From: Rhodothermus sp.
GTDB taxonomy: Bacteria; Bacteroidota; Rhodothermia; Rhodothermales; Rhodothermaceae
DNA: 64,000 nucleotides
Direction of reading: 5' to 3'
Assembly: GCA_030950375.1 (NCBI GenBank)
Contig: JAUZRN010000002.1
Coordinates: 1-64,000, forward strand
In this document: piece after piece, positions 1-64,000 of the stretch
How positions within the stretch are numbered: the first letter of the stretch is position 1
Layout of the letters: each line of letters opens with the position of its first letter
Program-made: the position numbers and the translations under genes
The notes under the pieces: generated by a model
Databases searched by the model: none
What the model was told of the DNA's origin: nothing
What the model saw: only the letters and a program-made list of their open reading frames with translations

Positions 1-1270
1 GGATCGGGTGGAGGCGGACGAGCCGTTGTTGGAGATTGGGACGGACAAGGTAGACACGGAGGTGCCGTCACCGGCTTCTGGGGTGTTGCAGGAGATTCTG
101 GTGCCGGAGGGGGAGACAGTGGCTGTCGGCACCGTCCTGGCTCGCATTGCCACGGGTCAACCGGTGGCGGCGACTTCGCCTGAGACGCCCAGGGCGCCAT
201 CGGCTGCTGCGCCCCGCTCAGCAGTTGAGACTGCGGCTGCGCCGTCAACCACTACGGGGGATGGGGCTACAGCCGCGGCCGGACCAATCCCACGGCGTGG
301 GCCGGATGGTCGCTTCTATTCGCCGCTGGTGCGCTCCATTGCAGAAAAGGAAGGTCTGACGCTGGAGGAGTTGACGGCAATTCCCGGAAGCGGTCGTGGC
401 GGCCGCGTAACGAAGCGGGATATCCTGCAATATCTGGAACAACGCAAGCAACGGGTAGCGCGTCCGGCCGAGGTGCGTCCGGCAGCGCCATCACCTGCGC
501 CCGAACGTCCGGCAGCGCCGCGTCCGACTCCACAGGTAGTGGCCGGTACTTACGAGGGCCGTGTCGAGATCATCGAGATGGATCGGATGCGGCAATTGAT
601 TGCCGAGCATATGATCCGCTCGAAGCAGACCTCGGCCCATGTGACTTCGTTCGCCGAGGTAGATGTGACCAATCTGGTGCAGGTGCGCGCGCGCAACAAA
701 GATCGTTTCGAGCAGCGTGAGGGCGTGCGGCTGACCTATCTGCCGTTCTTTGTACAGGCGGTCGTAGAAGCGCTTAAGGAACATCCATGGCTGAATGCTT
801 CGGTTGAAGGCACACGTATTGTTGTCAAAAAAGACTTCCACATTGGTATCGCTGTGGCGCTGGGCACGACCGGACTGGTCGTGCCGGTTATTCGGGATGC
901 CGGACAGAAAAACCTGGTCGGGTTGGCTCGAACCATTGCCGACCTGGTACAGCGCGCTCGTAGTAAGCAGCTACAACCCGATGAGCTACAGGGGGGTACC
1001 TTTACGATCACGAACGTTGGCTCGCTGGGCTCTCTGATGGGGACGCCCATTATTAACCAGCCGCAGGTGGCGATTCTGGCCACTGGAGCTATCAAAAAGC
1101 GCCCGGTGGTGATTGAACATCCGGAGCTTGGCGATGTGATTGCAATCCGGCACATGATGTATCTCTCGCTGTCGTACGACCATCGGATTATTGATGGGGC
1201 CATGGCGGCTTCCTTCCTGCGCAAGCTGACCGAAGTACTCGAGTCCATTGATCCCCACATGGAATTGTAA
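1..1270 (+). CDS. Dihydrolipoamide acyltransferase (E2) of a 2-oxoacid dehydrogenase complex, 5' end missing
   Basis: This is the E2 core of a 2-oxoacid dehydrogenase complex, which passes an acyl group from a swinging lipoyl arm to CoA. The frame is open to the left edge (…DRVEADEPLLEI), so the gene begins outside the window. Domains in order: a lipoyl domain with the modified lysine in the GTDKVDTE motif, an Ala/Pro-rich linker, an E3-binding domain (FYSPLVRSIAEKEG…GRGGRVTKRDIL), a second Pro-rich linker, and the catalytic domain ending in SYDHRIIDGA, whose His and Asp are the active-site pair. Whether the substrate is 2-oxoglutarate, pyruvate or a branched-chain acid cannot be told, because the E1 partner is not in view. 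Confidence 0.93.
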   Translation, partial: DRVEADEPLLEIGTDKVDTEVPSPASGVLQEILVPEGETVAVGTVLARIATGQPVAATSPETPRAPSAAAPRSAVETAAAPSTTTGDGATAAAGPIPRRGPDGRFYSPLVRSIAEKEGLTLEELTAIPGSGRGGRVTKRDILQYLEQRKQRVARPAEVRPAAPSPAPERPAAPRPTPQVVAGTYEGRVEIIEMDRMRQLIAEHMIRSKQTSAHVTSFAEVDVTNLVQVRARNKDRFEQREGVRLTYLPFFVQAVVEALKEHPWLNASVEGTRIVVKKDFHIGIAVALGTTGLVVPVIRDAGQKNLVGLARTIADLVQRARSKQLQPDELQGGTFTITNVGSLGSLMGTPIINQPQVAILATGAIKKRPVVIEHPELGDVIAIRHMMYLSLSYDHRIIDGAMAASFLRKLTEVLESIDPHMEL

Positions 1271-1371
1271 GCAGCCACTTGTTAACGGATCATTACATTT
1301 GGGCAGGGTGGATTTCGCGTGTTCCGGCGTTAGCTTCCCGGAGTTAAGTACCGCGCGGGATTTCCGGATGT

Positions 1372-3258
1372 ATGGAACACGCTGTTGGCTGGAGGCTACT
1401 GCTACAGCATTTGCCGGTGGCAGCCGCGGTGGTTGATGCGGCGCTGTGCTACCGGGCGGTCAATCCGCAGTGGTGCCGGACATTTGCCCTTTCGGCCGAC
1501 GAGGTTATAGGACAGTCCCATCTGACTTTTTTTGAGGACGAAGAGGAGTACTGGCAGCAAACCATCCGGCAGGTGCTGGAGGGAGCGACCGTGGTAGGCG
1601 CAGAAGCCGGATTGCGACGTCGTGGAGGTCCGGCTTTCTGGGTGCGCTGGTGGGCGCAGACCTGTGTACTGGAAGAACAAAGAGGGGTGATCCTGGTGTT
1701 TGAGGATCAAACCGAGCGGCATCGGACCTGTGAAGCCCTGGAGGCTTCCCAACGGCTTTTGACCCGTATTCTATCCTGTTCGCTGGAAGGCATCATGGTA
1801 TTGCGTCCGGTGTATCATCCGGACGGTGAGATCGTCGACTTTGTATGGCTCCTGGCCAATCCACGCGCCCACGCGCTGCTTCAACAACAGGAGTTAACCC
1901 ATCGGCGGCTACGCGAGACCCTCCCGGAGCAGACCCTGTGTGGCTTTTTTGAGGCCTGTGTGCGGGTTATGCAGCGGGGAACCCCGCTGCAGCAAACTTT
2001 CCGCTTTCGGCAAGAAGCCCGTTCTATCTGGCTGGAAATGACCGCGACCCGGTTGGACGAAGGAGTGGCTGTGATCTTTCGAGATGTGACGGAAGCGCGA
2101 GAAGCCGAAGCCCAGCTTCGAGAGCGAGAGCGTCTGTTTCGGCTGCTGGCGGAGAATATGACCGACCTGGTAGCCCTGCATGCTCCCGATGGGCGCTTCG
2201 TGTACGTCAGTCCTTCCGCAGGGCGCATTGTCGGATACGCACCCGAAGAATTGATCGGGCAACAGCCCGAAGCTTTCTGGCATCCTGAAGATCGCAACCG
2301 GCTACAATCCCTGGTCCAGCAGGTGGGTACCGGCACGCATCCGGGGACCTTGGTCTATCGTTTTCGTCACAAGCAGGGGTCCTATCGGTGGCTGGAGACG
2401 CATGTACGCGCCATTCGAGACGAGGCCGGCCAGGTAGTACAACTGCAGAGCAGCTCACGCGATGTAACCGATCGGGTGCAAGCCGAACAGGCTCTGGCCC
2501 GTTCCAACGAGACGCTTCAGCAGCGGAATCGTGAATTGCAGGAATTTGCCTATATGGCGTCGCATGACCTGCAAGAACCGCTGCGGAAGATACGTGCCTT
2601 TGCCGAGCTGCTCAAGGAAGAGTATGCTCCCCTGCTGGATGATGAGGGACGCTACTACCTGGATCGCATGCAGGATGCTGCCACGCGCATGTCTCGCCTG
2701 ATCGAGGATCTGCTGACGTTCTCGCGGGTCACGACGCAGGGACGGCCGTTTGAGCGGGTCGATCTGCACGCCATCCTGCAGCAGGTGCTGGCCGACCTGG
2801 AGGTGCGCATTGCAGAAACGGGCGCACAGGTGCATGTTGAGGGCCACTGGCCCGTGGTAGAAGCCGATGCCACTCAGATGCGGCAACTCCTGCAGAACCT
2901 GATCGGGAATGCGCTCAAGTTCCATCATCCCGACCGTCCGCCCGAGGTCTGGCTTCGAGCAAGTCTGGAAGGCGAAGATGCAGAAACCTCATGTATCATT
3001 GAGGTACAAGACAACGGGATTGGTTTTGATGAGAAATACCTGGATCGTATCTTCTCTCCATTCCAGCGGCTGCATGGACGGGGGCGCTATGCGGGCACCG
3101 GGATGGGGCTGGCTATCTGTCGCCGCATTGTCGAGCGGCACCACGGACAGCTTACGGCCCGCAGCCAACCCGGGGCGGGGGCTACGTTTATCGTCCGGCT
3201 GCCTCTGACGCAACCACCGGGTGCTGTTTTTCCGCCATCTTCGACGATCCACGCATGA
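1372..3258 (+). CDS. Multi-PAS sensor histidine kinase, apparently soluble
   Basis: A 628-residue histidine kinase with no membrane segment or signal peptide, so it probably senses a cytoplasmic or diffusible signal. Three PAS-like regions lie at about residues 10-115, 125-240 and 255-370. A HisKA domain follows, with the phospho-acceptor H398 in ASHDLQEPLRK, then a HATPase domain with an N box (NLIGNALKFHHP), a DNGIGF motif and a GTGMGLAI motif. The ATG at 1372 lacks a strong ribosome site. Its stop overlaps the next gene's start (ATGA at 3255-3258), so kinase and regulator are translationally coupled. The H-box type is typical of kinases paired with Rcp1-like regulators. The signal is unknown. 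Confidence 0.9.
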   Translation: MEHAVGWRLLLQHLPVAAAVVDAALCYRAVNPQWCRTFALSADEVIGQSHLTFFEDEEEYWQQTIRQVLEGATVVGAEAGLRRRGGPAFWVRWWAQTCVLEEQRGVILVFEDQTERHRTCEALEASQRLLTRILSCSLEGIMVLRPVYHPDGEIVDFVWLLANPRAHALLQQQELTHRRLRETLPEQTLCGFFEACVRVMQRGTPLQQTFRFRQEARSIWLEMTATRLDEGVAVIFRDVTEAREAEAQLRERERLFRLLAENMTDLVALHAPDGRFVYVSPSAGRIVGYAPEELIGQQPEAFWHPEDRNRLQSLVQQVGTGTHPGTLVYRFRHKQGSYRWLETHVRAIRDEAGQVVQLQSSSRDVTDRVQAEQALARSNETLQQRNRELQEFAYMASHDLQEPLRKIRAFAELLKEEYAPLLDDEGRYYLDRMQDAATRMSRLIEDLLTFSRVTTQGRPFERVDLHAILQQVLADLEVRIAETGAQVHVEGHWPVVEADATQMRQLLQNLIGNALKFHHPDRPPEVWLRASLEGEDAETSCIIEVQDNGIGFDEKYLDRIFSPFQRLHGRGRYAGTGMGLAICRRIVERHHGQLTARSQPGAGATFIVRLPLTQPPGAVFPPSSTIHA

Positions 3259-3704
3259 GCGCTACGGAATCTGTCGTTATCCTGCTGGCTGATGACGATC
3301 CCGACGATCGTCTGTTGACCATCCGGGCCCTCAAACGAAGTCGCCTGCGGAATGAGATTTATACCGTGGAGGATGGCGAAGAGCTTATGGACTACCTCTA
3401 TCGGCGCGGGCCCTATGCCGATCCAGTGCGCTCGCCCCGTCCGGGGTTGATTTTGCTGGACCTGAACATGCCCCGCAAGGATGGCCGGGAGGCTTTGCGG
3501 GACATCAAGTCTGATCCAGCGCTCCGGCGTATTCCTGTGATTGTATTGACCACGTCGAATGCCGAAGCCGATATTCTGCGCAGCTACGATCTGGGTGTGA
3601 ACGCCTTCATTACCAAACCAGTCACTTTCGATGGACTGGTGCGCGCGCTGCAGGTACTGGGCGACTTTTGGTTTGAGATTGTGCGACTTCCTTCCGTGGA
3701 TTAA
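3255..3704 (+). CDS. Single-domain response regulator, Rcp1-like
   Basis: A 149-residue receiver domain with no output domain. It has the acidic pocket DDDPDD near residues 13-18, the phospho-acceptor D69 in LILLDLNMPRKDG, the TT switch in VLTTS and the conserved Lys in ITKPV. Its length and the extended segment after the first helix (YLYRRGPYADP) match Rcp1-type regulators, which pair with kinases of the kind encoded immediately upstream. It overlaps that kinase by 4 bp and lies 5 bp before the next gene, so the three form one operon. With no DNA-binding part it probably acts by protein contact or as a phosphate relay to the downstream hybrid kinase. The relay is inference. Confidence 0.9.
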   Translation: MSATESVVILLADDDPDDRLLTIRALKRSRLRNEIYTVEDGEELMDYLYRRGPYADPVRSPRPGLILLDLNMPRKDGREALRDIKSDPALRRIPVIVLTTSNAEADILRSYDLGVNAFITKPVTFDGLVRALQVLGDFWFEIVRLPSVD

Positions 3705-3709
3705 CGCTG

Positions 3710-5611
3710 ATGAGGACCAAGCCCCTGGACATTCTGCTGGTTGAGGACGATGAAGAGGATTATCATATCGTTCGTCGGCTTCTGAGCCGGGCCACTACGA
3801 TCCAATGTACACTCCACTGGCGGGCCAGTTATGAGGATGGTTTGGCGGCGTTGCGGATGCAGCCGTTCGATGTGTGTCTGGTGGACTACCGGCTGGGAGC
3901 GCACGACGGTCTGTCGTTGTTGCGGACGATTCGGAGCGAAGGGATTACGCTGCCTATCATTTTACTGACCGGCCAGGGAGATCTCCAGGTGGATCTGGAG
4001 GCGATGGCGGCCGGCGCCTGGGATTATCTGATCAAAGGACAGATCGATACCCCCCAGTTGGAGCGCACCATCCGCTATGCGGTAGAACGTCACCGGGCCG
4101 AAGAGCGCATCCGGGAACAGGCTGCCCTTCTGGATGCAGCCCGCGATGTGATTATGGCCGTCGATCTGGAGGGACGGATTACCTACTGGAACCGAAGTGC
4201 CGAGCAACTTACTGGAAAGAAAGCAACGGCAGTACAGGGACGACCGGTCTGGGAGGTACTGGATGGCCTGGATCGGGCGTTGCTCCAGGAAGCTTTTCGC
4301 GCAGTGCAGGCCGAAGGTGTCTGGCATGGAACCCTCCGGTTGCATAAGCACGATGGTGAAGAGCGCCTGCTGGAAAGCCGCTGTACGCTGGTGCGCGATG
4401 CATACGGTCAGCCTCGTTCCGTTCTGATGATCAGTACGGATGTGACGGAGCGGCGCCAGCTCGAACAACAGTTTCTGCGGGCGCAGCGCATGGAAAGCAT
4501 CGGTCGGCTGGTCAGCGGAATGGCCCACGACCTCAACAATCTGTTTGTGCCCATTCTGCTGGGCGTGCGTATGCTGTCTCAGGACACGCTGGATCCCGAA
4601 AGACGTGCGCGTGCACTGGGCATGATCCAACGCAGCGCTGAGCGCGGAGCTGATCTGGTACGTCAGGTGCTGGCTTTTGCCCGGGGTATGGAAGGGGAGC
4701 GGGCGCTGCTGGACGTGCGCACCATCGTGCAGGAAGTGGCGCATCTCCTGCAGGAGACCTTTCCCAGCACCATTCGCATCGAAACACAGGTGGATGAGGC
4801 GCTGTGGTCAGTGCAGGGAGATGCCACGCAGCTACAACAGGTTCTCATGAACCTGTGCGTCAATGCACGGGATGCCATGCCTGAGGGGGGACACCTGCTG
4901 CTCGCGGCTGAGAATGTCAGGGTAGACGAACCCTATGCCCGTCGGGTGCTGGAGGCGCGGCCAGGCCCATACGTTCGCCTCACGGTCAGTGATACAGGCA
5001 CAGGCATTCCGCATGATATTCTCGACAAAATCTTTGAGCCTTTCTTTACAACGAAGCCGGTGGGCAAAGGGTCGGGACTGGGGCTTTCTACTGTGTACAG
5101 CATTGTGCGCAGCCACGGCGGCTTTATCAACGTGTATAGCGAGCCCGGGCAGGGTACCACGTTTCGGGTGTATTTGCCAGCTGCCCCTGAAGTTGAAGCC
5201 ACGGTAGCTAAGGCGGAGACGCCGACCTATCGGGGAGCTGGCGAGGGCATACTGCTGGTCGATGACGAGCCTTTTGTGCTGGAATCGGCTCGTGAAGTTC
5301 TGGAACAACTGGGCTATCGGGTTTATCCCGCCACACAGGGGCAAGAGGCACTGGATCAACTGGAAGCTCACGCTGCTGATATTCGTGCGGTTATTACTGA
5401 TCTGGTGATGCCTGAAATGGATGGCCTGGCGCTGATCCGGGCGATCCGAGAGCGATGGCCGGAACTCCCTGTGGTAGCATCCAGTGGGTTGCACGGGGGC
5501 CGTGCCGAAGCTGCACGGCAGGCCGGGGCACACGCTTTTCTGCATAAGCCCTATACGGCTGAGAAACTGGCTGCTGTCCTGCACCAGGTACTCCGCAGCC
5601 AGAGGCGCTAA
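3710..5611 (+). CDS. Hybrid histidine kinase with REC-PAS-HisKA-HATPase-REC order
   Basis: A 633-residue soluble hybrid kinase. Domains in order: an N-terminal receiver (phospho-acceptor D59 in CLVDYRLG), a PAS domain at about 126-245, HisKA with H273 in MAHDLNNLF, a HATPase domain (NLCVNARDAMPEGG, then GKGSGLGLSTVYSIV), and a C-terminal receiver with D564 in VITDLVMPEMDG. The N-terminal receiver probably takes phosphate from the upstream kinase, and the C-terminal one is the usual hybrid-kinase receiver. No DNA-binding, GGDEF or HPt domain is present, so the final output lies elsewhere. It is the last gene of the operon and is followed by a hairpin shared with the convergent clpP gene. Confidence 0.9.
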   Translation: MRTKPLDILLVEDDEEDYHIVRRLLSRATTIQCTLHWRASYEDGLAALRMQPFDVCLVDYRLGAHDGLSLLRTIRSEGITLPIILLTGQGDLQVDLEAMAAGAWDYLIKGQIDTPQLERTIRYAVERHRAEERIREQAALLDAARDVIMAVDLEGRITYWNRSAEQLTGKKATAVQGRPVWEVLDGLDRALLQEAFRAVQAEGVWHGTLRLHKHDGEERLLESRCTLVRDAYGQPRSVLMISTDVTERRQLEQQFLRAQRMESIGRLVSGMAHDLNNLFVPILLGVRMLSQDTLDPERRARALGMIQRSAERGADLVRQVLAFARGMEGERALLDVRTIVQEVAHLLQETFPSTIRIETQVDEALWSVQGDATQLQQVLMNLCVNARDAMPEGGHLLLAAENVRVDEPYARRVLEARPGPYVRLTVSDTGTGIPHDILDKIFEPFFTTKPVGKGSGLGLSTVYSIVRSHGGFINVYSEPGQGTTFRVYLPAAPEVEATVAKAETPTYRGAGEGILLVDDEPFVLESAREVLEQLGYRVYPATQGQEALDQLEAHAADIRAVITDLVMPEMDGLALIRAIRERWPELPVVASSGLHGGRAEAARQAGAHAFLHKPYTAEKLAAVLHQVLRSQRR

Positions 5612-5614
5612 CAT

Positions 5615-5647
5615 AAAAAAAAACGGCCTGCTCCAGCGAGCAGGCCG
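5615..5647 (-). terminator. Rho-independent terminator of the tig-clpP unit
   Basis: A perfect 9-bp inverted repeat (CGGCCTGCT / AGCAGGCCG, 6-nt loop) lies at 5624-5647. On the minus strand it is followed by nine consecutive T residues (A-run 5615-5623 on plus), which makes it a textbook terminator for clpP. The plus side lacks a T-run, so it would stop the kinase operon only weakly. Confidence 0.88.
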
Positions 5648-5674
5648 CCGTTGGCCATGACGAAGGAGGCCGCA

Positions 5675-6421
5675 CTATGCGTCGTTTCCCTTCTCCTTGT
5701 CGTCAGAGGCCTGACCGTCCGTAGACGGGAAAAAGCCGCGTCGCGGTGTCAAGACGTTGTCCACCAATCCGTATTCCTTGGCTTCGAGTGCGCTGAGCCA
5801 GAAATCTCGGTCGACGTCCTGAGCAATGCGCTCTTTGGGTTGCCCTGTATGAAAAGCCAGGATGTCGTTCAAACGCTCCCGCATTTTGAGGATTTCGCGG
5901 GCGTGAATTTCAATGTCAGTCGCCTGGCCTTGCACCCCGCTCATCCAGGGCTGGTGAATCATAATGCGGGAGTTGGGAAGGGCTGCGCGTTTGCCTTTAA
6001 CACCGGCGGCCAGCAGCACAGCACCCATTGAGGCGGCCAGGCCTACGCAGATGGTGGCCACCGGCGGGGCGACATATTGCATCGTGTCGTATACCGCCAG
6101 GCCGCTATCGATGGAGCCACCCGGAGAATTGATATAAATGTTGATGTCACGCTCAGCGTCTTCACTGGCCAGCCAGAGTAGCTGGGCTACAACCAGGTTG
6201 GCGATCTGGTCGTTAATCGGCGTGCCGATGATGACGATGCGCTCTTTCAGCAGGCGACTGAAGATGTCATAAGCGCGTTCCCCGCGCGTGGTCTGCTCGA
6301 TCACAATGGGGACCAACGCGCCGACCGGATACTGTTGGAATGGCCCGCTGTAAATCCCGGAAGGGAGCGTCAGATGCTGCGAGAACTTCAGAAAATCCTC
6401 TACAAGTCTACGGTCGGACAT
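5675..6421 (-). CDS. clpP: ATP-dependent Clp protease proteolytic subunit
   Basis: ClpP serine protease, the barrel that degrades proteins unfolded by ClpX or ClpA/C. The catalytic triad is S131 (GLAASMGA), H156 (RIMIHQP) and D206 (DVDRDF), aligning with S97/H122/D171 of the mature E. coli enzyme. At 248 residues it is longer than usual. Mature ClpP normally begins at the equivalent of ALVPIVIEQ (residue 35 here), so a propeptide of about 34 residues is predicted. There is also a short charged C-terminal tail. It lies 50 bp downstream of tig and is probably co-transcribed with it. clpX is not adjacent but about 28 kb away at 34.4 kb. Confidence 0.97.
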
Positions 6422-6471
6422 TGCTGTCTGGTCTCTGGTCAGGTTAGCAGGACTTGGACAGGCATTCGCTC

Positions 6472-7836
6472 CTACCGAACGTCTCCCTCAGGGTTCCGAG
6501 CTTCGGTATCTTCCTGGCGGGCTTGCAGGCGTTCAAGGTAAGCCGCCCGGTCCAGGTTTTCGAGCTGAAATTTCGTCTGGAGCGTATCGAACACCTTCTG
6601 GGTCAGCAACCGCCGTCGCAGCTGGTTCATCAGCTCGGGAACCGACTCATAAAACTGGCGCAGCTGCTCTGCACTCAACCTGCCATCTGCGTCGGCCTGC
6701 GTTTCGAAGAAAGCCTGCACTTCTTCGTCGGTTACTTCCAGGCCGAAGGTTTCTACTACTTTGTCAAAGATAAACATCCAGCGGGCCTGTTGCTCAGCCA
6801 GGGCGCGATTGGCATGTCGAAAGGCTGTCTCGTCGAAGTCCGCAGGAAGCTGGCCGTTGTTGCGCCGGCGCACATCTTCGACGAACTCGTCCAGCACCAT
6901 TTCCACAGCAGATTCCGGCACCGGAATTGGATGCAGGGCCAGCAACCGGTTCATGATTTCCTGTTCCAGCAGCTCCCGAGACTCCCGGTTCCATCGCTCC
7001 TGCAATTCTTTGCGAACCAGTTCGCGTAGGCCGGCTTCGTCGGAGGCCTGGCCGCGCGTGATTTTCTGGATAAAGTCGGCATCCAGGGCCGGTAGCTCGC
7101 GCCGTTTGGTCTCTCGGACATGTATCTCGTAGCGGTGCGTATGGACAGGCTCGCCGGAAGCTTCGTCGCCATGCGGCAGGTCGACGCGCACCGTCTCGCC
7201 TGCCTTTTTGCCCAGCAGGGCCTGACGGATTTCCTCACGGAGTCGGGGATCATCCAGGAAAAACGAGACGCCTTCTTCCTTTTCGCCGATGATGGGTGTG
7301 CCTGTGGCTTCATCCAGACGCTGCAGATCGACAACGGCGTAATCTTCAGCACCCAGGGGTGTGTCGGACGGTAGATCGACCAGCTCGGCCTGTTCTTTTT
7401 GCAGGCGTCGAATGGTTTCTTCGACCTCCTCTTCGGTAACCTGGTGGACCAAGTGGGGGATGGTCTCCTGGTCGAGGGGCTTCAGTTCAAACTCGGGGCG
7501 TACACCGAAGCGGAGCACCGCATGCAAATCGGTGTCCGGCTTGTAATCCAGACGGAGCAGGCGGGGACGGCCGATCACCTTGTAGGTGCCGGGTTTGAGC
7601 ACAACCGCTTCAAGCGCTTCGCGCACCTTACGTTCAGCCAATTCCAGCGCTACTTCATCGCCATAGAGCTTTTTAATGAGGGACAGTGGCGCTTTACCGG
7701 GACGGAATCCTTTGAGTTGAACGCGTCCGCGCAGCTGACGCAGTATCTGGTCCAGTTCGGGTTGCAACGCTTCGGCAGGAACGTGGATGGTCAGTTCGTA
7801 TTCTACCGGACTGATCTCTTTGATTTCGGTTTGCAT
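6472..7836 (-). CDS. tig: Trigger factor
   Basis: Ribosome-associated chaperone and peptidyl-prolyl isomerase that meets nascent chains at the exit tunnel. The 454-residue length fits the family. The N-terminal ribosome-docking domain carries the signature GFRPGKAP (residues 43-50). A diverged FKBP-type domain follows at about 160-245, and then the helical C-terminal cradle. It starts at the ATG at 7836, about 40 bp downstream of the terminator-like hairpin that closes the preceding gene, so its promoter must lie in that short gap or in the hairpin region. clpP follows 50 bp downstream, a common bacterial order. Confidence 0.96.
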
Positions 7837-7874
7837 GCTGGAAAACGTTGACGATACCTGAGATCTTCGCTACG

Positions 7875-7912
7875 AAAAAACCGCCGACCCGAAGCTGGCC
7901 CGGCGATCGGCT
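7875..7912 (-). terminator. Probable terminator between the barrel-fusion gene and tig
   Basis: On the minus strand an imperfect GC-rich hairpin (outer arms GCCGA/TCGGC at 7883-7887 and 7907-7911, with additional C-G pairs inside) is followed by six T residues (plus-strand A-run 7875-7880). It lies just after the stop of the 7948-11181 gene. The stem has an internal loop, so this call is weaker than the others. Confidence 0.55.
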
Positions 7913-7947
7913 CCCTTTAAATCAGGGGCATGATCTCGGGTTCCAGC

Positions 7948-10900
7948 TCAGAAATCAAGACCTACCGAGAAGTAGAAGCGCCGTTTGAGAAAGCGCCGGC
8001 CATCGAACGGCCAGGCGAAATCAAACCGGAAGGGAAAACCCAGCATAATGGTACGCAGGCCCAACCCGCTGGCTATCCGTACGTCGTCGAGCACCTGCAC
8101 GCCGCTTTCGTTTTTACGGAACAGGTTCAGGCGACGGTTAGAGGGACTGCCCCATACAGCACCTACGTCCAGAAAGGCCGTGCCCTGCAGGTTATAAAGC
8201 GGCAGTAAGGGGAGCGGACCGGGTAACAGGGCAGCAATAAGCGGAAAGCGAAATTCGGCATTGAACAATCCGAAATAGGGCCCCTTAAGGGTATTGATAT
8301 GGGTGGCGCGCAGGGGGAGCACCGGCGTGGCAAAGACGAAGTCGGTCAGGTCCTCTATCGGAAAGCTGGCAAAGCGTCGATTGATCCAGTTTTCCACGCC
8401 GGCCGAATAGAAAAGCTGTGGGTTTGGGCCAAACGAAGCGCCGCCGGCCAGGCGGAAGGCAAAGCGATAGAGCCCGCGTCCGAAGGCTGTGTACGTGCGC
8501 AGATCGGCCAGCAGGGTCACAAAGCGGATCTGACGACCATATAGCAAATTGCCCGGGCTACCGGCAAGCTGGACAGCTAAGCGGTGACCGCCAACGGGTG
8601 CCAGTAAACCCGGCACGCTTACGTCACGGGTATAGGTGATCGACGGATAGATAAGCGTACGGGTGATCGGGGGTTGCGTCAGGTTTCCGATGTCGGTCCG
8701 ATTAACGCCCATGTAGGATAGACCAAAGTCGAAGCGCTCGAATTTATTGAGCGGATAGCTGGCCCCCAGGTTCACGCCATAGTGGCGGTAGCGATAGAGC
8801 GTGCGCAGGGTATAGTCCGGAAGGAGCCGGGCCACGTGATAGACGGCGATTGTCCAGTCGGTCCGCCGGGGCAGGTAGCTGTAGGCAATGAGGTAATCGG
8901 AATTGCGCAGGTCGACCAGCAGGTTAGTGGCGGCCCAGATGCGGTGGTTGCCCAGCATATCGCTGAACATCATCTGCGTAACGCTCTGAACGCCGTAGAG
9001 CATATCGTAGCCGGCTGTGCCATAGACCAGATCGGGCGTGAAGTACAGGCGATAGCGGCGGGGGCGATAGCGGCCGTTTTCGTCCATATTATGGCGGGGG
9101 GCGAAAGGGTCGGAGGTATAGGAGGAGGTAGCAGGGGTAGGACGGGCTTCCTCAAAGGCCGAGCTAAATACATAATTGCGAAAGTCCACCCGTAGCGTGC
9201 CGTAACGCGTAGAATCGGATTGTTCAGCGGAACGGTCTGTGCCGATGATGCCGGTTGCTGTGGTAGTGGTAAGCAGGGGGGTGACCGCGTGCAGGGGCCG
9301 GGAGGCATCGCGCAGGAAGGGGTTACGCTGTCGCAGCGCCTCCGAGGCCAGCGCCAGGGCCGGGGCAGGTCGTGACGTTCGACGTAGACGTCGCTGGGCC
9401 CAGACAGTGGGAGGCAATGTGTCGGAGGCCAGGCGGCGAGCAAAGGGATTTTTGATCAGATAGATAGAGGGCACACCATCCCGCAGGCTGACTACGGCCG
9501 CTTTGTGCCCGTCGGCGGAGAGGGAAACCTGCTGGATGCCCATCACCACGTTAGTCAGCGGCCGTTCGGTGCCGGTGCGCAGGTTCTTTTCGTACAGGTT
9601 GGGAATGCCATTGCGGTCTGAAATAAACAGAAGGCGATCGGGATCGCTTCCGAAACGGCCGCTACGGTCGTCCCAGGGCTCGGTGGTTGTCAGCCGTTCG
9701 ATACGCACTGGATCAAGATAAAGCAGATAGAGGTCGTAGCCGCGGGTCAGATGAGGGGGCAGATCGAAGGTGCCGGCACGATAGCGACCCGGCTCCACAT
9801 AGTCGCCTCGGTCGCTGTGGAATACAAGGGCCTGACCATCGGGCCGCCAGGACGGTTCGTGATCGCTAAAGACATCGCTGGTGTAGTTGATCGTCTCTCC
9901 AGTGCGTAGATCCAGCACGTAGATATCGCTCTGCGCCTGTTGGGTACCAGCGAAAGCAATCCGACGGCCGTCTGGACTCCAGGACAGCGACAGGATCTGC
10001 TCAACGCCCGGAATGCGGTAACGGACGTGGGCACCGGTCTCGACATTGATTACTGCGATGACATCGGTAGGACCGCTCTTGACGGCCAGTGCCAGAAAGC
10101 GACCATCCGGGCTCCAGGTAAGGCCGGGCGTCAAAATACGCAGGCTCTCAAAATCGGGACTGGTCTGGCCCGCTACCAGCCGACGGAGGATTTTGCCATC
10201 ATTGGCATTGGCCAGGTATACATCGAACAGTCCGTGACGGTTGGTGATGAAAGCAATACGGTCGCCCTGAGGCGAAAGAGCAGGACTCGTGTTGTAGGAA
10301 CCTGCGTTGCGGGCCGTCAGCAGGGGACGGCCAATGTCGTCAAGTGGCTCACGGGCTGTTAGCTCCGGATAGTAAATTTCACGCAACGCTTTATGCCAGC
10401 GCTCCGATAGCTCCCGCAGTGACAATCCTGTTGCCTGCCGGATGCCTGCCTCGACCGAGTGGGTCAGGCGCACCCGCTGGAGAATCTCGGCAATTTTTTC
10501 CCGGCCGTACTGCTCGGCGATGTAATCCCAGACGCTCTGACCGCCCCGGTAAGCAAAGTAGCCCGAAAGGTAAGGGATCGGTGCGAGGTGATCGTTTAAA
10601 ATAGCCTCCCGGACGTACATGTCGGCGTTTGTATCCCATCCCAGCGCAGCATATTCAGCCAGGCCTTCATTGAACCAGAGCGGCAGCACCAGTTGCAGGT
10701 TGTTCTGGAGTATCGATTGGAGCGAACCGCCGTAGAACATGTCATTCAGTATAGCATGGACCAGTTCGTGGTGAATTACCCGGCGGTAGTCCCGGTAATC
10801 GCCCATGAAAGGGACAGCGATGCGATTCTTGTAGAGTTCGGTGACGCCCCCGATACCTTCGCTGTAGTCCGGCAGATCTACGGCATTGGTGACCGTGAAG

Positions 10901-11181
10901 TCATGATGGCTCTGATAGACCAGGATGGGAATACGGTCGGAAATCTCGTATTGAAACAGCGCTACCAGCTGTCGGTAAGCTGCCTCGGCCACTTCCGCTG
11001 TGAAGCTGGCCAGCTCGTATCCGCCTTCGTAGTAGTAGATGTCGAAATGTTGTGACTGGATGTAGTACCAGGTAGGGGTCCGGTAATGCACCTTGTTTTT
11101 GCCAAAGCGAAAGTACTGAGCCTGGGCGGCCGGTACGGCCGAAACGAGCAGCAGCAACCCCACAAAGTATCTGCGCCGCAT
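7948..11181 (-). CDS. Secreted metallopeptidase-like / TolB-propeller / outer-membrane barrel fusion protein
   Basis: A 1077-residue envelope protein with a signal peptide (cleavage near AAQA-QYF). Residues 30-270 resemble a peptidase-MA zinc peptidase, with HELVH at 138-142 and a downstream WFNEGLAEY supplying a third ligand (E172). Residues 290-600 are WD40/TolB-like repeats (for example TWSPDGRFLALAV, SWSPDGRRIAFAG, SWRPDGQALVFHS). About 370 C-terminal residues look like an outer-membrane beta-barrel related to the Omp85/surface-antigen group and end in phenylalanine (VGLDF). This suggests a surface-anchored peptidase or assembly factor. The substrate is unknown. It appears monocistronic, with a terminator-like hairpin after it. 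Confidence 0.8.
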   Translation of the reverse strand: MRRRYFVGLLLLVSAVPAAQAQYFRFGKNKVHYRTPTWYYIQSQHFDIYYYEGGYELASFTAEVAEAAYRQLVALFQYEISDRIPILVYQSHHDFTVTNAVDLPDYSEGIGGVTELYKNRIAVPFMGDYRDYRRVIHHELVHAILNDMFYGGSLQSILQNNLQLVLPLWFNEGLAEYAALGWDTNADMYVREAILNDHLAPIPYLSGYFAYRGGQSVWDYIAEQYGREKIAEILQRVRLTHSVEAGIRQATGLSLRELSERWHKALREIYYPELTAREPLDDIGRPLLTARNAGSYNTSPALSPQGDRIAFITNRHGLFDVYLANANDGKILRRLVAGQTSPDFESLRILTPGLTWSPDGRFLALAVKSGPTDVIAVINVETGAHVRYRIPGVEQILSLSWSPDGRRIAFAGTQQAQSDIYVLDLRTGETINYTSDVFSDHEPSWRPDGQALVFHSDRGDYVEPGRYRAGTFDLPPHLTRGYDLYLLYLDPVRIERLTTTEPWDDRSGRFGSDPDRLLFISDRNGIPNLYEKNLRTGTERPLTNVVMGIQQVSLSADGHKAAVVSLRDGVPSIYLIKNPFARRLASDTLPPTVWAQRRLRRTSRPAPALALASEALRQRNPFLRDASRPLHAVTPLLTTTTATGIIGTDRSAEQSDSTRYGTLRVDFRNYVFSSAFEEARPTPATSSYTSDPFAPRHNMDENGRYRPRRYRLYFTPDLVYGTAGYDMLYGVQSVTQMMFSDMLGNHRIWAATNLLVDLRNSDYLIAYSYLPRRTDWTIAVYHVARLLPDYTLRTLYRYRHYGVNLGASYPLNKFERFDFGLSYMGVNRTDIGNLTQPPITRTLIYPSITYTRDVSVPGLLAPVGGHRLAVQLAGSPGNLLYGRQIRFVTLLADLRTYTAFGRGLYRFAFRLAGGASFGPNPQLFYSAGVENWINRRFASFPIEDLTDFVFATPVLPLRATHINTLKGPYFGLFNAEFRFPLIAALLPGPLPLLPLYNLQGTAFLDVGAVWGSPSNRRLNLFRKNESGVQVLDDVRIASGLGLRTIMLGFPFRFDFAWPFDGRRFLKRRFYFSVGLDF

Positions 11182-11251
11182 GACAGCCAGAAGGGTGGTG
11201 GGAACCCTTCGGATTGTAGGCAGGCCCGATCGTTAAGTTCCGTTGAACCGC

Positions 11252-12541
11252 TCAGGCACGGATCCACCGCAGCAGCTCACGCAACGAGGGTTTTTGGCCA
11301 TAAGAGAGAATGCCAATACGGTAGATGCGTGCGCTAAGCCAGATAGCGCCCAGAAAGCCAGCCACCAGCAGCAGATAGGCGAATACGGCTTCCCAGAAAG
11401 TGGCGCTGCCGATGGCAATGCGCACGATCATCAAGATGGGTGAAAAAAATGGCACCAGCGACAGTCCGATCGACAGCGGAGCGTCTGGGCGCTCAATCAC
11501 ATAGGTGATAAACAGAATAGGAATCACAATCAACAGCATGAGCGGTAGCATCAGACTCTGCGCATCCTGCTGCTGTTCGACGGCCGACCCGACGGCCGCA
11601 AACAGGCTGGCATACAGCAGATAGCCTCCCAGGAAAAACAATATGAACCAGAAAATCAGCGCTGGATCAACGGATGGGAGGGGGATGTTGGCTGCCTGAA
11701 GCAGGTCACGGGTGGAGGCACTGGCCGGCAGATTGAGCTGCTGTGGATCGATAAAGTGGGCAATGATGGGACCAGCCGCTGTAGCGCCTACCATAAGCAA
11801 CAGACCCCAGAGGGCAAATTGCACGAGCCCCATTGCGCCAATGCCTAACACTTTGCCCATCAGAAGTTGAAACGGCCGTACTGAGGAAACGATCAGTTCA
11901 ACCACCCGGCTGGCTTTCTCTTCGATGACCCCCTGCATCACCAGGCTTCCGTAGGCCAGCGTGGCCCCGTAGATAATGAACCCCATGAGATAGCCAATGA
12001 TGGAGAAAAATATGGTACCATCCGCTTCGGTGCCGGTCTCCAGCAACCGATACTGGCGCAAGGACACTTCGGCCCGAAGCGCGGCCAGCAGTTCAGGGGG
12101 GACTTGTAATCGTTCCAGCCGGACCTCCCGAACGGCCCGGTTGATCAGGCGTTCGAGTTGGCCCTGAAAGCTCAGGCCCGGACTTTTTTCGACGTAGAGT
12201 TCGGCCGTCGCATGGCCCTCAATCAGGCCGGCTGGCAGGATCAGATAGCCATCGTAGCGTCCCTGGCGGATCGCCGTTCGCAGTGAATCGACCGGTAACG
12301 TCACGGCTTCCAGGCGGAGCGTAGCCGGAGCGTATGCCTGCAGGCGGGGCAGCAGGATACCGGTAGCATCGACCACGGCCAGGTGACGGCTGTTATCCCG
12401 ACTGCCCAGATAGCCGATCAAAGCGGGCAACAACGCCAGCGACAGCATAATGATGGGCGCCAGCAACGTGGTCAGCAAAAACATGCGCGTGCGCACGCGC
12501 CGGAGAAATTCACTTTGCAGAATAATCCAGACTTTATCCAT
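11252..12541 (-). CDS. ABC-2 type permease, NatB-like
   Basis: Membrane subunit of an ABC exporter with the NatB/ABC-2 layout: one N-terminal membrane helix (residues about 20-45), a large extracytoplasmic domain of about 150 residues, then five to six C-terminal helices. The chosen start (MDKVWIIL) overlaps the upstream ATPase gene by 8 bp, giving 429 residues. An in-frame start 30 bp further up is possible but less likely. Tight overlap with the ATPase shows the two work together. NatAB-type systems export sodium, drugs or peptides, and the substrate here is not evident. The last residues lie about 70 bp before the start of the barrel-fusion gene on the same strand. Confidence 0.88.
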   Translation of the reverse strand: MDKVWIILQSEFLRRVRTRMFLLTTLLAPIIMLSLALLPALIGYLGSRDNSRHLAVVDATGILLPRLQAYAPATLRLEAVTLPVDSLRTAIRQGRYDGYLILPAGLIEGHATAELYVEKSPGLSFQGQLERLINRAVREVRLERLQVPPELLAALRAEVSLRQYRLLETGTEADGTIFFSIIGYLMGFIIYGATLAYGSLVMQGVIEEKASRVVELIVSSVRPFQLLMGKVLGIGAMGLVQFALWGLLLMVGATAAGPIIAHFIDPQQLNLPASASTRDLLQAANIPLPSVDPALIFWFILFFLGGYLLYASLFAAVGSAVEQQQDAQSLMLPLMLLIVIPILFITYVIERPDAPLSIGLSLVPFFSPILMIVRIAIGSATFWEAVFAYLLLVAGFLGAIWLSARIYRIGILSYGQKPSLRELLRWIRA

Positions 12542-13463
12542 GGGACGTTTCGGTCGATGCGGTCTGGGCACGGACTACCTGTTTGAAGATCTCGCTCAGC
12601 GGCGGTTCGGTCACCTCGAATCGGTACAGCTCGCGCACATGGGGCAGAGCAGCTTCGAGCACTCGTCGGGGCGGTGTGCCATTGCAGAGTACCAGCTCAA
12701 CGCGATGATTCGTACGACTGAGCAAACGAACGGCCCCTTGCGCTATCAGCGGCTCAAGAAAAGCGCTCTCTCCATCAAACTCCAAAACGACCGTATTGCG
12801 GCCAAATCGTTGTTTGATTTCTCGTAGGGAACCGGCCAGCAGAATGCGTCCCCGGGCAATCAGACAGATGTCGTCGCAGAGCTGCTCGACCTGTTCCATG
12901 CGATGCGACGCGAATAGAATGATGCGGCCGGCTTCCTTGAGCTCCAGCACAATGTCTTTCAGCAGCTCCGCATTGAGCGGATCCAGGCCACTGAACGGTT
13001 CGTCCAGGATGAGTAGACGGGGCTGGTGTTGAATGGCGGCTATGAACTGCAGCTTTTGCTGCATGCCCTTTGAGAGAGCTTCCGTCTTATGGTGGCGCCA
13101 GCGTGCCAGGTCCAGGCGTTCCAGCCAGGTACGGGCACGCCGTCGGGCTTCTCCAAGGGAAAGCCCTTTAAGGCGTCCAAAGTATACGAGCTGTTCTTCT
13201 ACGCGCAGCTTTCGGTAAAGGCCCCGTTCTTCGGGCAGATAGCCCATAAGCGCCTGACTCCAGGGGCCAACAGGCCGTCCTTCAAAGAGGATGCGACCGG
13301 TATCAGGCAGCAGGATAGCAGCAATCATGCGAATGGTAGTGGTCTTGCCGGCGCCGTTGGGGCCCAGCAATCCCAGAATGCGTCCAGGTGTGGCCGTGAA
13401 CGACGCCTTATCGACCGCCACGGTGGCCCCATAGCGCTTTGTAACCTGATCGACAACGAGCAT
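12534..13463 (-). CDS. ABC transporter ATP-binding protein, NatA-like
   Basis: A 309-residue ATPase that powers the NatB-like permease encoded immediately downstream (8-bp overlap). Walker A is GPNGAGKT (34-41). The signature motif is the NatA-type variant LSKGMQQK instead of LSGGQ. Walker B is LLILDEPFSGLDP, followed by the switch region FASHRMEQVE. The extra C-terminal region of about 85 residues is usual for exporters of this ABC-2 group. The gene starts at the ATG at 13463 with about 80 bp to the next upstream gene on the same strand. Confidence 0.92.
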   Translation of the reverse strand: MLVVDQVTKRYGATVAVDKASFTATPGRILGLLGPNGAGKTTTIRMIAAILLPDTGRILFEGRPVGPWSQALMGYLPEERGLYRKLRVEEQLVYFGRLKGLSLGEARRRARTWLERLDLARWRHHKTEALSKGMQQKLQFIAAIQHQPRLLILDEPFSGLDPLNAELLKDIVLELKEAGRIILFASHRMEQVEQLCDDICLIARGRILLAGSLREIKQRFGRNTVVLEFDGESAFLEPLIAQGAVRLLSRTNHRVELVLCNGTPPRRVLEAALPHVRELYRFEVTEPPLSEIFKQVVRAQTASTETSHG

Positions 13464-13540
13464 GGGTGGAGCGGCTGGGTCTAAGCAGACGGTGCATTCT
13501 ACGAAGGCACTTCCGAAAAGATACAGGAGCGGGGCCGTGC

Positions 13541-13846
13541 CTACAACAGCGGTAGCGTAGAGGGGGGAATAGGGATCAAGTATTCCTCAGCAAGCACATC
13601 TTCGTGGACGCCCAGGAGGCCGGTACCGCGAAAATCGACGGCCACATACGAGCCGACCACCTGCTTGACTTCGCCGATACCATAATAAAGGGGCATCGGA
13701 CCATAGTACACCAGTTGCCCTTCCTTCAGCTCCTTTTTCTGGCGGGCCCGTCGATGATAAGCTGGCACAACGGGTAACAACTCCAGGCGATAAGGACTGG
13801 CACGCCGTCGATTTTGCGCAGGTTCGCGTATTGGTTTCTGGTTCAT
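13541..13846 (-). CDS. Small basic hypothetical protein with a KOW/SH3-like core
   Basis: I do not recognise a named family. The protein has about 101 residues from the ATG at 13846 (start MNQKPIR, with GGAG just upstream). A longer in-frame TTG start ten codons upstream exists. The N-terminal 45 residues are basic and Pro/Arg-rich. The rest (LKEGQLVYYGPMPLYYGIGEVKQVVGSYVAVDF) resembles a small beta-barrel of the KOW/SH3 kind, which often binds nucleic acid or protein. No signal peptide or membrane segment is seen. It stands alone between the ABC exporter and the divergent DUF4290-like gene. Confidence 0.6.
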   Translation of the reverse strand: MNQKPIREPAQNRRRASPYRLELLPVVPAYHRRARQKKELKEGQLVYYGPMPLYYGIGEVKQVVGSYVAVDFRGTGLLGVHEDVLAEEYLIPIPPSTLPLL

Positions 13847-14052
13847 AGCTCCGTAATATGGGCTATGTCCTGTCAACGTTCAACGCCATGTAGAAGGCCG
13901 GGTTCGTAGAAACCCGTTTGCACAATTTTCTGTTAACATAGATGTATTTCAGGAGTGGATGTTGTAACTTTGCCAGGCATCTTCCCCTTCTGCCTTGCAG
14001 GGTTTGTTGAACCCGGCCTCACCATGTGTCAGCTTAAGCCATTAAGAGAGCG

Positions 14053-14352
14053 ATGACCTACTATCGTGAAAAGATGATCGACCGTCAGGTCGGGCGTAAT
14101 GCGGAGTTGTTTGCGCAGGCCATTGCCCGACTGGAGTCTCCAGAAAAGCGCTATCCGTATCTGCGCATTCTGGTGAGTTTGATTGAGCAGGCGCACCCTG
14201 AGTGGAATCAGGCTCCCCACAAGGACCGCCAGATCGCCCAGCTGGTCTATCTGATGAGTAAAGGCCAGCTTGATATGGACGAAGTGGCCGAAGTCGTGCG
14301 TGTTCGGGATGAGGAACGTGGCTATTTCTATGATAGTGAGCGGGCGCGTTAG
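14053..14352 (+). CDS. DUF4290-like protein
   Basis: A 99-residue acidic, helical protein. The opening (YREKMIDRQVGRNAELFAQ), the ESPEKRYPYLRILVSLIEQAHPEW segment and the overall length resemble DUF4290, a family I know only from Bacteroidota and relatives and which has no assigned function. No signal peptide is seen. It starts at the ATG at 14053 with a weak AGAG-type ribosome site. It converges on ruvC with only 3 bp between the stop codons. Family assignment is from motif memory. Confidence 0.65.
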   Translation: MTYYREKMIDRQVGRNAELFAQAIARLESPEKRYPYLRILVSLIEQAHPEWNQAPHKDRQIAQLVYLMSKGQLDMDEVAEVVRVRDEERGYFYDSERAR

Positions 14353-14355
14353 CGC

Positions 14356-14931
14356 TTACTCCAGGCGTTCTGGGTGTTCCCGAAGGAAACGGGCCCAGCT
14401 GGTATAGCGTGGGGTGGTGTGTAGACGGGTCCGATGTTGCCAGTGACATACGGCCACGGCCAGCGCGTCGGAAGCGTCGAGTGCCAGACGGGCGCTTTCG
14501 GCAGGCAGCTCGAGGAGGGCTTGCACCATGAATCGCACCTGTTCCTTGGTCGCGTTGCCCCGGCCTGTAAGCGCCTTTTTGATCTCTTTGGGTGTATATT
14601 CGACGGTTGGAATCTGACGGGTCAGGACAGCCAGCATAGCGGCTGCCTGCGCGCGTCCCAGTTTCAGCATGGATTGGGGATTGCGGCCGTAAACCGGCAT
14701 CTCCAGCGCGCACTCGTCGGGCGCATAGCGTTCCACCACAGCTCCGATCTGCTCGAATAGCTGGAGCAGACGGAGCGGATGCGCCATCTGCCCGTCCAGA
14801 TGAATCACATCGACGGCCAGCACGCGCGCTTGCTCACCGGAGACAGCCAGCACGCCATAGCCGGTGTGGCGCGATCCCGGGTCGATGCCCAGGATGACCA
14901 GGGCGTTTGCATGTTCAGGAGATGGCGGCAA
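14356..14931 (-). CDS. ruvC: Crossover junction endodeoxyribonuclease RuvC
   Basis: Holliday-junction resolvase that cleaves recombination intermediates together with RuvAB. All four acidic catalytic residues are present: D17 (LGIDPGS), E77 (ALEMPVYG), D152 and D155 (LDASDALA). Their spacing matches E. coli D7/E66/D138/D141. The apparent start is a TTG at 14931, inside the 3' end of the upstream YebC-family gene (17-bp overlap). No ATG exists in the few codons before the conserved core. The yebC-ruvC order is common in bacteria, and the overlap implies coupled translation. Confidence 0.95.
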   Translation of the reverse strand: MPPSPEHANALVILGIDPGSRHTGYGVLAVSGEQARVLAVDVIHLDGQMAHPLRLLQLFEQIGAVVERYAPDECALEMPVYGRNPQSMLKLGRAQAAAMLAVLTRQIPTVEYTPKEIKKALTGRGNATKEQVRFMVQALLELPAESARLALDASDALAVAVCHWQHRTRLHTTPRYTSWARFLREHPERLE

Positions 14932-15661
14932 GGGTCGCCTCGTCGAAGTTGAGGGTTGTGTAGACGTTCTGCACGTCCTGATGCGCCTCGAGTGCTTCCA
15001 GCAGGGCCACGACCTTTTTGGCCGTTTCAGGCGGCAACGTCACGGTTGTGGTGGGAATGCGCTGCAGGCCAGCTTCTACGGGTTCAATTCCAGCTTTGCG
15101 CAAAGCCTCCAGCACTTCGGAAAACGCTTCGACCGACGTAGTAACAACAAAGGTGTCTTCGTCGCGCGTAAGGTCTTCCGCACCAGCCTCGGCTACCAGT
15201 TCGAACAGCGCCAGCTCGTCGCGCCCTTCGGCTGCAATCTCGATGACGCCTTTGCGCTCAAAGAGATAGGCAACCGAGCCGGGTTGTCCCAGGCTCCCGC
15301 CTGCCTTGGTAAACAGATGACGGATTTCAGAGACGGTCCGGTTGGTGTTATCGGTCAGCGCTTCGATAAAGACTGCCACACCGCCGGGTGCGTAGCCTTC
15401 GTACGTCACCTCCACATAGTCTTCGCCCTGAATTTCCCCGGTGCCGCGCTTAATGGCGCGTTCAATGTTTTCTTTGGGCATGTTTTCGGCTTTAGCCCGC
15501 TCGATGGCCTGTGCCAGGCGGGGGTTTGCTTCAGGATCGCCGCCACCCTCGCGGGCCGCCACAATGATGTCGCGTGACAGGCGTGCCCAGATTTTTGACT
15601 TCCGGGCATCGACAACCGCTTTTTGCCGCTTGACCTTCGACCATTTATTATGTCCGGCCAT
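14915..15661 (-). CDS. YebC/PmpR family regulatory protein
   Basis: A 248-residue member of the YebC/PmpR (TACO1-like) family. The N-terminal signature MAGHNKWSKVKRQKAVVDARK is complete, followed by GGGDPEANPRLAQAIERAKAENMPKENIERAIKRGTG and the acidic middle and C-terminal domains. These proteins were described as DNA-binding regulators and more recently as helpers of ribosomes on difficult peptide stretches. Which role applies here cannot be read from sequence. The gene begins at the ATG at 15661 and overlaps ruvC at its end, forming a two-gene unit. Confidence 0.95.
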   Translation of the reverse strand: MAGHNKWSKVKRQKAVVDARKSKIWARLSRDIIVAAREGGGDPEANPRLAQAIERAKAENMPKENIERAIKRGTGEIQGEDYVEVTYEGYAPGGVAVFIEALTDNTNRTVSEIRHLFTKAGGSLGQPGSVAYLFERKGVIEIAAEGRDELALFELVAEAGAEDLTRDEDTFVVTTSVEAFSEVLEALRKAGIEPVEAGLQRIPTTTVTLPPETAKKVVALLEALEAHQDVQNVYTTLNFDEATLAAIS

Positions 15662-15938
15662 TGCTGCTGCGTACCGCTTGGTTGGACACCAAGCGAAAAA
15701 CGCAAGGCAGGCGCTTGTGGGTTCCCATACGTGCCTCCAGGAGCCGGTTGCTTACGCATCAACGGCAAGTCCCCAGCAGTAAGGCGACAGGAGGAATGCG
15801 CTTAGCTACAAATACTTGCATAGCTGACCTTTGCAAAAAAGCCACGGTGTCCTCTCAGAGGGGTGGCAGAAGCGAACAGAAATTCCGATCTTTAAAGATA
15901 CGATGTGTTAGCGCTTTCATCTACGAATATACGCTGCC

Positions 15939-17597
15939 ATGCCTTCGTTTCAGTTCGCCTGGCTTGATCTGGCTGCTGTCGGCCTCTACGTGGTCTTCAT
16001 CGTATGGCTGGGGCTATACCTGGCCCGCCGTATGGAAACGGCCGATGACTATTTTCTGGCAGGGCGTTCGCTCACCTGGTGGCTGATAGGCTTTTCACTG
16101 TTTGCCTCAAATGTGTCGTCCAGCACATTGCTCGGGCTGGCATCAAGCGCTTACGGCAGTGGCATCTCGGTTTACAACTATGAGTGGATGGCTACGCTGG
16201 TGTTGATCTTTTTTGTGATTTTTATTCTGCCGTTCTACTTACGTACGCGCATCTACACCATTCCAGAGTTTCTGGAGCGGCGTTTTGACGGACGCGCACG
16301 CATGTACTTCTCCGGGCTGCTCATTGTGCTCAACATCATGGTCGATACGGCCGGTGCGTTGTATGCGGGCGCGCTGGTGGTGCAGATTCTTTACCCGGAG
16401 GTGCCCATATGGCTGGCAGTTGGCCTGCTCGGGCTTCTGGCCGGGCTCTACACGGTAGCGGGAGGCCTGAAGGCCGTCATCTACACCGATGCCGTGCAGG
16501 CGGTGCTGCTATTGCTGGGGGCTGTGCTGGTAGCTGTGCTCTCGTTCAAGGCGGTAGGTTCCTGGGAAGTGGTAACGGCACAGATTCCACCAGGCGATCT
16601 GAGCATCATTCGGCCAGCCAACGATCCCGTACTGCCCTGGCCGGGACTGGTAACAGGCGTTTTTCTGCTGGGTTTCTATTTCTGGTGTACGAATCAGTTC
16701 ATGGTACAGCGTGTGCTGGGCGCTCGCGACCTGAACCAGGGACGCTGGGGCTCTCTTTTCGCCGGGTTGTTGAAGCTGCCGGTTCTGTTCATCATGGTGA
16801 TGCCGGGCATCTTTGCCCGCATTCTCTATCCGCCTGAGCAGTATCCAATGCTGGCGGCCAACACCGACCTGGTGTTCCCGACGCTCCTGTTCGATCTGTT
16901 GCCTGTAGGTATTCGCGGACTGGTGATTACGGCACTGGTGGCCGCTATTATGTCGAGCGTTGATTCAACCCTGAACTCGGCCTCGACGCTGGTTACCATG
17001 GACTTTATTCGCAAACTGCGGCGCACGCGGAACAATCACGAACTGGTAGGGGCCGGACGCTGGGTAACGGCGGGCTTCATGGGGTTGGCCATTCTCTGGG
17101 CCCCACAGATCGTGCGCTTTCCGAACCTGTGGACCTATCTGCAGGCTATGCTGGCTTACCTGGCGCCGCCAGTTGTTGCCTGCTTTCTGGTGGGTATTTT
17201 CTGGAAACGGGCCACGCGCAGCAGCGCCTTTGCTGGTCTTGTGGTAGGGCATCTGGCCGCCGCCGTCTTTCTGGTGTTGAACCTGACAGATCGGCTCATT
17301 GTGCAGACTGGGCCACTTTCGCCGGAGCAGCAGGCACTGGTAGCTGCCGGTGTGCCCGTCCTGCACTTTCTCTATCTGCCCCCCATTCTGTTGATTATCA
17401 GTGTGATCGCAATGGTGGTGACCAGCCTGTTACAACCACCACCGGCGCCAGAAGAAGTAGAAGGGGTCACCTGGTCTCCAGAGTTCTTCCGACAGGAGTC
17501 CCGCGAACTGATCGGCTTACCCTGGTACAAGAACTACCGCATACAGGCCCTGGGGTTGCTCGGGCTCATCGTGTGGATTCTGATCTGGTTTCGCTGA
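15939..17597 (+). CDS. Sodium:solute symporter (SSS family), SGLT-like
   Basis: A 552-residue inner-membrane transporter with about 13-14 predicted helices. SSS hallmarks are the ASNVSSS segment in the first core helix, a YEW motif after it, the AGGLKAVIYTDAVQ helix and AIMSSVDSTLNSAST, whose serines form the Na2 site. The YEWMA and FYFWCTNQFMVQRVLGARD segments look most like sugar carriers of the vSGLT branch, but substrate is inference. A 102-bp gap leads to an outer-membrane barrel gene and then a second SSS carrier, suggesting a joint uptake function. The 277 bp upstream hold no gene and should contain its promoter and that of the divergent yebC-ruvC unit. Confidence 0.92.
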   Translation: MPSFQFAWLDLAAVGLYVVFIVWLGLYLARRMETADDYFLAGRSLTWWLIGFSLFASNVSSSTLLGLASSAYGSGISVYNYEWMATLVLIFFVIFILPFYLRTRIYTIPEFLERRFDGRARMYFSGLLIVLNIMVDTAGALYAGALVVQILYPEVPIWLAVGLLGLLAGLYTVAGGLKAVIYTDAVQAVLLLLGAVLVAVLSFKAVGSWEVVTAQIPPGDLSIIRPANDPVLPWPGLVTGVFLLGFYFWCTNQFMVQRVLGARDLNQGRWGSLFAGLLKLPVLFIMVMPGIFARILYPPEQYPMLAANTDLVFPTLLFDLLPVGIRGLVITALVAAIMSSVDSTLNSASTLVTMDFIRKLRRTRNNHELVGAGRWVTAGFMGLAILWAPQIVRFPNLWTYLQAMLAYLAPPVVACFLVGIFWKRATRSSAFAGLVVGHLAAAVFLVLNLTDRLIVQTGPLSPEQQALVAAGVPVLHFLYLPPILLIISVIAMVVTSLLQPPPAPEEVEGVTWSPEFFRQESRELIGLPWYKNYRIQALGLLGLIVWILIWFR

Positions 17598-17699
17598 ACG
17601 GTAGCTGAATTTTGGCCGAAGTTAACAGATCCACACGCGCTGATTGTGTAACATGGGGCCAAATTGTCTCTGGTACCGGAGCGCACCCTGCAAAAGCGT

Positions 17700-18692
17700 A
17701 TGCGTTATCTACTAAGCCTGAGTCTGCTGCTCCTTCCTGCAACGCTCCTGGCACAGGGCAGAATCAGTGGGTTGGCTTTCGGAGATTTTTATTATATCGC
17801 CGGACATCACGACAGCGCCCTGAGGGGGCAGAACGGCTTCTGGATTCGCCGTATCTATTTTACCTACGATCAGGATCTGGCCGACGATTTCGCACTGCGA
17901 TTGCGGTTGGAAATGGCACATCCGGGCAACTTCACGGCCGGTAATGCGGTGCCTTTTGTCAAGGATGCGTATTTGAAGTGGAAGCTGGGCGATCGGCATG
18001 AGCTGTATCTGGGGATTTCGCCGTCGGCACTGTTTAACCTGGTCGAGTCCGTCTGGGGCTATCGGCCTGTTGAAAAGGCGCCGGCAGATCTGCAGAAGCT
18101 GGGCTCTTCACGGGAGTTCGGTATAACACTACGCGGCCGGCTGACCGATGATGGAACGGTACGGTATCATGCCACTTTTGGTAATGGAGAGGGAACAAAA
18201 TCGGAAGGATACCGGGGCAAAAGAGCCGGGCTGGCCCTGCAATTCTTTCCGGCGGAACCTTTGGTGCTGGAGGCCTATGCCGATTATGCTCGTACCGACG
18301 CTGGTGAGGTGCTGACCACCTGGCATGGTCTGGGGGCCTACCGGATCGAGACCTTCCGAATAGGGCTGATTTACGAAGCGCAGCATGTACAGATGGCGGA
18401 AGGGCGCGACCGTGTGTTACGTTATGTATCAGGTTTCGTGGTCGCACGGGTTGGCAGGAAGGTGAAACTTTTCGGCCGGGCCGACCGGTTACTGGATCCC
18501 AATCCAAAAGGGGCATCGATCGCTTATCTTCCGCTGGCCCCTACTTCGAGGGCTACGCTCTGGATTGCCGGGCTGGATGTAGGCATGAATGACTACGTGC
18601 ACTTCATGCCAAACGTCGAGCTGGTTACATACGACGCAGATACGCTGGAGTCAGATATCTTCCTACGCTGGACGTTTTACGTCAGGTTCTAA
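17700..18692 (+). CDS. Outer-membrane beta-barrel porin-like protein
   Basis: About 330 residues starting at the ATG at 17700, chosen because it gives a clean signal peptide (MRYLLSLSLLLLPATLLAQG). A longer in-frame start 36 bp upstream would spoil it. The mature part is rich in alternating amphipathic strands with many Tyr/Trp/Gly residues and ends in …FLRWTFYVRF, an aromatic C-terminus typical of outer-membrane barrels. Motifs such as GFWIRRIYFTYDQDLADDFALRLRLEM resemble phosphate-selective-porin-type (OprO/OprP) proteins. Its place between two SSS symporters suggests it passes the same solutes across the outer membrane. Confidence 0.78.
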   Translation: MRYLLSLSLLLLPATLLAQGRISGLAFGDFYYIAGHHDSALRGQNGFWIRRIYFTYDQDLADDFALRLRLEMAHPGNFTAGNAVPFVKDAYLKWKLGDRHELYLGISPSALFNLVESVWGYRPVEKAPADLQKLGSSREFGITLRGRLTDDGTVRYHATFGNGEGTKSEGYRGKRAGLALQFFPAEPLVLEAYADYARTDAGEVLTTWHGLGAYRIETFRIGLIYEAQHVQMAEGRDRVLRYVSGFVVARVGRKVKLFGRADRLLDPNPKGASIAYLPLAPTSRATLWIAGLDVGMNDYVHFMPNVELVTYDADTLESDIFLRWTFYVRF

Positions 18693-18798
18693 ATCGTAGC
18701 GCACGCACATAAAAAGCCGGTCGGGGAAGCGGGCACGGGGTTATCTTTGGGGAAATTCATCGGCTCCTGTATCGTCCAACGCAAACCCGATCGGTCAG

Positions 18799-20385
18799 AT
18801 GATTACAACGCTGGATTACGTCGTTATCGGAGTCTACTTTGCCGGGCTGATTCTGTTGTCATACGTTATCGGACGGCGTTTCCAGGGACGAGCGGACTAT
18901 TTTCTGGGAGGGCGTCGAATGCCTGCCTGGGCGATTGGTTTTTCCATTATTGCTACGCAGGCCAGTGTAATTAGTATGATCAGCGCGCCGGCGTTTGTGG
19001 CGCTGCGGGCAGGAGGAGGCCTCCAGTGGTTGCAGTACGAATTCGCGGTGCCCCTGGCCATGATCCCGGTGGCGGCCATACTGGCACGGACGTTTCATCG
19101 CGCGGGCATTATCACCGTCTATGAATATCTTGAACGACGTTTTGGTGTAGCTACCCGCCTGTTGTTCAGCTTGATTTTTCAGCTCAGCCGTAGTCTAGCC
19201 ACCGGCGTGGCCATTTATGCGGCGGCCATTCTACTCTCGACGATGCTCGAGACATCGCTGCCGGTTTCGATCTTGCTGGTCGGTGGTATCTGTCTGCTCT
19301 ATACCACGATGGGAGGGATTGCTGCCGATATCTGGAGCGATGTTATCCAGCTCTTTGTGCTATGGGCCGGCATTTTCATTGTGCTGGCATATGCGGTCAA
19401 GGTAGGCGGTGGTTGGGATCAGCTGCTGGCGCATGTGCCGGCCGATCGGTTGCAGGCGATGGATCTGACGGCGCACGGGCTGGGCGACGGCGCCACGTTT
19501 GGCTTCTGGCCTATGCTGCTGGGTGGCCTGTTTCTGTATACTTCATACTACGGTTGCGATCAGAGTCAGATTCAACGCGTACTTTCGACGCCGGACGAAG
19601 ATACCGTTCGGCGCACACTTTTTATGAACGGGATTGGACGTTTCCCGCTGGTGCTTTCATATATCCTGGTGGGGCTGCTCTTTGCCGGCTTTGTGCAGGC
19701 CGTTCCTTCGTTTACCGCCACCATTCCAGCTGATCATCCAGACTACATGATTCCCCTCTTTATCAAACACTATGTACCGCCGGGTATTACGGGCATTTTG
19801 CTGGCGGCCATGTTTGCGGCCGTGATGTCGAGCATCGACTCGGCCTTCAATGCGCTGGCAGCTACCACGGTGCAGGATGTCTATGCGCGCTACGTGCGTC
19901 CCCAGGCCAGCGATCGGCATTACCTGAGAGTTTCTCGGTGGCTTACCGTCGGGTGGGGTGTGATCTGCACTGCGTTTGCATTTCTGGCAGGCCGGGTGGC
20001 TCCGACCGTGATTGAAGGCATCAACAAGATCGGGTCGGTCTTTTACGGACCCATTCTGGCTGCTTTTCTACTGGCCATTCTGAGCCGACGGGCTACCGGT
20101 GCAGGGGTGATTGCCGGACTGCTGGCCGGTGTGGGAGTCAACCTGGTGCTCTGGCTACGCTTTGAGGCGGAGGTCTCCTGGCTCTGGTGGAATGTAGCGG
20201 GATGTCTGACAACGCTTACGGTTGCCTGGCTTTTCCGGGGGCAGCATCCGGTCGTTACCGATGACATACACTGGGGGCGCCAACTGGGCCAAGAATTATG
20301 GAGGCATCGCTGGCTTTACGGAGGGCTGGTGCTGTATTTCGGGCTCATCGTGCTGGTTTCGGCGCTGCTGGGCCGCATTGTGTAA
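18799..20385 (+). CDS. Sodium:solute symporter (SSS family), second copy
   Basis: A 528-residue SSS transporter, clearly diverged from the one at 15.9 kb. It has the ATQASVISMISAPAF first core helix, GGIAADIWSDVIQLFVLW, a YYGCDQSQIQRVLST segment and the Na2-site helix AAVMSSIDSAFNALAATTVQDVY. About 13 membrane helices are predicted. The GCDQSQIQR motif is closer to the anion/vitamin/sugar-acid branch of the family than to SGLT. The substrate is not determined. It ends 20 bp from the convergent helix-turn-helix gene with no obvious terminator hairpin between. Confidence 0.92.
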   Translation: MITTLDYVVIGVYFAGLILLSYVIGRRFQGRADYFLGGRRMPAWAIGFSIIATQASVISMISAPAFVALRAGGGLQWLQYEFAVPLAMIPVAAILARTFHRAGIITVYEYLERRFGVATRLLFSLIFQLSRSLATGVAIYAAAILLSTMLETSLPVSILLVGGICLLYTTMGGIAADIWSDVIQLFVLWAGIFIVLAYAVKVGGGWDQLLAHVPADRLQAMDLTAHGLGDGATFGFWPMLLGGLFLYTSYYGCDQSQIQRVLSTPDEDTVRRTLFMNGIGRFPLVLSYILVGLLFAGFVQAVPSFTATIPADHPDYMIPLFIKHYVPPGITGILLAAMFAAVMSSIDSAFNALAATTVQDVYARYVRPQASDRHYLRVSRWLTVGWGVICTAFAFLAGRVAPTVIEGINKIGSVFYGPILAAFLLAILSRRATGAGVIAGLLAGVGVNLVLWLRFEAEVSWLWWNVAGCLTTLTVAWLFRGQHPVVTDDIHWGRQLGQELWRHRWLYGGLVLYFGLIVLVSALLGRIV

Positions 20386-20405
20386 AATCCGGTCTGACCA
20401 GCCTG

Positions 20406-20777
20406 TCAGAAGGTCCGGGTTGCTTCACGCTGGAGGGCTTCATAGGCCAGACGGGCCAGGCCGCCGGCGATGTGCACGGTGCGCTCCGAAGGTTCTGTCT
20501 GCTCCAGCCGTTCTTTGATGGCCTTTGTTGAAGCCCGGAGCAGGTTTCGGGTAGCCGCCCGCGACCGTCCGAGAAAGCGGGCGATCTCATCCACCGACCG
20601 GTGGTGTTCGGCTTCCAGCACCACCGCATAGGCTGCTTCCATCAGGCTGGGCAACCAGGTCAGCCGTTTGCGCTCGATCAGACCACGTGGGCCACCTGCC
20701 AGTTCGATGGCTTTGAGAAAGACCTGAAGCGCCCGATGATCCAGGTCAACCGGTTGGGGAGGAAGCTCGACGGGCAT
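20406..20777 (-). CDS. Small helix-turn-helix protein, near-KaiC regulatory domain type
   Basis: A 123-residue protein with a helix-turn-helix at about residues 59-83 (HRSVDEIARFLGRSRAATRNLLRAS), preceded by the helical LIERKRLTWLPSLMEAAYAVV. The neighbourhood and architecture match my memory of the TIGR03879 'near_KaiC_dom' family, small putative regulators found next to single-domain KaiC proteins. Here the KaiC-like gene ends only 2 bp upstream of this ATG, so the pair is co-transcribed and very likely co-translated. DNA binding is inferred from the fold; no target operator was identified. The family call needs a profile search. Confidence 0.72.
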   Translation of the reverse strand: MPVELPPQPVDLDHRALQVFLKAIELAGGPRGLIERKRLTWLPSLMEAAYAVVLEAEHHRSVDEIARFLGRSRAATRNLLRASTKAIKERLEQTEPSERTVHIAGGLARLAYEALQREATRTF

Positions 20778-20779
20778 GG

Positions 20780-21673
20780 CTACGCCTGGTAGGTGGGTTC
20801 GACCGCTGTGGTTTGATGGAGGGCCTGCAGGCGGGGACCAACACGAACGAGGCCTGTCGACGTAATTTCCAGCAGATGGGTGCTGGTGTCATGTCCGCAC
20901 AGGCGGCAGCCGTCGATGCGGAACAGCCGGACAGTCTCACCGATGGGCACGTGGTAGAGGCGAGCCTGCTGAGGGCTGGTAATGGGTTGTTTGGCCAGTA
21001 CCAGCGTGCCGTCGAGGATATGCCCTACCGCATAGCCCCCGGCCGCTTCTGCTGTGAGCAGCTCGTGACCACTGCGCTTCTGCGAAACAAGCAGGGCCGT
21101 CTGGTGCCATTTTTTGAGAAACGTGAAGATCGGTCGCACCACGTCACGGGCCAGCATTTCGCGGGCTTCGTAGAAACCGGTGATCGCGTCGATCACTACA
21201 GCCTGTACGTGGTAGGTTTGGATGGCATGGGCCAGCGTGTTGAGCAGCGTGGGTAGGTCCCGGATCAGCACGGGGTGTGTGGCCGCGTCGATCAGCACGA
21301 TACGATCTTCCAGGGCAGACCAGTCGGCGCCCATGGCGGCCGCCCGCGTACGCAGTCCCATAGCCACAAAGGGAGCCGGGTTCTCTGTGCTCAAAAACAG
21401 GCAGGTCGAACCGCGCCGTGCCTGTTCCACAGCAAATTGCTCGACCAGTAGGCTCTTGCCGGTATCGGCCACCCCGGTTACCTGCAGGATGGCATAGCGG
21501 GGGATTCCACCCAGAGGCTTTTGTACCGGACGGCCGTTCTGCCAGACCGTTGTGAAAAACAGCGTGTCCAGGCCTTCGATACCCGTGGGGACACCTTCCA
21601 GTCCGGGGGCCGCAGCCGCCGCATGGCGCAGCGTCACCACCGCTTCTACCAGCGGTCCGGTAGATCCTGCCAT
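20780..21673 (-). CDS. Single-domain KaiC-like RecA-fold ATPase, thermophile type
   Basis: A 297-residue protein with one KaiC/RecA domain, not the two of the circadian clock protein. The core starts at GVPTGIEGLDTLFF. Walker A is GVADTGKS (67-74), Walker B is AVVIDAIT (158-165), and KRSGHELLTAEAAGGYAVGHILDGTLVL follows. A small C-terminal knuckle, FRIDGCRLCGHDTSTHLLEI, carries a CxxC pair that may bind metal. It most resembles the families I recall as thermo_KaiC (TIGR03877/03878), reported only from thermophiles. It lies between bpsA and the small HTH gene. Its ATG directly abuts the T-run of a terminator-like hairpin with no Shine-Dalgarno sequence, so its expression is unusual. Confidence 0.82.
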   Translation of the reverse strand: MAGSTGPLVEAVVTLRHAAAAAPGLEGVPTGIEGLDTLFFTTVWQNGRPVQKPLGGIPRYAILQVTGVADTGKSLLVEQFAVEQARRGSTCLFLSTENPAPFVAMGLRTRAAAMGADWSALEDRIVLIDAATHPVLIRDLPTLLNTLAHAIQTYHVQAVVIDAITGFYEAREMLARDVVRPIFTFLKKWHQTALLVSQKRSGHELLTAEAAGGYAVGHILDGTLVLAKQPITSPQQARLYHVPIGETVRLFRIDGCRLCGHDTSTHLLEITSTGLVRVGPRLQALHQTTAVEPTYQA

Positions 21674-21707
21674 AAAAAACTACCGGCTGTTTCAGACCAG
21701 CCGGTAG
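21674..21707 (-). terminator. Terminator-like hairpin abutting the KaiC-like start codon
   Basis: A perfect 10-bp inverted repeat (CTACCGGCTG at 21680-21689, CAGCCGGTAG at 21698-21707, 8-nt loop) is followed on the minus strand by six T residues (21679-21674), and the very next base begins the ATG of the KaiC-like gene. It has full terminator form for bpsA. Its position leaves no space for a ribosome site, so it could instead act as a read-through attenuator or translational block. Confidence 0.85.
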
Positions 21708-21765
21708 CTTCCAACGCTGGGCGGCACGAATCGCTTCAGTCCGTACGTAATGGTTCTGTAATACG

Positions 21766-22848
21766 TTAGGTGGTGGCTGCTTCGGCGTCGCTGAAGATGT
21801 CGCCCTCGACGGCCGTATTGTCCAGGGCCGGGGTGCGTAGGAGCTCAATGCGATGCAAGGCCGAGTAGTACCAGGCGCGTTCAGGCAAACTGTGAGTGGG
21901 CAGCCATTCCCATGAACGCATCGATTCGATGTATCCCCAGTTGACGTAGGCGCTGAAGTCGTCGATGAGATCCGTCAGTACAGCGCCATGGTCCAGCAAA
22001 AAGCGCTGAATTTGCGCCCACTTTTCGTAGCTGGACTCGACGTGCGTAAGCCCGAAATAGCCAGCTCCTCCGGGACCACGCAGCGCCAGAAGTCCGCGTT
22101 CGATCGTGGTTTTAAACCCGAGGAAGCTTTCGGTGGGATCGGTCAGGAAAGTATCGAAACGACGCAGCCACGCTGTGGGCAGAGGCTCACGCAGGTCGTA
22201 GCGAACCGCTTCAAGTCGATCAAGTCCTTCCTGTCGGGCTACTTCGTTGATAAACTGGATCAGGCGTTCGTCAATATCGATGGCCAGAATGTGAGCCGGG
22301 GCGCCGGTCAGAGCCGCCGCAATACTCATAAGGTCGTCGTCACCCAGCACAATAACCGATTTGCCTTCCAGGTCACCGCGATGCCAGGCAAAAGCGATCC
22401 GAGAAAGCGTGGTGGCATCGGTAACAAATCCCTGGTCATAGGCCTGAATCGCCTCCGGGCGGTGCCGCGCGATCTCCGCAAAGCGTTCAGCAACGCCTTC
22501 CGGAAGTGTGCGGTAATCGACGCCACGTCCTTCACAATGGCCACAGGTGGCTTCGCGTAGGGGGGCTACGCCCAGGGCCTGAGCCAGCGCCTGGCCGCTT
22601 TCGGTCAGGCGCAGGGCGCCGTCATGGGCTCTTAGCAGCCCTGCCTTGATCAGCTGGTGCCAGAAGGTGCTGAGCGCACGTAACGGTACGTGGCTTAGCC
22701 GGATGGCTTCCCATAGATTGTCGGTCGTCAGCAGAGCTGCCAGCGCACGCTCCGCATCCCGCAGGGTAAAAGGAACCGACGCCGCCTGACGCGTCTGGTC
22801 GTAAAGGTGCCGTAGGTCCTGGTAGGCTTCCTGAAACGTTAGGGACAT
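21766..22848 (-). CDS. bpsA: N(4)-bis(aminopropyl)spermidine synthase (branched polyamine synthase, DUF43)
   Basis: A 360-residue aminopropyltransferase of the DUF43/BpsA family, which adds aminopropyl groups from decarboxylated S-adenosylmethionine to spermidine to form branched polyamines that stabilise nucleic acids at high temperature. The N-terminal 95 residues form a winged-helix-like domain, followed by CGHCEGRG (102-109). The catalytic Rossmann part shows the GDDDL motif (159-163), DIDERL (181-186), YDLREPLP and DPTES (227-231). I chose the ATG at 22848, preceded by GGAG at 6-nt spacing, over an in-frame GTG 12 bp upstream. The KaiC-like and HTH genes lie downstream on the same strand. 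Confidence 0.88.
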   Translation of the reverse strand: MSLTFQEAYQDLRHLYDQTRQAASVPFTLRDAERALAALLTTDNLWEAIRLSHVPLRALSTFWHQLIKAGLLRAHDGALRLTESGQALAQALGVAPLREATCGHCEGRGVDYRTLPEGVAERFAEIARHRPEAIQAYDQGFVTDATTLSRIAFAWHRGDLEGKSVIVLGDDDLMSIAAALTGAPAHILAIDIDERLIQFINEVARQEGLDRLEAVRYDLREPLPTAWLRRFDTFLTDPTESFLGFKTTIERGLLALRGPGGAGYFGLTHVESSYEKWAQIQRFLLDHGAVLTDLIDDFSAYVNWGYIESMRSWEWLPTHSLPERAWYYSALHRIELLRTPALDNTAVEGDIFSDAEAATT

Positions 22849-23067
22849 GGGTTGCTCCACGGTTGATCACCTGCATATCGACGTAACAAGCTAAAAGAGC
22901 CACTCGCAGGATGCAACCAGTTAGGCGAATTTTGATCAAGGACCGGAAAACACCTGTGGGAAGACGGGTACCTGGCGGTGAAGCTGTTCACGTTGCAGGA
23001 AAATGCTTTTTTATTGGCTTGACTTTTTGTATTTTCAAAAAAAGTTCTAAAAAACTATACGATTCGA

Positions 23068-23532
23068 ATGCTTCGAGTGCCTCTGGTATTGCTTCTTCTG
23101 CTTGGTGCAGGCGGATGTAAGCGAATCGCGTCGATGGAACAACAATCTATGCCTCCAGGTCCCGAATCGGCCATTCCACCGGGACATATCCGGATCAGTG
23201 GTACGGTAGTCCAGGTGATGGCACCGGACACTGCCCGGGCGAGCGGCATCTGTGCCAGGTATGCCTGTAGGGCTCAGGTCCAGGTCGATTCTGTGTTAGG
23301 CTATGGTAGTGGCGTAACGGTAACCCTGACGGCCGGCGAAATGATATCGGTCTATTTTCCGTTTACGCTGGAGCCTACCCGGCAGGTACGTCCTGAGTTG
23401 CAGGTAGATCTTCCGGGATTGCAACTCGGCGATCGTTTTCGGGCAGATTTAGCGGTACAAGGGCCAGGTCCGGGAGGAGGCGAAGTCACGTTTGTGGTGT
23501 ACCACTATCACGTGCGACCCAAACAAAACTAA
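23068..23532 (+). CDS. Putative lipoprotein of unknown function
   Basis: No family recognised. The 154-residue product starts with a short signal peptide ending in a lipobox-like LGAGGC (C17 as lipid anchor). The mature part is a small beta-rich domain (IRISGTVVQVMAPDTA…CRAQVQVDSVLGYGSGVTVTLTAGEMISVYFPF) that could be an OB-type fold. The upstream region is strongly AT-rich (23010-23065) and probably contains the promoter. It lies 13 bp before the start of the BNR-repeat protein, so the two are likely co-transcribed and both exported. Confidence 0.65.
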   Translation: MLRVPLVLLLLLGAGGCKRIASMEQQSMPPGPESAIPPGHIRISGTVVQVMAPDTARASGICARYACRAQVQVDSVLGYGSGVTVTLTAGEMISVYFPFTLEPTRQVRPELQVDLPGLQLGDRFRADLAVQGPGPGGGEVTFVVYHYHVRPKQN

Positions 23533-23545
23533 AGCACTGGATATC

Positions 23546-26302
23546 ATGCAACGGTTCAGCTACTGGGGGCTTGTCGCGGTAGGGCTATTCTGGGCGATCG
23601 GGTTCAGCGGGAAAGTGCTTCAGCAGCCTGAGGTGCCGCCGCCCGTTTCCGCAACCATTCAGGCCAATGAAGATCCGGATGCCCGAGCGCGCTGGGAGTG
23701 GCTTCGACTGCGCAGCCCGATTACTGGCCAGATTCCTCGCAATATCCGGGCCCGCGAGTTACGTTTTGCCGCTACGTTACCGATACGGGCCGAATGGGTC
23801 AACAAGCAGGATCCGCTGAGCGCATGGGAGCATCAGGGCCCTTATAATCTGGGTGGACGCACCCGTGCCCTGGCGCTGGACGTCACCGATGAAAATATCA
23901 TACTGGCGGGAGGCGTTTCGGGAGGGATGTGGCGCTCCGACGATGGGGGAAGGACCTGGACAAAGACCACCCGAGCCGACCAGCTGCATAGCGTAACCAC
24001 CCTGGTGCAGGATACGCGGCCTGGCAAAACGCATATCTGGTATTTTGGAACAGGAGAATATCGAGGGAACTCGGCTTCCAGGGGACAGGCATTTTTTCTG
24101 GGGGATGGCATTTACAAATCGACAGATGGAGGACATAGCTGGACGCCACTTCCCGCAACGGTCTCTGGTACGCCCCACGCTTTTGAGAGCTTCTTTGATA
24201 TTGTATGGCGGCTGGCTATTGATGCTTCTAATCTGACAGAAGATGAAGTGTATGCCGCTACGTATGGGGGCATCTTTCGAAGTGTTGATGGCGGCACGAC
24301 ATGGACGCCCGTGCTTTTCAGTCAGGGTAGTCCCTGGTCGGCCTATACGGATGTGGTGATCACCTCAACCGGTGTGGTGTACGCGGCCTTAAGCGATGAG
24401 GGAGACAGACGAGGTCTGTGGCGTTCGGTCGACGGCATGAACTGGGTTTCGATCACCCCGGCCGGTTGGCCTACGAACTATCGGCGCATTGTCATTGGCA
24501 TTGCGCCATCCAATGAAAATGAAGTGTATTTTCTGGCCTACACACCCGGGCATGGGGTCAGCGACCACAGCCTCTGGAAGTACACGTATCTGTCGGGCGA
24601 TGGTACCGGAAACGGTGGCCAGTGGGAAGACCTCTCGCATCTGCTTCCCGATGAAGGGAGCCTGACCGGTAGCTTTGACACCCAGGGGGGGTATGACATG
24701 GTCGTGGCCGTCAAGCCAGACGATCCACGCACCCTCATTCTGGGAGATATCAACCTGTATCGCCTCTATCTGGGGGATTCCGACACAACGCTGACACGGA
24801 TTGGAGGCTACCAACATAAAGATACCTATCGACGCTATCCTGTGCACCACCCGGACCAACATGCAGTGGTCTTTTATCCTTCCAATCCCAATCGGATGCT
24901 TTCAGCACATGACGGAGGAATCTCGCGCACCAACAATGTGATGGCCTCCAGTGTGACCTGGTTCTGGCTGAATAATGGATATCTGACCACCCAGTTCTAT
25001 ACCCTCTGCTTCGATGAGGCCACGCCAGATGACCTGTATTTACTGGGAGGGATGCAAGATAATGGGACGTGGGGGACCTTTTCGGCCAGTGGGACCGTGG
25101 CCTGGATTGAACTCCTGAGTGGAGACGGTGCTTACTGTGCAATCAGCCCTGGAAGAACCTATTTCTATGCCTCAACCCAAAATGGGGCGACCTACCTGCT
25201 GCAGTTGGATGATTTGCTGCAGTTCCAGAACTGGACGCGCATCGATCCAGCTGGCGCCAGTGGACATCTTTTTATCAACCCCTTCACGCTGGATCCCAAC
25301 AACCCCTCCCGGATGTACTATCCGGCGGGCACAACGCTCTGGCGTAACGATAGCCTTACGAACAAGCTCAACGATCCTACACAGAATCGGCAGGATCCCG
25401 ACAGCAAGAACTGGACCCAGGTTGATATGCTGCCCGGGCATACGATTTCAGCCATTGCTGTTGCTTCCGCGCGTCCACCGAACCGCGTCTATTATGGCAC
25501 CACCAAGGGGAAGCTGATTCGACTGGATAGTGCTCATACGTCCAATCCGCTGCGCACGGACGTTACCGGTCCGGACTTTCCGCAGGATGCTTATGTCAGT
25601 AGTATTGCGGTGCATCCGGAAGATGGAGATAAGGTGCTGGTGGCCTTTTCGAATTATGAAGTGCTGAGCATCTGGTATACCGAAGATGGGGGGACGACGT
25701 GGACCCCGGTCAGCGGCAATCTGGAAGAAAATCCCGATGGCTCAGGGAGTGGACCGTCGGTGCGATGGGTAGATATGCTACCGTTATCTAATGGCCAAAC
25801 GCTGTATTTTGCGGCGACCAGTACCGGGCTGTATCGAGCCGACAATCTGGATGGGATGGCAACGACGTGGGTCCAGGAAGGGGCAACCTCTATCGGAAAC
25901 GTGGTGGTCGACATGGTCCGGAGCCGTCCTGCCGATGGCCTGGTAGTAGCTGCCACGCATGGGAACGGCGTTTATGTCGCACGTGCAGTAGTCACCGACG
26001 TAGAGCCCTCAACGCCAACGGTATGGTCTTTTGCCCTGCATCCGCCCTATCCCAATCCTTTTACCGAGACGACGGTGCTGGCTTATCAGTTGGATGAGCC
26101 GGCCCAGGTGGAGTTAGACGTACTGGATATCCAGGGGCGACGGGTGGCCACCTTGGTGCGTCAACAACAGCACGCCGGCTTCTATGAGGTGCGCTGGAAT
26201 GGACGTGATGCCCTGGGGCATCCTGTAGCCAGTGGTGTTTACTTCTTTCAATTGCGTGCGAACGCACGGGTTACGGTGCAGCAGGGGGTGCTGGTACGCT
26301 GA
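23546..26302 (+). CDS. Large secreted BNR/sortilin-repeat protein with type IX sorting-like C-terminus
   Basis: A 918-residue exported protein. The ATG at 23546 is preferred over an in-frame ATG 54 bp upstream because it gives a proper signal peptide (MQRFSYWGLVAVGLFWAIGFSG). The body carries repeated Asp-box (BNR/VPS10-like) motifs: SDDGGRTWT, STDGGHSWTP, SVDGGTTWTP, SVDGMNWV and TEDGGTTWTP, the mark of multi-bladed propellers found in sialidase-fold and glycan-binding proteins. The last 90 residues (PPYPNPFTETTVLAYQL… DIQGRRVATLV…SGVYFFQLRA) form a typical Por/type IX sorting or FlgD-like domain. A glycoside hydrolase activity cannot be claimed; no catalytic set was identified. A strong terminator follows. 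Confidence 0.82.
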   Translation: MQRFSYWGLVAVGLFWAIGFSGKVLQQPEVPPPVSATIQANEDPDARARWEWLRLRSPITGQIPRNIRARELRFAATLPIRAEWVNKQDPLSAWEHQGPYNLGGRTRALALDVTDENIILAGGVSGGMWRSDDGGRTWTKTTRADQLHSVTTLVQDTRPGKTHIWYFGTGEYRGNSASRGQAFFLGDGIYKSTDGGHSWTPLPATVSGTPHAFESFFDIVWRLAIDASNLTEDEVYAATYGGIFRSVDGGTTWTPVLFSQGSPWSAYTDVVITSTGVVYAALSDEGDRRGLWRSVDGMNWVSITPAGWPTNYRRIVIGIAPSNENEVYFLAYTPGHGVSDHSLWKYTYLSGDGTGNGGQWEDLSHLLPDEGSLTGSFDTQGGYDMVVAVKPDDPRTLILGDINLYRLYLGDSDTTLTRIGGYQHKDTYRRYPVHHPDQHAVVFYPSNPNRMLSAHDGGISRTNNVMASSVTWFWLNNGYLTTQFYTLCFDEATPDDLYLLGGMQDNGTWGTFSASGTVAWIELLSGDGAYCAISPGRTYFYASTQNGATYLLQLDDLLQFQNWTRIDPAGASGHLFINPFTLDPNNPSRMYYPAGTTLWRNDSLTNKLNDPTQNRQDPDSKNWTQVDMLPGHTISAIAVASARPPNRVYYGTTKGKLIRLDSAHTSNPLRTDVTGPDFPQDAYVSSIAVHPEDGDKVLVAFSNYEVLSIWYTEDGGTTWTPVSGNLEENPDGSGSGPSVRWVDMLPLSNGQTLYFAATSTGLYRADNLDGMATTWVQEGATSIGNVVVDMVRSRPADGLVVAATHGNGVYVARAVVTDVEPSTPTVWSFALHPPYPNPFTETTVLAYQLDEPAQVELDVLDIQGRRVATLVRQQQHAGFYEVRWNGRDALGHPVASGVYFFQLRANARVTVQQGVLVR

Positions 26303-26326
26303 GCTTTGCCTTTTCCGTTTTTTCAG

Positions 26327-26359
26327 GATGCGCCCTGGCTCGGGGCGCATCTTTTTTTT
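26327..26359 (+). terminator. Rho-independent terminator after the BNR protein
   Basis: A perfect 9-bp stem GATGCGCCC / GGGCGCATC (26327-26335 and 26343-26351) is followed by eight T residues. It is 25 bp after the BNR-protein stop, on the plus strand. Confidence 0.93.
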
Positions 26360-26438
26360 CCAAAAATCGTGCTGTATTAACCAATGGCTGTTGTATACTG
26401 TGCTGCGCACAGGTTTATTGCACGCGAAGGATCAAAGC

Positions 26439-27494
26439 ATGAAGATGAAAGCCCTGGCAAAAATACAGGCAGCTCCCGGGCTGGAACTGATCGAAACCGA
26501 GGTGCCCCGGCCGGGACCGCGCGACGTGTTGATTCGGGTAACGGCTGCTTCGATCTGTGGTACCGACGTGCATATTTACCGGTGGGATGCCTGGAGTCAG
26601 CACCGCATTCGGCCACCGTTGATTCTGGGGCATGAGTTTGCGGGAGAGATTGTTGCGGTAGGTGAGGCCGTGGAGGACCTGGAGGTGGGACAGCCGGTAT
26701 CGGCTGAGGGACACATAGTGGACCACACCTGTGCGGCCTGTCGAGCCGGTCAACCGCATCTGTGTCGGAATGCCCGGGTGATTGGCATCGACCGTCCCGG
26801 TGCGTTTGCCGAATACGTATGCGTGCCGGCCGAAAACGTCTGGGTCAATGCGCCAGACGTACCTCCGGAGATTGCAGCTTTGCAGGATCCATTCGGTAAT
26901 GCCGTGCATGCGGTTTACACGTTTGATCTGGCTGGCCGCTCGGTACTGGTCAGCGGATGCGGTCCGATCGGGTTGATGGCCATTCCCGTAGCCCGGGTAG
27001 CAGGAGCCCGAATCATTATTGCTACTGACCTGAACGAACAGCGGTTGGCACTGGCCAGGCGCATGGGAGCCGATGTAACGCTGAACCCCCAACAGGAGGA
27101 GGTGGTAGCCCGGGTACAGGAGCTGACCGGAGGGGACGGGGTGGATGTAGTGCTGGAGATGAGTGGGGCGCCTGCGGCCATTCGTGCTGCGCTGGAAGCG
27201 CTTCGACCCGGAGGACAGGTAGCTGCCCTTGGGCTGACCGGCGATGCGATCACGCTTGATTGGAATGAACTGGTGGTCATCAAAGGCGCAACTGTGCAGG
27301 GCATTTACGGCCGCCGTATCTGGGACACCTGGCATCGCATGCGGGCGCTGCTGCAAACCGGTGCCGTAGACCTCAGCCCGCTTATCACCCACCGACTTCC
27401 GCTGGAGGCGTACGAGCAGGCTTTCCAGCTCCTGATGCATCCCGGCGACGAAGTAGTAGCCAAAATCATGCTGTATCCCAACGACATGGATTGA
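26439..27494 (+). CDS. tdh: L-threonine 3-dehydrogenase (zinc-type)
   Basis: A 351-residue zinc medium-chain dehydrogenase oxidising threonine to 2-amino-3-ketobutyrate with NAD. The identity is supported by the following kbl gene, whose product uses that intermediate. Catalytic zinc residues include C40 (SICGTD) and H65-E66 (LGHEFAGE). The NAD-binding motif is GCGPIG. In the structural zinc lobe (GHIVDHTCAACRAGQPHLC) the usual first Cys is Asp (D95), while C98, C101 and C109 remain, so this site may be altered but is not lost. The ATG at 26439 has an upstream AAGGA ribosome site; the frame is open further upstream but without homology. Confidence 0.93.
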   Translation: MKMKALAKIQAAPGLELIETEVPRPGPRDVLIRVTAASICGTDVHIYRWDAWSQHRIRPPLILGHEFAGEIVAVGEAVEDLEVGQPVSAEGHIVDHTCAACRAGQPHLCRNARVIGIDRPGAFAEYVCVPAENVWVNAPDVPPEIAALQDPFGNAVHAVYTFDLAGRSVLVSGCGPIGLMAIPVARVAGARIIIATDLNEQRLALARRMGADVTLNPQQEEVVARVQELTGGDGVDVVLEMSGAPAAIRAALEALRPGGQVAALGLTGDAITLDWNELVVIKGATVQGIYGRRIWDTWHRMRALLQTGAVDLSPLITHRLPLEAYEQAFQLLMHPGDEVVAKIMLYPNDMD

Positions 27495-27551
27495 AGTAGC
27501 GAAACCTGTTATCTTTTACAGGGAACGTGTTAAATCTAACCCGGCAGCATC

Positions 27552-28739
<1,188 letters not shown>

Positions 28740-28760
28740 AGTTCGTAATACGCACATAGC

Positions 28761-28797
28761 ATCCCCGAGACCGCTGTAATGTCTCGGGGATTTTTTT
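28761..28797 (+). terminator. Rho-independent terminator of tdh-kbl
   Basis: An 11-bp perfect stem (ATCCCCGAGAC at 28761-28771, GTCTCGGGGAT at 28781-28791) with a 9-nt loop is followed by a run of seven T residues. It is on the plus strand, 22 bp after the kbl stop. The sequence after it (28800-28910) is markedly AT-rich and probably holds the promoter of the cytochrome gene. Confidence 0.94.
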
Positions 28798-28945
28798 ATA
28801 AAAGGTGTAATAATTTCATAAATACAAATGTATCTGAAAACATTAATTTTTAAATGTAACTTTTTATATACGTACTTGCTCACCTCAGATTTTTTGTTTA
28901 AACATAAGATCGACAGGCAATCCGAGCGCTGAGCGAAGTACAAAG

Positions 28946-29362
28946 ATGAAGAAAGGCATTTTCGGGGTACTCCTTCTGGTCAGTCTGGGTAGTGGTCTGG
29001 GCGCGTACTTACAACGACCGGAAGCCCTACAGAGCAAATGGAAGGCGCCTGCCTGGGCCGATACGCTGCAAAATCCATATGCTAACCGCGTCGAAGAAGC
29101 CATCCAGGCCGGGGCAAAAATCTTTCAGCAGCAGTGTGCGGTCTGTCATGGCAATAAGGGACGGGGAGATGGTCCGGCGGGTATGGCACTTAACCCACAA
29201 CCGGCCGATTTGACCTCTAAGGAAGTGCAGGCGCAATCGGATGGCGCGCTGTTCTGGAAGATCAGCGAAGGGCGTGGGGCAATGCCGGGCTTCAAAGCGA
29301 TTTTGAGTGAGGCAGAGCGGTGGCAGGTAGTTACGTATCTGCGCAGTCTGGCACGGAAATAA
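28946..29362 (+). CDS. Mono-haem cytochrome c, exported
   Basis: A 138-residue class I c-type cytochrome. An N-terminal hydrophobic segment (residues 4-20) acts as a signal peptide or membrane anchor. One haem-binding motif, CAVCH (64-68), is followed by GNKGRGDGPAG and a likely axial methionine M113 in GAMPGF, a pattern typical of cytochromes near oxidase or electron-transfer chains. It is the first gene of a three-gene plus-strand set with a porin and a second cytochrome lipoprotein. The redox partner is unknown. It is preceded by a long AT-rich leader after the kbl terminator. Confidence 0.9.
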   Translation: MKKGIFGVLLLVSLGSGLGAYLQRPEALQSKWKAPAWADTLQNPYANRVEEAIQAGAKIFQQQCAVCHGNKGRGDGPAGMALNPQPADLTSKEVQAQSDGALFWKISEGRGAMPGFKAILSEAERWQVVTYLRSLARK

Positions 29363-29378
29363 AAATTCAAGCAATGCC

Positions 29379-30602
29379 ATGAAATACCGACGCTACATCC
29401 TCTGGGGCGTTACTTTCTGGATGGTTACCGGCTTTTCCCTTGTACAGGCTCAGCGGCTGGATCCGACGCCCGGTCAGAGTCTCTTCACGGTGCGTGGTTA
29501 TGCGCATTCCGGACTGGAATTTCGAAAGTTTGAAGGCAAGCCCCTGAACAGTAGTTTTGTAGGGGGGAGCTTTAATCCGATTTTTCTGTGGCGGCAGTCA
29601 GATCGATTGCTTTTCGAGGGCGAATTAGGGGTGGCGTTTGACGAGGGCGTGGTCACCTTCGATCTGGAATATGCGAACGTAGCTTATAAATTGACCAATC
29701 GGATAACGGCGCGAATCGGGCAGTTTTTGCTTCCTTTTGGCATTTTTGTACCTAATTTACATCCTGCCTGGATTAATCGGCTACCTACTGCGCCGTTAGG
29801 GTTCGACCATCACAATCCCGTGGGACCCACGGCTGATTTTGGCTTTGAACTGCGCGGTGCATTTCCGCTGGGAGAAGGACGCCTGACCTATGCCGTCTAC
29901 GTCACCAATGGCCCTGCGCTTTTGACAGGAGAGGACAATCCAGCAGAAGCTGGACGCCTGATTTTCAGTCAGGTAGAAGATAACAATAGCAATAAAGCGA
30001 TTGGGGGACGTATCAGTGTACTGCCTTTTTCTAATCTGTCGTTGGAGATCGGACTTTCGGGACAGTATGCCCGGGTAGGTCCTGATGGTTCTGAATACGA
30101 AAAGGTAGCGGCCCGGATGTACAGTGTGGATGTGAACTTAATTCGTACCCTGCCGGCCCTCCAGAGTGTCTTGAATATCAAAGGACAGTACAACAACGTT
30201 CAGGTCGATCGGGCCACCTATACGTTCACGACCTCCGGCGTAGGACCGCCGACGTCGCTGACCTTCGACAATACCAGCTGGGCGTACTTTCTCCAGGCTT
30301 CGCTGCAGCCTTCTTTTGTACCCCATGCGCTCCTGCGCCATCTGGAGCTGGTCGGACGCGTTTCGCAAATGGAACTGGCTCCAGAGGCCCCATGGGGGAC
30401 CCGGCAGCGTGAATTCGCCATAGGGCTCAATTACTGGATCGATTGGCGCACGGTGGTCAAGTTCAGCTATCTGATCATCAGGCCGCTGGAAGCACACGAC
30501 GAGGAAGGAGAAGGATTGCTTAAAACCGAAACGGTCGCTGAAGAACACGAGGAAGGATTCTTTAGGAATGCCTTCATGATTCATATTGCCATTGGATTTT
30601 GA
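29379..30602 (+). CDS. Outer-membrane porin-like protein between two cytochromes
   Basis: A 407-residue beta-barrel protein with a signal peptide (cleavage near LVQAQ-RL). The mature part resembles phosphate-selective-porin/OprP-type barrels: alternating strands such as FTVRGYAHSGLEF, VTFDLEYANVAYKLTNRITARIGQFLLPFG, and a C-terminal strand ending in IGF. A Glu/His-rich loop (EEHEEGF) near the end could bind metal. It starts 16 bp after the first cytochrome gene and is followed 23 bp later by a cytochrome lipoprotein, so the three are probably one transcription unit. Transport substrate unknown. Confidence 0.8.
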   Translation: MKYRRYILWGVTFWMVTGFSLVQAQRLDPTPGQSLFTVRGYAHSGLEFRKFEGKPLNSSFVGGSFNPIFLWRQSDRLLFEGELGVAFDEGVVTFDLEYANVAYKLTNRITARIGQFLLPFGIFVPNLHPAWINRLPTAPLGFDHHNPVGPTADFGFELRGAFPLGEGRLTYAVYVTNGPALLTGEDNPAEAGRLIFSQVEDNNSNKAIGGRISVLPFSNLSLEIGLSGQYARVGPDGSEYEKVAARMYSVDVNLIRTLPALQSVLNIKGQYNNVQVDRATYTFTTSGVGPPTSLTFDNTSWAYFLQASLQPSFVPHALLRHLELVGRVSQMELAPEAPWGTRQREFAIGLNYWIDWRTVVKFSYLIIRPLEAHDEEGEGLLKTETVAEEHEEGFFRNAFMIHIAIGF

Positions 30603-30625
30603 AAATTTTAAGCTGCAAAAGCGCC

Positions 30626-30943
30626 ATGAAAAAGCTCTATATGCTGCTTCTTGGTCTGGGCGTGCTCAGCATAGGCGGTATCGGTTGCAGCCCTGTAGCC
30701 TTCCGGGCAGATATGGCAACGGCAGAACAACAGCGTGACCCCACCCCACGATTACGAGCGATTGATACCAAGCCAGGCGTGCAGCTCTGGGGGGAAAACT
30801 GCATTCGTTGCCATAATGCACCGCCCCCTGCTGCTTTTGGCGATGCGGAGTGGGAGATCATTACGCATCATATGCGCGTGCGGGCCAACCTGACCGAGGA
30901 GGAGGTGCAGAAGATTCGGGCATTTCTGATTTCTTCGAATTAA
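30626..30943 (+). CDS. Cytochrome c lipoprotein, small
   Basis: About 105 residues from the ATG at 30626. A lipoprotein signal ends in GGIGC (C21 as anchor), so the protein should sit on a membrane face. One haem motif, CIRCH (59-63), is followed by NAPPPAAFGDAEWEIITHHM, where M83 is a candidate axial ligand, and the domain ends in EEEVQKIRAFL, a usual cytochrome c final helix. With the upstream cytochrome and porin it may form an envelope electron-transfer set. No terminator hairpin is evident downstream, where a gene-poor stretch begins. Confidence 0.85.
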   Translation: MKKLYMLLLGLGVLSIGGIGCSPVAFRADMATAEQQRDPTPRLRAIDTKPGVQLWGENCIRCHNAPPPAAFGDAEWEIITHHMRVRANLTEEEVQKIRAFLISSN

Positions 30944-31903
30944 TTGTAGGCTTAACGGGGCATACCAGCGCATATGCGCGGGTGGCTACGTGCTGCAAGC
31001 AGGAGCAGTGAGCTTTGTGGAGTTTTTCCGCAGATGATAGCGCGAAGAATCGCTCTTGGCCTCGGAAGAAGGACGGTTGGGGGGTAAGGAGAAGCGCCCG
31101 GGGTTCGGCCGTCAGCCGCTTGCCAGAAGAACGACGAGATTGCGCAGGGTCTCGTTTGACTGTCCCGCCGGACTTTTCCAGAGATGGATGGACGAGCTTT
31201 TTCGGATGCGGTCGTAATCACGTCTTGCAAGCTGAAGCGCCCGGCTCGTTCGACCATGGTGCTGAGAAGGACCCCGTGTAGGAGCAGGTCGCCTGGTTCG
31301 GCTTTGAGCGCTTCCCGGTGTTGGCTTTGAAGACGGCAAACAACTTTACGGGCTGCTGCAATGCGCAGATGAAGGGCGTGAAGGGGAAAGGATGGTGTAT
31401 CGTTGGATTCTGAGTGGCTGTGACACGACAGCCAGTTGCCCTGTTCATGTCTTTGGGCAGAGGCCCCACCCGCCTCCGGCAACGCGCCGTTCTGATAACG
31501 GCGGTTGTGCTCCTGTAACGTTCGAAGAGATTGCTGAAGGGTTGCACGTCGCTCTCAGGAATGTGTCTGGTACCAACATGCTCAGCGTCGCACCGTGTAG
31601 GCAGAGCGGCTGACGCCAGGTTCTGGAGAGAACGCGGGGCGTAAGTTGCTGATCATTGAGGCGTGGAGAAGAAGGAAGGTGCAACGAGGGACCTACACGG
31701 TCAGGATCTGTCGCGGCGATTAAGCGGTGTACAGGGGTAGGCCCGGGCTTATCGTTCAGCGCATTTTCCAGGTTTGGGGTATACGGATTGTTAAATTTTA
31801 ATGAATGAGCTAAAATGTTACTAAAATGTAATAAAATAAAAATAAAAAGCAGCGGCTATAATATCGGTCTCGCCTGCATTCAGTGCACGTACGGAGTGTA
31901 AAG
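30944..31903 (+). other. Gene-poor stretch of about 960 bp before the chemotaxis receptor
   Basis: I find no supported gene. Several short reading frames exist on both strands (longest about 176 codons on minus), but their predicted proteins are rich in Arg/Ser/Pro, lack recognisable motifs and have no ribosome sites, so they look like chance frames or heavily decayed coding DNA. The last 120 bp (31790-31870) turn sharply AT-rich, with a TATAAT at 31857-31862 about 40 bp before the next start, and probably contain the promoter of the receptor gene. Confidence 0.55.
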
Positions 31904-33229
31904 ATGATGCAGCTGTCACGTTCTGGTTGGTTGTTAGTCGCTGTGCTCTGTTACAGTATCCTGTTAGGTAGTCTGGGATGGGGGTTTGGGCAGCGGCAAA
32001 AATGGCAACCGGTATTCTGGGTCGTCCTGTTAGAAGGAGGTGGGCTTTTAGGCCTACTGGGGGGATGGCTATTGGGTAGTCGATTACGTACTCATCGCGA
32101 AACTTCTTTATTAGATGTCCAAGCTACAGTTGAAGGTGCGCAATTGGAACCGCTTCGTGCTCATGAGGGGCAGGCGGAAGAACCGGCGGCCTTACGCCAG
32201 GAATTGGAACAGGGACAGCAGCATTTAGCACAGATTCAGCAGGCGCTGGCAGCCAGCCAGGAGGAGCTTCATCAACTAAAGCAGGCACTTGTGCAGCTTC
32301 AGGGTGAAGTGCATGCCCTGGGTGGTGATCTTTTACAATTGCAGCCCGTGCTGCAGGAGGTGGGTAGCCGGTTACGCGCTTTGCTGTCGCGTGCAGAGGG
32401 GGATGTCATGCATCTGGTGGAGCATCTGAATCGGATCCATGTCGCTTCGCAGGAGCAAGTCGCACGTATTGCCGAAATTGCTCGGGAGGTACGCGATGTG
32501 GCTCAGGGTAATCAGGAACTGGAGGTCGTTGAACAGAAAATCCATAATTACCTGGATGCGCAGCTGGTCCGTACCCGTAAAGAGTTGCAGCATTTGCAGC
32601 AACTGGTCGATGAGGCGCGGCAACTGAAGCCGTTGGTCGACCAGATTGACGGTATTGCTCGGCAGACGCATCTGCTTGCCCTGAATGCAACGATTGAGGC
32701 GACCCGGGCGGGTGAGGCGGGACGTAGCTTTGCCGTGGTAGCGGGAGAAGTACAGAAGCTGTCGGAGCGAACGCGGATACTGGCGGCTTCGATCGACCGG
32801 CAGGTCGCTCAGGTTACGCAGCGTTTACAGGAGAAGCTTACGCAACTGAGCACGCTACTGGAAACGAACGTTCAGGAATTGCAGGAGCTGCAGCGGGCCA
32901 GTCAGCAGATAGAGCAGGCGTTGCGCGAGAACAATCGGCGTATTTCCTCGCTGGTAGAGGTGGTTGAGCAGGTCAACAGCAGTCAGGTCGTCGCTCAGCT
33001 TTCGGAGGCGCTTGGAGCGGTTCAGTTTCAGGATGTAGCCCGTCAGGAAATTGAACAGGTGATTCTTCTGCTTCAGAGGGTAGAGACTTATCTTATTCAG
33101 GGAGCTCGGTGGTTGCAGGAGCCCTCAGGGCGTGAGCGGCCGATCTTACCGGCTAAGGAGTCAAAACCGCCAGAAGGAGGGGCGGCCGGTGAGGAGGATG
33201 AGGGAGGACCGCGCATTGAGCTTTTTTAG
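31904..33229 (+). CDS. Methyl-accepting chemotaxis protein-type receptor without a periplasmic sensor
   Basis: A 441-residue membrane-anchored signalling protein. Two membrane helices near residues 8-26 and 33-55 have almost no loop between them, so no periplasmic sensing domain exists. A long coiled coil follows, and the hairpin tip of the MCP signalling domain is clear ([25 protein letters not shown], then [18 protein letters not shown]). Near the C-terminus [16 protein letters not shown] is a motif seen in some receptors of alternative chemosensory systems. The ATG at 31904 has GGAG 7 nt upstream and is preferred to a GTG 21 bp earlier. No che genes are nearby. Confidence 0.85.
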
Positions 33230-33242
33230 GAGCAGAAGGAGC

Positions 33243-34202
33243 TCAACTTTTTCGCAGGCGACACAGGAAGAAGCCTTCCATTTCCGGGGTAGGTAATATG
33301 CGGCGGGCGTGCCGGAGGTCGGGATGGAAAGTGCGGCCTTCCCAGCGTTCGAGGCCGGGCAGTTGGTTGGAGAGAGGCAGCTCGATGGGTTCGACGGTAA
33401 GCCTCTTGCCAAAGCGACGAAGCAGGCGGTCGAGCACGGCTTCGTTTTCTTCCGGGGCCATGGTACAGGTAGCATAGACGAGCACACCGCCGGGTCGCAG
33501 GCTTTCGACGGCCGAGACCAGCAGCAGGTACTGTTTGCGGGCCATTTCTTGAATTTTTCGAGGACTCCAGTAGGCGAAGGATTTCGGGTCGCTCAGGTGG
33601 AAACGTCCTTCGGCAGAGCAGGGGGCATCAACCAGTACGTAATCGAAGTGGGCGGGGCGATAGCGGCCTACGCGCCTGCCGTCTTGCAGAAACAACCGCA
33701 CATTGGGCGCGCCATATGCCTGCACGTTTGCCCGCAGACGGTAAAAGCGCGTGCGTACGACTTCGACTGCGGCAATCTCGCCCTGTCCCTGCAGGAGACA
33801 GGCCAGTTGGAGCGTTTTGCTGCCTGGCGCGGCGCAGAGATCCAGCACACGGGAGCCGGGTTCCGGGGCCAGCACCAGGGGCGGCAGCATGCTCGAAAGG
33901 TCCTGCACGTAAATCCACCGGGCCCGGTAGGCCCTGCTTTGTAGCAGGGCCGTTCGTGCTTCCGGAGGCACCCAGAACGCATCAGCATACCACGCCACCG
34001 GGTGTGGATGAATTCCTTCGGCTGCCAGGGCAGCCTGTACGGTCGCGCGATCCATCTGCAATGTGTGGACGCGAAAAGCCGTAATACGCGGCACCCGAAA
34101 GGCGGCGATAACGGTGGGTAGCCATGCCGAGGGTACCAGTCGCTGTAGCCGGGCTATAAAAGCCTCCGGGAGGGCTGCACTCATTCCTCCAGGACGATGC
34201 AT
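33243..34202 (-). CDS. NOL1/NOP2/Sun-family RNA cytosine-C5 methyltransferase
   Basis: An enzyme of about 319 residues that methylates cytosine C5 in rRNA or tRNA with S-adenosylmethionine. Motifs: DLCAAPGSKTLQLA for SAM binding, VLVDAPCSAEGRF with the release Cys, and YATCTMAPEENEAVL with the nucleophile Cys. It is shorter than E. coli RsmF, lacking most of the C-terminal PUA-like part, and closer in size to archaeal NOP2-type enzymes. The start is uncertain: an ATG at 34202 and another at 34184 (MSAALPEAF, with GGAGG too close) are both possible. Its stop lies 13 bp from the convergent receptor gene. The RNA target is not known. Confidence 0.88.
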   Translation of the reverse strand: MHRPGGMSAALPEAFIARLQRLVPSAWLPTVIAAFRVPRITAFRVHTLQMDRATVQAALAAEGIHPHPVAWYADAFWVPPEARTALLQSRAYRARWIYVQDLSSMLPPLVLAPEPGSRVLDLCAAPGSKTLQLACLLQGQGEIAAVEVVRTRFYRLRANVQAYGAPNVRLFLQDGRRVGRYRPAHFDYVLVDAPCSAEGRFHLSDPKSFAYWSPRKIQEMARKQYLLLVSAVESLRPGGVLVYATCTMAPEENEAVLDRLLRRFGKRLTVEPIELPLSNQLPGLERWEGRTFHPDLRHARRILPTPEMEGFFLCRLRKS

Positions 34203-34361
34203 CAAGGGTTGGGCAAAGGAGGATACCCATGCCCTGCGCTGTCCCTTAACGCACCTTCATGAACGCAGGTTTTATCCCGACGATTGAAGAGGTTGCGTAA
34301 AGGTGCCGATATTCTTACCATAGCATTAGGGCGCCGTCTGATCAGGCAATCTGGGAAGGTA

Positions 34362-35621
34362 ATGCGTCGAAGTGATGACACGATTCGCTGTTCGTTCTGT
34401 GGGCGGACGACCCACGAGGTCCTTTCGATGGTGGCCGGTCCCAATGATGTGTACATCTGTGACCGATGCATTCACGATGCGGCCGGTATTGTACGTAACG
34501 ATCTGATGGCCCATGCAGCTGCCCGTCGCCGCCCTCAAGCACGTCGACGGCGGCTGACACCTCCAGAGATCAAAGCCGCCCTCGATGAGTACGTAGTTGG
34601 TCAGGAGCGCGCCAAAAAAACACTGGCCGTAGCCGTTTACAACCACTACAAACGTATCGATAGCCAGCATTACCTGGCCGACTACGACGATGTTGAGCTG
34701 GAAAAATCCAATATCCTGCTGATTGGTCCGACCGGTACGGGCAAGACGCTGCTGGCGCGCACCTTGGCTCGCATTCTTGACGTACCGTTTTCGATCTCTG
34801 ATGCCACGGCGTTGACCGAAGCGGGATACGTCGGAGAAGACGTCGAAAGTATTCTGGCGCATCTGTTGCATGCCGCCGACTTCAACGTAGAGCGGGCCGA
34901 GCAGGGGATCGTCTACATTGACGAGATCGACAAGATTGCGCGTAAGAGCGATAGTCCTTCCATTACGCGCGATGTTTCGGGCGAAGGTGTGCAGCAGGCC
35001 CTGTTGAAGATTCTGGAAGGCACGATTGCCGGGGTACCTCCAAAGGGCGGACGCAAGCATCCGGAGCAGAATCTGATCAACATCGACACGCGCAACATTC
35101 TGTTCATCTGCGGGGGCGCTTTTGAGGGGTTGGAGGAGATCATTGCGCACCGCCTTTCAACGTCGTCGATTGGCTTTTTTGCGTCGGAGGGTAAACGGGT
35201 TGATCCCCGGGACCCACGCATTTTTTACTATGTCGAGCCCGATGATCTGCTCAAGTTTGGCCTGATTCCTGAGTTCATCGGCCGTCTGCCGGTTATTACA
35301 CCGCTGGAGGCGCTTTCGGACGAAGCGCTTCGGAGCATTCTGACCGAGCCCAGAAATGCACTGGTCCGCCAGTATCAGAAGCTGTTTGCGATGGATGGTA
35401 TCGAGTTGATCTTCGAGGAAGAGGCGCTGCACGCCATTGTCGAGCGAGCCAAGGAGCTGGGCACCGGCGCGCGTGGTTTGCGGGCGGTCATGGAAGAGGT
35501 CATGCTGGACATCATGTTCAACATACACACGATCCCCCAGGTGGGAGTATGCCGCATTACGGCGGCGACGGTCCGCTACGGGGAAGCTCCGATCTACGAA
35601 GAACGGCGTGCCAGTGCATAA
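34362..35621 (+). CDS. clpX: ATP-dependent Clp protease ATP-binding subunit ClpX
   Basis: A 419-residue AAA+ unfoldase that feeds substrates to ClpP. The start at 34362 is chosen because it places the zinc-binding domain (C10, C13, C33, C36) at the N-terminus; the frame is open 78 bp further up. Walker A is GPTGTGKT (122-129), the pore loop is GYVG (155-158), Walker B is IVYIDEID (183-190), the sensor region is [18 protein letters not shown], and the ClpP-docking IGF loop is present (270-272). It stands apart from clpP, unlike the usual clpP-clpX order. Divergent from the RNA methylase; the spacing to the downstream YihY gene is 83 bp. Confidence 0.97.
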
Positions 35622-35704
35622 GCCTGAGGCAGGGGACGAGGAACCCGACTCCCCGAGCCGCTTTAGCTTGCCGCTGCTTTGTCGCTCAACAGTCCGCCTA
35701 TAGC

Positions 35705-36673
35705 ATGCGGCTTCGATGGGAGGCTTTTCACGGAATATGTCGACGCGTCAGGCAGACGCTTCGCTACTATCTGGTAGGGCTTTATCATCTGCTTGACCGT
35801 AAGCCCGTTTTTCTCTGGGCCCAGGCTATCGCGTTCAAGGTGCTGGTAACTCTTGTGCCCGTGCTGGTGCTGGCCACGGGCGTGCTGGGTCGTATCTTGC
35901 AGCAGGAGCGCCCGTTTCAGGCCGTCGCCCGTTTTATCCGGGATTTTCTGCCTGCCTATCAGAGTGATCAGCTACTTCAATTTCTGGAACAGCTACAGCG
36001 GGCCAGCGGCACCTTTACGCTGATCGGTATGCTGGGCCTGCTATATGCCACCATGACCCTGTTTACCACGCTGCGGGGCGTGCTGTGTCAGGTGTTCGAC
36101 GAGCCCTGGCATCAGGGGCGTTCTATGCTGCGCGGCTATCTGTTCGATCTCCGCATGATGGTACAGGTAGGCGGACTGTTTCTGCTGACGTTCGGCGTTT
36201 CGCTGGCCATTCAGGCTGTCAATGCAGCCGGCATGGAATGGCTGCAACGACTTTCTCTGGATTATGGGTGGCTGCGGGAAGGCTGGCAACGCCTTATCCA
36301 GGTGCTGGGATTGGTGATTCCGTATCTGCTCAGCCTGGTCATGTTCTTTCAGCTGTACTATTTCACGCCGAAGCCCCGGCCCCCTCTTCGCGGGGCGCTT
36401 CTCGGCGCGATGGTGGCCGCTCTGCTCTGGGAAATGGCCAAGACCGCTTTTGCCTTTTATGCGACCCGCTCTACCCTCTTTGAACGTTTTGCAAATAGTG
36501 GGATTTCGGCCATTGGTCACGTGTTTGGACTCATACTCGCCTTTGGGTTCTGGGTGTATTATTCCAGTGTGGTCTTCATCCTGGGCGCATTGCTGGTGCT
36601 TCTGTACGAGAAGCATCAGCGCGATCGGAACAAGACGCTCCTCGCTACAGCAACTTCGGAGGTGGACGCATGA
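35705..36673 (+). CDS. YihY/BrkB family inner-membrane protein
   Basis: About 322 residues with six predicted membrane helices, of the YihY/virulence factor BrkB family. Recognisable parts are KPVFLWAQAIAFKVLVTLVPVLVLATGVL near the N-terminus, the GMLGLLYATMTLFTTLRGVLCQVFD segment, and the C-terminal EMAKTAFAFYATRSTLFERFANSGISAIG…WVYYSSVVFILGA. The ATG at 35705 places the family's N-terminus correctly; the frame is open upstream inside clpX's tail. These proteins have been mistaken for RNase BN and are now discussed as transporters or envelope lipid factors. Its stop overlaps the TamA-like gene (ATGA), favouring an envelope role. Confidence 0.88.
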   Translation: MRLRWEAFHGICRRVRQTLRYYLVGLYHLLDRKPVFLWAQAIAFKVLVTLVPVLVLATGVLGRILQQERPFQAVARFIRDFLPAYQSDQLLQFLEQLQRASGTFTLIGMLGLLYATMTLFTTLRGVLCQVFDEPWHQGRSMLRGYLFDLRMMVQVGGLFLLTFGVSLAIQAVNAAGMEWLQRLSLDYGWLREGWQRLIQVLGLVIPYLLSLVMFFQLYYFTPKPRPPLRGALLGAMVAALLWEMAKTAFAFYATRSTLFERFANSGISAIGHVFGLILAFGFWVYYSSVVFILGALLVLLYEKHQRDRNKTLLATATSEVDA

Positions 36674-38778
36674 AGTGGAAAAGGTGGTGTGGGGGCATCA
36701 TAGGGCTATGGTTACTGGGATCGGTGCGGCCGCTGGTGGCCCAGGCCCCGTTATGGCTGATCAATGAACGCACCACGATCCGTGCCATCTCGTTTCGGTT
36801 TGTGGACTCGCAGACTTTTGAGGAAGACCAGCTGCGGGCGCAGATGGTCTTGCAGGCGCCTTCCTGGTGGGATCGCCTCAAGAGATGGCTTCCTTTTGTC
36901 GAGCCACCGCGCTATTTGTTCGATCCGATTGAACTGGCCCGCGACGTGGTGCGTCTGCGCCGCTTCTATGCCCGTAATGGCTTTCTGCATGCCGAGATTA
37001 CCTATCCAGCTTCGCAACTTGACACCGTACGGAACCAGATCCATATCGTGCTGAGCATTCGTGAAGGACCGCCCCTGGTGATCCAGGACGTGGGTTTTTA
37101 CGATCCGGAAGGGCGCTATCTGGTGACTACACTCGATCCAGGATTGCGGGAGCGCTGGCGTCGATTCCGGAGCCGGATTGCCTTTCGGATAGGAGATCGG
37201 TATACCGAAACACGTCGGGTGGAAATTCAGGATGCTGTGCTGAACTGGTTCCGGGACCGGGGATATGCCTTTGCGCGTGTGCGCTCGGAGGCGCGCATCG
37301 ATTCGGTCTTCAATACTGTAGACCTGCGGTTTATCGTGGATACAGGGCCTCGGGGATACTTCTGGGAAATTCAAATCGAAGGCAACCGTCGGGTGAGTGA
37401 TCGGGTGTTGCTTCGAGAGCTGCCCTTTCGAAAGGGAGAGACGTTTTCACAGCGCAAGGTGGTAGAGGGACAGCGGCAGCTTTTCGGGCTGGAAATCTTT
37501 CGAGTGGCGCTGGCCGAGGTGCCGCCACAGCCACGCGACAGTACGGTAACCGTACGCTACCGGGTTGCCGAGTCGGCGTTGCGGTTTCTGGTGCTGCAGG
37601 GAGGCTTCGGGCGTAGTGAAGGCCTGGGCGCTGAAGTGCGCTGGACGCATCGTAACTTTCTGGGGGATGCACGCACACTGACGCTGAATCTGGTGGCGCA
37701 GACCGGCCTGCTGGCGCGACGGGGACCGGGAACACCGACGCCCCGGCTGTTTCGCTTCAGCGCCCTGTTTCGCCAGCCCTATCTGTTTTCCAGACGGATG
37801 GAGCTGCTGCTCTCACCGTTCCTGGAATACCAGCGTGACCCTCTGCTCGAAGACAGCGATGAGCCACTCCAGATTAACACGCGTGAGTTTGGGTGGACCA
37901 CCACGGTGTTTTACGAGATCTATCCTTTCCGTACCATTACACTCCAGCATGCTTTCAGTCGGGCGCTGCAGCTTACTCAGCAGCGACGCGACACGACAAG
38001 CGCGCGTGACCTGTTCGACAAAAGCATCCTTTCGTTGACGGCTACCTTCGGGCGAACGAACAACTATTTCAATCCGCGCCGGGGGTATCTTGTGCGGCCG
38101 TTTGCCGAACTGGGAGGTGGGCTCATCGGCTCGGAGATCGAATACTATCGCATAGGAGCCGAACTGACGGGCTATCTCCCACTTACGCGCCGTAGTGTAC
38201 TGGCCGGTCGCCTGCTCTTCGGTCGGTTGGAGCCGCTGGGACGTAGCCGCGAGGCCCTGGCCGGACGTCGAGGTCGTGCCGACAGCCTGCGCTACGAAAA
38301 CCGCTTCGACCCCATGCTTTTTTATGCGGGCGGTAGCAGCGATGTACGTGGATGGGGTCTCCAGCAACTCGGTTCCAAGGTAACCCGCCTGCAGGTCAGC
38401 AATGGCGACACCACCATTTACTATGAACCCATTGGCGGCAATCGTAAGCTGGTGGTGAACGTAGAGCTGCGCTTTGGACTTCCGGGCTTAAGCAGCAACT
38501 GGCAGGGCGCCGCGTTTCTGGATGGTGGTCAGCTTGGGCAGGATCGGCTGCAATGGCGTACAACAGCTTTCCGCTGGGCAGCCGGTCTGGGCGTGCGCTA
38601 CCGAACGCCTGCCGGCTTCATTCGGCTCGATCTGGCCTACAAACTCAATCCCAGCTACGAAGACCTGCGCGATCCGGCCGACGTATATCGCTATCGTCAG
38701 GGGTTGACCGATCGTCCACCTCGGACGCACTGGCAGCGTCGTCTGCGGTTGCATCTGAGCATTGGACAGACGTTCTGA
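36670..38778 (+). CDS. Omp85-family outer-membrane protein, TamA-like
   Basis: A 702-residue outer-membrane assembly protein with a signal peptide (cleavage near LVAQA-PL). POTRA-type domains occupy roughly residues 30-330 (for example YTETRRVEIQDAVLNWFRDRGYAFARV and YFWEIQIEGNRRVSDRVLLRELPFRKGE). A 16-strand surface-antigen barrel follows, with the family motif FYAGGSSDVRGW and a final strand ending in GQTF. The next gene is tamB, so this is best called the TamA partner, although BamA-like assignments share the same fold. It overlaps the YihY gene by 4 bp and is separated from tamB by 13 bp. Confidence 0.9.
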   Translation: MKWKRWCGGIIGLWLLGSVRPLVAQAPLWLINERTTIRAISFRFVDSQTFEEDQLRAQMVLQAPSWWDRLKRWLPFVEPPRYLFDPIELARDVVRLRRFYARNGFLHAEITYPASQLDTVRNQIHIVLSIREGPPLVIQDVGFYDPEGRYLVTTLDPGLRERWRRFRSRIAFRIGDRYTETRRVEIQDAVLNWFRDRGYAFARVRSEARIDSVFNTVDLRFIVDTGPRGYFWEIQIEGNRRVSDRVLLRELPFRKGETFSQRKVVEGQRQLFGLEIFRVALAEVPPQPRDSTVTVRYRVAESALRFLVLQGGFGRSEGLGAEVRWTHRNFLGDARTLTLNLVAQTGLLARRGPGTPTPRLFRFSALFRQPYLFSRRMELLLSPFLEYQRDPLLEDSDEPLQINTREFGWTTTVFYEIYPFRTITLQHAFSRALQLTQQRRDTTSARDLFDKSILSLTATFGRTNNYFNPRRGYLVRPFAELGGGLIGSEIEYYRIGAELTGYLPLTRRSVLAGRLLFGRLEPLGRSREALAGRRGRADSLRYENRFDPMLFYAGGSSDVRGWGLQQLGSKVTRLQVSNGDTTIYYEPIGGNRKLVVNVELRFGLPGLSSNWQGAAFLDGGQLGQDRLQWRTTAFRWAAGLGVRYRTPAGFIRLDLAYKLNPSYEDLRDPADVYRYRQGLTDRPPRTHWQRRLRLHLSIGQTF

Positions 38779-38791
38779 ACCGGCGCGGCTT

Positions 38792-41700
38792 ATGGAACCC
38801 ACCATGTCCACATCGTCCGTCCGTCGATGGAAGGCTCGTATTGGATGGGCTTTGATGGCGCTGATCGGTACGCCCATCGTGCTGGTGGGCCTCCTGCTGC
38901 TGGTGCTCCAGACTTCCTGGGGAGCTGAACAGATGCGCCGGCTCATTGAGCAGCAGGTGAACGTCCGATTGCAGGGCGGACGGCTGGAAATCGGGGCCTT
39001 GCGGGGCAACTTCGTGCGTACGCTGGCCTTCTACAATGTCGCGTTGCGGGACACAAGCGGACAGACGCTGCTGGCACTGGATACGCTCGAGATGGTTTAT
39101 CTGCCCGAAGCGCTGCTCAAGAAGCGCGTGCACCTACGACAGGTGCGCCTGATTCGGCCACGGCTGAACCTGACGCAGCAGGCCGATAGCGCCTGGAATT
39201 TGCCGCATCTGTTCGCAGCGGCGACGGATACCCCGCAAGCAACTACTGCTGAAGACGCTCCGGACATCTGGATCGATCAGCTGACGGTACGAGAAGGAAC
39301 GGCTATACTCCGTTTCTATGCCCCCCTTACCGACTCGATCTGGCAGCTGCATCGACTTGACGTGCAGCTCGATACGCTGCGATTGCCGCCTGCAGGCTGG
39401 CCTATGCTGGCATGGCTCCGTCTGGAGGCCGTGCTCCAGCCGGCTCGGGTAGCTGACTCGGTGCACGTCACGACGCGCCTTTCGGTACGCAACCGGCGTT
39501 TTACGCTCGACACCTTGCGCATATGGTCCACCCGCAGCCAGGTAACCGGCCGGGGTACGCTGCTTTTACCGGCTGATACGGGACAGATAGAAGCCGTGGA
39601 CTTTCGGTTGAAGGCGTATCCGCTGGCGTTTTACGACCTGATGCCCTTTGTTGCGATTCCAGATCCGAACCGGGCGCTCGAAGGCTTTGTGTCCGTGCAG
39701 GGCAATGGTCGTCTGCTGCAGGCACAGGCTGCACTGCGTACCAGTACGGGCGGTACACTCACGCTGACGGCCGCCTTCACCCCGCTTGTGGATGGTCCTG
39801 TTCACTACCAGGCCGACATACAGATACGCCAACTGAATCCGGCTTTTCTGGGAGGACCGCAGGGACGGCTCGATCTGAAACTTACCGCCGATCTCCGAGG
39901 CACCACGCTGCAGACGCTGGATGGCCAGGTGACGCTGGTGATAGCCGAGGCCTGGTGGGGGGGGTACCGACTGGATCCTACCCGGCTGCAGGTGCATTTT
40001 GTGCAGGGCGACGGCACATTGAGCGCACGGACTGGTCTGCGCGGCGCACGACTCCAGCTGGACGGACGTGCACGTCTCTTCACATCGCCTCCTTCGTTTC
40101 GCCTGGTCGGTACACTCCAGGACCTGGATCCATCGCGTTTGCTGGCGGATACGAGCTGGATGGGACAGCTCAACCTGGCTTTTCTGGTGGAAGGCAAAGG
40201 GATGGATCGGGTGAAGGGACAACTGATGCTGCAGCCTTCGCAGCTGAACCGGGCTATAATCGATGGCGGGCAACTGACCGTGCATTTGCGCGATGATACC
40301 GTACGTTTTGCCCTGGAGGCAAGGCTGGCAGGTGGGCGTATGCAGAGCCAGGGCCGCCTCTACAGAACTTCGACCCTGCGCTATGAAGTGCAGCCTTTTG
40401 TGCTGGAGCAGATCGACGTGGCGGCCTTGCTGGGCGACACCCTTCGCAGTACGGTTAATGGCCGACTCTGGCTGCGCGGCAGTGGAATGGCGCTTGAGAC
40501 GCTCCACCTGGAAGCCGCGCTCGAACTCGATAGCCTGATTTATGGGCCGTACCGGCTGGCGCCGGTGCGTGTGCCCGTTCGGATGGATCACGGTCGACTT
40601 ACAGCCACACCCGAAATTGGGCTGGGCAAGGGGCGTGTAATGTTGCGATTGCAGGGATGGCCGATGGCTCGCCGCCCACGCTGGCAGATCGACCAGGGCC
40701 GATTGGAACAGGTAGATCTGGCGGTCACAGGCGCTGGTTGGACTACGCTGTTGAACGGCTCCTTTGAAGGGTTCTACCGGGGGGCGACCCTGACCACAGC
40801 AGAGGCAGAGGTGACGTTGCATCTGAGGAATTCCCGGATCAATGCGCAGGGAGTGGAGGCGGCCACATTGACCGCTACGCTGCGACGCGGCCTGCTGACG
40901 CTGAGAGGACGGGCGGTATGGCCAGATGGATCACTCCAGCTGGAGGCCCGAGCCGACTCGCTGACGACCGATCCAGTGTACACCATTGAGCGGTTACGCT
41001 TTCAGGGCGTGAACCTGGCGGCTTGGACCGGACAATCGCAGTTCCAGACCCGGCTGAACGGGGCATTGATCCTTCACGGACGGGGTGCAGATCCTCGACG
41101 CATGCAACTGAGCAGCCGATTGCGGCTCGATGCTTCGGAGGTCAATGGTCGATCGGTTGCCGGGCAGTTTCGCGTAACCGCCATAGCCGGTCGGTGGGAA
41201 GCCAGCGGGCGGTTTGGTATGGCTGGCGGACAGGCCCGCTTTGATGTCGGCTTGATGCTGAGGGGGCCGACGCCTCGCTACGCGTTGACGTTCACGGCTG
41301 AACAGCTCGACCTGATGCCCCTGCTCGGGATTGACACCCTTTCGAGTCGTCTGTCGCTCGAAATGGCCCTGGAAGGAGAAGGCGTAGCGCCAAGCACGAT
41401 GCAGGTGCGTGGTCACCTGCACAGTGAGGGCGCCTCTCTCGACGCGCTGACGATCGATCGGTTTGAGGCTCGTTTTTCGATGGAGGAGGGCCTGCTGCAT
41501 CTTGATACCCTGCAGCTACGAAGCAATGTGGCGGCTGTGGAAGGTAAGGGGCAATTAGCGGTGGTTGATCCAGCAGGCACGCGCCTCTCCGAGCTGACCC
41601 TTCAGGTGCAGCTCCACCAGTTGCAGCCGCTGCGACGGCTTGTGGGAGCCCGTCTGCTTTCTCTGGATAGCGGCTACCTTGAGGCACGCGCCTACGGACG

Positions 41701-43903
41701 GCCTGGACAGCTTCGCTTTGAGGGACGCTGGAGTCTGCAAAATCTAATCTTCGATGAGCTGCGGCTTGTGGAGCTGAAAGGGCGCACGGCTGGTGAACTG
41801 GACCGGGCCCGTCGGTTGGCTAAGGCCGAAGCACGCACTCGGGTGCGTTTGCTGACACTGGGCACGTTTCAGGTCGAAGCTGCACGTGCCGAGTTACGCT
41901 ACGATGGTCGCCTGGCCGATTATGAGCTGCGTCTGGCAGTGGATCGCCGACATACCGTCCGTCTTGAAGGACAGGCACTACCGGAACAACAGGCGATTCG
42001 GCTGACGCGACTCGATCTCCGATTGCACGATGCCCGCTGGCGTTTGCTACAACCGGCTACCTTTACCTATGGCACGGCTTATCGCGTCCAGGGATTGCTG
42101 CTTTATACCGAGGCGCAGGATCAACAGCTGGCAGTTGACGGGGTAATCGATCCGGACGGTACGCAGAGCTTTGTGCTTACATTGGAAGGCTTTCGTCTGG
42201 AGACCATCACCGACCTGTTTGAACTGGACGGGTTGGGCGGAGCGCTCAGCGGAACGGTGGATCTGACCGGTCCGGCCACGGCGCCCCGGTTGAGCGGACA
42301 GCTGCTGCTGGATCTGGTCTCGGAAGGACGTCCGGTAGGCGATCTGCGGTTCGTGCTGCAGTACGACAGCCTGCGGCTCTGGATGGATGCCCGGTTGCTG
42401 CACCAGGCCGATGCGAGTACGATGACGCTGCGCGGGACCATACCACTGGACCTGCGGCTACAGGTACCCCCGGAAGCCCCCCCGTTCGATCCAGATCAGG
42501 CACCCCTCGACCTGACCCTGACCGCCGATACGTTCGCCATTGCCTGGATTCAGCCCTTCCTGGATCCTGAGATCCTGCGGAATGTGCGTGGGCGGCTGGT
42601 CGGACAGCTCCATATTGGTGGGACACCGACCACGCCCTTACTGGATGGACAGGTCCGCCTTTTTGACGGAGCCGTCTATCTGCCAGCATTAGGGGTTTCC
42701 TATCGGAATATTCGGGCAGAAGCCCGCATGACGGGTAATCGGATGCTGGTAACATATTTCGAATTGCACTCGGGCGGACGGCTTACCGGAAGCGGTACGG
42801 TACAGTTTGAAGCGTTGACACTGGGCACGCTCGACCTGCGCATGGAGGCCCAGTCATTTCTGGCGGCCGACAACCGTGCTTATCGGACTGTTCTTTCGGG
42901 TACGCTGACGTTGAGGGGGACCACCGAACAGCCGGAAGTGGCCGGCAACCTGCAGGTGATCAGCGCCGACATTTACCTGATCGAGCAGACTGCGGTGGCC
43001 GACATGGAGCACGTCCGGCTCACCGAAGCCGATTTGCAGATGCTACGCCAGTACTTTGGCGTGCGCATCACCGAAGCAGATACCATTACTTTTGATTTCT
43101 ATGAAGCTGCGCGTATGCAACTGAACCTGCGCATGGAACGCGACGTGTGGCTTCGTTCAAACGCTAATCCTGAAATGACCGTCCAGTTTACAGGCACGCT
43201 TACGGTGCAGAAAGAACCCTATCAGGATCTACAGCTCTTCGGAACCATCGAAGTGATTCCCGAACGCAGCTACATCGTGCAATTCGGCAAAAGGTTTGAT
43301 ATTACGGAAGGAACGCTTTCATTCAACGGGCCAGCCGACGATCCGGAGCTCAAGCTGAAAGCGCGGTATGTCGTGCCGGCGCGTGAAGATCAATCAAACC
43401 AGGTGATCATCCTGCTGTCGGTCAGTGGGCGATTGGAACGGCTCGATCTGACGTTGACGTCGGAAAATCCATCGGGACTCGACTTGCCAGATATGATCTC
43501 GTACATTGTCTTCGGACGTCCGGCCGGGCAGGCACTTGCCTCCCTGGCTCCCGGTCGTAACAGGGCAGGGGGTGGGTTGCTGGGACGTGGAGCTGGCTTG
43601 GCGCTTGGACAGCTGGCTGGCATTGTCGAGGGACTTGCTGGTGAAGAACTTGGACTGGATGTGGTCGAAATCGAACCTGACGGCCTCCAGGGTGCCAAGC
43701 TGACCGTTGGTAAATACGTCTCACCCCGCCTGTTTGCGGCTGTCAGCCGACCGATCGCCTTTGGAAGAAACATAGCCACACAGCGGACGGAAGTCTATAC
43801 AGAGTTTACGGTCGAATACACCATTTTCGACGCAATGATTGTGCGCGTGACCAGCCAGGGGACGACGATGCGGATCAACCTGCTGTGGCGCTATGCCTAC
43901 TGA
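38792..43903 (+). CDS. tamB: TamB/AsmA-like envelope-spanning protein (DUF490)
   Basis: A protein of about 1703 residues anchored by one N-terminal membrane helix (IGWALMALIGTPIVLVGLLLLVL) and otherwise made of long, repetitive, amphipathic beta sequence, the 'beta-taco' groove that carries phospholipids or helps build outer-membrane proteins. The C-terminal 350 residues are the TamB domain: LDLRMEAQSFLAADNRAY…, then RSYIVQFGKRFDITEGTLSFNGPADDPELKLKARY, and GLDLPDMISYIVFGRP. Start ATG at 38792, with another 12 bp later. It follows its TamA-like partner by 13 bp and overlaps mlaE by 11 bp, linking TamAB and Mla genes in one unit. Confidence 0.93.
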   Translation: MEPTMSTSSVRRWKARIGWALMALIGTPIVLVGLLLLVLQTSWGAEQMRRLIEQQVNVRLQGGRLEIGALRGNFVRTLAFYNVALRDTSGQTLLALDTLEMVYLPEALLKKRVHLRQVRLIRPRLNLTQQADSAWNLPHLFAAATDTPQATTAEDAPDIWIDQLTVREGTAILRFYAPLTDSIWQLHRLDVQLDTLRLPPAGWPMLAWLRLEAVLQPARVADSVHVTTRLSVRNRRFTLDTLRIWSTRSQVTGRGTLLLPADTGQIEAVDFRLKAYPLAFYDLMPFVAIPDPNRALEGFVSVQGNGRLLQAQAALRTSTGGTLTLTAAFTPLVDGPVHYQADIQIRQLNPAFLGGPQGRLDLKLTADLRGTTLQTLDGQVTLVIAEAWWGGYRLDPTRLQVHFVQGDGTLSARTGLRGARLQLDGRARLFTSPPSFRLVGTLQDLDPSRLLADTSWMGQLNLAFLVEGKGMDRVKGQLMLQPSQLNRAIIDGGQLTVHLRDDTVRFALEARLAGGRMQSQGRLYRTSTLRYEVQPFVLEQIDVAALLGDTLRSTVNGRLWLRGSGMALETLHLEAALELDSLIYGPYRLAPVRVPVRMDHGRLTATPEIGLGKGRVMLRLQGWPMARRPRWQIDQGRLEQVDLAVTGAGWTTLLNGSFEGFYRGATLTTAEAEVTLHLRNSRINAQGVEAATLTATLRRGLLTLRGRAVWPDGSLQLEARADSLTTDPVYTIERLRFQGVNLAAWTGQSQFQTRLNGALILHGRGADPRRMQLSSRLRLDASEVNGRSVAGQFRVTAIAGRWEASGRFGMAGGQARFDVGLMLRGPTPRYALTFTAEQLDLMPLLGIDTLSSRLSLEMALEGEGVAPSTMQVRGHLHSEGASLDALTIDRFEARFSMEEGLLHLDTLQLRSNVAAVEGKGQLAVVDPAGTRLSELTLQVQLHQLQPLRRLVGARLLSLDSGYLEARAYGRPGQLRFEGRWSLQNLIFDELRLVELKGRTAGELDRARRLAKAEARTRVRLLTLGTFQVEAARAELRYDGRLADYELRLAVDRRHTVRLEGQALPEQQAIRLTRLDLRLHDARWRLLQPATFTYGTAYRVQGLLLYTEAQDQQLAVDGVIDPDGTQSFVLTLEGFRLETITDLFELDGLGGALSGTVDLTGPATAPRLSGQLLLDLVSEGRPVGDLRFVLQYDSLRLWMDARLLHQADASTMTLRGTIPLDLRLQVPPEAPPFDPDQAPLDLTLTADTFAIAWIQPFLDPEILRNVRGRLVGQLHIGGTPTTPLLDGQVRLFDGAVYLPALGVSYRNIRAEARMTGNRMLVTYFELHSGGRLTGSGTVQFEALTLGTLDLRMEAQSFLAADNRAYRTVLSGTLTLRGTTEQPEVAGNLQVISADIYLIEQTAVADMEHVRLTEADLQMLRQYFGVRITEADTITFDFYEAARMQLNLRMERDVWLRSNANPEMTVQFTGTLTVQKEPYQDLQLFGTIEVIPERSYIVQFGKRFDITEGTLSFNGPADDPELKLKARYVVPAREDQSNQVIILLSVSGRLERLDLTLTSENPSGLDLPDMISYIVFGRPAGQALASLAPGRNRAGGGLLGRGAGLALGQLAGIVEGLAGEELGLDVVEIEPDGLQGAKLTVGKYVSPRLFAAVSRPIAFGRNIATQRTEVYTEFTVEYTIFDAMIVRVTSQGTTMRINLLWRYAY

Positions 43904-44702
43904 GCCGGAAGCCCTCGACATTCCAGTGCGTCCTTCCGAACGCATCGGCCGCGCATTTTTTGAACGGGCCGGTGGGCTGGTGCTGTTTATTGGTCGATTC
44001 TTTCGCGACGTGTGGCGTCCCCCCTATGAAGTACGCGAGTTGATCAACCAGATGGATGAAGCTGGCTCGAAGAGCTTTATCCTGACGGCCGTTACGGGCA
44101 TGGCCATCGGAGTGGTACTGGCCATGCAGAGCCGGGGAACGCTTGCCCGCTTCGGTGCTGAGGCGGTACTGCCTAATATGCTGGCCCTTTCGGTTTTTAA
44201 AGAGATTGGCCCGGTTATCACGTCGCTGGTACTGGCCGGACGTCTGGGCGCTGGCATGGCGGCCGAACTGGGCTCAATGCGCGTAACTGAGCAGATCGAC
44301 GCGCTCGAAGTGGCGGCGCTTAAGCCTTTCCATTACCTGGTGATTACGCGGGTGCTGGCCTGCGTGGTGATGTTTCCGATTCTGACGATCTGGACGAACA
44401 TGATTGCCCTGGCTGGCGGCTATGTTGAGTCGGTCATCTCAGCGGACATGGACTATCGACTTTTCTGGAACAGTGCGTTTTCCAGCCTGCGTTTTGCGGA
44501 TCTGTTTGTCGATACGCTCAAGACCAGTGTGTTCGGCTTTCTGGTGGGCATTGTCAGCTGTTATCTGGGCTATACCGTGCAGGGAAGTACGCGTGAGGTC
44601 GGACAGGCGGCTATGCAGGCAGTGGTGATTTCGTCGTTGTTGATTTTGCTGGCCGACGTGGTCGTTGTCCGCATTTCGCTGTTTCTGTATGGCGCCCTGT
44701 GA
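43893..44702 (+). CDS. mlaE: MlaE-family ABC permease for phospholipid transport
   Basis: A 269-residue inner-membrane permease of the MlaE family. Characteristic sequence: SFILTAVTGMAIGVVLAMQSRGTLARFGAE, FKEIGPVITSLVLAGRLGAGMAAELGSMRVTEQIDALEVAALKPFHYLVITRVLA (the cytoplasmic coupling helix with its EQIDAL motif) and the C-terminal IVSCYLGYTVQGSTREVGQAAMQAVV. It works with MlaF (ATPase) and MlaD (MCE protein), both encoded downstream, to move phospholipids between the membranes. It overlaps tamB by 11 bp. Unusually, about 670 bp of gene-free sequence separates it from mlaF. Confidence 0.95.
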   Translation: MPTEPEALDIPVRPSERIGRAFFERAGGLVLFIGRFFRDVWRPPYEVRELINQMDEAGSKSFILTAVTGMAIGVVLAMQSRGTLARFGAEAVLPNMLALSVFKEIGPVITSLVLAGRLGAGMAAELGSMRVTEQIDALEVAALKPFHYLVITRVLACVVMFPILTIWTNMIALAGGYVESVISADMDYRLFWNSAFSSLRFADLFVDTLKTSVFGFLVGIVSCYLGYTVQGSTREVGQAAMQAVVISSLLILLADVVVVRISLFLYGAL

Positions 44703-45368
44703 TAGGTTGACCCGGTATAGGAAAGGAAACGTCGGGGATTGCCACTAAGGCTTCTCCTGAAAACCGCCCCACCCCCAACGTGTCAAAGCGCGCTAACTCC
44801 AAATGCGCCGTCTACCGCACCAGCTCGGACTGGCATACCAGCTGCTGACCGTGTCACCGACGGTATAAGACCAGTTCAGGCCAGGTGATGTGCTTTCTTT
44901 GCTGGGTAGGGGGATCAGAGGGCCTGAGGGGGTTGTCTGTTGGGGCAGCGTTGCCGTCAAAAGCCGCCGTGCGCGGTTGGGTGGGGGTTGGTTGGAGGCC
45001 CCTTTCACGAAGGGAGACTGGTTTATGTGAAGACCGTTGCGTTGATGGACGCGGCCTATCGGCTACAGGTTCGCTGAGAAGGTCGCCAGATGGAAAAGGT
45101 TCAGCGGGGGTACGTCCACGAGGGCAGGCGAGCATTTATTGTTTCTTCAGAGAGCGGCGGACAAAGTAAGGGATGACTTTTCTCCGAAGCAGAATGTACC
45201 CGGGAAGCTCCAGGGTTGTAAGGGAAGTTTGCGTCGTTACGGGCATTACTTAAAGTGGTAACTGTTACAGAGGCAACATGGACGTTGCGGATTTTACTAT
45301 ATTGAACCCAACTTTTTTCAGAAGACGTATTCGTGCAGATCCTGTCCGCTTTTAGATCATCTGGAGCA
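44703..45368 (+). other. Gene-free spacer splitting mlaE from mlaF
   Basis: I see no supported gene in about 670 bp. The longest frames (about 94 codons plus, 141 codons minus, the latter running into mlaF) have no recognisable motif. The first half is very GC-rich with long G-runs; the last 100 bp are more AT-rich (ATTTTACTATATTG near 45290) and may contain a promoter for mlaF-mlaD. No strong terminator hairpin was found after mlaE, so read-through is possible. Confidence 0.5.
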
Positions 45369-46106
45369 ATGCCGTCGCCCGAGATTGTGGTAGCATTGCG
45401 CGATGTGCATAAGCGTTTCGGGGAGCGAGAGGTACTGCGTGGGGTGTCGCTGGACGTGCCGGCGGGCACCTCGGCGGTGGTCATGGGCGGCTCGGGGACA
45501 GGCAAAAGCGTACTGCTCAAGCACATTGTGCGCCTGCTGGTGCCCGACCGCGGCGCCGTGTGGGTGTTCGGCCAGCGGGTTGATCAGCTCGAAGGCGAGG
45601 CGCTCGATCGGCTACGCCTTTCGGTCGGCTATCTTTTTCAGAGCGGGGCCCTGTTCGATTCAATGACCGTGTACGAAAACCTGAACTTTTTGCTGGAACG
45701 GCATACCCGGCTCAGCCGGGCCGAGCGCCGCGATCGTATTCTGGAGACGCTTGAGTGGGTGGGCCTGGGGCATACGGCTATGCAATACCCGGCCGAGCTT
45801 TCCGGTGGCCAGCGCAAACGCATTGCCCTGGCCCGGGCGATCATCCTGGAGCCCCGGTTGCTGCTGTACGACGAGCCCACCACCGGACTTGACCCGGTTT
45901 CGGTCCGCACCGTCTCGGAGCTTATCGTGCGTCTGCGCGACGAACGGGGCATTACGTCGATAGCCATCACCCACGATCTGCTCTGCGCGGAAATCATTGC
46001 CGACCGGGCGCATTTTCTGCACGAAGGACGCATTGTGATGAGCGGAACGCTTGACGAATTGAGACGGGCCGATCACCCTGTGCTACGCAACTTCTTCGGA
46101 GCCTGA
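45369..46106 (+). CDS. mlaF: MlaF-family ABC ATPase for phospholipid transport
   Basis: A 245-residue ATPase partner of MlaE. Walker A is GGSGTGKS, the signature is LSGGQRKRIALARAI, Walker B is LLLYDEPTTGLDPVSVRTV, and the switch is AITHDLLCAEIIADRAHFLHEG. The GTSAVVMGGSGTGKSVLLKH form is typical of the Mla/Mkl group. The start is set at the ATG at 45369 (MPSPEIVV); a start 36 bp upstream is open but adds non-family sequence. MlaD follows 61 bp downstream. Confidence 0.94.
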   Translation: MPSPEIVVALRDVHKRFGEREVLRGVSLDVPAGTSAVVMGGSGTGKSVLLKHIVRLLVPDRGAVWVFGQRVDQLEGEALDRLRLSVGYLFQSGALFDSMTVYENLNFLLERHTRLSRAERRDRILETLEWVGLGHTAMQYPAELSGGQRKRIALARAIILEPRLLLYDEPTTGLDPVSVRTVSELIVRLRDERGITSIAITHDLLCAEIIADRAHFLHEGRIVMSGTLDELRRADHPVLRNFFGA

Positions 46107-46167
46107 CGAATTCAAGCCATTGCGCTACGGCTTTTTCATGATAGGGGTTCACGAACCAGGTACCATC

Positions 46168-47256
46168 ATGTCGCGGGAAGTACGGGTTGGACTACTGGCG
46201 CTGGCGGGGATTACCCTGTTCGTTGTGGCACTGTTTGCCATTGCGAACCGATCCTTCCTGCTGAGCGATACGTTTTTGTTGCGCGCCCGCTTCAACCGGG
46301 TGGCGGGTCTGGTGCCCGGTGCGCCTGTTCAATTTCAGGGCGTGAACGTCGGACGCGTCGAGTCGGTGCAGCTTCCGCCAGAGCCGGGGGGACGGATTGA
46401 GGTAACCATGGCCATCAAAGAAGAAGCCCGACGCGTCATTCATTCACGCACCCAGGCACAGATCAAAAGCGAAGGACTGGTCGGGCAGCAAATCGTGGTG
46501 CTGGTCAATCCGCCGGGCGTTCAGGGCGAGCCGGTTTCAGAAGGCGACCTGATTGTGGGCGTCGATCCGTTCGACCTGTTTGAGATCACCGACCGGACAC
46601 TGGCCTCGGTGCAGCGCTTTGAGGATGCGGCCAATGCCTTCCGGCAGATTATGCTGGACGTACAGGCCGGCGAAGGAACGCTGGGCAAGCTGATCTACGA
46701 TCCCACGCTCTACAACGAGTTTGTCGCTACCACAAACGAGACGCGGCGCGTGCTGAATAACCTGGCTAACAATGCCGAGGCGCTGGTAGCACTGGCCGAG
46801 GAGGCCACGCAGGGCGTGCAATCGATCCTGGATAAGATCGATCAGGGTGAGGGGACAGTGGCCCGTATGCTGAACGACCCGGCATTGTACGAGCGATTGC
46901 TGGCTACGGCCGATACGTTGCGACAGGTGGCGTCTGACCTGCGGGCCATTACAGGTGCCGCCGAGAATGCGGCCAACTGGGGAGCGCTGGGCGCTTATCG
47001 ATTTGCCGAGCTTATGGAAGCGGCCAAGCATAACTGGCTTTTCCGCCGTTACTTTGAGGAGCGTGGCTACATGGAACGCGCTCCTTTCGAGGTGCGGGAA
47101 CGGGCCATCGAACAGGCTTATCGCCAGTTGCAGGCACGTATGCGGGAGCTGGAGGCTTGGGAACGACAATTGCAGGAACGCGAAGCACGGCTGAAAGCCC
47201 TGGAGACCCGCCTGTCGGCCCTGGCCGACTCGCTGGCCGGCACTGACGGGCATTAA
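46168..47256 (+). CDS. mlaD: MlaD-family MCE-domain protein
   Basis: A 362-residue membrane-anchored periplasmic lipid-binding protein. One N-terminal helix (VGLLALAGITLFVVALFAIA) is followed by a single MCE domain (FLLRARFNRVAGLVPGAPVQFQGVNVGRVESVQL … IKSEGLVGQQIVVLVNPPG). A long helical tail contains GEGTLGKLIYDPTLYNEF and GEGTVARMLNDPALYERL, a repeated motif common in MCE proteins, and ends in an Arg/Glu-rich coiled coil. The start at 46168 is chosen for homology and a weak AGG site 7 nt upstream. It forms a complex with MlaE and MlaF. Confidence 0.93.
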   Translation: MSREVRVGLLALAGITLFVVALFAIANRSFLLSDTFLLRARFNRVAGLVPGAPVQFQGVNVGRVESVQLPPEPGGRIEVTMAIKEEARRVIHSRTQAQIKSEGLVGQQIVVLVNPPGVQGEPVSEGDLIVGVDPFDLFEITDRTLASVQRFEDAANAFRQIMLDVQAGEGTLGKLIYDPTLYNEFVATTNETRRVLNNLANNAEALVALAEEATQGVQSILDKIDQGEGTVARMLNDPALYERLLATADTLRQVASDLRAITGAAENAANWGALGAYRFAELMEAAKHNWLFRRYFEERGYMERAPFEVRERAIEQAYRQLQARMRELEAWERQLQEREARLKALETRLSALADSLAGTDGH

Positions 47257-47269
47257 GAACGCGGGAAAT

Positions 47270-48538
47270 ATGACGCCTCCGAAGTTTACGCCAAACAATC
47301 TGGAAGAACCTCGGCTGGGGCCGTTCGAGACGCTCCTGCTGGGCGGTGGCCTGGCACTGTTTCTGGCACTCCTCTATGAGATGCGGGAGTTTTTAACTCC
47401 ACCGCTGATCTCAATCGCGGCGATCATCCTGCTCTGGCCGTTGCGGCATTATCGATCGGTACGGGCGCTACTGTTCTCCGGTGGATTTTTGTTGCTGTTC
47501 TGGCTGCTGAGCCAGCTTCGAGTAGTGCTCATCCCGTTCGTCCTGGCCTATTTGTTGGCGTATCTGTGCAATCCACTCGTTGATCTACTGGAGCGGCGCT
47601 TACATGTGCCCCGCTGGGTCTCGGCACTGACGGTTACCGTGCTGGTGGTAGGGGTGCTTAGTACCATCCTGCTGCTGCTGGTTCCCACCATCGTGAGGCA
47701 GCTCATTGAACTCATTAACCAGTTGCTGAACAGCATCGGCGAACTGCGTCGCTGGCTTTTTGAAAACCCGCTGCTGGATCGACTGGAAGAAGTACTTCCG
47801 ATCGATCGCCAGGCCCTGGTTCAACAGCTTACTGCATTTCTGCAGGCCCAGCTCAATGCACTGACCAGCAAGCTTCCAGATACGCTGGCCACTGTAGCAC
47901 AATCGATCGGCTCGCTGCTGGGAGCATTGACGGTACTGGCCATTCTACCCATGCTCATCTTCTACACGCTGAAAGACTATCCCAAACTGCAAGAGGTCCT
48001 GATCGGCCTATTTCCCAAGCACAACGGCCGCCGCGATTACTTGATGTATGCCGGTACGGTGGTGGGCAACTACTTGCGCGGCCAGCTTTTGATCAGCCTG
48101 ATTGCCGCCTTCAACGTGTCGGTCGCCCTGGTGATTTTCGATGTGCCCTTCGCTCTGTTAATTGGCCTGCTGGCTGGTGTGCTCAACCTGATCCCCAACC
48201 TGGGGGCGGTGGTGACGAACATCATCGCGTTGCTGATTGCATTGCTTTTTGGTGATCCGCCGTTGCTGGATGCCGTGATCGTAACGGCGGTGCTGCTGGG
48301 GCAGGGCTTGCTGGAGGCCAGTGTGCTGTCGCCTCATATTCTGAGCCATCAGGTGGGGTTGCATCCGATATTGATCCTGCTGTCGCTGTTCGTGTTTGGA
48401 TACTTTCTGGGAGCGTTTGGCTTACTTATCGCCGTGCCCACCACCGCCATCCTGGTGGGGTTCTATCAGAGCTACCGGGAGGCTCGCGAGAAGCTGGCCA
48501 TCCCTGCACCTTCCGAGTCTACCAGCATGGCAGAATAG
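47270..48538 (+). CDS. AI-2E transporter family (PerM-like) membrane protein
   Basis: A 422-residue membrane protein of the AI-2E/PerM family with eight predicted helices. The central amphipathic region (IVRQLIELINQLLNSIGELRRWLFENPLLDRLEEVLP) is typical, followed by YLRGQLLISLIAAFNVSVALVIF, FALLIGLLAGVLNLIPNLGAVV and the conserved SPHILSHQVGLHPILILLSLFVFGYFLGAFGLLIAVP. Members export autoinducer-2 in some bacteria and act as ion antiporters in others, so no substrate is assigned. It starts 13 bp after mlaD and ends 3 bp before the YlxR gene. Confidence 0.9.
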   Translation: MTPPKFTPNNLEEPRLGPFETLLLGGGLALFLALLYEMREFLTPPLISIAAIILLWPLRHYRSVRALLFSGGFLLLFWLLSQLRVVLIPFVLAYLLAYLCNPLVDLLERRLHVPRWVSALTVTVLVVGVLSTILLLLVPTIVRQLIELINQLLNSIGELRRWLFENPLLDRLEEVLPIDRQALVQQLTAFLQAQLNALTSKLPDTLATVAQSIGSLLGALTVLAILPMLIFYTLKDYPKLQEVLIGLFPKHNGRRDYLMYAGTVVGNYLRGQLLISLIAAFNVSVALVIFDVPFALLIGLLAGVLNLIPNLGAVVTNIIALLIALLFGDPPLLDAVIVTAVLLGQGLLEASVLSPHILSHQVGLHPILILLSLFVFGYFLGAFGLLIAVPTTAILVGFYQSYREAREKLAIPAPSESTSMAE

Positions 48539-48541
48539 GTC

Positions 48542-48832
48542 ATGACCGAAAAGCATGTACCCATCCGCTCCTGTGTGGTCTGCCGCACGCGACGTCCCAA
48601 GCACGAGCTGGTGCGTATTGTACGCCGTCCGGATGGCCGCGTCGAGCTGGACCTCGAGCAGAAGAAACCCGGCCGCGGCGCCTACCTGTGTTCGCGTCCT
48701 GCCTGCTGGAATCTGAAAAAGGCGCTCCCCCGCCTGCAACGGGCACTGCGTACCGAACTCGACGCCGAAGCGCGTGCTGCGCTGGCCGCCTGGGCCGAAA
48801 GATTGCAGCAATGCGAGGAGCAGGGTACATAG
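48542..48832 (+). CDS. YlxR family (DUF448) small RNA-binding protein
   Basis: A 96-residue YlxR-family protein with the signature RSCVVCRTRRPKHELVRIVRRPDG, LDLEQKKPGRGAYLCSRPACW and a basic final helix. In many bacteria this gene sits between nusA and infB; here it follows an AI-2E-family gene instead, and neither nusA nor infB is in the window. Family members are proposed to bind RNA or modulate RNase P; no role can be proven from sequence. The four conserved Cys residues (two CxxC-like pairs) may hold a metal. Confidence 0.9.
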   Translation: MTEKHVPIRSCVVCRTRRPKHELVRIVRRPDGRVELDLEQKKPGRGAYLCSRPACWNLKKALPRLQRALRTELDAEARAALAAWAERLQQCEEQGT

Positions 48833-49128
48833 CTGCAGCATCTATTTGGCATCGAAGCCAGAGGGATCTGGCGAGATGGGAATCCAGGGGTTTTGCGCAT
48901 TATTGTGGAGGAACGTAGAAGAAAGATGGATAGCGCGGGACTGCTCAGGAGTCTCCGTGAGGCGGGGCATAGACAGAAATGCAGTTCGCAGATGGTTGCT
49001 CGGCCGGCATAAACTGATACGCCAGTTTGCAGCTGTTTTTTTTCCGCGAGAGAGACTTGACATAGCGCTTTTTTTTACACTAAAGCTCAAGAGGAAGCAT
49101 TTCTAACCAAACAAATCAGGAGGGCGCC
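48833..49128 (+). promoter_or_regulatory. Gene-free leader with a probable promoter for the peptide-propeller pair
   Basis: No supported gene in about 296 bp. A consensus-like TTGACA lies at 49057-49062. Candidate -10 elements (TACACT or TAAAGC between 49076 and 49086) have imperfect spacing, so the promoter call is tentative. A strong ribosome site AGGAGG (about 49116-49121) precedes the peptide ATG at 49129. Confidence 0.45.
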
Positions 49129-49341
49129 ATGAAACGGTTTGCTTTGATCCTGCTTTTACTCGGAGCCCTGTTAGCCGGCGTCAGCTTGCGGGGCGATAAT
49201 CCGCTTTATGCTGGTGATTCCTGCCACGAAAACGGATATTGCCAGGATGCCGGGTGTGATGACCGCGGAAAGTGGCCGTGTACGTATATGGATTGTGGCA
49301 ATGGTACGGAGTTATGCCTCAATTCCTTCCCCAAGGAGTAA
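49129..49341 (+). CDS. Small secreted six-cysteine peptide, NVEALA-like
   Basis: A 70-residue peptide precursor. An N-terminal hydrophobic signal (RFALILLLLGALLAGVSL) is followed by the short motif DNPLYAGD, resembling the NVEALA boundary motif of Bacteroidota peptides, and then six cysteines at 32, 38, 43, 51, 56 and 63. The mature part after the motif would be about 40 residues and could hold three disulfides. Translation starts behind a strong AGGAGG. Its stop overlaps the next ATG (TAATG at 49339-49343), so it is translationally coupled to a 6-bladed propeller gene, an arrangement I recall for NVEALA peptides. Function unknown. Confidence 0.72.
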   Translation: MKRFALILLLLGALLAGVSLRGDNPLYAGDSCHENGYCQDAGCDDRGKWPCTYMDCGNGTELCLNSFPKE

Positions 49342-50333
49342 TGAAAAACTACAGGTGGCTGTTGTTGTTAGGCGCGGTGTTGATTGCGGGTGTCGTGCTG
49401 TGGAGGTTACGGGCCACCTCCCGGCACGACACCGGCCGCCGTCTGGTTGCCACGTTGCGCATGGTCGGGAGGATAGGTACGGAGGTGCCACAGTTTACGC
49501 CTCGAGGACTTAAAATCTATAATAATGCCCTTTACATTGCCGATTATGGTGATCTATCGGTAAAAAAGTATAGTCTGGATGGAAGCTTGCTTGCAAGCTA
49601 TGGAGGAAAACGGGGAGAAGGGCCGGGTGAATTACGTCAGATCGTCGATATTGCTGTACATGACAGCAATCTCTGGATTGTGGATACGCGTGCCCGACGC
49701 ATTTTGCGCTTTGATGAGGTGACGGGGCAATTCCGTTCGGCCTTTTCTGTGGCCGATATGCATCCCCTGCGTATCGCTCAGGTTGGGCCGTATCTGTTTG
49801 TGATGGGATTGGGACCATTTGAAGAGCTATTTGTGCAGTACGACACTTCAGGTCGGCTGATCCGTCGCTTTGGGGTGGTCACGGAGCGCCAGGCCGAAAT
49901 GAAAATAAATATGCAGGGGGTGCTCGAAAATATGGGCGATACGGCGCTGGTTTTCGTACCGACATTTGCCGGATATGCTTTTGTTTTTGATACAACTGGT
50001 GTGCTTCGTACACGTATGCCTCTTTTAGATACCCGCCCATTTCCCAAACCCAGGACAGAGGAGAGGGCAGGAGGGCGCATCTACTATGCCTCCGGTTCAG
50101 CCGTGTGGAATATGAATGCCTGGATTGATCACAATTTTCTCTTTATCAACACGGTGTATCAAAAGCCTGAAAAGCAATATTTTGTCGATCAATACGATCT
50201 ACGAACCGGACATTATGTTCATTCTATTCTAATTCCAAGTATGGAAAATTATCTGGAAGCCTATTGGATAAAGGATAAAGTTTTTGTATTAAGTGACACT
50301 TCTGTTGTTGTATATTCTGTGCAACCAGAATAA
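49341..50333 (+). CDS. 6-bladed beta-propeller protein coupled to the small peptide
   Basis: A 330-residue exported or membrane-anchored protein: a hydrophobic N-terminal segment (YRWLLLLGAVLIAGVVL) and then repeated propeller blades (LYIADYGDLSVKKYSLDGSLLASYGGKRGEGPGEL, LWIVDTRARRILRFDEVTGQF, PYLFVMGLGPFEELFVQYDTSGRLIRRFG). The layout fits the NHL/TolB-like 6-bladed propeller family of Bacteroidota. The ATG at 49341 has AAGGAG a few bases upstream, and overlaps the stop of the peptide gene. A decayed tandem paralogue lies immediately downstream. A role in binding, anchoring or exporting the peptide is inference. Confidence 0.82.
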   Translation: MKNYRWLLLLGAVLIAGVVLWRLRATSRHDTGRRLVATLRMVGRIGTEVPQFTPRGLKIYNNALYIADYGDLSVKKYSLDGSLLASYGGKRGEGPGELRQIVDIAVHDSNLWIVDTRARRILRFDEVTGQFRSAFSVADMHPLRIAQVGPYLFVMGLGPFEELFVQYDTSGRLIRRFGVVTERQAEMKINMQGVLENMGDTALVFVPTFAGYAFVFDTTGVLRTRMPLLDTRPFPKPRTEERAGGRIYYASGSAVWNMNAWIDHNFLFINTVYQKPEKQYFVDQYDLRTGHYVHSILIPSMENYLEAYWIKDKVFVLSDTSVVVYSVQPE

Positions 50334-50397
50334 AGGGTGTTCGCTTATGATAATTTGTGAGATATGCTGAGGTCAGAGCCAGTCCTGGTCAGAAATC

Positions 50398-51390
50398 ATG
50401 CGACGTCGATACATGCGCTTCTGTTTGGCAGTATTGGGGCTTATAGTCGGTGGCGTATTGTGGTATCTGTGGTCCATCCAGAAGGACACCGGCCAGCATC
50501 TTATCAGAGTGGCACAGCATGCAGTTAGGCGCATTGGAGGAGAGCCACCCTATCTGCTCCACCCTTCCTTCATAAAGCTGATCGTACGTTATACGTGGCC
50601 GACAACGGGGATTGGTCGGTAAAGAAGTACAGTCTGGAGGGGAAGTTACTGGCACGCTACGGAGGAAGGCGAGGAGAAGGACCCGGGGAATTACTGGGAA
50701 TCGGGGATATTGCTGTGTACCGGGAGCATTTATGGGTTGTCGATATTCAAGCCCGGAAGCTGCTGCACTTCGACGAAAAAACAGGTCGGTATCTCGGCGA
50801 ATTCAAAACGCCTGATCTGTATCCGCTGCGTATTGCCCAGGTTGGGCCTTATCTGTTCGTACTGGGATTAGGGCCGTTTGAAGAATTAATTGTCCAATAT
50901 GATACTGCTGGACAATTGCGCCGTCGCTTTGGACACCTGACAGACCGGTAGTATGCCAGAAAAATTAACATGTCCGGGGAGCTTATCGGTCTTGGTGATT
51001 CGGCCCTGGTTTTTGTGCCGTTGATGGCCGGCCATGCTTTCCTCTTCGATACCACGGGGACGTTGCGGATGCGCATGCCGCTTCTGGATACGCGTCCTTT
51101 CCCGACTCCAGACGTTGAAGAGCGTTCGGCAGGGCGGGCTTACCGTGCTGTGCAACCGGATACGCTGAATCTGAGTGTCTGCGCGATGTATTGACGGTTT
51201 ATACCGTCTATGTAAAGCCAGAGCGGCGTTATTTCAGATTCCTACGACCTGCGCCGCAAACACTATCTCCATTCTGTAGAACTGCGTGCGCCGGAATTTA
51301 TCTGGTATGCTTATCGGGTGGAGGACCGAGCTTACGTGTTGCACCGTGCTGCAAGTGGAGCGGCGTTAGGGCTGTATCAGACTGATCCGA
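50398..51390 (+). pseudogene. Decayed tandem copy of the 6-bladed propeller gene
   Basis: The three frames together spell a paralogue of the upstream propeller. An N-terminal anchor (RYMRFCLAVLGLIVGGVLWYLW) reads in one frame. After a frameshift near 50580 the sequence continues as LYVADNGDWSVKKYSLEGKLLARYGG and PYLFVLGLGPFEELIVQYDTAGQ. An in-frame TAG at 50949-50951 replaces the Gln of the intact copy (CAG to TAG). The frame resumes with INMSGELIGLGDSALVFVPLMAGHAF, shifts again near 51170 and returns near 51235 (SYDLRRKHYLHSVEL). With several disruptions this is a pseudogene. No small-peptide gene precedes it. Confidence 0.88.
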
Positions 51391-51545
51391 CTACATCGTG
51401 TGGCACTTCTGTCCTGTCAGCCTTCATGGTCGGTGGCTTGGAAGACATTGCTGTACGGATCGAGTAAAGGAGCGAAACGATAGGGGGAGCCTGGATCCTC
51501 CTGGCGTGGGTGGCGTGGAAGGGCGCCGCAGAGGAGGAAAGGCAT

Positions 51546-52676
51546 ATGCGGTTTATTCTGGAACACGTCGACGCAGAGACGCGCGCGCGGGCCGGACGGC
51601 TCGAAACGCCGCATGGCGTGGTCGAAACGCCCATCTTCATGCCGGTGGGGACGGTTGGCAGTGTGAAGGCGGTCAGCCCCCGGGAGCTTCGCCAGGATGT
51701 CGGGGCGCAGATCATCCTGGGCAATACCTACCATCTCTACCTGCGGCCCGGGCTTGAGGTGTTGCGTCAGGCGGGGGGACTGCATCGCTTCATGGGATGG
51801 GATGGGCCCATGCTGACTGACTCCGGAGGCTTTCAGGTCTTTTCGCTGGCAGCTCTGCGCAAGTTGACCGAAGAGGGCGTCTGGTTCCAGAGTCATCTGG
51901 ACGGCTCCCGACACCTGTTCACGCCGGAAAACGTGATCGATTATCAGCGGGTGATCGGGGCCGACATCATGATGGTGCTGGACGAGTGTCCGCCGGGGGA
52001 TGCCTCGATGGAAGCCGCACGCCGGGCTCATGAACTGACGTTGCGCTGGGCCGAGCGAAGCAAACGCCGCTTTGAAGAAACCGCGCCGCTTTACGGCTAT
52101 GCGCAGGCGCTGTTTGCCATTGTACAGGGTGGCGTGTTTCCCGAACTGCGGCGGGCTTCAGCCCGTGCGCTGGTGGACATGGATTTTCCCGGCTATGCCA
52201 TCGGCGGGCTTTCGGTAGGCGAACCGACCGCCCTCATGTATGAGATGGTGGAAGTGGTCACGGAAATGCTTCCTGCCGAAAAACCGCGCTACCTGATGGG
52301 CGTGGGCACGCCGGCTAACCTGCTCGAAAACATTGCGCGCGGGGTGGATCTGTTCGATTGCGTGATGCCCACACGCAACGGTCGCAACGGTACGATCTTC
52401 ACCACCGAGGGGATGCTGAACATCCGCAATCGAAAGTGGCAGACCGATTTTTCGCCCCTGGATCCGGGCCTGGAGGGCTACGTTTCGCAAACCTTCACGA
52501 AAGCTTATGTGCGCCATCTCTTTCAGGCGGGCGAAATTCTCGGCCTACAGATTGCCACACTGCAGAACCTGAGCTTTTACCTGTGGCTCATGCGGGAGGC
52601 CCGTCGGGCGATTCTGGAAGGACGTTATCGAAGCTGGATGGCCGAGATGCTACCGCGCGTTAGCCGTCGGTTATGA
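51546..52676 (+). CDS. tgt: Queuine tRNA-ribosyltransferase (tRNA-guanine transglycosylase)
   Basis: A 376-residue enzyme that swaps guanine-34 for preQ1 in tRNAs for Asp, Asn, His and Tyr. Catalytic Asp residues are present: D92 (TDSGGFQVFS) and D271 (LFDCVMPTRNGR). The ATG at 51546 is preceded by a strong GGAGGAAAGG site. Oddly, the C-terminal zinc site is gone: where the E. coli enzyme has CxCxxC and a later His, this protein has L309, G311, S314 and Q340. Loss of the cysteines is, from memory, shared by Bacteroidota enzymes, which keep the His; here that is also changed. The fold must be stabilised another way. Confidence 0.93.
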   Translation: MRFILEHVDAETRARAGRLETPHGVVETPIFMPVGTVGSVKAVSPRELRQDVGAQIILGNTYHLYLRPGLEVLRQAGGLHRFMGWDGPMLTDSGGFQVFSLAALRKLTEEGVWFQSHLDGSRHLFTPENVIDYQRVIGADIMMVLDECPPGDASMEAARRAHELTLRWAERSKRRFEETAPLYGYAQALFAIVQGGVFPELRRASARALVDMDFPGYAIGGLSVGEPTALMYEMVEVVTEMLPAEKPRYLMGVGTPANLLENIARGVDLFDCVMPTRNGRNGTIFTTEGMLNIRNRKWQTDFSPLDPGLEGYVSQTFTKAYVRHLFQAGEILGLQIATLQNLSFYLWLMREARRAILEGRYRSWMAEMLPRVSRRL

Positions 52677-52742
52677 AGCCGAACCGTCTGGGTGAGCGAT
52701 GCGTTAGAGCAAAACACGTGTAGCAGGCCATTTGCATACCCT

Positions 52743-53978
52743 ATGCCCCGGCAGTTTGACATTCCGGTTTTTTATCGGAGCCCGATCATCTCGCGCGTCA
52801 AGGAGGCGCGTCGCCGCCAGGATCCGCGCAAGAAAGACTTTTCACCGACGGTGCTGGACTTTGGACCGGTTCGCTTCAAGCTGGCGCGGCACTTCGGATT
52901 CTGCTACGGCGTGGAGCAGGCCGTCGAGATTGCCTATCAGGCCCTGGAGGAAAATCCGGGCCGGCGCATCTTTTTGCTCTCAGAAATGATCCATAATCCC
53001 CATGTGAACCGCGATCTGGAGCAGCGGGGCGTACGCTTTCTGCGTACTACGCACGGCGAGCAGCTCATTCCGTTTGAGGTGTTGCGTCCCGATGATATTG
53101 TGATCATTCCGGCCTTTGGTACGACGCCCGAAATTGAGGCTGAGCTGGCTGCTCGGGGGGTGGATGTGCGTCGGTACGATACGACCTGTCCGTTCGTCGA
53201 AAAAGTCTGGAAGCGGAGCCGTCAGCTGGGGCAACGGGGCTACACCATTGTGATTCACGGCAAACGCTATCACGAAGAGACGCGGGCAACGTTCGCGCGG
53301 GCGGCGCGGGAGGCACCGGTTGTGGTGGTGCGCGACCTGGAAGAGGCGGTCGACCTGGCCCGTGTCATCCGGGGGGAGGCCGATGCCGCTTTCTTCTACG
53401 AGCGATTCCACGATCGCTATTCAGAGGGTTTCGACCCAGAGCGCGACCTGGTTCGCATTGGTGTGGTGAACCAGACCACTATGCTGGCTACCGAGACGCA
53501 GGCCATTGCCGACCTGTTGCGCCAGGCCATGGTGGATCGCTATGGGTCGGAAAATCTGCACGAACACTTTGCCGACACGAGCGATACACTCTGCTACGCC
53601 ACGCATGAGAACCAGCAGGCCACGCGGGCATTGATCGCCTCGGGGGGCGATCTGGCGCTGGTGGTTGGCGGCTACAATTCGTCAAACACCAGCCATCTGG
53701 TGGAATTGTGCGCCGAGCGCATGCCCACCTATTTCATCAAAGGGCCGGAGGAGCTACTTTCACCCACGCGCATTCGCCATTTCGATCTCGCTACCGGCAC
53801 CGTTCGGGAAACCGAAAACTGGCTGCCTGCACACCGACCAATGGACATTGTGCTGACGGCGGGAGCTTCGTGCCCGGATGCGCTGCTGGAAGCCGTGCTG
53901 CGCCGCGTGCTGGACTGGTTTGCGCCGGTGCGCCCTGTCGAAGAGGTGCTGGCTCCATACCTGGAAGCGCTCGCCTGA
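52743..53978 (+). CDS. ispH: 4-hydroxy-3-methylbut-2-enyl diphosphate reductase
   Basis: Last enzyme of the MEP isoprenoid pathway, an iron-sulfur protein making IPP and DMAPP. The three cluster cysteines are seen in FGFCYGVEQ (C54), DTTCPFVEK and GASCPDALLE. At about 411 residues it is the long form, with an insertion (AFFYERFHDRYSEGFDPERDLVRIGVVNQTT) and an N-terminal extension beginning MPRQFDIPVFYRSPIISRVK. I set the start at the ATG at 52743, which opens this extension; a GTG 51 bp upstream also keeps the frame. It sits between tgt (66 bp upstream) and a methyltransferase (6 bp downstream), all on plus. Confidence 0.94.
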   Translation: MPRQFDIPVFYRSPIISRVKEARRRQDPRKKDFSPTVLDFGPVRFKLARHFGFCYGVEQAVEIAYQALEENPGRRIFLLSEMIHNPHVNRDLEQRGVRFLRTTHGEQLIPFEVLRPDDIVIIPAFGTTPEIEAELAARGVDVRRYDTTCPFVEKVWKRSRQLGQRGYTIVIHGKRYHEETRATFARAAREAPVVVVRDLEEAVDLARVIRGEADAAFFYERFHDRYSEGFDPERDLVRIGVVNQTTMLATETQAIADLLRQAMVDRYGSENLHEHFADTSDTLCYATHENQQATRALIASGGDLALVVGGYNSSNTSHLVELCAERMPTYFIKGPEELLSPTRIRHFDLATGTVRETENWLPAHRPMDIVLTAGASCPDALLEAVLRRVLDWFAPVRPVEEVLAPYLEALA

Positions 53979-53984
53979 ATACGA

Positions 53985-54725
53985 ATGGCCTGGTATCAGG
54001 AATGGTTTGATCGCGACGAGTACGAACTGGTCTATCACCGACGTGATGAGCGGGAGGCCGAACAGGTGGTAGACCTGATCGAGCGTCTGGTAAAGCCGGC
54101 ACCGGGTAGTGAGATTCTGGACGTGGGCTGCGGCCGAGGACGACATGCGCGGGTGCTGGCCCGTCGTGGTTATCGGGTGACCGGCATTGATGTGGCCGAA
54201 CATGCGCTGCAGGTAGCCCGTCAGCGTGCAGCAGCCGAAGGCCTGCACCATGTGCAGTTTCTGCGGCACGATATGCGTCAGCCCTTCTGCCAGGCCTGTT
54301 TCGACGGCGTCGTTAACCTGTTTACGGCCTTTGGTTTTTTTGAGGAAGAAACGGACCATCAGCGGGCGCTTCAGGCAATGGCAACGGCGCTACGCCCCGG
54401 TGGCTGGCTGGTGCAGGACTTTCTGAACGCCGACTACGTGCGTCGCCATCTGGTCCCGCGCGATCGGTTTCAACTGAATGGGATTGAGGTCATTCAGGAA
54501 CGCTGGATTGAAAACGGGCGGGTGAACAAGCGTATTCGCCTGCGGCAAGGAGAGACCGAAGAGGTTTTTTACGAATCGGTTCGTCTGCTTCGGCTTGAAG
54601 ATTTCCAGGCGCTGTATTGCGCGGTTGGATTGACCCTGCAAGCTACCCTGGGCGACTATACAGGGCAACCATTTTCGCCGGAAAGTCCTCGTCTGATCCT
54701 TTATGCCCGCAAGGCTACGACATAG
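53985..54725 (+). CDS. Class I SAM-dependent methyltransferase
   Basis: A 246-residue methyltransferase with a standard SAM-binding motif I (ILDVGCGRGRHARVLARRGY) followed by VTGIDVAEHAL and VQFLRHDMRQPF. The later part (VNLFTAFGFFEEETDHQRALQAMATALRPGGWLVQDFLN) belongs to the general Methyltransf_25/11 group. No substrate-specific motif is recognised, so the target is unknown. It starts 6 bp after ispH, and the lipoprotein gene downstream begins inside its last codons (23-bp overlap), so these genes are probably one operon. Confidence 0.87.
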   Translation: MAWYQEWFDRDEYELVYHRRDEREAEQVVDLIERLVKPAPGSEILDVGCGRGRHARVLARRGYRVTGIDVAEHALQVARQRAAAEGLHHVQFLRHDMRQPFCQACFDGVVNLFTAFGFFEEETDHQRALQAMATALRPGGWLVQDFLNADYVRRHLVPRDRFQLNGIEVIQERWIENGRVNKRIRLRQGETEEVFYESVRLLRLEDFQALYCAVGLTLQATLGDYTGQPFSPESPRLILYARKATT

Positions 54726-55275
54726 CTGGATGCTGGTGTTACTGGGACTGCTCGGGTGTGATCTGTTTGCACCACGCAAGCCGGAACCACCGGCGGCCGA
54801 AAGTGGCACGTTTCTACAACCAGATACGCCCGAGCGGGTTGTGGAAAACCTGCAGACGGCCATTGCTGAGCGTAACGCTGGCAACTACGTGCGTTCGCTG
54901 GCCGAAAACTTTACGTTTGTGCCTACGGCTTTGGCGCAGAGTCGTGATCCGGCTTTATGGGACGGATGGAATCGTGCGCGCGAAGAGCAATACTTTACCG
55001 CTATGGTCGCTGCTGTAACCCCTTCGGCCATTCCGCATTTGCAGCTTACCGGGCGGACGGCCAACTTTGAAAGTGACCGCCGCTATATTCTGGAAGCCAC
55101 ATATCGGCTCACGGTGCCCCACACGCGGCCGGATGCACCCACCATTGTCGAAGGACGTCTGATCTGGGAAATTGTGCAGCAAGCCAGTGGCCTCTGGGCC
55201 CTGGAACGGTGGACCGACCGCCAGCAAAGTGAAATGCCGTCCTGGAGTGACCTGAAGCGGGCCTTTATTAACTGA
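54703..55275 (+). CDS. Putative lipoprotein with an NTF2/SnoaL-like fold
   Basis: A 190-residue lipoprotein: signal LVLLGLLGC with Cys19 as lipid anchor, then a domain beginning TPERVVENLQTAIAERNAGNYVRSLAENFTFVP and ending GRLIWEIVQQASGLWALERWTDRQ, a pattern typical of NTF2-like/SnoaL-like domains. The family is not certain. It overlaps the methyltransferase gene by 23 bp; a start at 54730 would remove the overlap but shorten the signal peptide. Its 3' end overlaps the convergent DUF2480 gene by 8 bp. Confidence 0.72.
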   Translation: MPARLRHSWMLVLLGLLGCDLFAPRKPEPPAAESGTFLQPDTPERVVENLQTAIAERNAGNYVRSLAENFTFVPTALAQSRDPALWDGWNRAREEQYFTAMVAAVTPSAIPHLQLTGRTANFESDRRYILEATYRLTVPHTRPDAPTIVEGRLIWEIVQQASGLWALERWTDRQQSEMPSWSDLKRAFIN

Positions 55276-55840
55276 TAGATGGATCCCTGTCGGGCAGGGC
55301 CGGGCGTACGCCCTGCGCCCGCGGCGCCGAACGCACCTCCGGCCGCCGCCAGAGCGGGACCGACGAGCAGGGTTCGCCGTACATCACCTTGCGAGCTACG
55401 TCCTGAAGGTAACGCACCGCCTGCACATAGGCATCGACCGGCACAATCTTGCTGGCGCAGCCTTTGACCACTACGATGCGGTCCCGATACTTCGACCAGT
55501 CTTCCTGCGCCAGCGCTCGTACAAAGTAATCGCGCAGCAGCTCTTCACGCCGCCCGAACGCCACGGATCGGGCGATACCATGTAGCTTCGTAGCTACGAG
55601 CATGTAGGCCCAGATGGGAATAATAGCGTCCGTCGAACAGTAAATGGCTACATGCTGATCGGCATACTGCGACCAGTCATGCGCCTGTACCTGCTGTCGA
55701 AAGGGTTTTTCGCGTAAGATTAAGCCTTCTTCAAGAAACAAGGCCAGGTCCAGCTCGACGATTGGATGTTCGTCCCAGAGCGCCTCCAGATTGTAGACAA
55801 CAATGTCGCTTTGTGCTACGCGGTTGACAATCGGTTCCAT
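55268..55840 (-). CDS. DUF2480 family protein
   Basis: A protein of about 190 residues matching DUF2480, a family I know from Bacteroidota without a function: IVNRVAQSDIVVYNLEALW, FLEEGLILREKPFRQQVQAHDWSQYADQHVAIYCSTDAIIPIWAYML, KYRDRIVVVKGCASKIVPVDAYVQAV and VMYGEPCSSVPLWRRP. The C-terminal 23 residues beyond the family core are Arg/Pro-rich and overlap the convergent lipoprotein gene by 8 bp. The start at 55840 (MEPIVN) fits the family and has GAG upstream; an ATG 9 bp further up is possible. It lies 5-15 bp after the cysteine desulfurase stop, so probably co-transcribed, and might relate to Fe-S supply. Confidence 0.85.
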   Translation of the reverse strand: MEPIVNRVAQSDIVVYNLEALWDEHPIVELDLALFLEEGLILREKPFRQQVQAHDWSQYADQHVAIYCSTDAIIPIWAYMLVATKLHGIARSVAFGRREELLRDYFVRALAQEDWSKYRDRIVVVKGCASKIVPVDAYVQAVRYLQDVARKVMYGEPCSSVPLWRRPEVRSAPRAQGVRPALPDRDPSIS

Positions 55841-55854
55841 GGTCGGCATCTCGG

Positions 55855-57024
55855 TTAAGCGGCAGGTGTTGCGAACGGGTTCGACTGCCGACGTAGTTGC
55901 TGGATCGTGGTGATTAACAGTTCTACGGCGTTGCTAATATCAACGTCGGTTGTGAAACGACCCAGACTGATACGGATGGTGCATTGTGCGTCGGCGGTAC
56001 TGAGCCCCATGGCCCGGAGCACATGACTGGGTTTGCCACGGCCTGAGCCACAGGCGCTGCCGGCCGAGAGCGCCAGCGTGCGCACCGCGGTCAACAGCCG
56101 ATCGGCCCGGACACCCGGGATCGTCACACTGCTCGTCTGGGGCAGGCGCGGTGCCTGCGCTCCGTTGATACGCACGTCAGGCAGGGCCCGCAGCAACTCC
56201 TGTTCTAACCGATCGCGCAGGGCCTGCAGGCGAGCTCTTTCGCCGGACATTTCTTGAGCAGCCAGTTCGGCAGCTGCTCCCATGCCGACAATGGCCGGAA
56301 CGTTCAGCGTGCCACTGCGCAGCCCCTGCTCATGCCCGCCCCCATCCAGCAATGGCACCAGACGGAGAGGGGGATGGCGACGCACATAGAGTACGCCAGC
56401 TCCTTTGGGCCCATAGAACTTGTGCGCCGAACAGGCCAGCAGATCAATGCCTTCCACCGTGACCGGGATCTTTCCGACGGCCTGCGTGGCATCAACCAGC
56501 AAAGGTACACCGTGAGCCTGCGTGCGCCGGGCGATTTCCTGGATGGGGTGGATCACCCCGGTCTCGTTGTTGGCCCACATGACGGCGACCAGGATAGTCC
56601 GGGGCGTCAGTGCTGCTTCCAGCGCCTCGGGGTCCAGCTGTCCCTGGGCATCGACGGGCAGATAGGTCACCTGCCAGCCCCGACGCTCCAGCGCCCGACA
56701 GGCTTCCAGTACGGCTGCATGTTCGGTTTGAACCGTCACGATATGCTGTCCCCGATGCCGGGATGCCTCAGCTACGCCCTTGATGGCCAGGTTCAACGCT
56801 TCCGTGGCGCCACTGGTAAAGATCAAGCTTTCCGGTTCGGCACTCAGCAGGGCTGCCACTTGCTCCCGAGCGACTTCGACGGCTGCCTCGGCTTCAAGGC
56901 CGAGCGTGTGGCCCTTGCTGGCGGGATTGCCAAAGCGCTCCGTGAAGTAGGGCAACATGCGCTCCAGCACCCGGGCATCAACAGGGGTGGTGGCATTATA
57001 ATCCAGATAAATGGGGCGTCGCAT
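55855..57024 (-). CDS. Cysteine desulfurase (IscS/NifS family)
   Basis: A 389-residue PLP enzyme that takes sulfur from cysteine for Fe-S clusters and tRNA thiolation. Key points: YLDYNATTPVD at the N-terminus, EHAAVLEACR, ANNETGVIHP, the PLP lysine K202 in CSAHKFYGPKG, and the catalytic C325 in SAGSACGSGRGKPSHVL, the group I type. The start at 57024 (MRRPIYLDY) matches the family; the frame is open 117 bp upstream but this overlaps the divergent hydrolase region. DUF2480 follows. No iscU or other isc gene is in the window. Confidence 0.93.
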   Translation of the reverse strand: MRRPIYLDYNATTPVDARVLERMLPYFTERFGNPASKGHTLGLEAEAAVEVAREQVAALLSAEPESLIFTSGATEALNLAIKGVAEASRHRGQHIVTVQTEHAAVLEACRALERRGWQVTYLPVDAQGQLDPEALEAALTPRTILVAVMWANNETGVIHPIQEIARRTQAHGVPLLVDATQAVGKIPVTVEGIDLLACSAHKFYGPKGAGVLYVRRHPPLRLVPLLDGGGHEQGLRSGTLNVPAIVGMGAAAELAAQEMSGERARLQALRDRLEQELLRALPDVRINGAQAPRLPQTSSVTIPGVRADRLLTAVRTLALSAGSACGSGRGKPSHVLRAMGLSTADAQCTIRISLGRFTTDVDISNAVELLITTIQQLRRQSNPFATPAA

Positions 57025-57196
57025 GGGGGTGAGACCAACAAAAGTAACCTCCGTTGAAACGGAAGGGCGCAAGGGGAGTTTCGCCGCAAAACAAAAGGCG
57101 GCAACGCCTGCTCCAGAAGGCATTGCCGCATATCCGTTCAACCGACCCGGCTGCCATCAGGGTGACCATATAAAATTTAGACTGTATCTAAACAAT

Positions 57197-58276
57197 ATGC
57201 TGTGTAGATTCGGTGAAAATGGGAGGCGAGGGCTGTGGTGGCGTGGTCTGCTGGTGCTGGTGGCTGCATGGTTGATGGCCTGTGGAGACGTGTCCACCGG
57301 GCTGGAGACCGAGCGTATCGTGGCTGGCGTGGACCTGAACCAGCTGTTCGCACCACCGACTGCATCGGAGCGCCAGCAGGTGTTGGATGACTGGGCGATG
57401 CGCGATGTGGCGGTGCATGATGTGCAGCTGGTGGCGCAGGCCCGGGTAGTACTGGACGACGTGCCCGCAACGCTTCATCTGCTGCGCCATACGGTGGTGG
57501 GGCAGCAGCACGTAGGGGCCGTAATTATTCCTGATACGCTGCAGATGCTGGCTCCGGTGCTGGTATGGTTGCATGGAGGCGACGAAGGGGTTCGACTGGA
57601 GACCGATGTCTGGCCGCTGGCCGACAGCCTGAACCTGTCACGCTTTGTGCTGGTCGTGCCAGCATTTCGGGGAGAAGCCCTTGTCTATCGGGGATTTACG
57701 TTTCCCGCCGAAGGCGTTCGAAATCCCTGGGATGGCGATGTTGATGATGCACTGGCGCTGCTCTACGCGGTGTGGACGCGGTTTTCGATAGTTGATACGG
57801 GACGCGTTGTGGTGCTTGGCATCGATCGAGGGGCCACGTCTGCACTGATCATGGCCATCCGCGAGGAGCGTATTCGGGTTGCGATAGGCGTGGCCGGCCT
57901 TACGGATTTTTTTGAAGATTTTATGCAACAGGTCGTCGAGGAGGCACTGCAGGGGACGATTCGCCCGATTCCAGGACTATCGGCCTTCGTCGAACAGGTG
58001 CTGGTTCCCTTGAAAGAGGGGCAGCTATCGATGGCGGCTGCACGTCTGGCCTTACTTCGGCGTTCGCCTGTTTATTTTTCCGAACGCTTACCGGCAGGCC
58101 AGTGGCACCACGGGCGTAACGATCCGGTAGTTGCAGTAGCACAGGCGATGCGGTTGGATGCGGGACGTCCGGATCGATTTCAGGTTTATCTGTACGATGG
58201 GGAAGGCCGTGATCTAATGTCCATGCCGGGAAGTCTGGAACGCATCCGCGGGCTACTGCAGGAGGTGATCCTATGA
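57197..58276 (+). CDS. Alpha/beta-hydrolase-fold lipoprotein lacking the catalytic serine
   Basis: A 359-residue lipoprotein (lipobox LMAC, anchor C29) with a serine-hydrolase fold. The oxyanion HGG is present at 126-128 (VLVWLHGGDEG), but the nucleophile elbow expected as GxSxG reads G198-I-D200-R-G202, so Ser is replaced by Asp. An Asp-bearing HGRNDPVV motif follows, while the final His turn reads YDGEGRD where YxGxGH would be usual. Both Ser and His therefore seem missing, suggesting a non-catalytic member or altered chemistry. Start ATG at 57197; the frame is open upstream without a signal peptide. It overlaps the GNAT gene by 4 bp. Confidence 0.75.
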   Translation: MLCRFGENGRRGLWWRGLLVLVAAWLMACGDVSTGLETERIVAGVDLNQLFAPPTASERQQVLDDWAMRDVAVHDVQLVAQARVVLDDVPATLHLLRHTVVGQQHVGAVIIPDTLQMLAPVLVWLHGGDEGVRLETDVWPLADSLNLSRFVLVVPAFRGEALVYRGFTFPAEGVRNPWDGDVDDALALLYAVWTRFSIVDTGRVVVLGIDRGATSALIMAIREERIRVAIGVAGLTDFFEDFMQQVVEEALQGTIRPIPGLSAFVEQVLVPLKEGQLSMAAARLALLRRSPVYFSERLPAGQWHHGRNDPVVAVAQAMRLDAGRPDRFQVYLYDGEGRDLMSMPGSLERIRGLLQEVIL

Positions 58277-58722
58277 GCGAGGCGGTGTTTCATATTCATC
58301 CGGTTCGAAACGAGGCCGAGTGGGCACGGGCCCGGGCTATTCGAGAGCGTGTTTTTATTCAGGAGCAGGGTTGCTCGCCTGAGGAAGAGTGGGACGGGTA
58401 CGATGAGGTTAGTCGGCACTTTCTCGGATGGGTAGGCGATGTGCCGGTGGCCACAGCGCGTTGGCGCGTGGTACCGTTTAACGAGCGGTTGGTCGCTAAG
58501 CTGGAACGCTTTGCGGTGTTACCGGAATATCGAGGATACGGCTACGGCCGGGCGATGGTGCAGTACGTGATGGAAGATGCGCGGCGGGCCGGTTTCTCGA
58601 CGTTGCTGATTCATGCGCAGGCGCACCTGGAGCGCTTCTATGAAGGACTGGGTTTCCGAAGCACCGGCGCTCGCTTTATGGAGGCCGGTATTCCGCATGT
58701 GCAGATGATCTGGCAGCAATAA
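58273..58722 (+). CDS. GNAT family N-acetyltransferase
   Basis: A 149-residue acetyltransferase of the GNAT fold. Motif B/A: VARFAVLPEYRGYGYGRAMVQYVM-type segment (seen as RFAVLPEYRGYGYGRAMVQY), with the acetyl-CoA loop RGYGYG. The N-terminal part (IRERVFIQEQGCSPEEEWDGYDEVSRHFLG) matches ElaA/YjdJ-like members acting on small molecules. Its substrate is unknown. It starts within the stop codon of the hydrolase-like gene (ATGA), implying translational coupling, and ends at a hairpin shared with the convergent parvulin gene. Confidence 0.9.
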   Translation: MSEAVFHIHPVRNEAEWARARAIRERVFIQEQGCSPEEEWDGYDEVSRHFLGWVGDVPVATARWRVVPFNERLVAKLERFAVLPEYRGYGYGRAMVQYVMEDARRAGFSTLLIHAQAHLERFYEGLGFRSTGARFMEAGIPHVQMIWQQ

Positions 58723-58756
58723 AAAAGCGCCGATCGGCTTTAAACCGATCGGCGCT
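58721..58756 (-). terminator. Rho-independent terminator of the parvulin gene
   Basis: A perfect 12-bp stem (AGCGCCGATCGG / CCGATCGGCGCT, 7-nt loop) spans 58726-58756. On the minus strand it is followed by a T-run (plus-strand A-run 58721-58726). The plus side has no T-run, so it mainly serves the minus-strand gene. Confidence 0.93.
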
Positions 58757-58777
58757 TGCGGTGCTGCGATGGGGTAG

Positions 58778-59830
58778 CTACAGCTGAGCCTGAACCAGGG
58801 TCGGGTTGACGCGGACCGTTGCCTTGGCCAGCAATTCTTTGAGCAGATTCTGGACCGCTTCCTGCTTGCGTTCCTGCAGAAGCTGCTCACGAGCTTCCGC
58901 CACGTCCATAGGTGTTCCCTGTCGACGCTCCAGCAGTCGGATCAGGTGATAGCCGAAGCGGGTGCGTACCGGCTCGGGCGTTACGTCGCCGGAGTCGGCC
59001 AGGGCGAACGCCGCCTGTTCAAACGCTTCGACGGTCTCGCCGCGTCGGATAAAGCCCAGGTCGCCTCCTTCTTGCGCGCTGCCATCTTCGCTGTGGCGGC
59101 GCGCCATCTCGGCAAAGTCGGCACCGGCACGGATGCTGTCGAGCACGGCCTGGGCCCGTGCCTTTACGGCAGCGGCTTCCTCCTCAGAGGCGTCCGGGGC
59201 CAGCCGGAAGAGAATATGCTGAACGTGTACTTCTTCGGCTTGCTGCTGCCGAAACTGTTCGATTTCTTCTTCGGAAGGTGGTGTCGCACGGGATTCGATC
59301 TGCTCGCGGAACGTCCGTTGGCGCACCATCTGCGCGATCATGCCGCGTAGTGAGTCTTCCGTCAGTCCGTCCTGGGCCAGCGCTTCCTGAAAAGCTTCAG
59401 GGCTTGGAAAGCGAGCCCGGATCTGATTCAGCTCCTGTTCAACGGCGGTCGGGTCGGCCTGAATGCCCTGGCGTGCAATCTCTCCGTCCACCACATGGCG
59501 TACGATAAAGTCTTCGATAATGCTTTTATGCACTTCTGGCATCAGCGCCGGGTTCATCTGGAGCTGTGGATAGCGCTGCAGGATAAAGCCCAACTGCTGA
59601 CGAAATTCTTCGGCAGTTAACGTATCGGTGCCATACTCCGAAGTAACAATGGCGGCCACGGTTGAATCGGAAACCGGGGGACCTACCTGGTAGGTGTGGT
59701 CGTCATCACCAGAGGTTGTATTGGCTTCCGTGTGTTGTGCGCGGCAGCCCAGCGACAGTAGCAGCGTCATACTCAACAGGGCCGGAATGCGAAGCCACCG
59801 ACCCGTGTGCAGCAACAGTGCAGCAAACAT
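58778..59830 (-). CDS. Parvulin-type peptidyl-prolyl isomerase lipoprotein (SurA/PrsA-like)
   Basis: A 350-residue envelope foldase. Lipobox LLSLGC (anchor C29) gives membrane attachment. A SurA-N-like helical region (LTAEEFRQQLGFILQRYPQLQMNPALMPEVHKSIIEDFIVRHVV) is followed by one parvulin domain (VQHILFRLAPDASEEEAAAVKARAQAVLDSIRAGADFAEMARRHSEDGSAQEGGDLGFI…RFGYHLIRLLE) at about 200-295 and a short helical tail. It likely helps fold outer-membrane or secreted proteins. It begins at the ATG at 59830; an alternative in-frame ATG at residue 21 would shorten the signal peptide. Confidence 0.9.
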   Translation of the reverse strand: MFAALLLHTGRWLRIPALLSMTLLLSLGCRAQHTEANTTSGDDDHTYQVGPPVSDSTVAAIVTSEYGTDTLTAEEFRQQLGFILQRYPQLQMNPALMPEVHKSIIEDFIVRHVVDGEIARQGIQADPTAVEQELNQIRARFPSPEAFQEALAQDGLTEDSLRGMIAQMVRQRTFREQIESRATPPSEEEIEQFRQQQAEEVHVQHILFRLAPDASEEEAAAVKARAQAVLDSIRAGADFAEMARRHSEDGSAQEGGDLGFIRRGETVEAFEQAAFALADSGDVTPEPVRTRFGYHLIRLLERRQGTPMDVAEAREQLLQERKQEAVQNLLKELLAKATVRVNPTLVQAQL

Positions 59831-59984
59831 GAAGATAACCTGTTATGATAGGGTATGGAAAAAACAACGGCACTACAACGGAGTGTTCGCCAATTAGATC
59901 CGGTCTGCGTGAGCTTTCGCAAAAAAACGTTCAAGCGAAACCAGAAAATGTCTTTATGCGTTCGTTACGGCGGTTTTAAAACAT

Positions 59985-60060
59985 GCCGCGTTCGTCTAGG
60001 GGTCTAGGACGCCAGCCTCTCACGCTGGTAACACGGGTTCGAATCCCGTACGCGGTACCA
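59985..60060 (+). tRNA. tRNA-Glu, anticodon CTC
   Basis: A 76-nt tRNA with CCA encoded. The acceptor arms GCCGCGT and ACGCGGT pair (the first pair is G-U), with discriminator A. The anticodon stem CCAGC/GCTGG encloses the loop CTCTCAC, giving anticodon CTC for glutamate GAG. The T arm is ACGGG-TTCGAAT-CCCGT. The body TTCGTCTAGGGGTCTAGGAC is typical of tRNA-Glu. A terminator follows within 3 bp. Confidence 0.95.
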
Positions 60061-60062
60061 GA

Positions 60063-60093
60063 CTCGCCGGCTTTTATGGTCGGCGGGTTTTTT
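60063..60093 (+). terminator. Terminator after tRNA-Glu
   Basis: A 7-bp stem CTCGCCG / CGGCGGG (with one G-U pair) around a GCTTTTATGGT loop is followed by six T residues, ending about 30 bp after the tRNA on the plus strand. Confidence 0.82.
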
Positions 60094-60096
60094 ATC

Positions 60097-60956
60097 TAAA
60101 AGGACGTTGTTTTTTTGTTTGGGGTTGAGGGACGTGGCGTGGATGAAGCAACCTTCCAGAAAAGCTTAGATCCTTTCACTGCAGCGATCGGTACCCAACG
60201 CCGAATATCTGATATGGCTGCCGAAAAGCCGACTCCGTTATCTGGAGCGTGTGTCGCAGGCGGTCGGGTGATGCCGGGCTATGTAGCTCTGTACACGTCG
60301 GCACGGCAAGGCTGATTTTAACGCGACGGCCCGCGCCGGAGATGGCCATCTGCCTTACAGGCACTTTGTGACAGCTTTTGCTGGAAGAAGGAACCGGAAG
60401 CCTTTGCAGGCACCGATGCTGCAGATCAGCCATTTTCCTATGTCTTGAAATCAGGTGCCTTTTGAGCGATGTGCTGATGAGGAGGCTGGTGTCAGATACA
60501 GTGCCTTTTTACGCGTTTTTAGTCTTTCTGGGTTTCACATTCTCTGCGGGAGAGGCTTTTTTTTAGTATCTGCAGGATCTGGCGCTTCCGGATGAGCAGC
60601 TTCGTTGCGCGCTCTTTGCAAGTTACGGCCTTTTTTACACTCCCTCAGTTCTTCGGACAGCTTCTCAGATAAAGGCCGCCAGGTGCAGGTCTGCGCGTAT
60701 TTCAGCGTCCTCTGCTTCTCCAGGGAGGGAATTAGGGAGGTACGTTCCTCCTGTCACCTTGCTTTCTGGGCGCACAACATTGCTCCGACAGGTCTGCTAC
60801 AGGGCGACAGCTTTTCTGGAGGGAGCTGGTTGGTATGTTCGAGTCGATCGATCCGTACGCTCCGTCGTTTGTCTGCGTGGATGAGCAGGTCGTCCTGCTT
60901 CATGCCAGGGTAAGGGCACTGATCATGTCGCTGTTCGGTTATGCCGTGATCTGCCT
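60097..60956. other. Gene-poor stretch of about 860 bp between tRNA-Glu and the DUF5666 protein
   Basis: No supported gene found. Short frames occur on both strands (up to about 102 codons on plus at 60605-60913), but without recognisable motifs, ribosome sites or neighbour logic. Composition is lower in GC than the flanking genes and T-runs are common. A frame of about 56 codons at 60834 running into the downstream hairpin was considered and not accepted. The position just after a tRNA gene makes a decayed integrated element conceivable, but no integrase or attachment repeat was seen. Confidence 0.5.
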
Positions 60957-60957
60957 C

Positions 60958-60992
60958 AAAAAAGAAGCCCGGCCCTCAAGGGGCCGGGCTTC
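60958..60992 (-). terminator. Rho-independent terminator of the DUF5666 gene
   Basis: A perfect 12-bp stem (GAAGCCCGGCCC at 60964-60975, GGGCCGGGCTTC at 60981-60992) with a 5-nt loop is followed on the minus strand by six T residues (60963-60958). It is 24 bp beyond the stop of the DUF5666 gene. Confidence 0.94.
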
Positions 60993-61015
60993 AGTGGGGT
61001 AGTGGGGGAGCCAAT

Positions 61016-63247
61016 TTATCGCATCAACACCACGGAACGGGTCTGCACCTGGCTACCTACGCGCAGGCGATACAGGTACAGGCCGCTGGCAGCCGGTCGG
61101 CCAGCATCATCTGTGGCGTCCCAGATCACTGTGTGCTGCCCCGGAGACAGCAAGCCCTGCACCAGGGTACGTACCCGTTGCCCGAGCACATTATAGATTT
61201 CCAGGGTGACGGGTTGTGGGTTGGGACCGCCGAGTGTAAACCGAATCGTGGTTTGTTGACGGAACGGATTCGGGTAGCTGGGCGCCAGCTCGAAGGTGCT
61301 GGGCAGCGCAGGTGTTTCAGTGCTGGTGATGGAGGCATCGCCCAGGACCGTGACATAATCCGCAACGTAGTTCGTTGTCGCCAGGAAGGCACCGGTCTTG
61401 CCGGCCGGGGCGGCCCGACGTCCCTGCACCACTACCTGCTGTCCGGGTTGGACATCGCTCCAGTCAATGGGCTGTTGCTGTGCGTTGACCACGACCGTCT
61501 GCGCATTGATCACGAAGGTGACCTGCTGGAGGACCACTGCGTCGGCCCGCACGCTGTCGGCCTGTCCTGTCGCTTCGACGAAGTCTTCCACCTTAATCTG
61601 CAGCGCCACCAGACCGATGCCTGGCTGCACGTTCGCCTGGATTTCGACAATAAATCCGGTCTGAAGGTCAGCCAGCGTGATGGGCGTACCATCGTAGGCC
61701 AGGACCTGCGTGTTGGCGTCGACAAACACGGTCACACCCGCCACGACTAAGCTATCCGGGCCCAGCGCTTCAATCGCACCCTCCACTTCGATCGTGTCAT
61801 CCTGCTGATCCTCTTTTACCCGGATCCGTACGGCCCAGTAGGTTCCATCTGGATGCACCACACCGCGCACTTCGACCTTCTGGCCTACCTGCAGATCCGC
61901 AAGCGACACCACCTGGCCACCAGGACCCAGCACCTGAGCACCCGGACGCAGCCGGAAGATCTGTCCGGCCACGGTGATCGTGCTATCGGTCAAAGCTTCA
62001 ATGGGTCCCTCAACTTCGACCACAGGATGGAAGACTTTGCGGATTTTGATCTCGATGGCCAGGTAAGTACCATCATCACGCTGACGGGCTTCTACCTCGA
62101 CCAACAGGCCAACCTGGAGATCCGCCAGGGTGAGCGGCTGCTCCCAAGGATCCTCGATGCGGGTATTGGCATCGACAAAGATAGTGATGCCCGCTACCAC
62201 CAGGCTGTCGCTCCCGAGCGCTTCAATATGGCCTACCAGCTCCAGTTCCTGCGCGTCCAGCTGGTCTACTTCTACCTTGAGCGCGTACAGCGTATGTGTG
62301 GTGGGATCCAGATACCCTTCTACCTCCACGAATACGCCCACCTGCAATGCCGCCGGGGTGAGCGGTTGATCATCTTCGCCCTCAATCTGCGTGACAGGTG
62401 TCAGGTGGAACGTGAGCGCACCCACCGTAAAGGTGCTATCGGTACGTGCCTGAATGATTCCTTCTATTTCAACTTTACGGCGGTCCATTTCGGCGCGTTC
62501 AGGCTGTTCCACCTCAATCACAAGGGCCACCAGCTCCCCATTGACCAGGCGGGCCTTGATTTCAACAAAAACGCCGATCTGAAGGTCAGCCAGTGTCAGT
62601 GGCTGGTCATCTTCGCCCCAGATGCGCGTTGTAGGTAGAATCCGGATTGTATGGCCTCGCACCTCCAGCGTAGAGTCGCCCAGCGCTGTGATAGGCCCTT
62701 CCAGCTCGATGGTGGGGCGGTGTTCTTCTCCTTCTTCTTCCTCTTCATCAGCGCGGCTGCTGGCGACTTCCAACGCCACAAAGCGATCTCCCTGGACAAC
62801 GCCTTCAACTTCCACGCGTTGTCCGACAACCAGTCGGCCAGAAATCTGGGTGGTTGCACTGAGATAAAAGGTGAGCCCTTGAACAGTGAGGGTACTGTCC
62901 GTCAGGTCCATCAGGGGACCCCAGGCTTCCACCTCATCGGTCGAATCCTGGTTTACCTGAATTTCGATTTTCAGGGCATAGTAGAAACCATCCGCTCCAA
63001 AATGTCCCGTCAGCTCAATATACTGGTTAGGCTGTAGCTGGCTTGCAGGAATGGGTTGACCTGCTGCGTCGCGGATGCGCGTCGTCGCTGTCAGATTAAA
63101 CGTGATCCCATGAAGCGTCAGGGAAGTATGATCCACTGCTTCGATGGTACCTTCCAGCTCAAAACCTGGATGCTCATCGGCTTGCGCTACCTGCGCAGCA
63201 AGGCCAACCAGAAAGGCCAGCAATCCCGTAGCAATGTTACGCCGCAT
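61016..63247 (-). CDS. Secreted protein with eight DUF5666-like repeats and a type IX sorting-like C-terminus
   Basis: A 743-residue exported protein. A signal peptide (cleavage near AQA-DEH) is followed by eight repeats of about 76 residues starting near residues 29, 105, 179, 258, 335, 410, 485 and 556. Typical repeat units read VEVEGPIEALTDSTITVAG, then LADLQVGQKVEVRGV and a YWAVRIRV strand, i.e. the DUF5666 pattern of a small beta domain. Between repeats 2 and 3 is a Glu-rich stretch (DEEEEEGEEH). The last 95 residues (PSYPNPFRQQTTIRFTL…YNVLGQRVRTLV…SGLYLYRLRV) form a sorting domain like that of the BNR protein at 23.5 kb. Function unknown; probably a cell-surface or released stalk. Confidence 0.85.
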   Translation of the reverse strand: MRRNIATGLLAFLVGLAAQVAQADEHPGFELEGTIEAVDHTSLTLHGITFNLTATTRIRDAAGQPIPASQLQPNQYIELTGHFGADGFYYALKIEIQVNQDSTDEVEAWGPLMDLTDSTLTVQGLTFYLSATTQISGRLVVGQRVEVEGVVQGDRFVALEVASSRADEEEEEGEEHRPTIELEGPITALGDSTLEVRGHTIRILPTTRIWGEDDQPLTLADLQIGVFVEIKARLVNGELVALVIEVEQPERAEMDRRKVEIEGIIQARTDSTFTVGALTFHLTPVTQIEGEDDQPLTPAALQVGVFVEVEGYLDPTTHTLYALKVEVDQLDAQELELVGHIEALGSDSLVVAGITIFVDANTRIEDPWEQPLTLADLQVGLLVEVEARQRDDGTYLAIEIKIRKVFHPVVEVEGPIEALTDSTITVAGQIFRLRPGAQVLGPGGQVVSLADLQVGQKVEVRGVVHPDGTYWAVRIRVKEDQQDDTIEVEGAIEALGPDSLVVAGVTVFVDANTQVLAYDGTPITLADLQTGFIVEIQANVQPGIGLVALQIKVEDFVEATGQADSVRADAVVLQQVTFVINAQTVVVNAQQQPIDWSDVQPGQQVVVQGRRAAPAGKTGAFLATTNYVADYVTVLGDASITSTETPALPSTFELAPSYPNPFRQQTTIRFTLGGPNPQPVTLEIYNVLGQRVRTLVQGLLSPGQHTVIWDATDDAGRPAASGLYLYRLRVGSQVQTRSVVLMR

Positions 63248-63377
63248 GATTCCTCCGTTTTGTTTTAGTGAAACACAGCACGCGACACGGGAGAGGAGCG
63301 CAACAATGATGCCAGTATAAATCCTGCACAGAATACCGGAAGAATTAGGTTATAGTGGGAAAAGGTTGAGAAAGAGC

Positions 63378-63392
63378 GTGCAAGATTTGCAC
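63378..63392. repeat. Short inverted repeat in the valS upstream region
   Basis: A perfect 6-3-6 inverted repeat, GTGCAA-GAT-TTGCAC, lies in the 282-bp divergent region between the DUF5666 gene and valS, about 140 bp before the valS start. It has the size and symmetry of a small operator but no regulator is known. It could also arise by chance. Confidence 0.4.
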
Positions 63393-63529
63393 ATCAGGGT
63401 TCAAGGAGGATTAAAATCTGCACGAGCTTTTCTGCGCTATCTTAATAGCAAAAGGTACGCTGGAACTCCCGGCAGGGCCTCAGGTTGAGAGAAAACGCTG
63501 AGCTGACGTGAGCTGAAACGGTCGGTGTC

Positions 63530-64000
63530 ATGGCAGGAGCGCCGTTGCTAAAGACCGAGCGGGTGCGCAAAATCTACGATCCCAAGGAAATCGAACCCCG
63601 CTGGTATGCTTACTGGGAAGCGCATAACTTCTTCCGGGCAGAGATTCGTTCCGATAAGACGCCGTTTGTCATCATGATGCCGCCGCCCAATGTAACAGGG
63701 CGGCTGCATATGGGGCACGCGCTGCAGGATACGATCCAGGATGTGTTGACGCGCATTCGGCGCATGCAGGGCTACGAGGCCCTCTGGCTGCCGGGTATTG
63801 ACCATGCCGGCATTGCTACGCAGAATGTGGTCGAGCGTGAGCTACGTGAAAAAGAGGGCAAGACGCGGTATGACCTGGGGCGGGTCGCTTTTCTGGAGCG
63901 CGTCTGGCAGTGGAAAGAGGAATACGGTGATATTATTCTGCAGCAGAAGCGGCGGCTGGGTGACTCCTGCGACTGGTCACGTACCCGCTTCACCATGGAT
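63530..64000 (+). CDS. valS: Valyl-tRNA synthetase, 3' end missing
   Basis: The first 157 residues of valyl-tRNA synthetase, which charges tRNA-Val. The N-terminus [22 protein letters not shown] leads to the catalytic HIGH-type motif in [18 protein letters not shown], then [52 protein letters not shown]. The frame is open to the window edge. Starts at the ATG at 63530. The upstream region shows no T-box-like leader, only a short inverted repeat. Confidence 0.96.

Follow-up and report, generated by a model that had tools for sequence, protein, structure and literature searches.

A near-obligate gene pair of a KaiC-like ATPase and a helix-turn-helix protein, adjoined by a putative branched-polyamine synthase gene in Rhodothermus

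The KaiC protein of the cyanobacterial circadian clock has two RecA domains, with an autokinase CII, and adjoins KaiA/KaiB. Another group of KaiC-like ATPases is found paired with a small helix-turn-helix (HTH) protein of the TIGR03879 family, which in our archaeal phylum sample is common to two pairs, one with a TIGR03878 KaiC and one with a TIGR03877 KaiC. The pair with TIGR03878 is already known to TIGRFAMs, its function being a matter of inference. The closest solved relative of the archaeal TIGR03877 KaiC is PH0284 (E-value 5.9e-116). In Pyrococcus furiosus this second pair is highly likely to be represented by PF1931/PF1932, where PF1931 is presumably a member of UPF0273. Both the KaiC-domain gene PF1931 and the predicted regulator PF1932 were found to be strongly upregulated on heat shock and to have Phr motifs (PMC10746257), and it is thus very probable that heat shock induces this type of pair in Pyrococcus. 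A KaiC-domain protein is also among the most abundant proteins of N. equitans (PMC3149612).

Here we analyse a pair of the TIGR03878 type (ATPase termed KaiC2) in a 64-kb stretch of DNA (the window) from a Rhodothermus genome of 3.03 Mb. It resembles the archaeal pair of TIGR03877 (PH0284/UPF0273) and TIGR03879 in its two-gene logic, the family of the HTH domain and the fold of the ATPase, but the window KaiC2 belongs to another KaiC family and heat-shock induction has been reported for the Pyrococcus pair only; our literature searches found no direct biochemical or expression evidence on TIGR03878 pairs and no heat-shock transcript data for the pair of Rhodothermus.

The ATPase and its HTH partner

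A preliminary description of the window had placed bpsA, a KaiC-like ATPase gene and an HTH gene consecutively on the minus strand, the last of them 2 bp from the ATPase gene and 123 codons long. ORF coordinates and profile searches bear out the arrangement, the spacing and the length (Table 1). Comparison with TIGR03877, TIGR03878 and TIGR03879, proposed in the same description, assigned the ATPase to TIGR03878 and the HTH protein to TIGR03879, both over the cut-off. The ATPase obtained 410.1 bits with TIGR03878 (cut-off 232.2, model positions 1-258 of 259 aligned) and 43.3 bits with TIGR03877, below the cut-off of 307, and hence is not a member of the latter family; the HTH protein obtained 90.5 bits with TIGR03879 (cut-off 65.1) and, given also its position beside the KaiC gene, is a member. 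The observation of the trio is more than chance, because the scores are far above the curated cut-offs and neighbouring KaiC and HTH genes are found repeatedly in phyla of both bacteria and archaea. The window pair shares with other TIGR03878/TIGR03879 pairs of NCBIfam the scores over both cut-offs and the usual gene order, but differs from them in the short HTH protein (123 aa) and in the bpsA neighbour, which is peculiar to Rhodothermus.

Table 1. Features of the locus, in positions of the window
Feature	Position	Strand	Assignment or remark
HTH partner gene, 123 aa	20406-20777	-	short form of TIGR03879 (near_KaiC_dom)
Single-domain KaiC-like ATPase gene (KaiC2), 297 aa	20780-21673	-	TIGR03878 (thermo_KaiC_2)
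Predicted intrinsic terminator	21674-21712	-	perfect stem, 8-nt loop, U6; ends at KaiC ATG
Non-coding element CGTATTAC-N6-ATTAC	21747-21765	-	between bpsA stop and terminator; kept in 6 Rhodothermus genomes
bpsA	21766-22848, or GTG start at 22860	-	PF01861; predicted member of the N4-bis(aminopropyl)spermidine synthase family

In an alignment of 54 KaiC2 sequences the Walker A motif, the catalytic Glu and the Walker B motif are all intact, and the invariant residues are K73 of Walker A, E97 (aligned with the catalytic Glu of RecA), D162, Q198-K199-R200 and C256. Conservation is unusually high, with 53-71% identity across phyla. The AlphaFold2 model of the window KaiC2 (pLDDT 90.7) has 2dr3 (PH0284) as the top PDB match in Foldseek (E-value 1.4e-16). 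The strictly conserved loop SQKRSGHE...AEAAGG, which is modeled with low confidence, may be the counterpart of the DNA-binding loop L2 of RecA. The "CxxC tail" (C256-C259) noted in the preliminary description holds for its first Cys, whereas the second is Ser or Ala in several relatives and is not a feature of the family; a conserved zinc site is therefore unlikely, and we dropped this possibility. An assignment as a circadian clock KaiC was rejected as well: the window KaiC2 shares with that protein a RecA-type P-loop domain (Foldseek E-value about 1e-15), but it consists of a single 297-aa domain, obtained 26.4 bits with the circ_KaiC profile (cut-off 546), and is flanked by the HTH gene and bpsA, with no kaiB neighbour.

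HTH proteins of this family occur in a long form of about 205-220 aa (most relatives) and a short form of 117-132 aa; the Rhodothermus protein represents the latter and lacks the extra C-terminal domain of most relatives. The long form is modeled as an all-helical protein with an HTH (pLDDT 87). Matches of family members are to HTH_23, Sigma70_r4 and ParB-HTH and are weak in most cases, and a Foldseek search of the HTH protein against solved structures gave no match with E < 1. The C-terminal domain of the long form (e.g. L104:10858-11508) shows weak matches to DUF2795 and to MTH865, each in 10 members of the family, and could possibly be a repeat of a small helical domain.

Distribution of the pair and its reverse gyrase and SMC neighbours

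With aligned proteins from Rhodothermia and Thermomicrobium as the query, we collected 80 KaiC2 loci from many bacterial phyla and some archaea, which together with T. roseum make a set of 81. The HTH gene lies immediately downstream of KaiC2 in 59 of them, 57 at a measured distance of -14 to +33 bp and two (L071 and L085) being adjacent after trimming of HTH starts that the ORF caller had extended too far. In four loci it is found directly upstream and in four more within about 3 kb, and no HTH was found in the flanking DNA of 14, some of whose flanks end soon after KaiC. A genome-wide profile search identified one HTH protein over the cut-off in every one of 50 KaiC2-bearing genomes, including six in which it is encoded away from the KaiC2 locus (L061, L067, L080, L099, L107 and L109), so that the two genes are co-retained in the genome even when apart on it. 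The pair is thus close to obligate, and its earlier characterization as a recurring pair of thermophiles (a status taken here from organism names) stands for the TIGR03878/TIGR03879 type. Outside thermophiles it is rare: of the 198 genomes of the phylum sample, five score over the cut-off, and all five are Rhodothermia.

Clustering of all ORFs in the loci revealed no universal neighbour of KaiC2 other than the HTH gene. In Thermotogota and WOR-3 bins the HTH gene is directly followed by a macro-domain-like gene (L053:7744-8298, L073:5998-6552) and then by a pterin-synthase-like gene. In WOR-3/Hydrothermota and one archaeon the pair is accompanied by a 575-aa multi-HTH-like protein (L058:9645-11369, with relatives in L055, L068, L084 and L113), for which a search of NCBIfam gave no match.

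Two further neighbours recur in particular lineages. Reverse gyrase is encoded directly after the HTH gene in 11 loci from Persephonella and Campylobacterota, and SMC in seven loci from Thermodesulfobacteria. The order KaiC2-HTH-reverse gyrase is codirectional in L062, L069, L071, L077, L079, L085, L110 and L122 (Persephonella and Campylobacterota), and in Persephonella a QueD/6-pyruvoyl-tetrahydropterin-synthase-like gene comes before it. Among 249 evenly sampled Campylobacterota, with the pair scored by its HTH marker, reverse gyrase is present in 13 genomes, among them all 10 that bear the pair; three genomes possess reverse gyrase alone, none the pair alone, and 236 neither. The association (Fisher p 1.4e-15) is not an independent test, owing to relatedness and shared thermophily. 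The two genes are adjacent in 6 of the 10 pair-bearing genomes. In the reverse gyrase tree the HTH-adjacent groups of Persephonella and of Campylobacterota are neighbours (support 90), hence the gene order may have a single origin followed by transfer, and two independent origins are not supported. A "reverse gyrase" located 8 kb from KaiC in Thermodesulfobacterium was also discarded, as its position and length are those of a short topoisomerase I.

These neighbours would fit a RecA-like DNA machine acting in topology or repair rather than in signalling, with reverse gyrase and SMC as natural partners of the pair, and the conserved KaiC2 loop, if correctly placed at the L2 position, would agree with this. 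We regard this explanation as unlikely, although less so than the two other alternatives considered below. Reverse gyrase is missing from Rhodothermus (seven thermophilic Rhodothermia searched) and from Thermomicrobium, both of which have the pair, and was detected over the cut-off in 35 of the 50 KaiC2 genomes, so that it was rejected as a universal partner; its link with the pair is suggestive but not general. Moreover, co-occurrence is confounded by thermophily, other loci adjoin unrelated metabolic genes, and the adjacent arrangement may go back to one event. A more far-reaching version, which we consider quite improbable, is that in both bacteria and archaea the pair is devoted to the ATP-gated control of DNA topology at high temperature: a RecA-like ring on the DNA, with the HTH protein as its adaptor, would govern reverse gyrase and chromosome-structuring genes where these are present, while in Rhodothermus, which has no reverse gyrase, branched polyamines may fill the role.

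bpsA and the interval between bpsA and KaiC2

BpsA enzymes use spermidine and decarboxylated SAM to produce branched polyamines. The window protein obtained 308.5 bits with PF01861 (BpsA_C, gathering score 27), and phmmer identified its best solved relatives as 6j28 (E-value 2.8e-111, residues 14-360) and 6j27 (E-value 3.3e-109), both N4-bis(aminopropyl)spermidine synthases. It also contains the GDDD motif and the acidic C-terminal tail described for Tk-BpsA (PMC12979288). In sequence, fold family and both of these features it appears to be an ordinary relative of BpsA from Thermus and Thermococcus, and we predict that it is a branched-chain polyamine synthase. The genome also possesses speD, on a different contig from bpsA.

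The preliminary description proposed that the pair may serve as a sensor of temperature or energy through which bpsA is tuned, which would make the trio one functional unit in Rhodothermus. It is true that all three are thermophile genes, that the trio stays together in the R. marinus-type genomes G003 and G008 amid surroundings unlike those of the window, and that the non-coding element listed in Table 1 is almost unchanged across six Rhodothermus genomes. Nevertheless, we find the proposal very unlikely. The same description had named a neighbourhood restricted to the genus as the outcome that would speak against a polyamine link, and this is the distribution found among the 81 loci: the loci with bpsA close to KaiC2 are all from Rhodothermus (L043, L044 and the window; also G003, G008 and G050), and the flanks of KaiC2 loci from other genera contain no bpsA. 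The synteny is also separable, with bpsA about 650 kb from KaiC2 in G069, a sister lineage and the other pair-bearing member of the class, and with bpsA present without the pair in G018 and in the Rhodothermus genome G151, where the gene block around bpsA persists in the order SSS1-porin-bpsA-tdh-kbl, without KaiC, the HTH gene or the second SSS gene. Genome-wide, bpsA is over the cut-off in 21 of the 50 KaiC2 genomes, a lower bound because many of these genomes are incomplete bins, and the 29 with no detectable bpsA are an inflated figure for the same reason.

The interval upstream of KaiC2 points in the same direction. It contains a predicted intrinsic terminator, whose stem has a 10-bp core and reaches 15 bp if flanking A/U pairs are counted, with a predicted energy of -28 kcal/mol at 37 C and -14 kcal/mol at 65 C. 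In six Rhodothermus genomes its arms are conserved and its loop is variable, and only nine strong hairpins of this type, this one included, occur in the 64 kb of the window, both strands counted. It ends at the KaiC start codon. The bpsA transcript is thus probably terminated there, and KaiC2 would be transcribed from a start of its own or through regulated read-through; the terminator argues against co-transcription, and bpsA is probably independent of the KaiC/HTH transcript. Given this conserved terminator and the separable synteny, we consider a bpsA-KaiC-HTH operon improbable. The CGTATTAC-N6-ATTAC element is a candidate promoter or operator; the form ATTAC-N6-ATTAC occurs in the window once on the bpsA strand and once on the opposite strand. 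No RNA family was matched at the locus, and no CIRCE heat-shock element is present within the 64-kb window. Elsewhere in the window, ARAGORN called a selenocysteine tRNA (46255-46347) inside an MCE/MlaD-like ORF, probably a false positive.

Hardly credible at all is a pair that is mobile, defensive or toxin-antitoxin-like and has spread by transfer. Rhodothermus KaiC2 does cluster with its counterparts from Thermomicrobium (Thermomicrobiota) and from a Thermotogae bin (support 98), suggestive of an exchange between phyla, and the T. roseum copy resides on a megaplasmid, with genes annotated as defence functions no more than 8 kb away. But the pair is strongly conserved across phyla, as noted above, is present as a single copy per genome, and matched only one plasmid record; none of 50,697 phage records matched, for which reason we rejected a mobile element.

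Proposed role of the pair

On balance, we consider it rather probable that KaiC2 and the HTH protein form one unit that acts on DNA for life at high temperature, and that bpsA is a separately terminated chance neighbour. The best reading of the pair is an ATP-driven DNA-binding regulator of thermal stress or genome maintenance, and heat stress or genome upkeep is the better-supported link of the pair, compared with polyamines. As a RecA-fold ATPase, KaiC2 would probably form rings and change its state with ATP or temperature; it would then control, or work together with, the HTH protein, presumably through physical contact, and the HTH protein would bind DNA. The outcome would be an adjustment of the genes, or of the chromosome state, needed at high temperature. 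Such a pair would most likely couple the ATP or temperature state to the DNA in thermophiles, although KaiC2 could act outside transcription. bpsA would be terminated on its own and adjoin the pair in Rhodothermus by chance.

Few thermophile proteins without an assigned function are as conserved as the KaiC-like ATPases. With bpsA removed as an explanation, the heat-shock and reverse gyrase leads, both of them new relative to the first reading of this locus, offer a concrete test of the role of the near-KaiC pair; as reverse gyrase occurs in Campylobacterota genomes both with and without the pair, the question is directly testable there.
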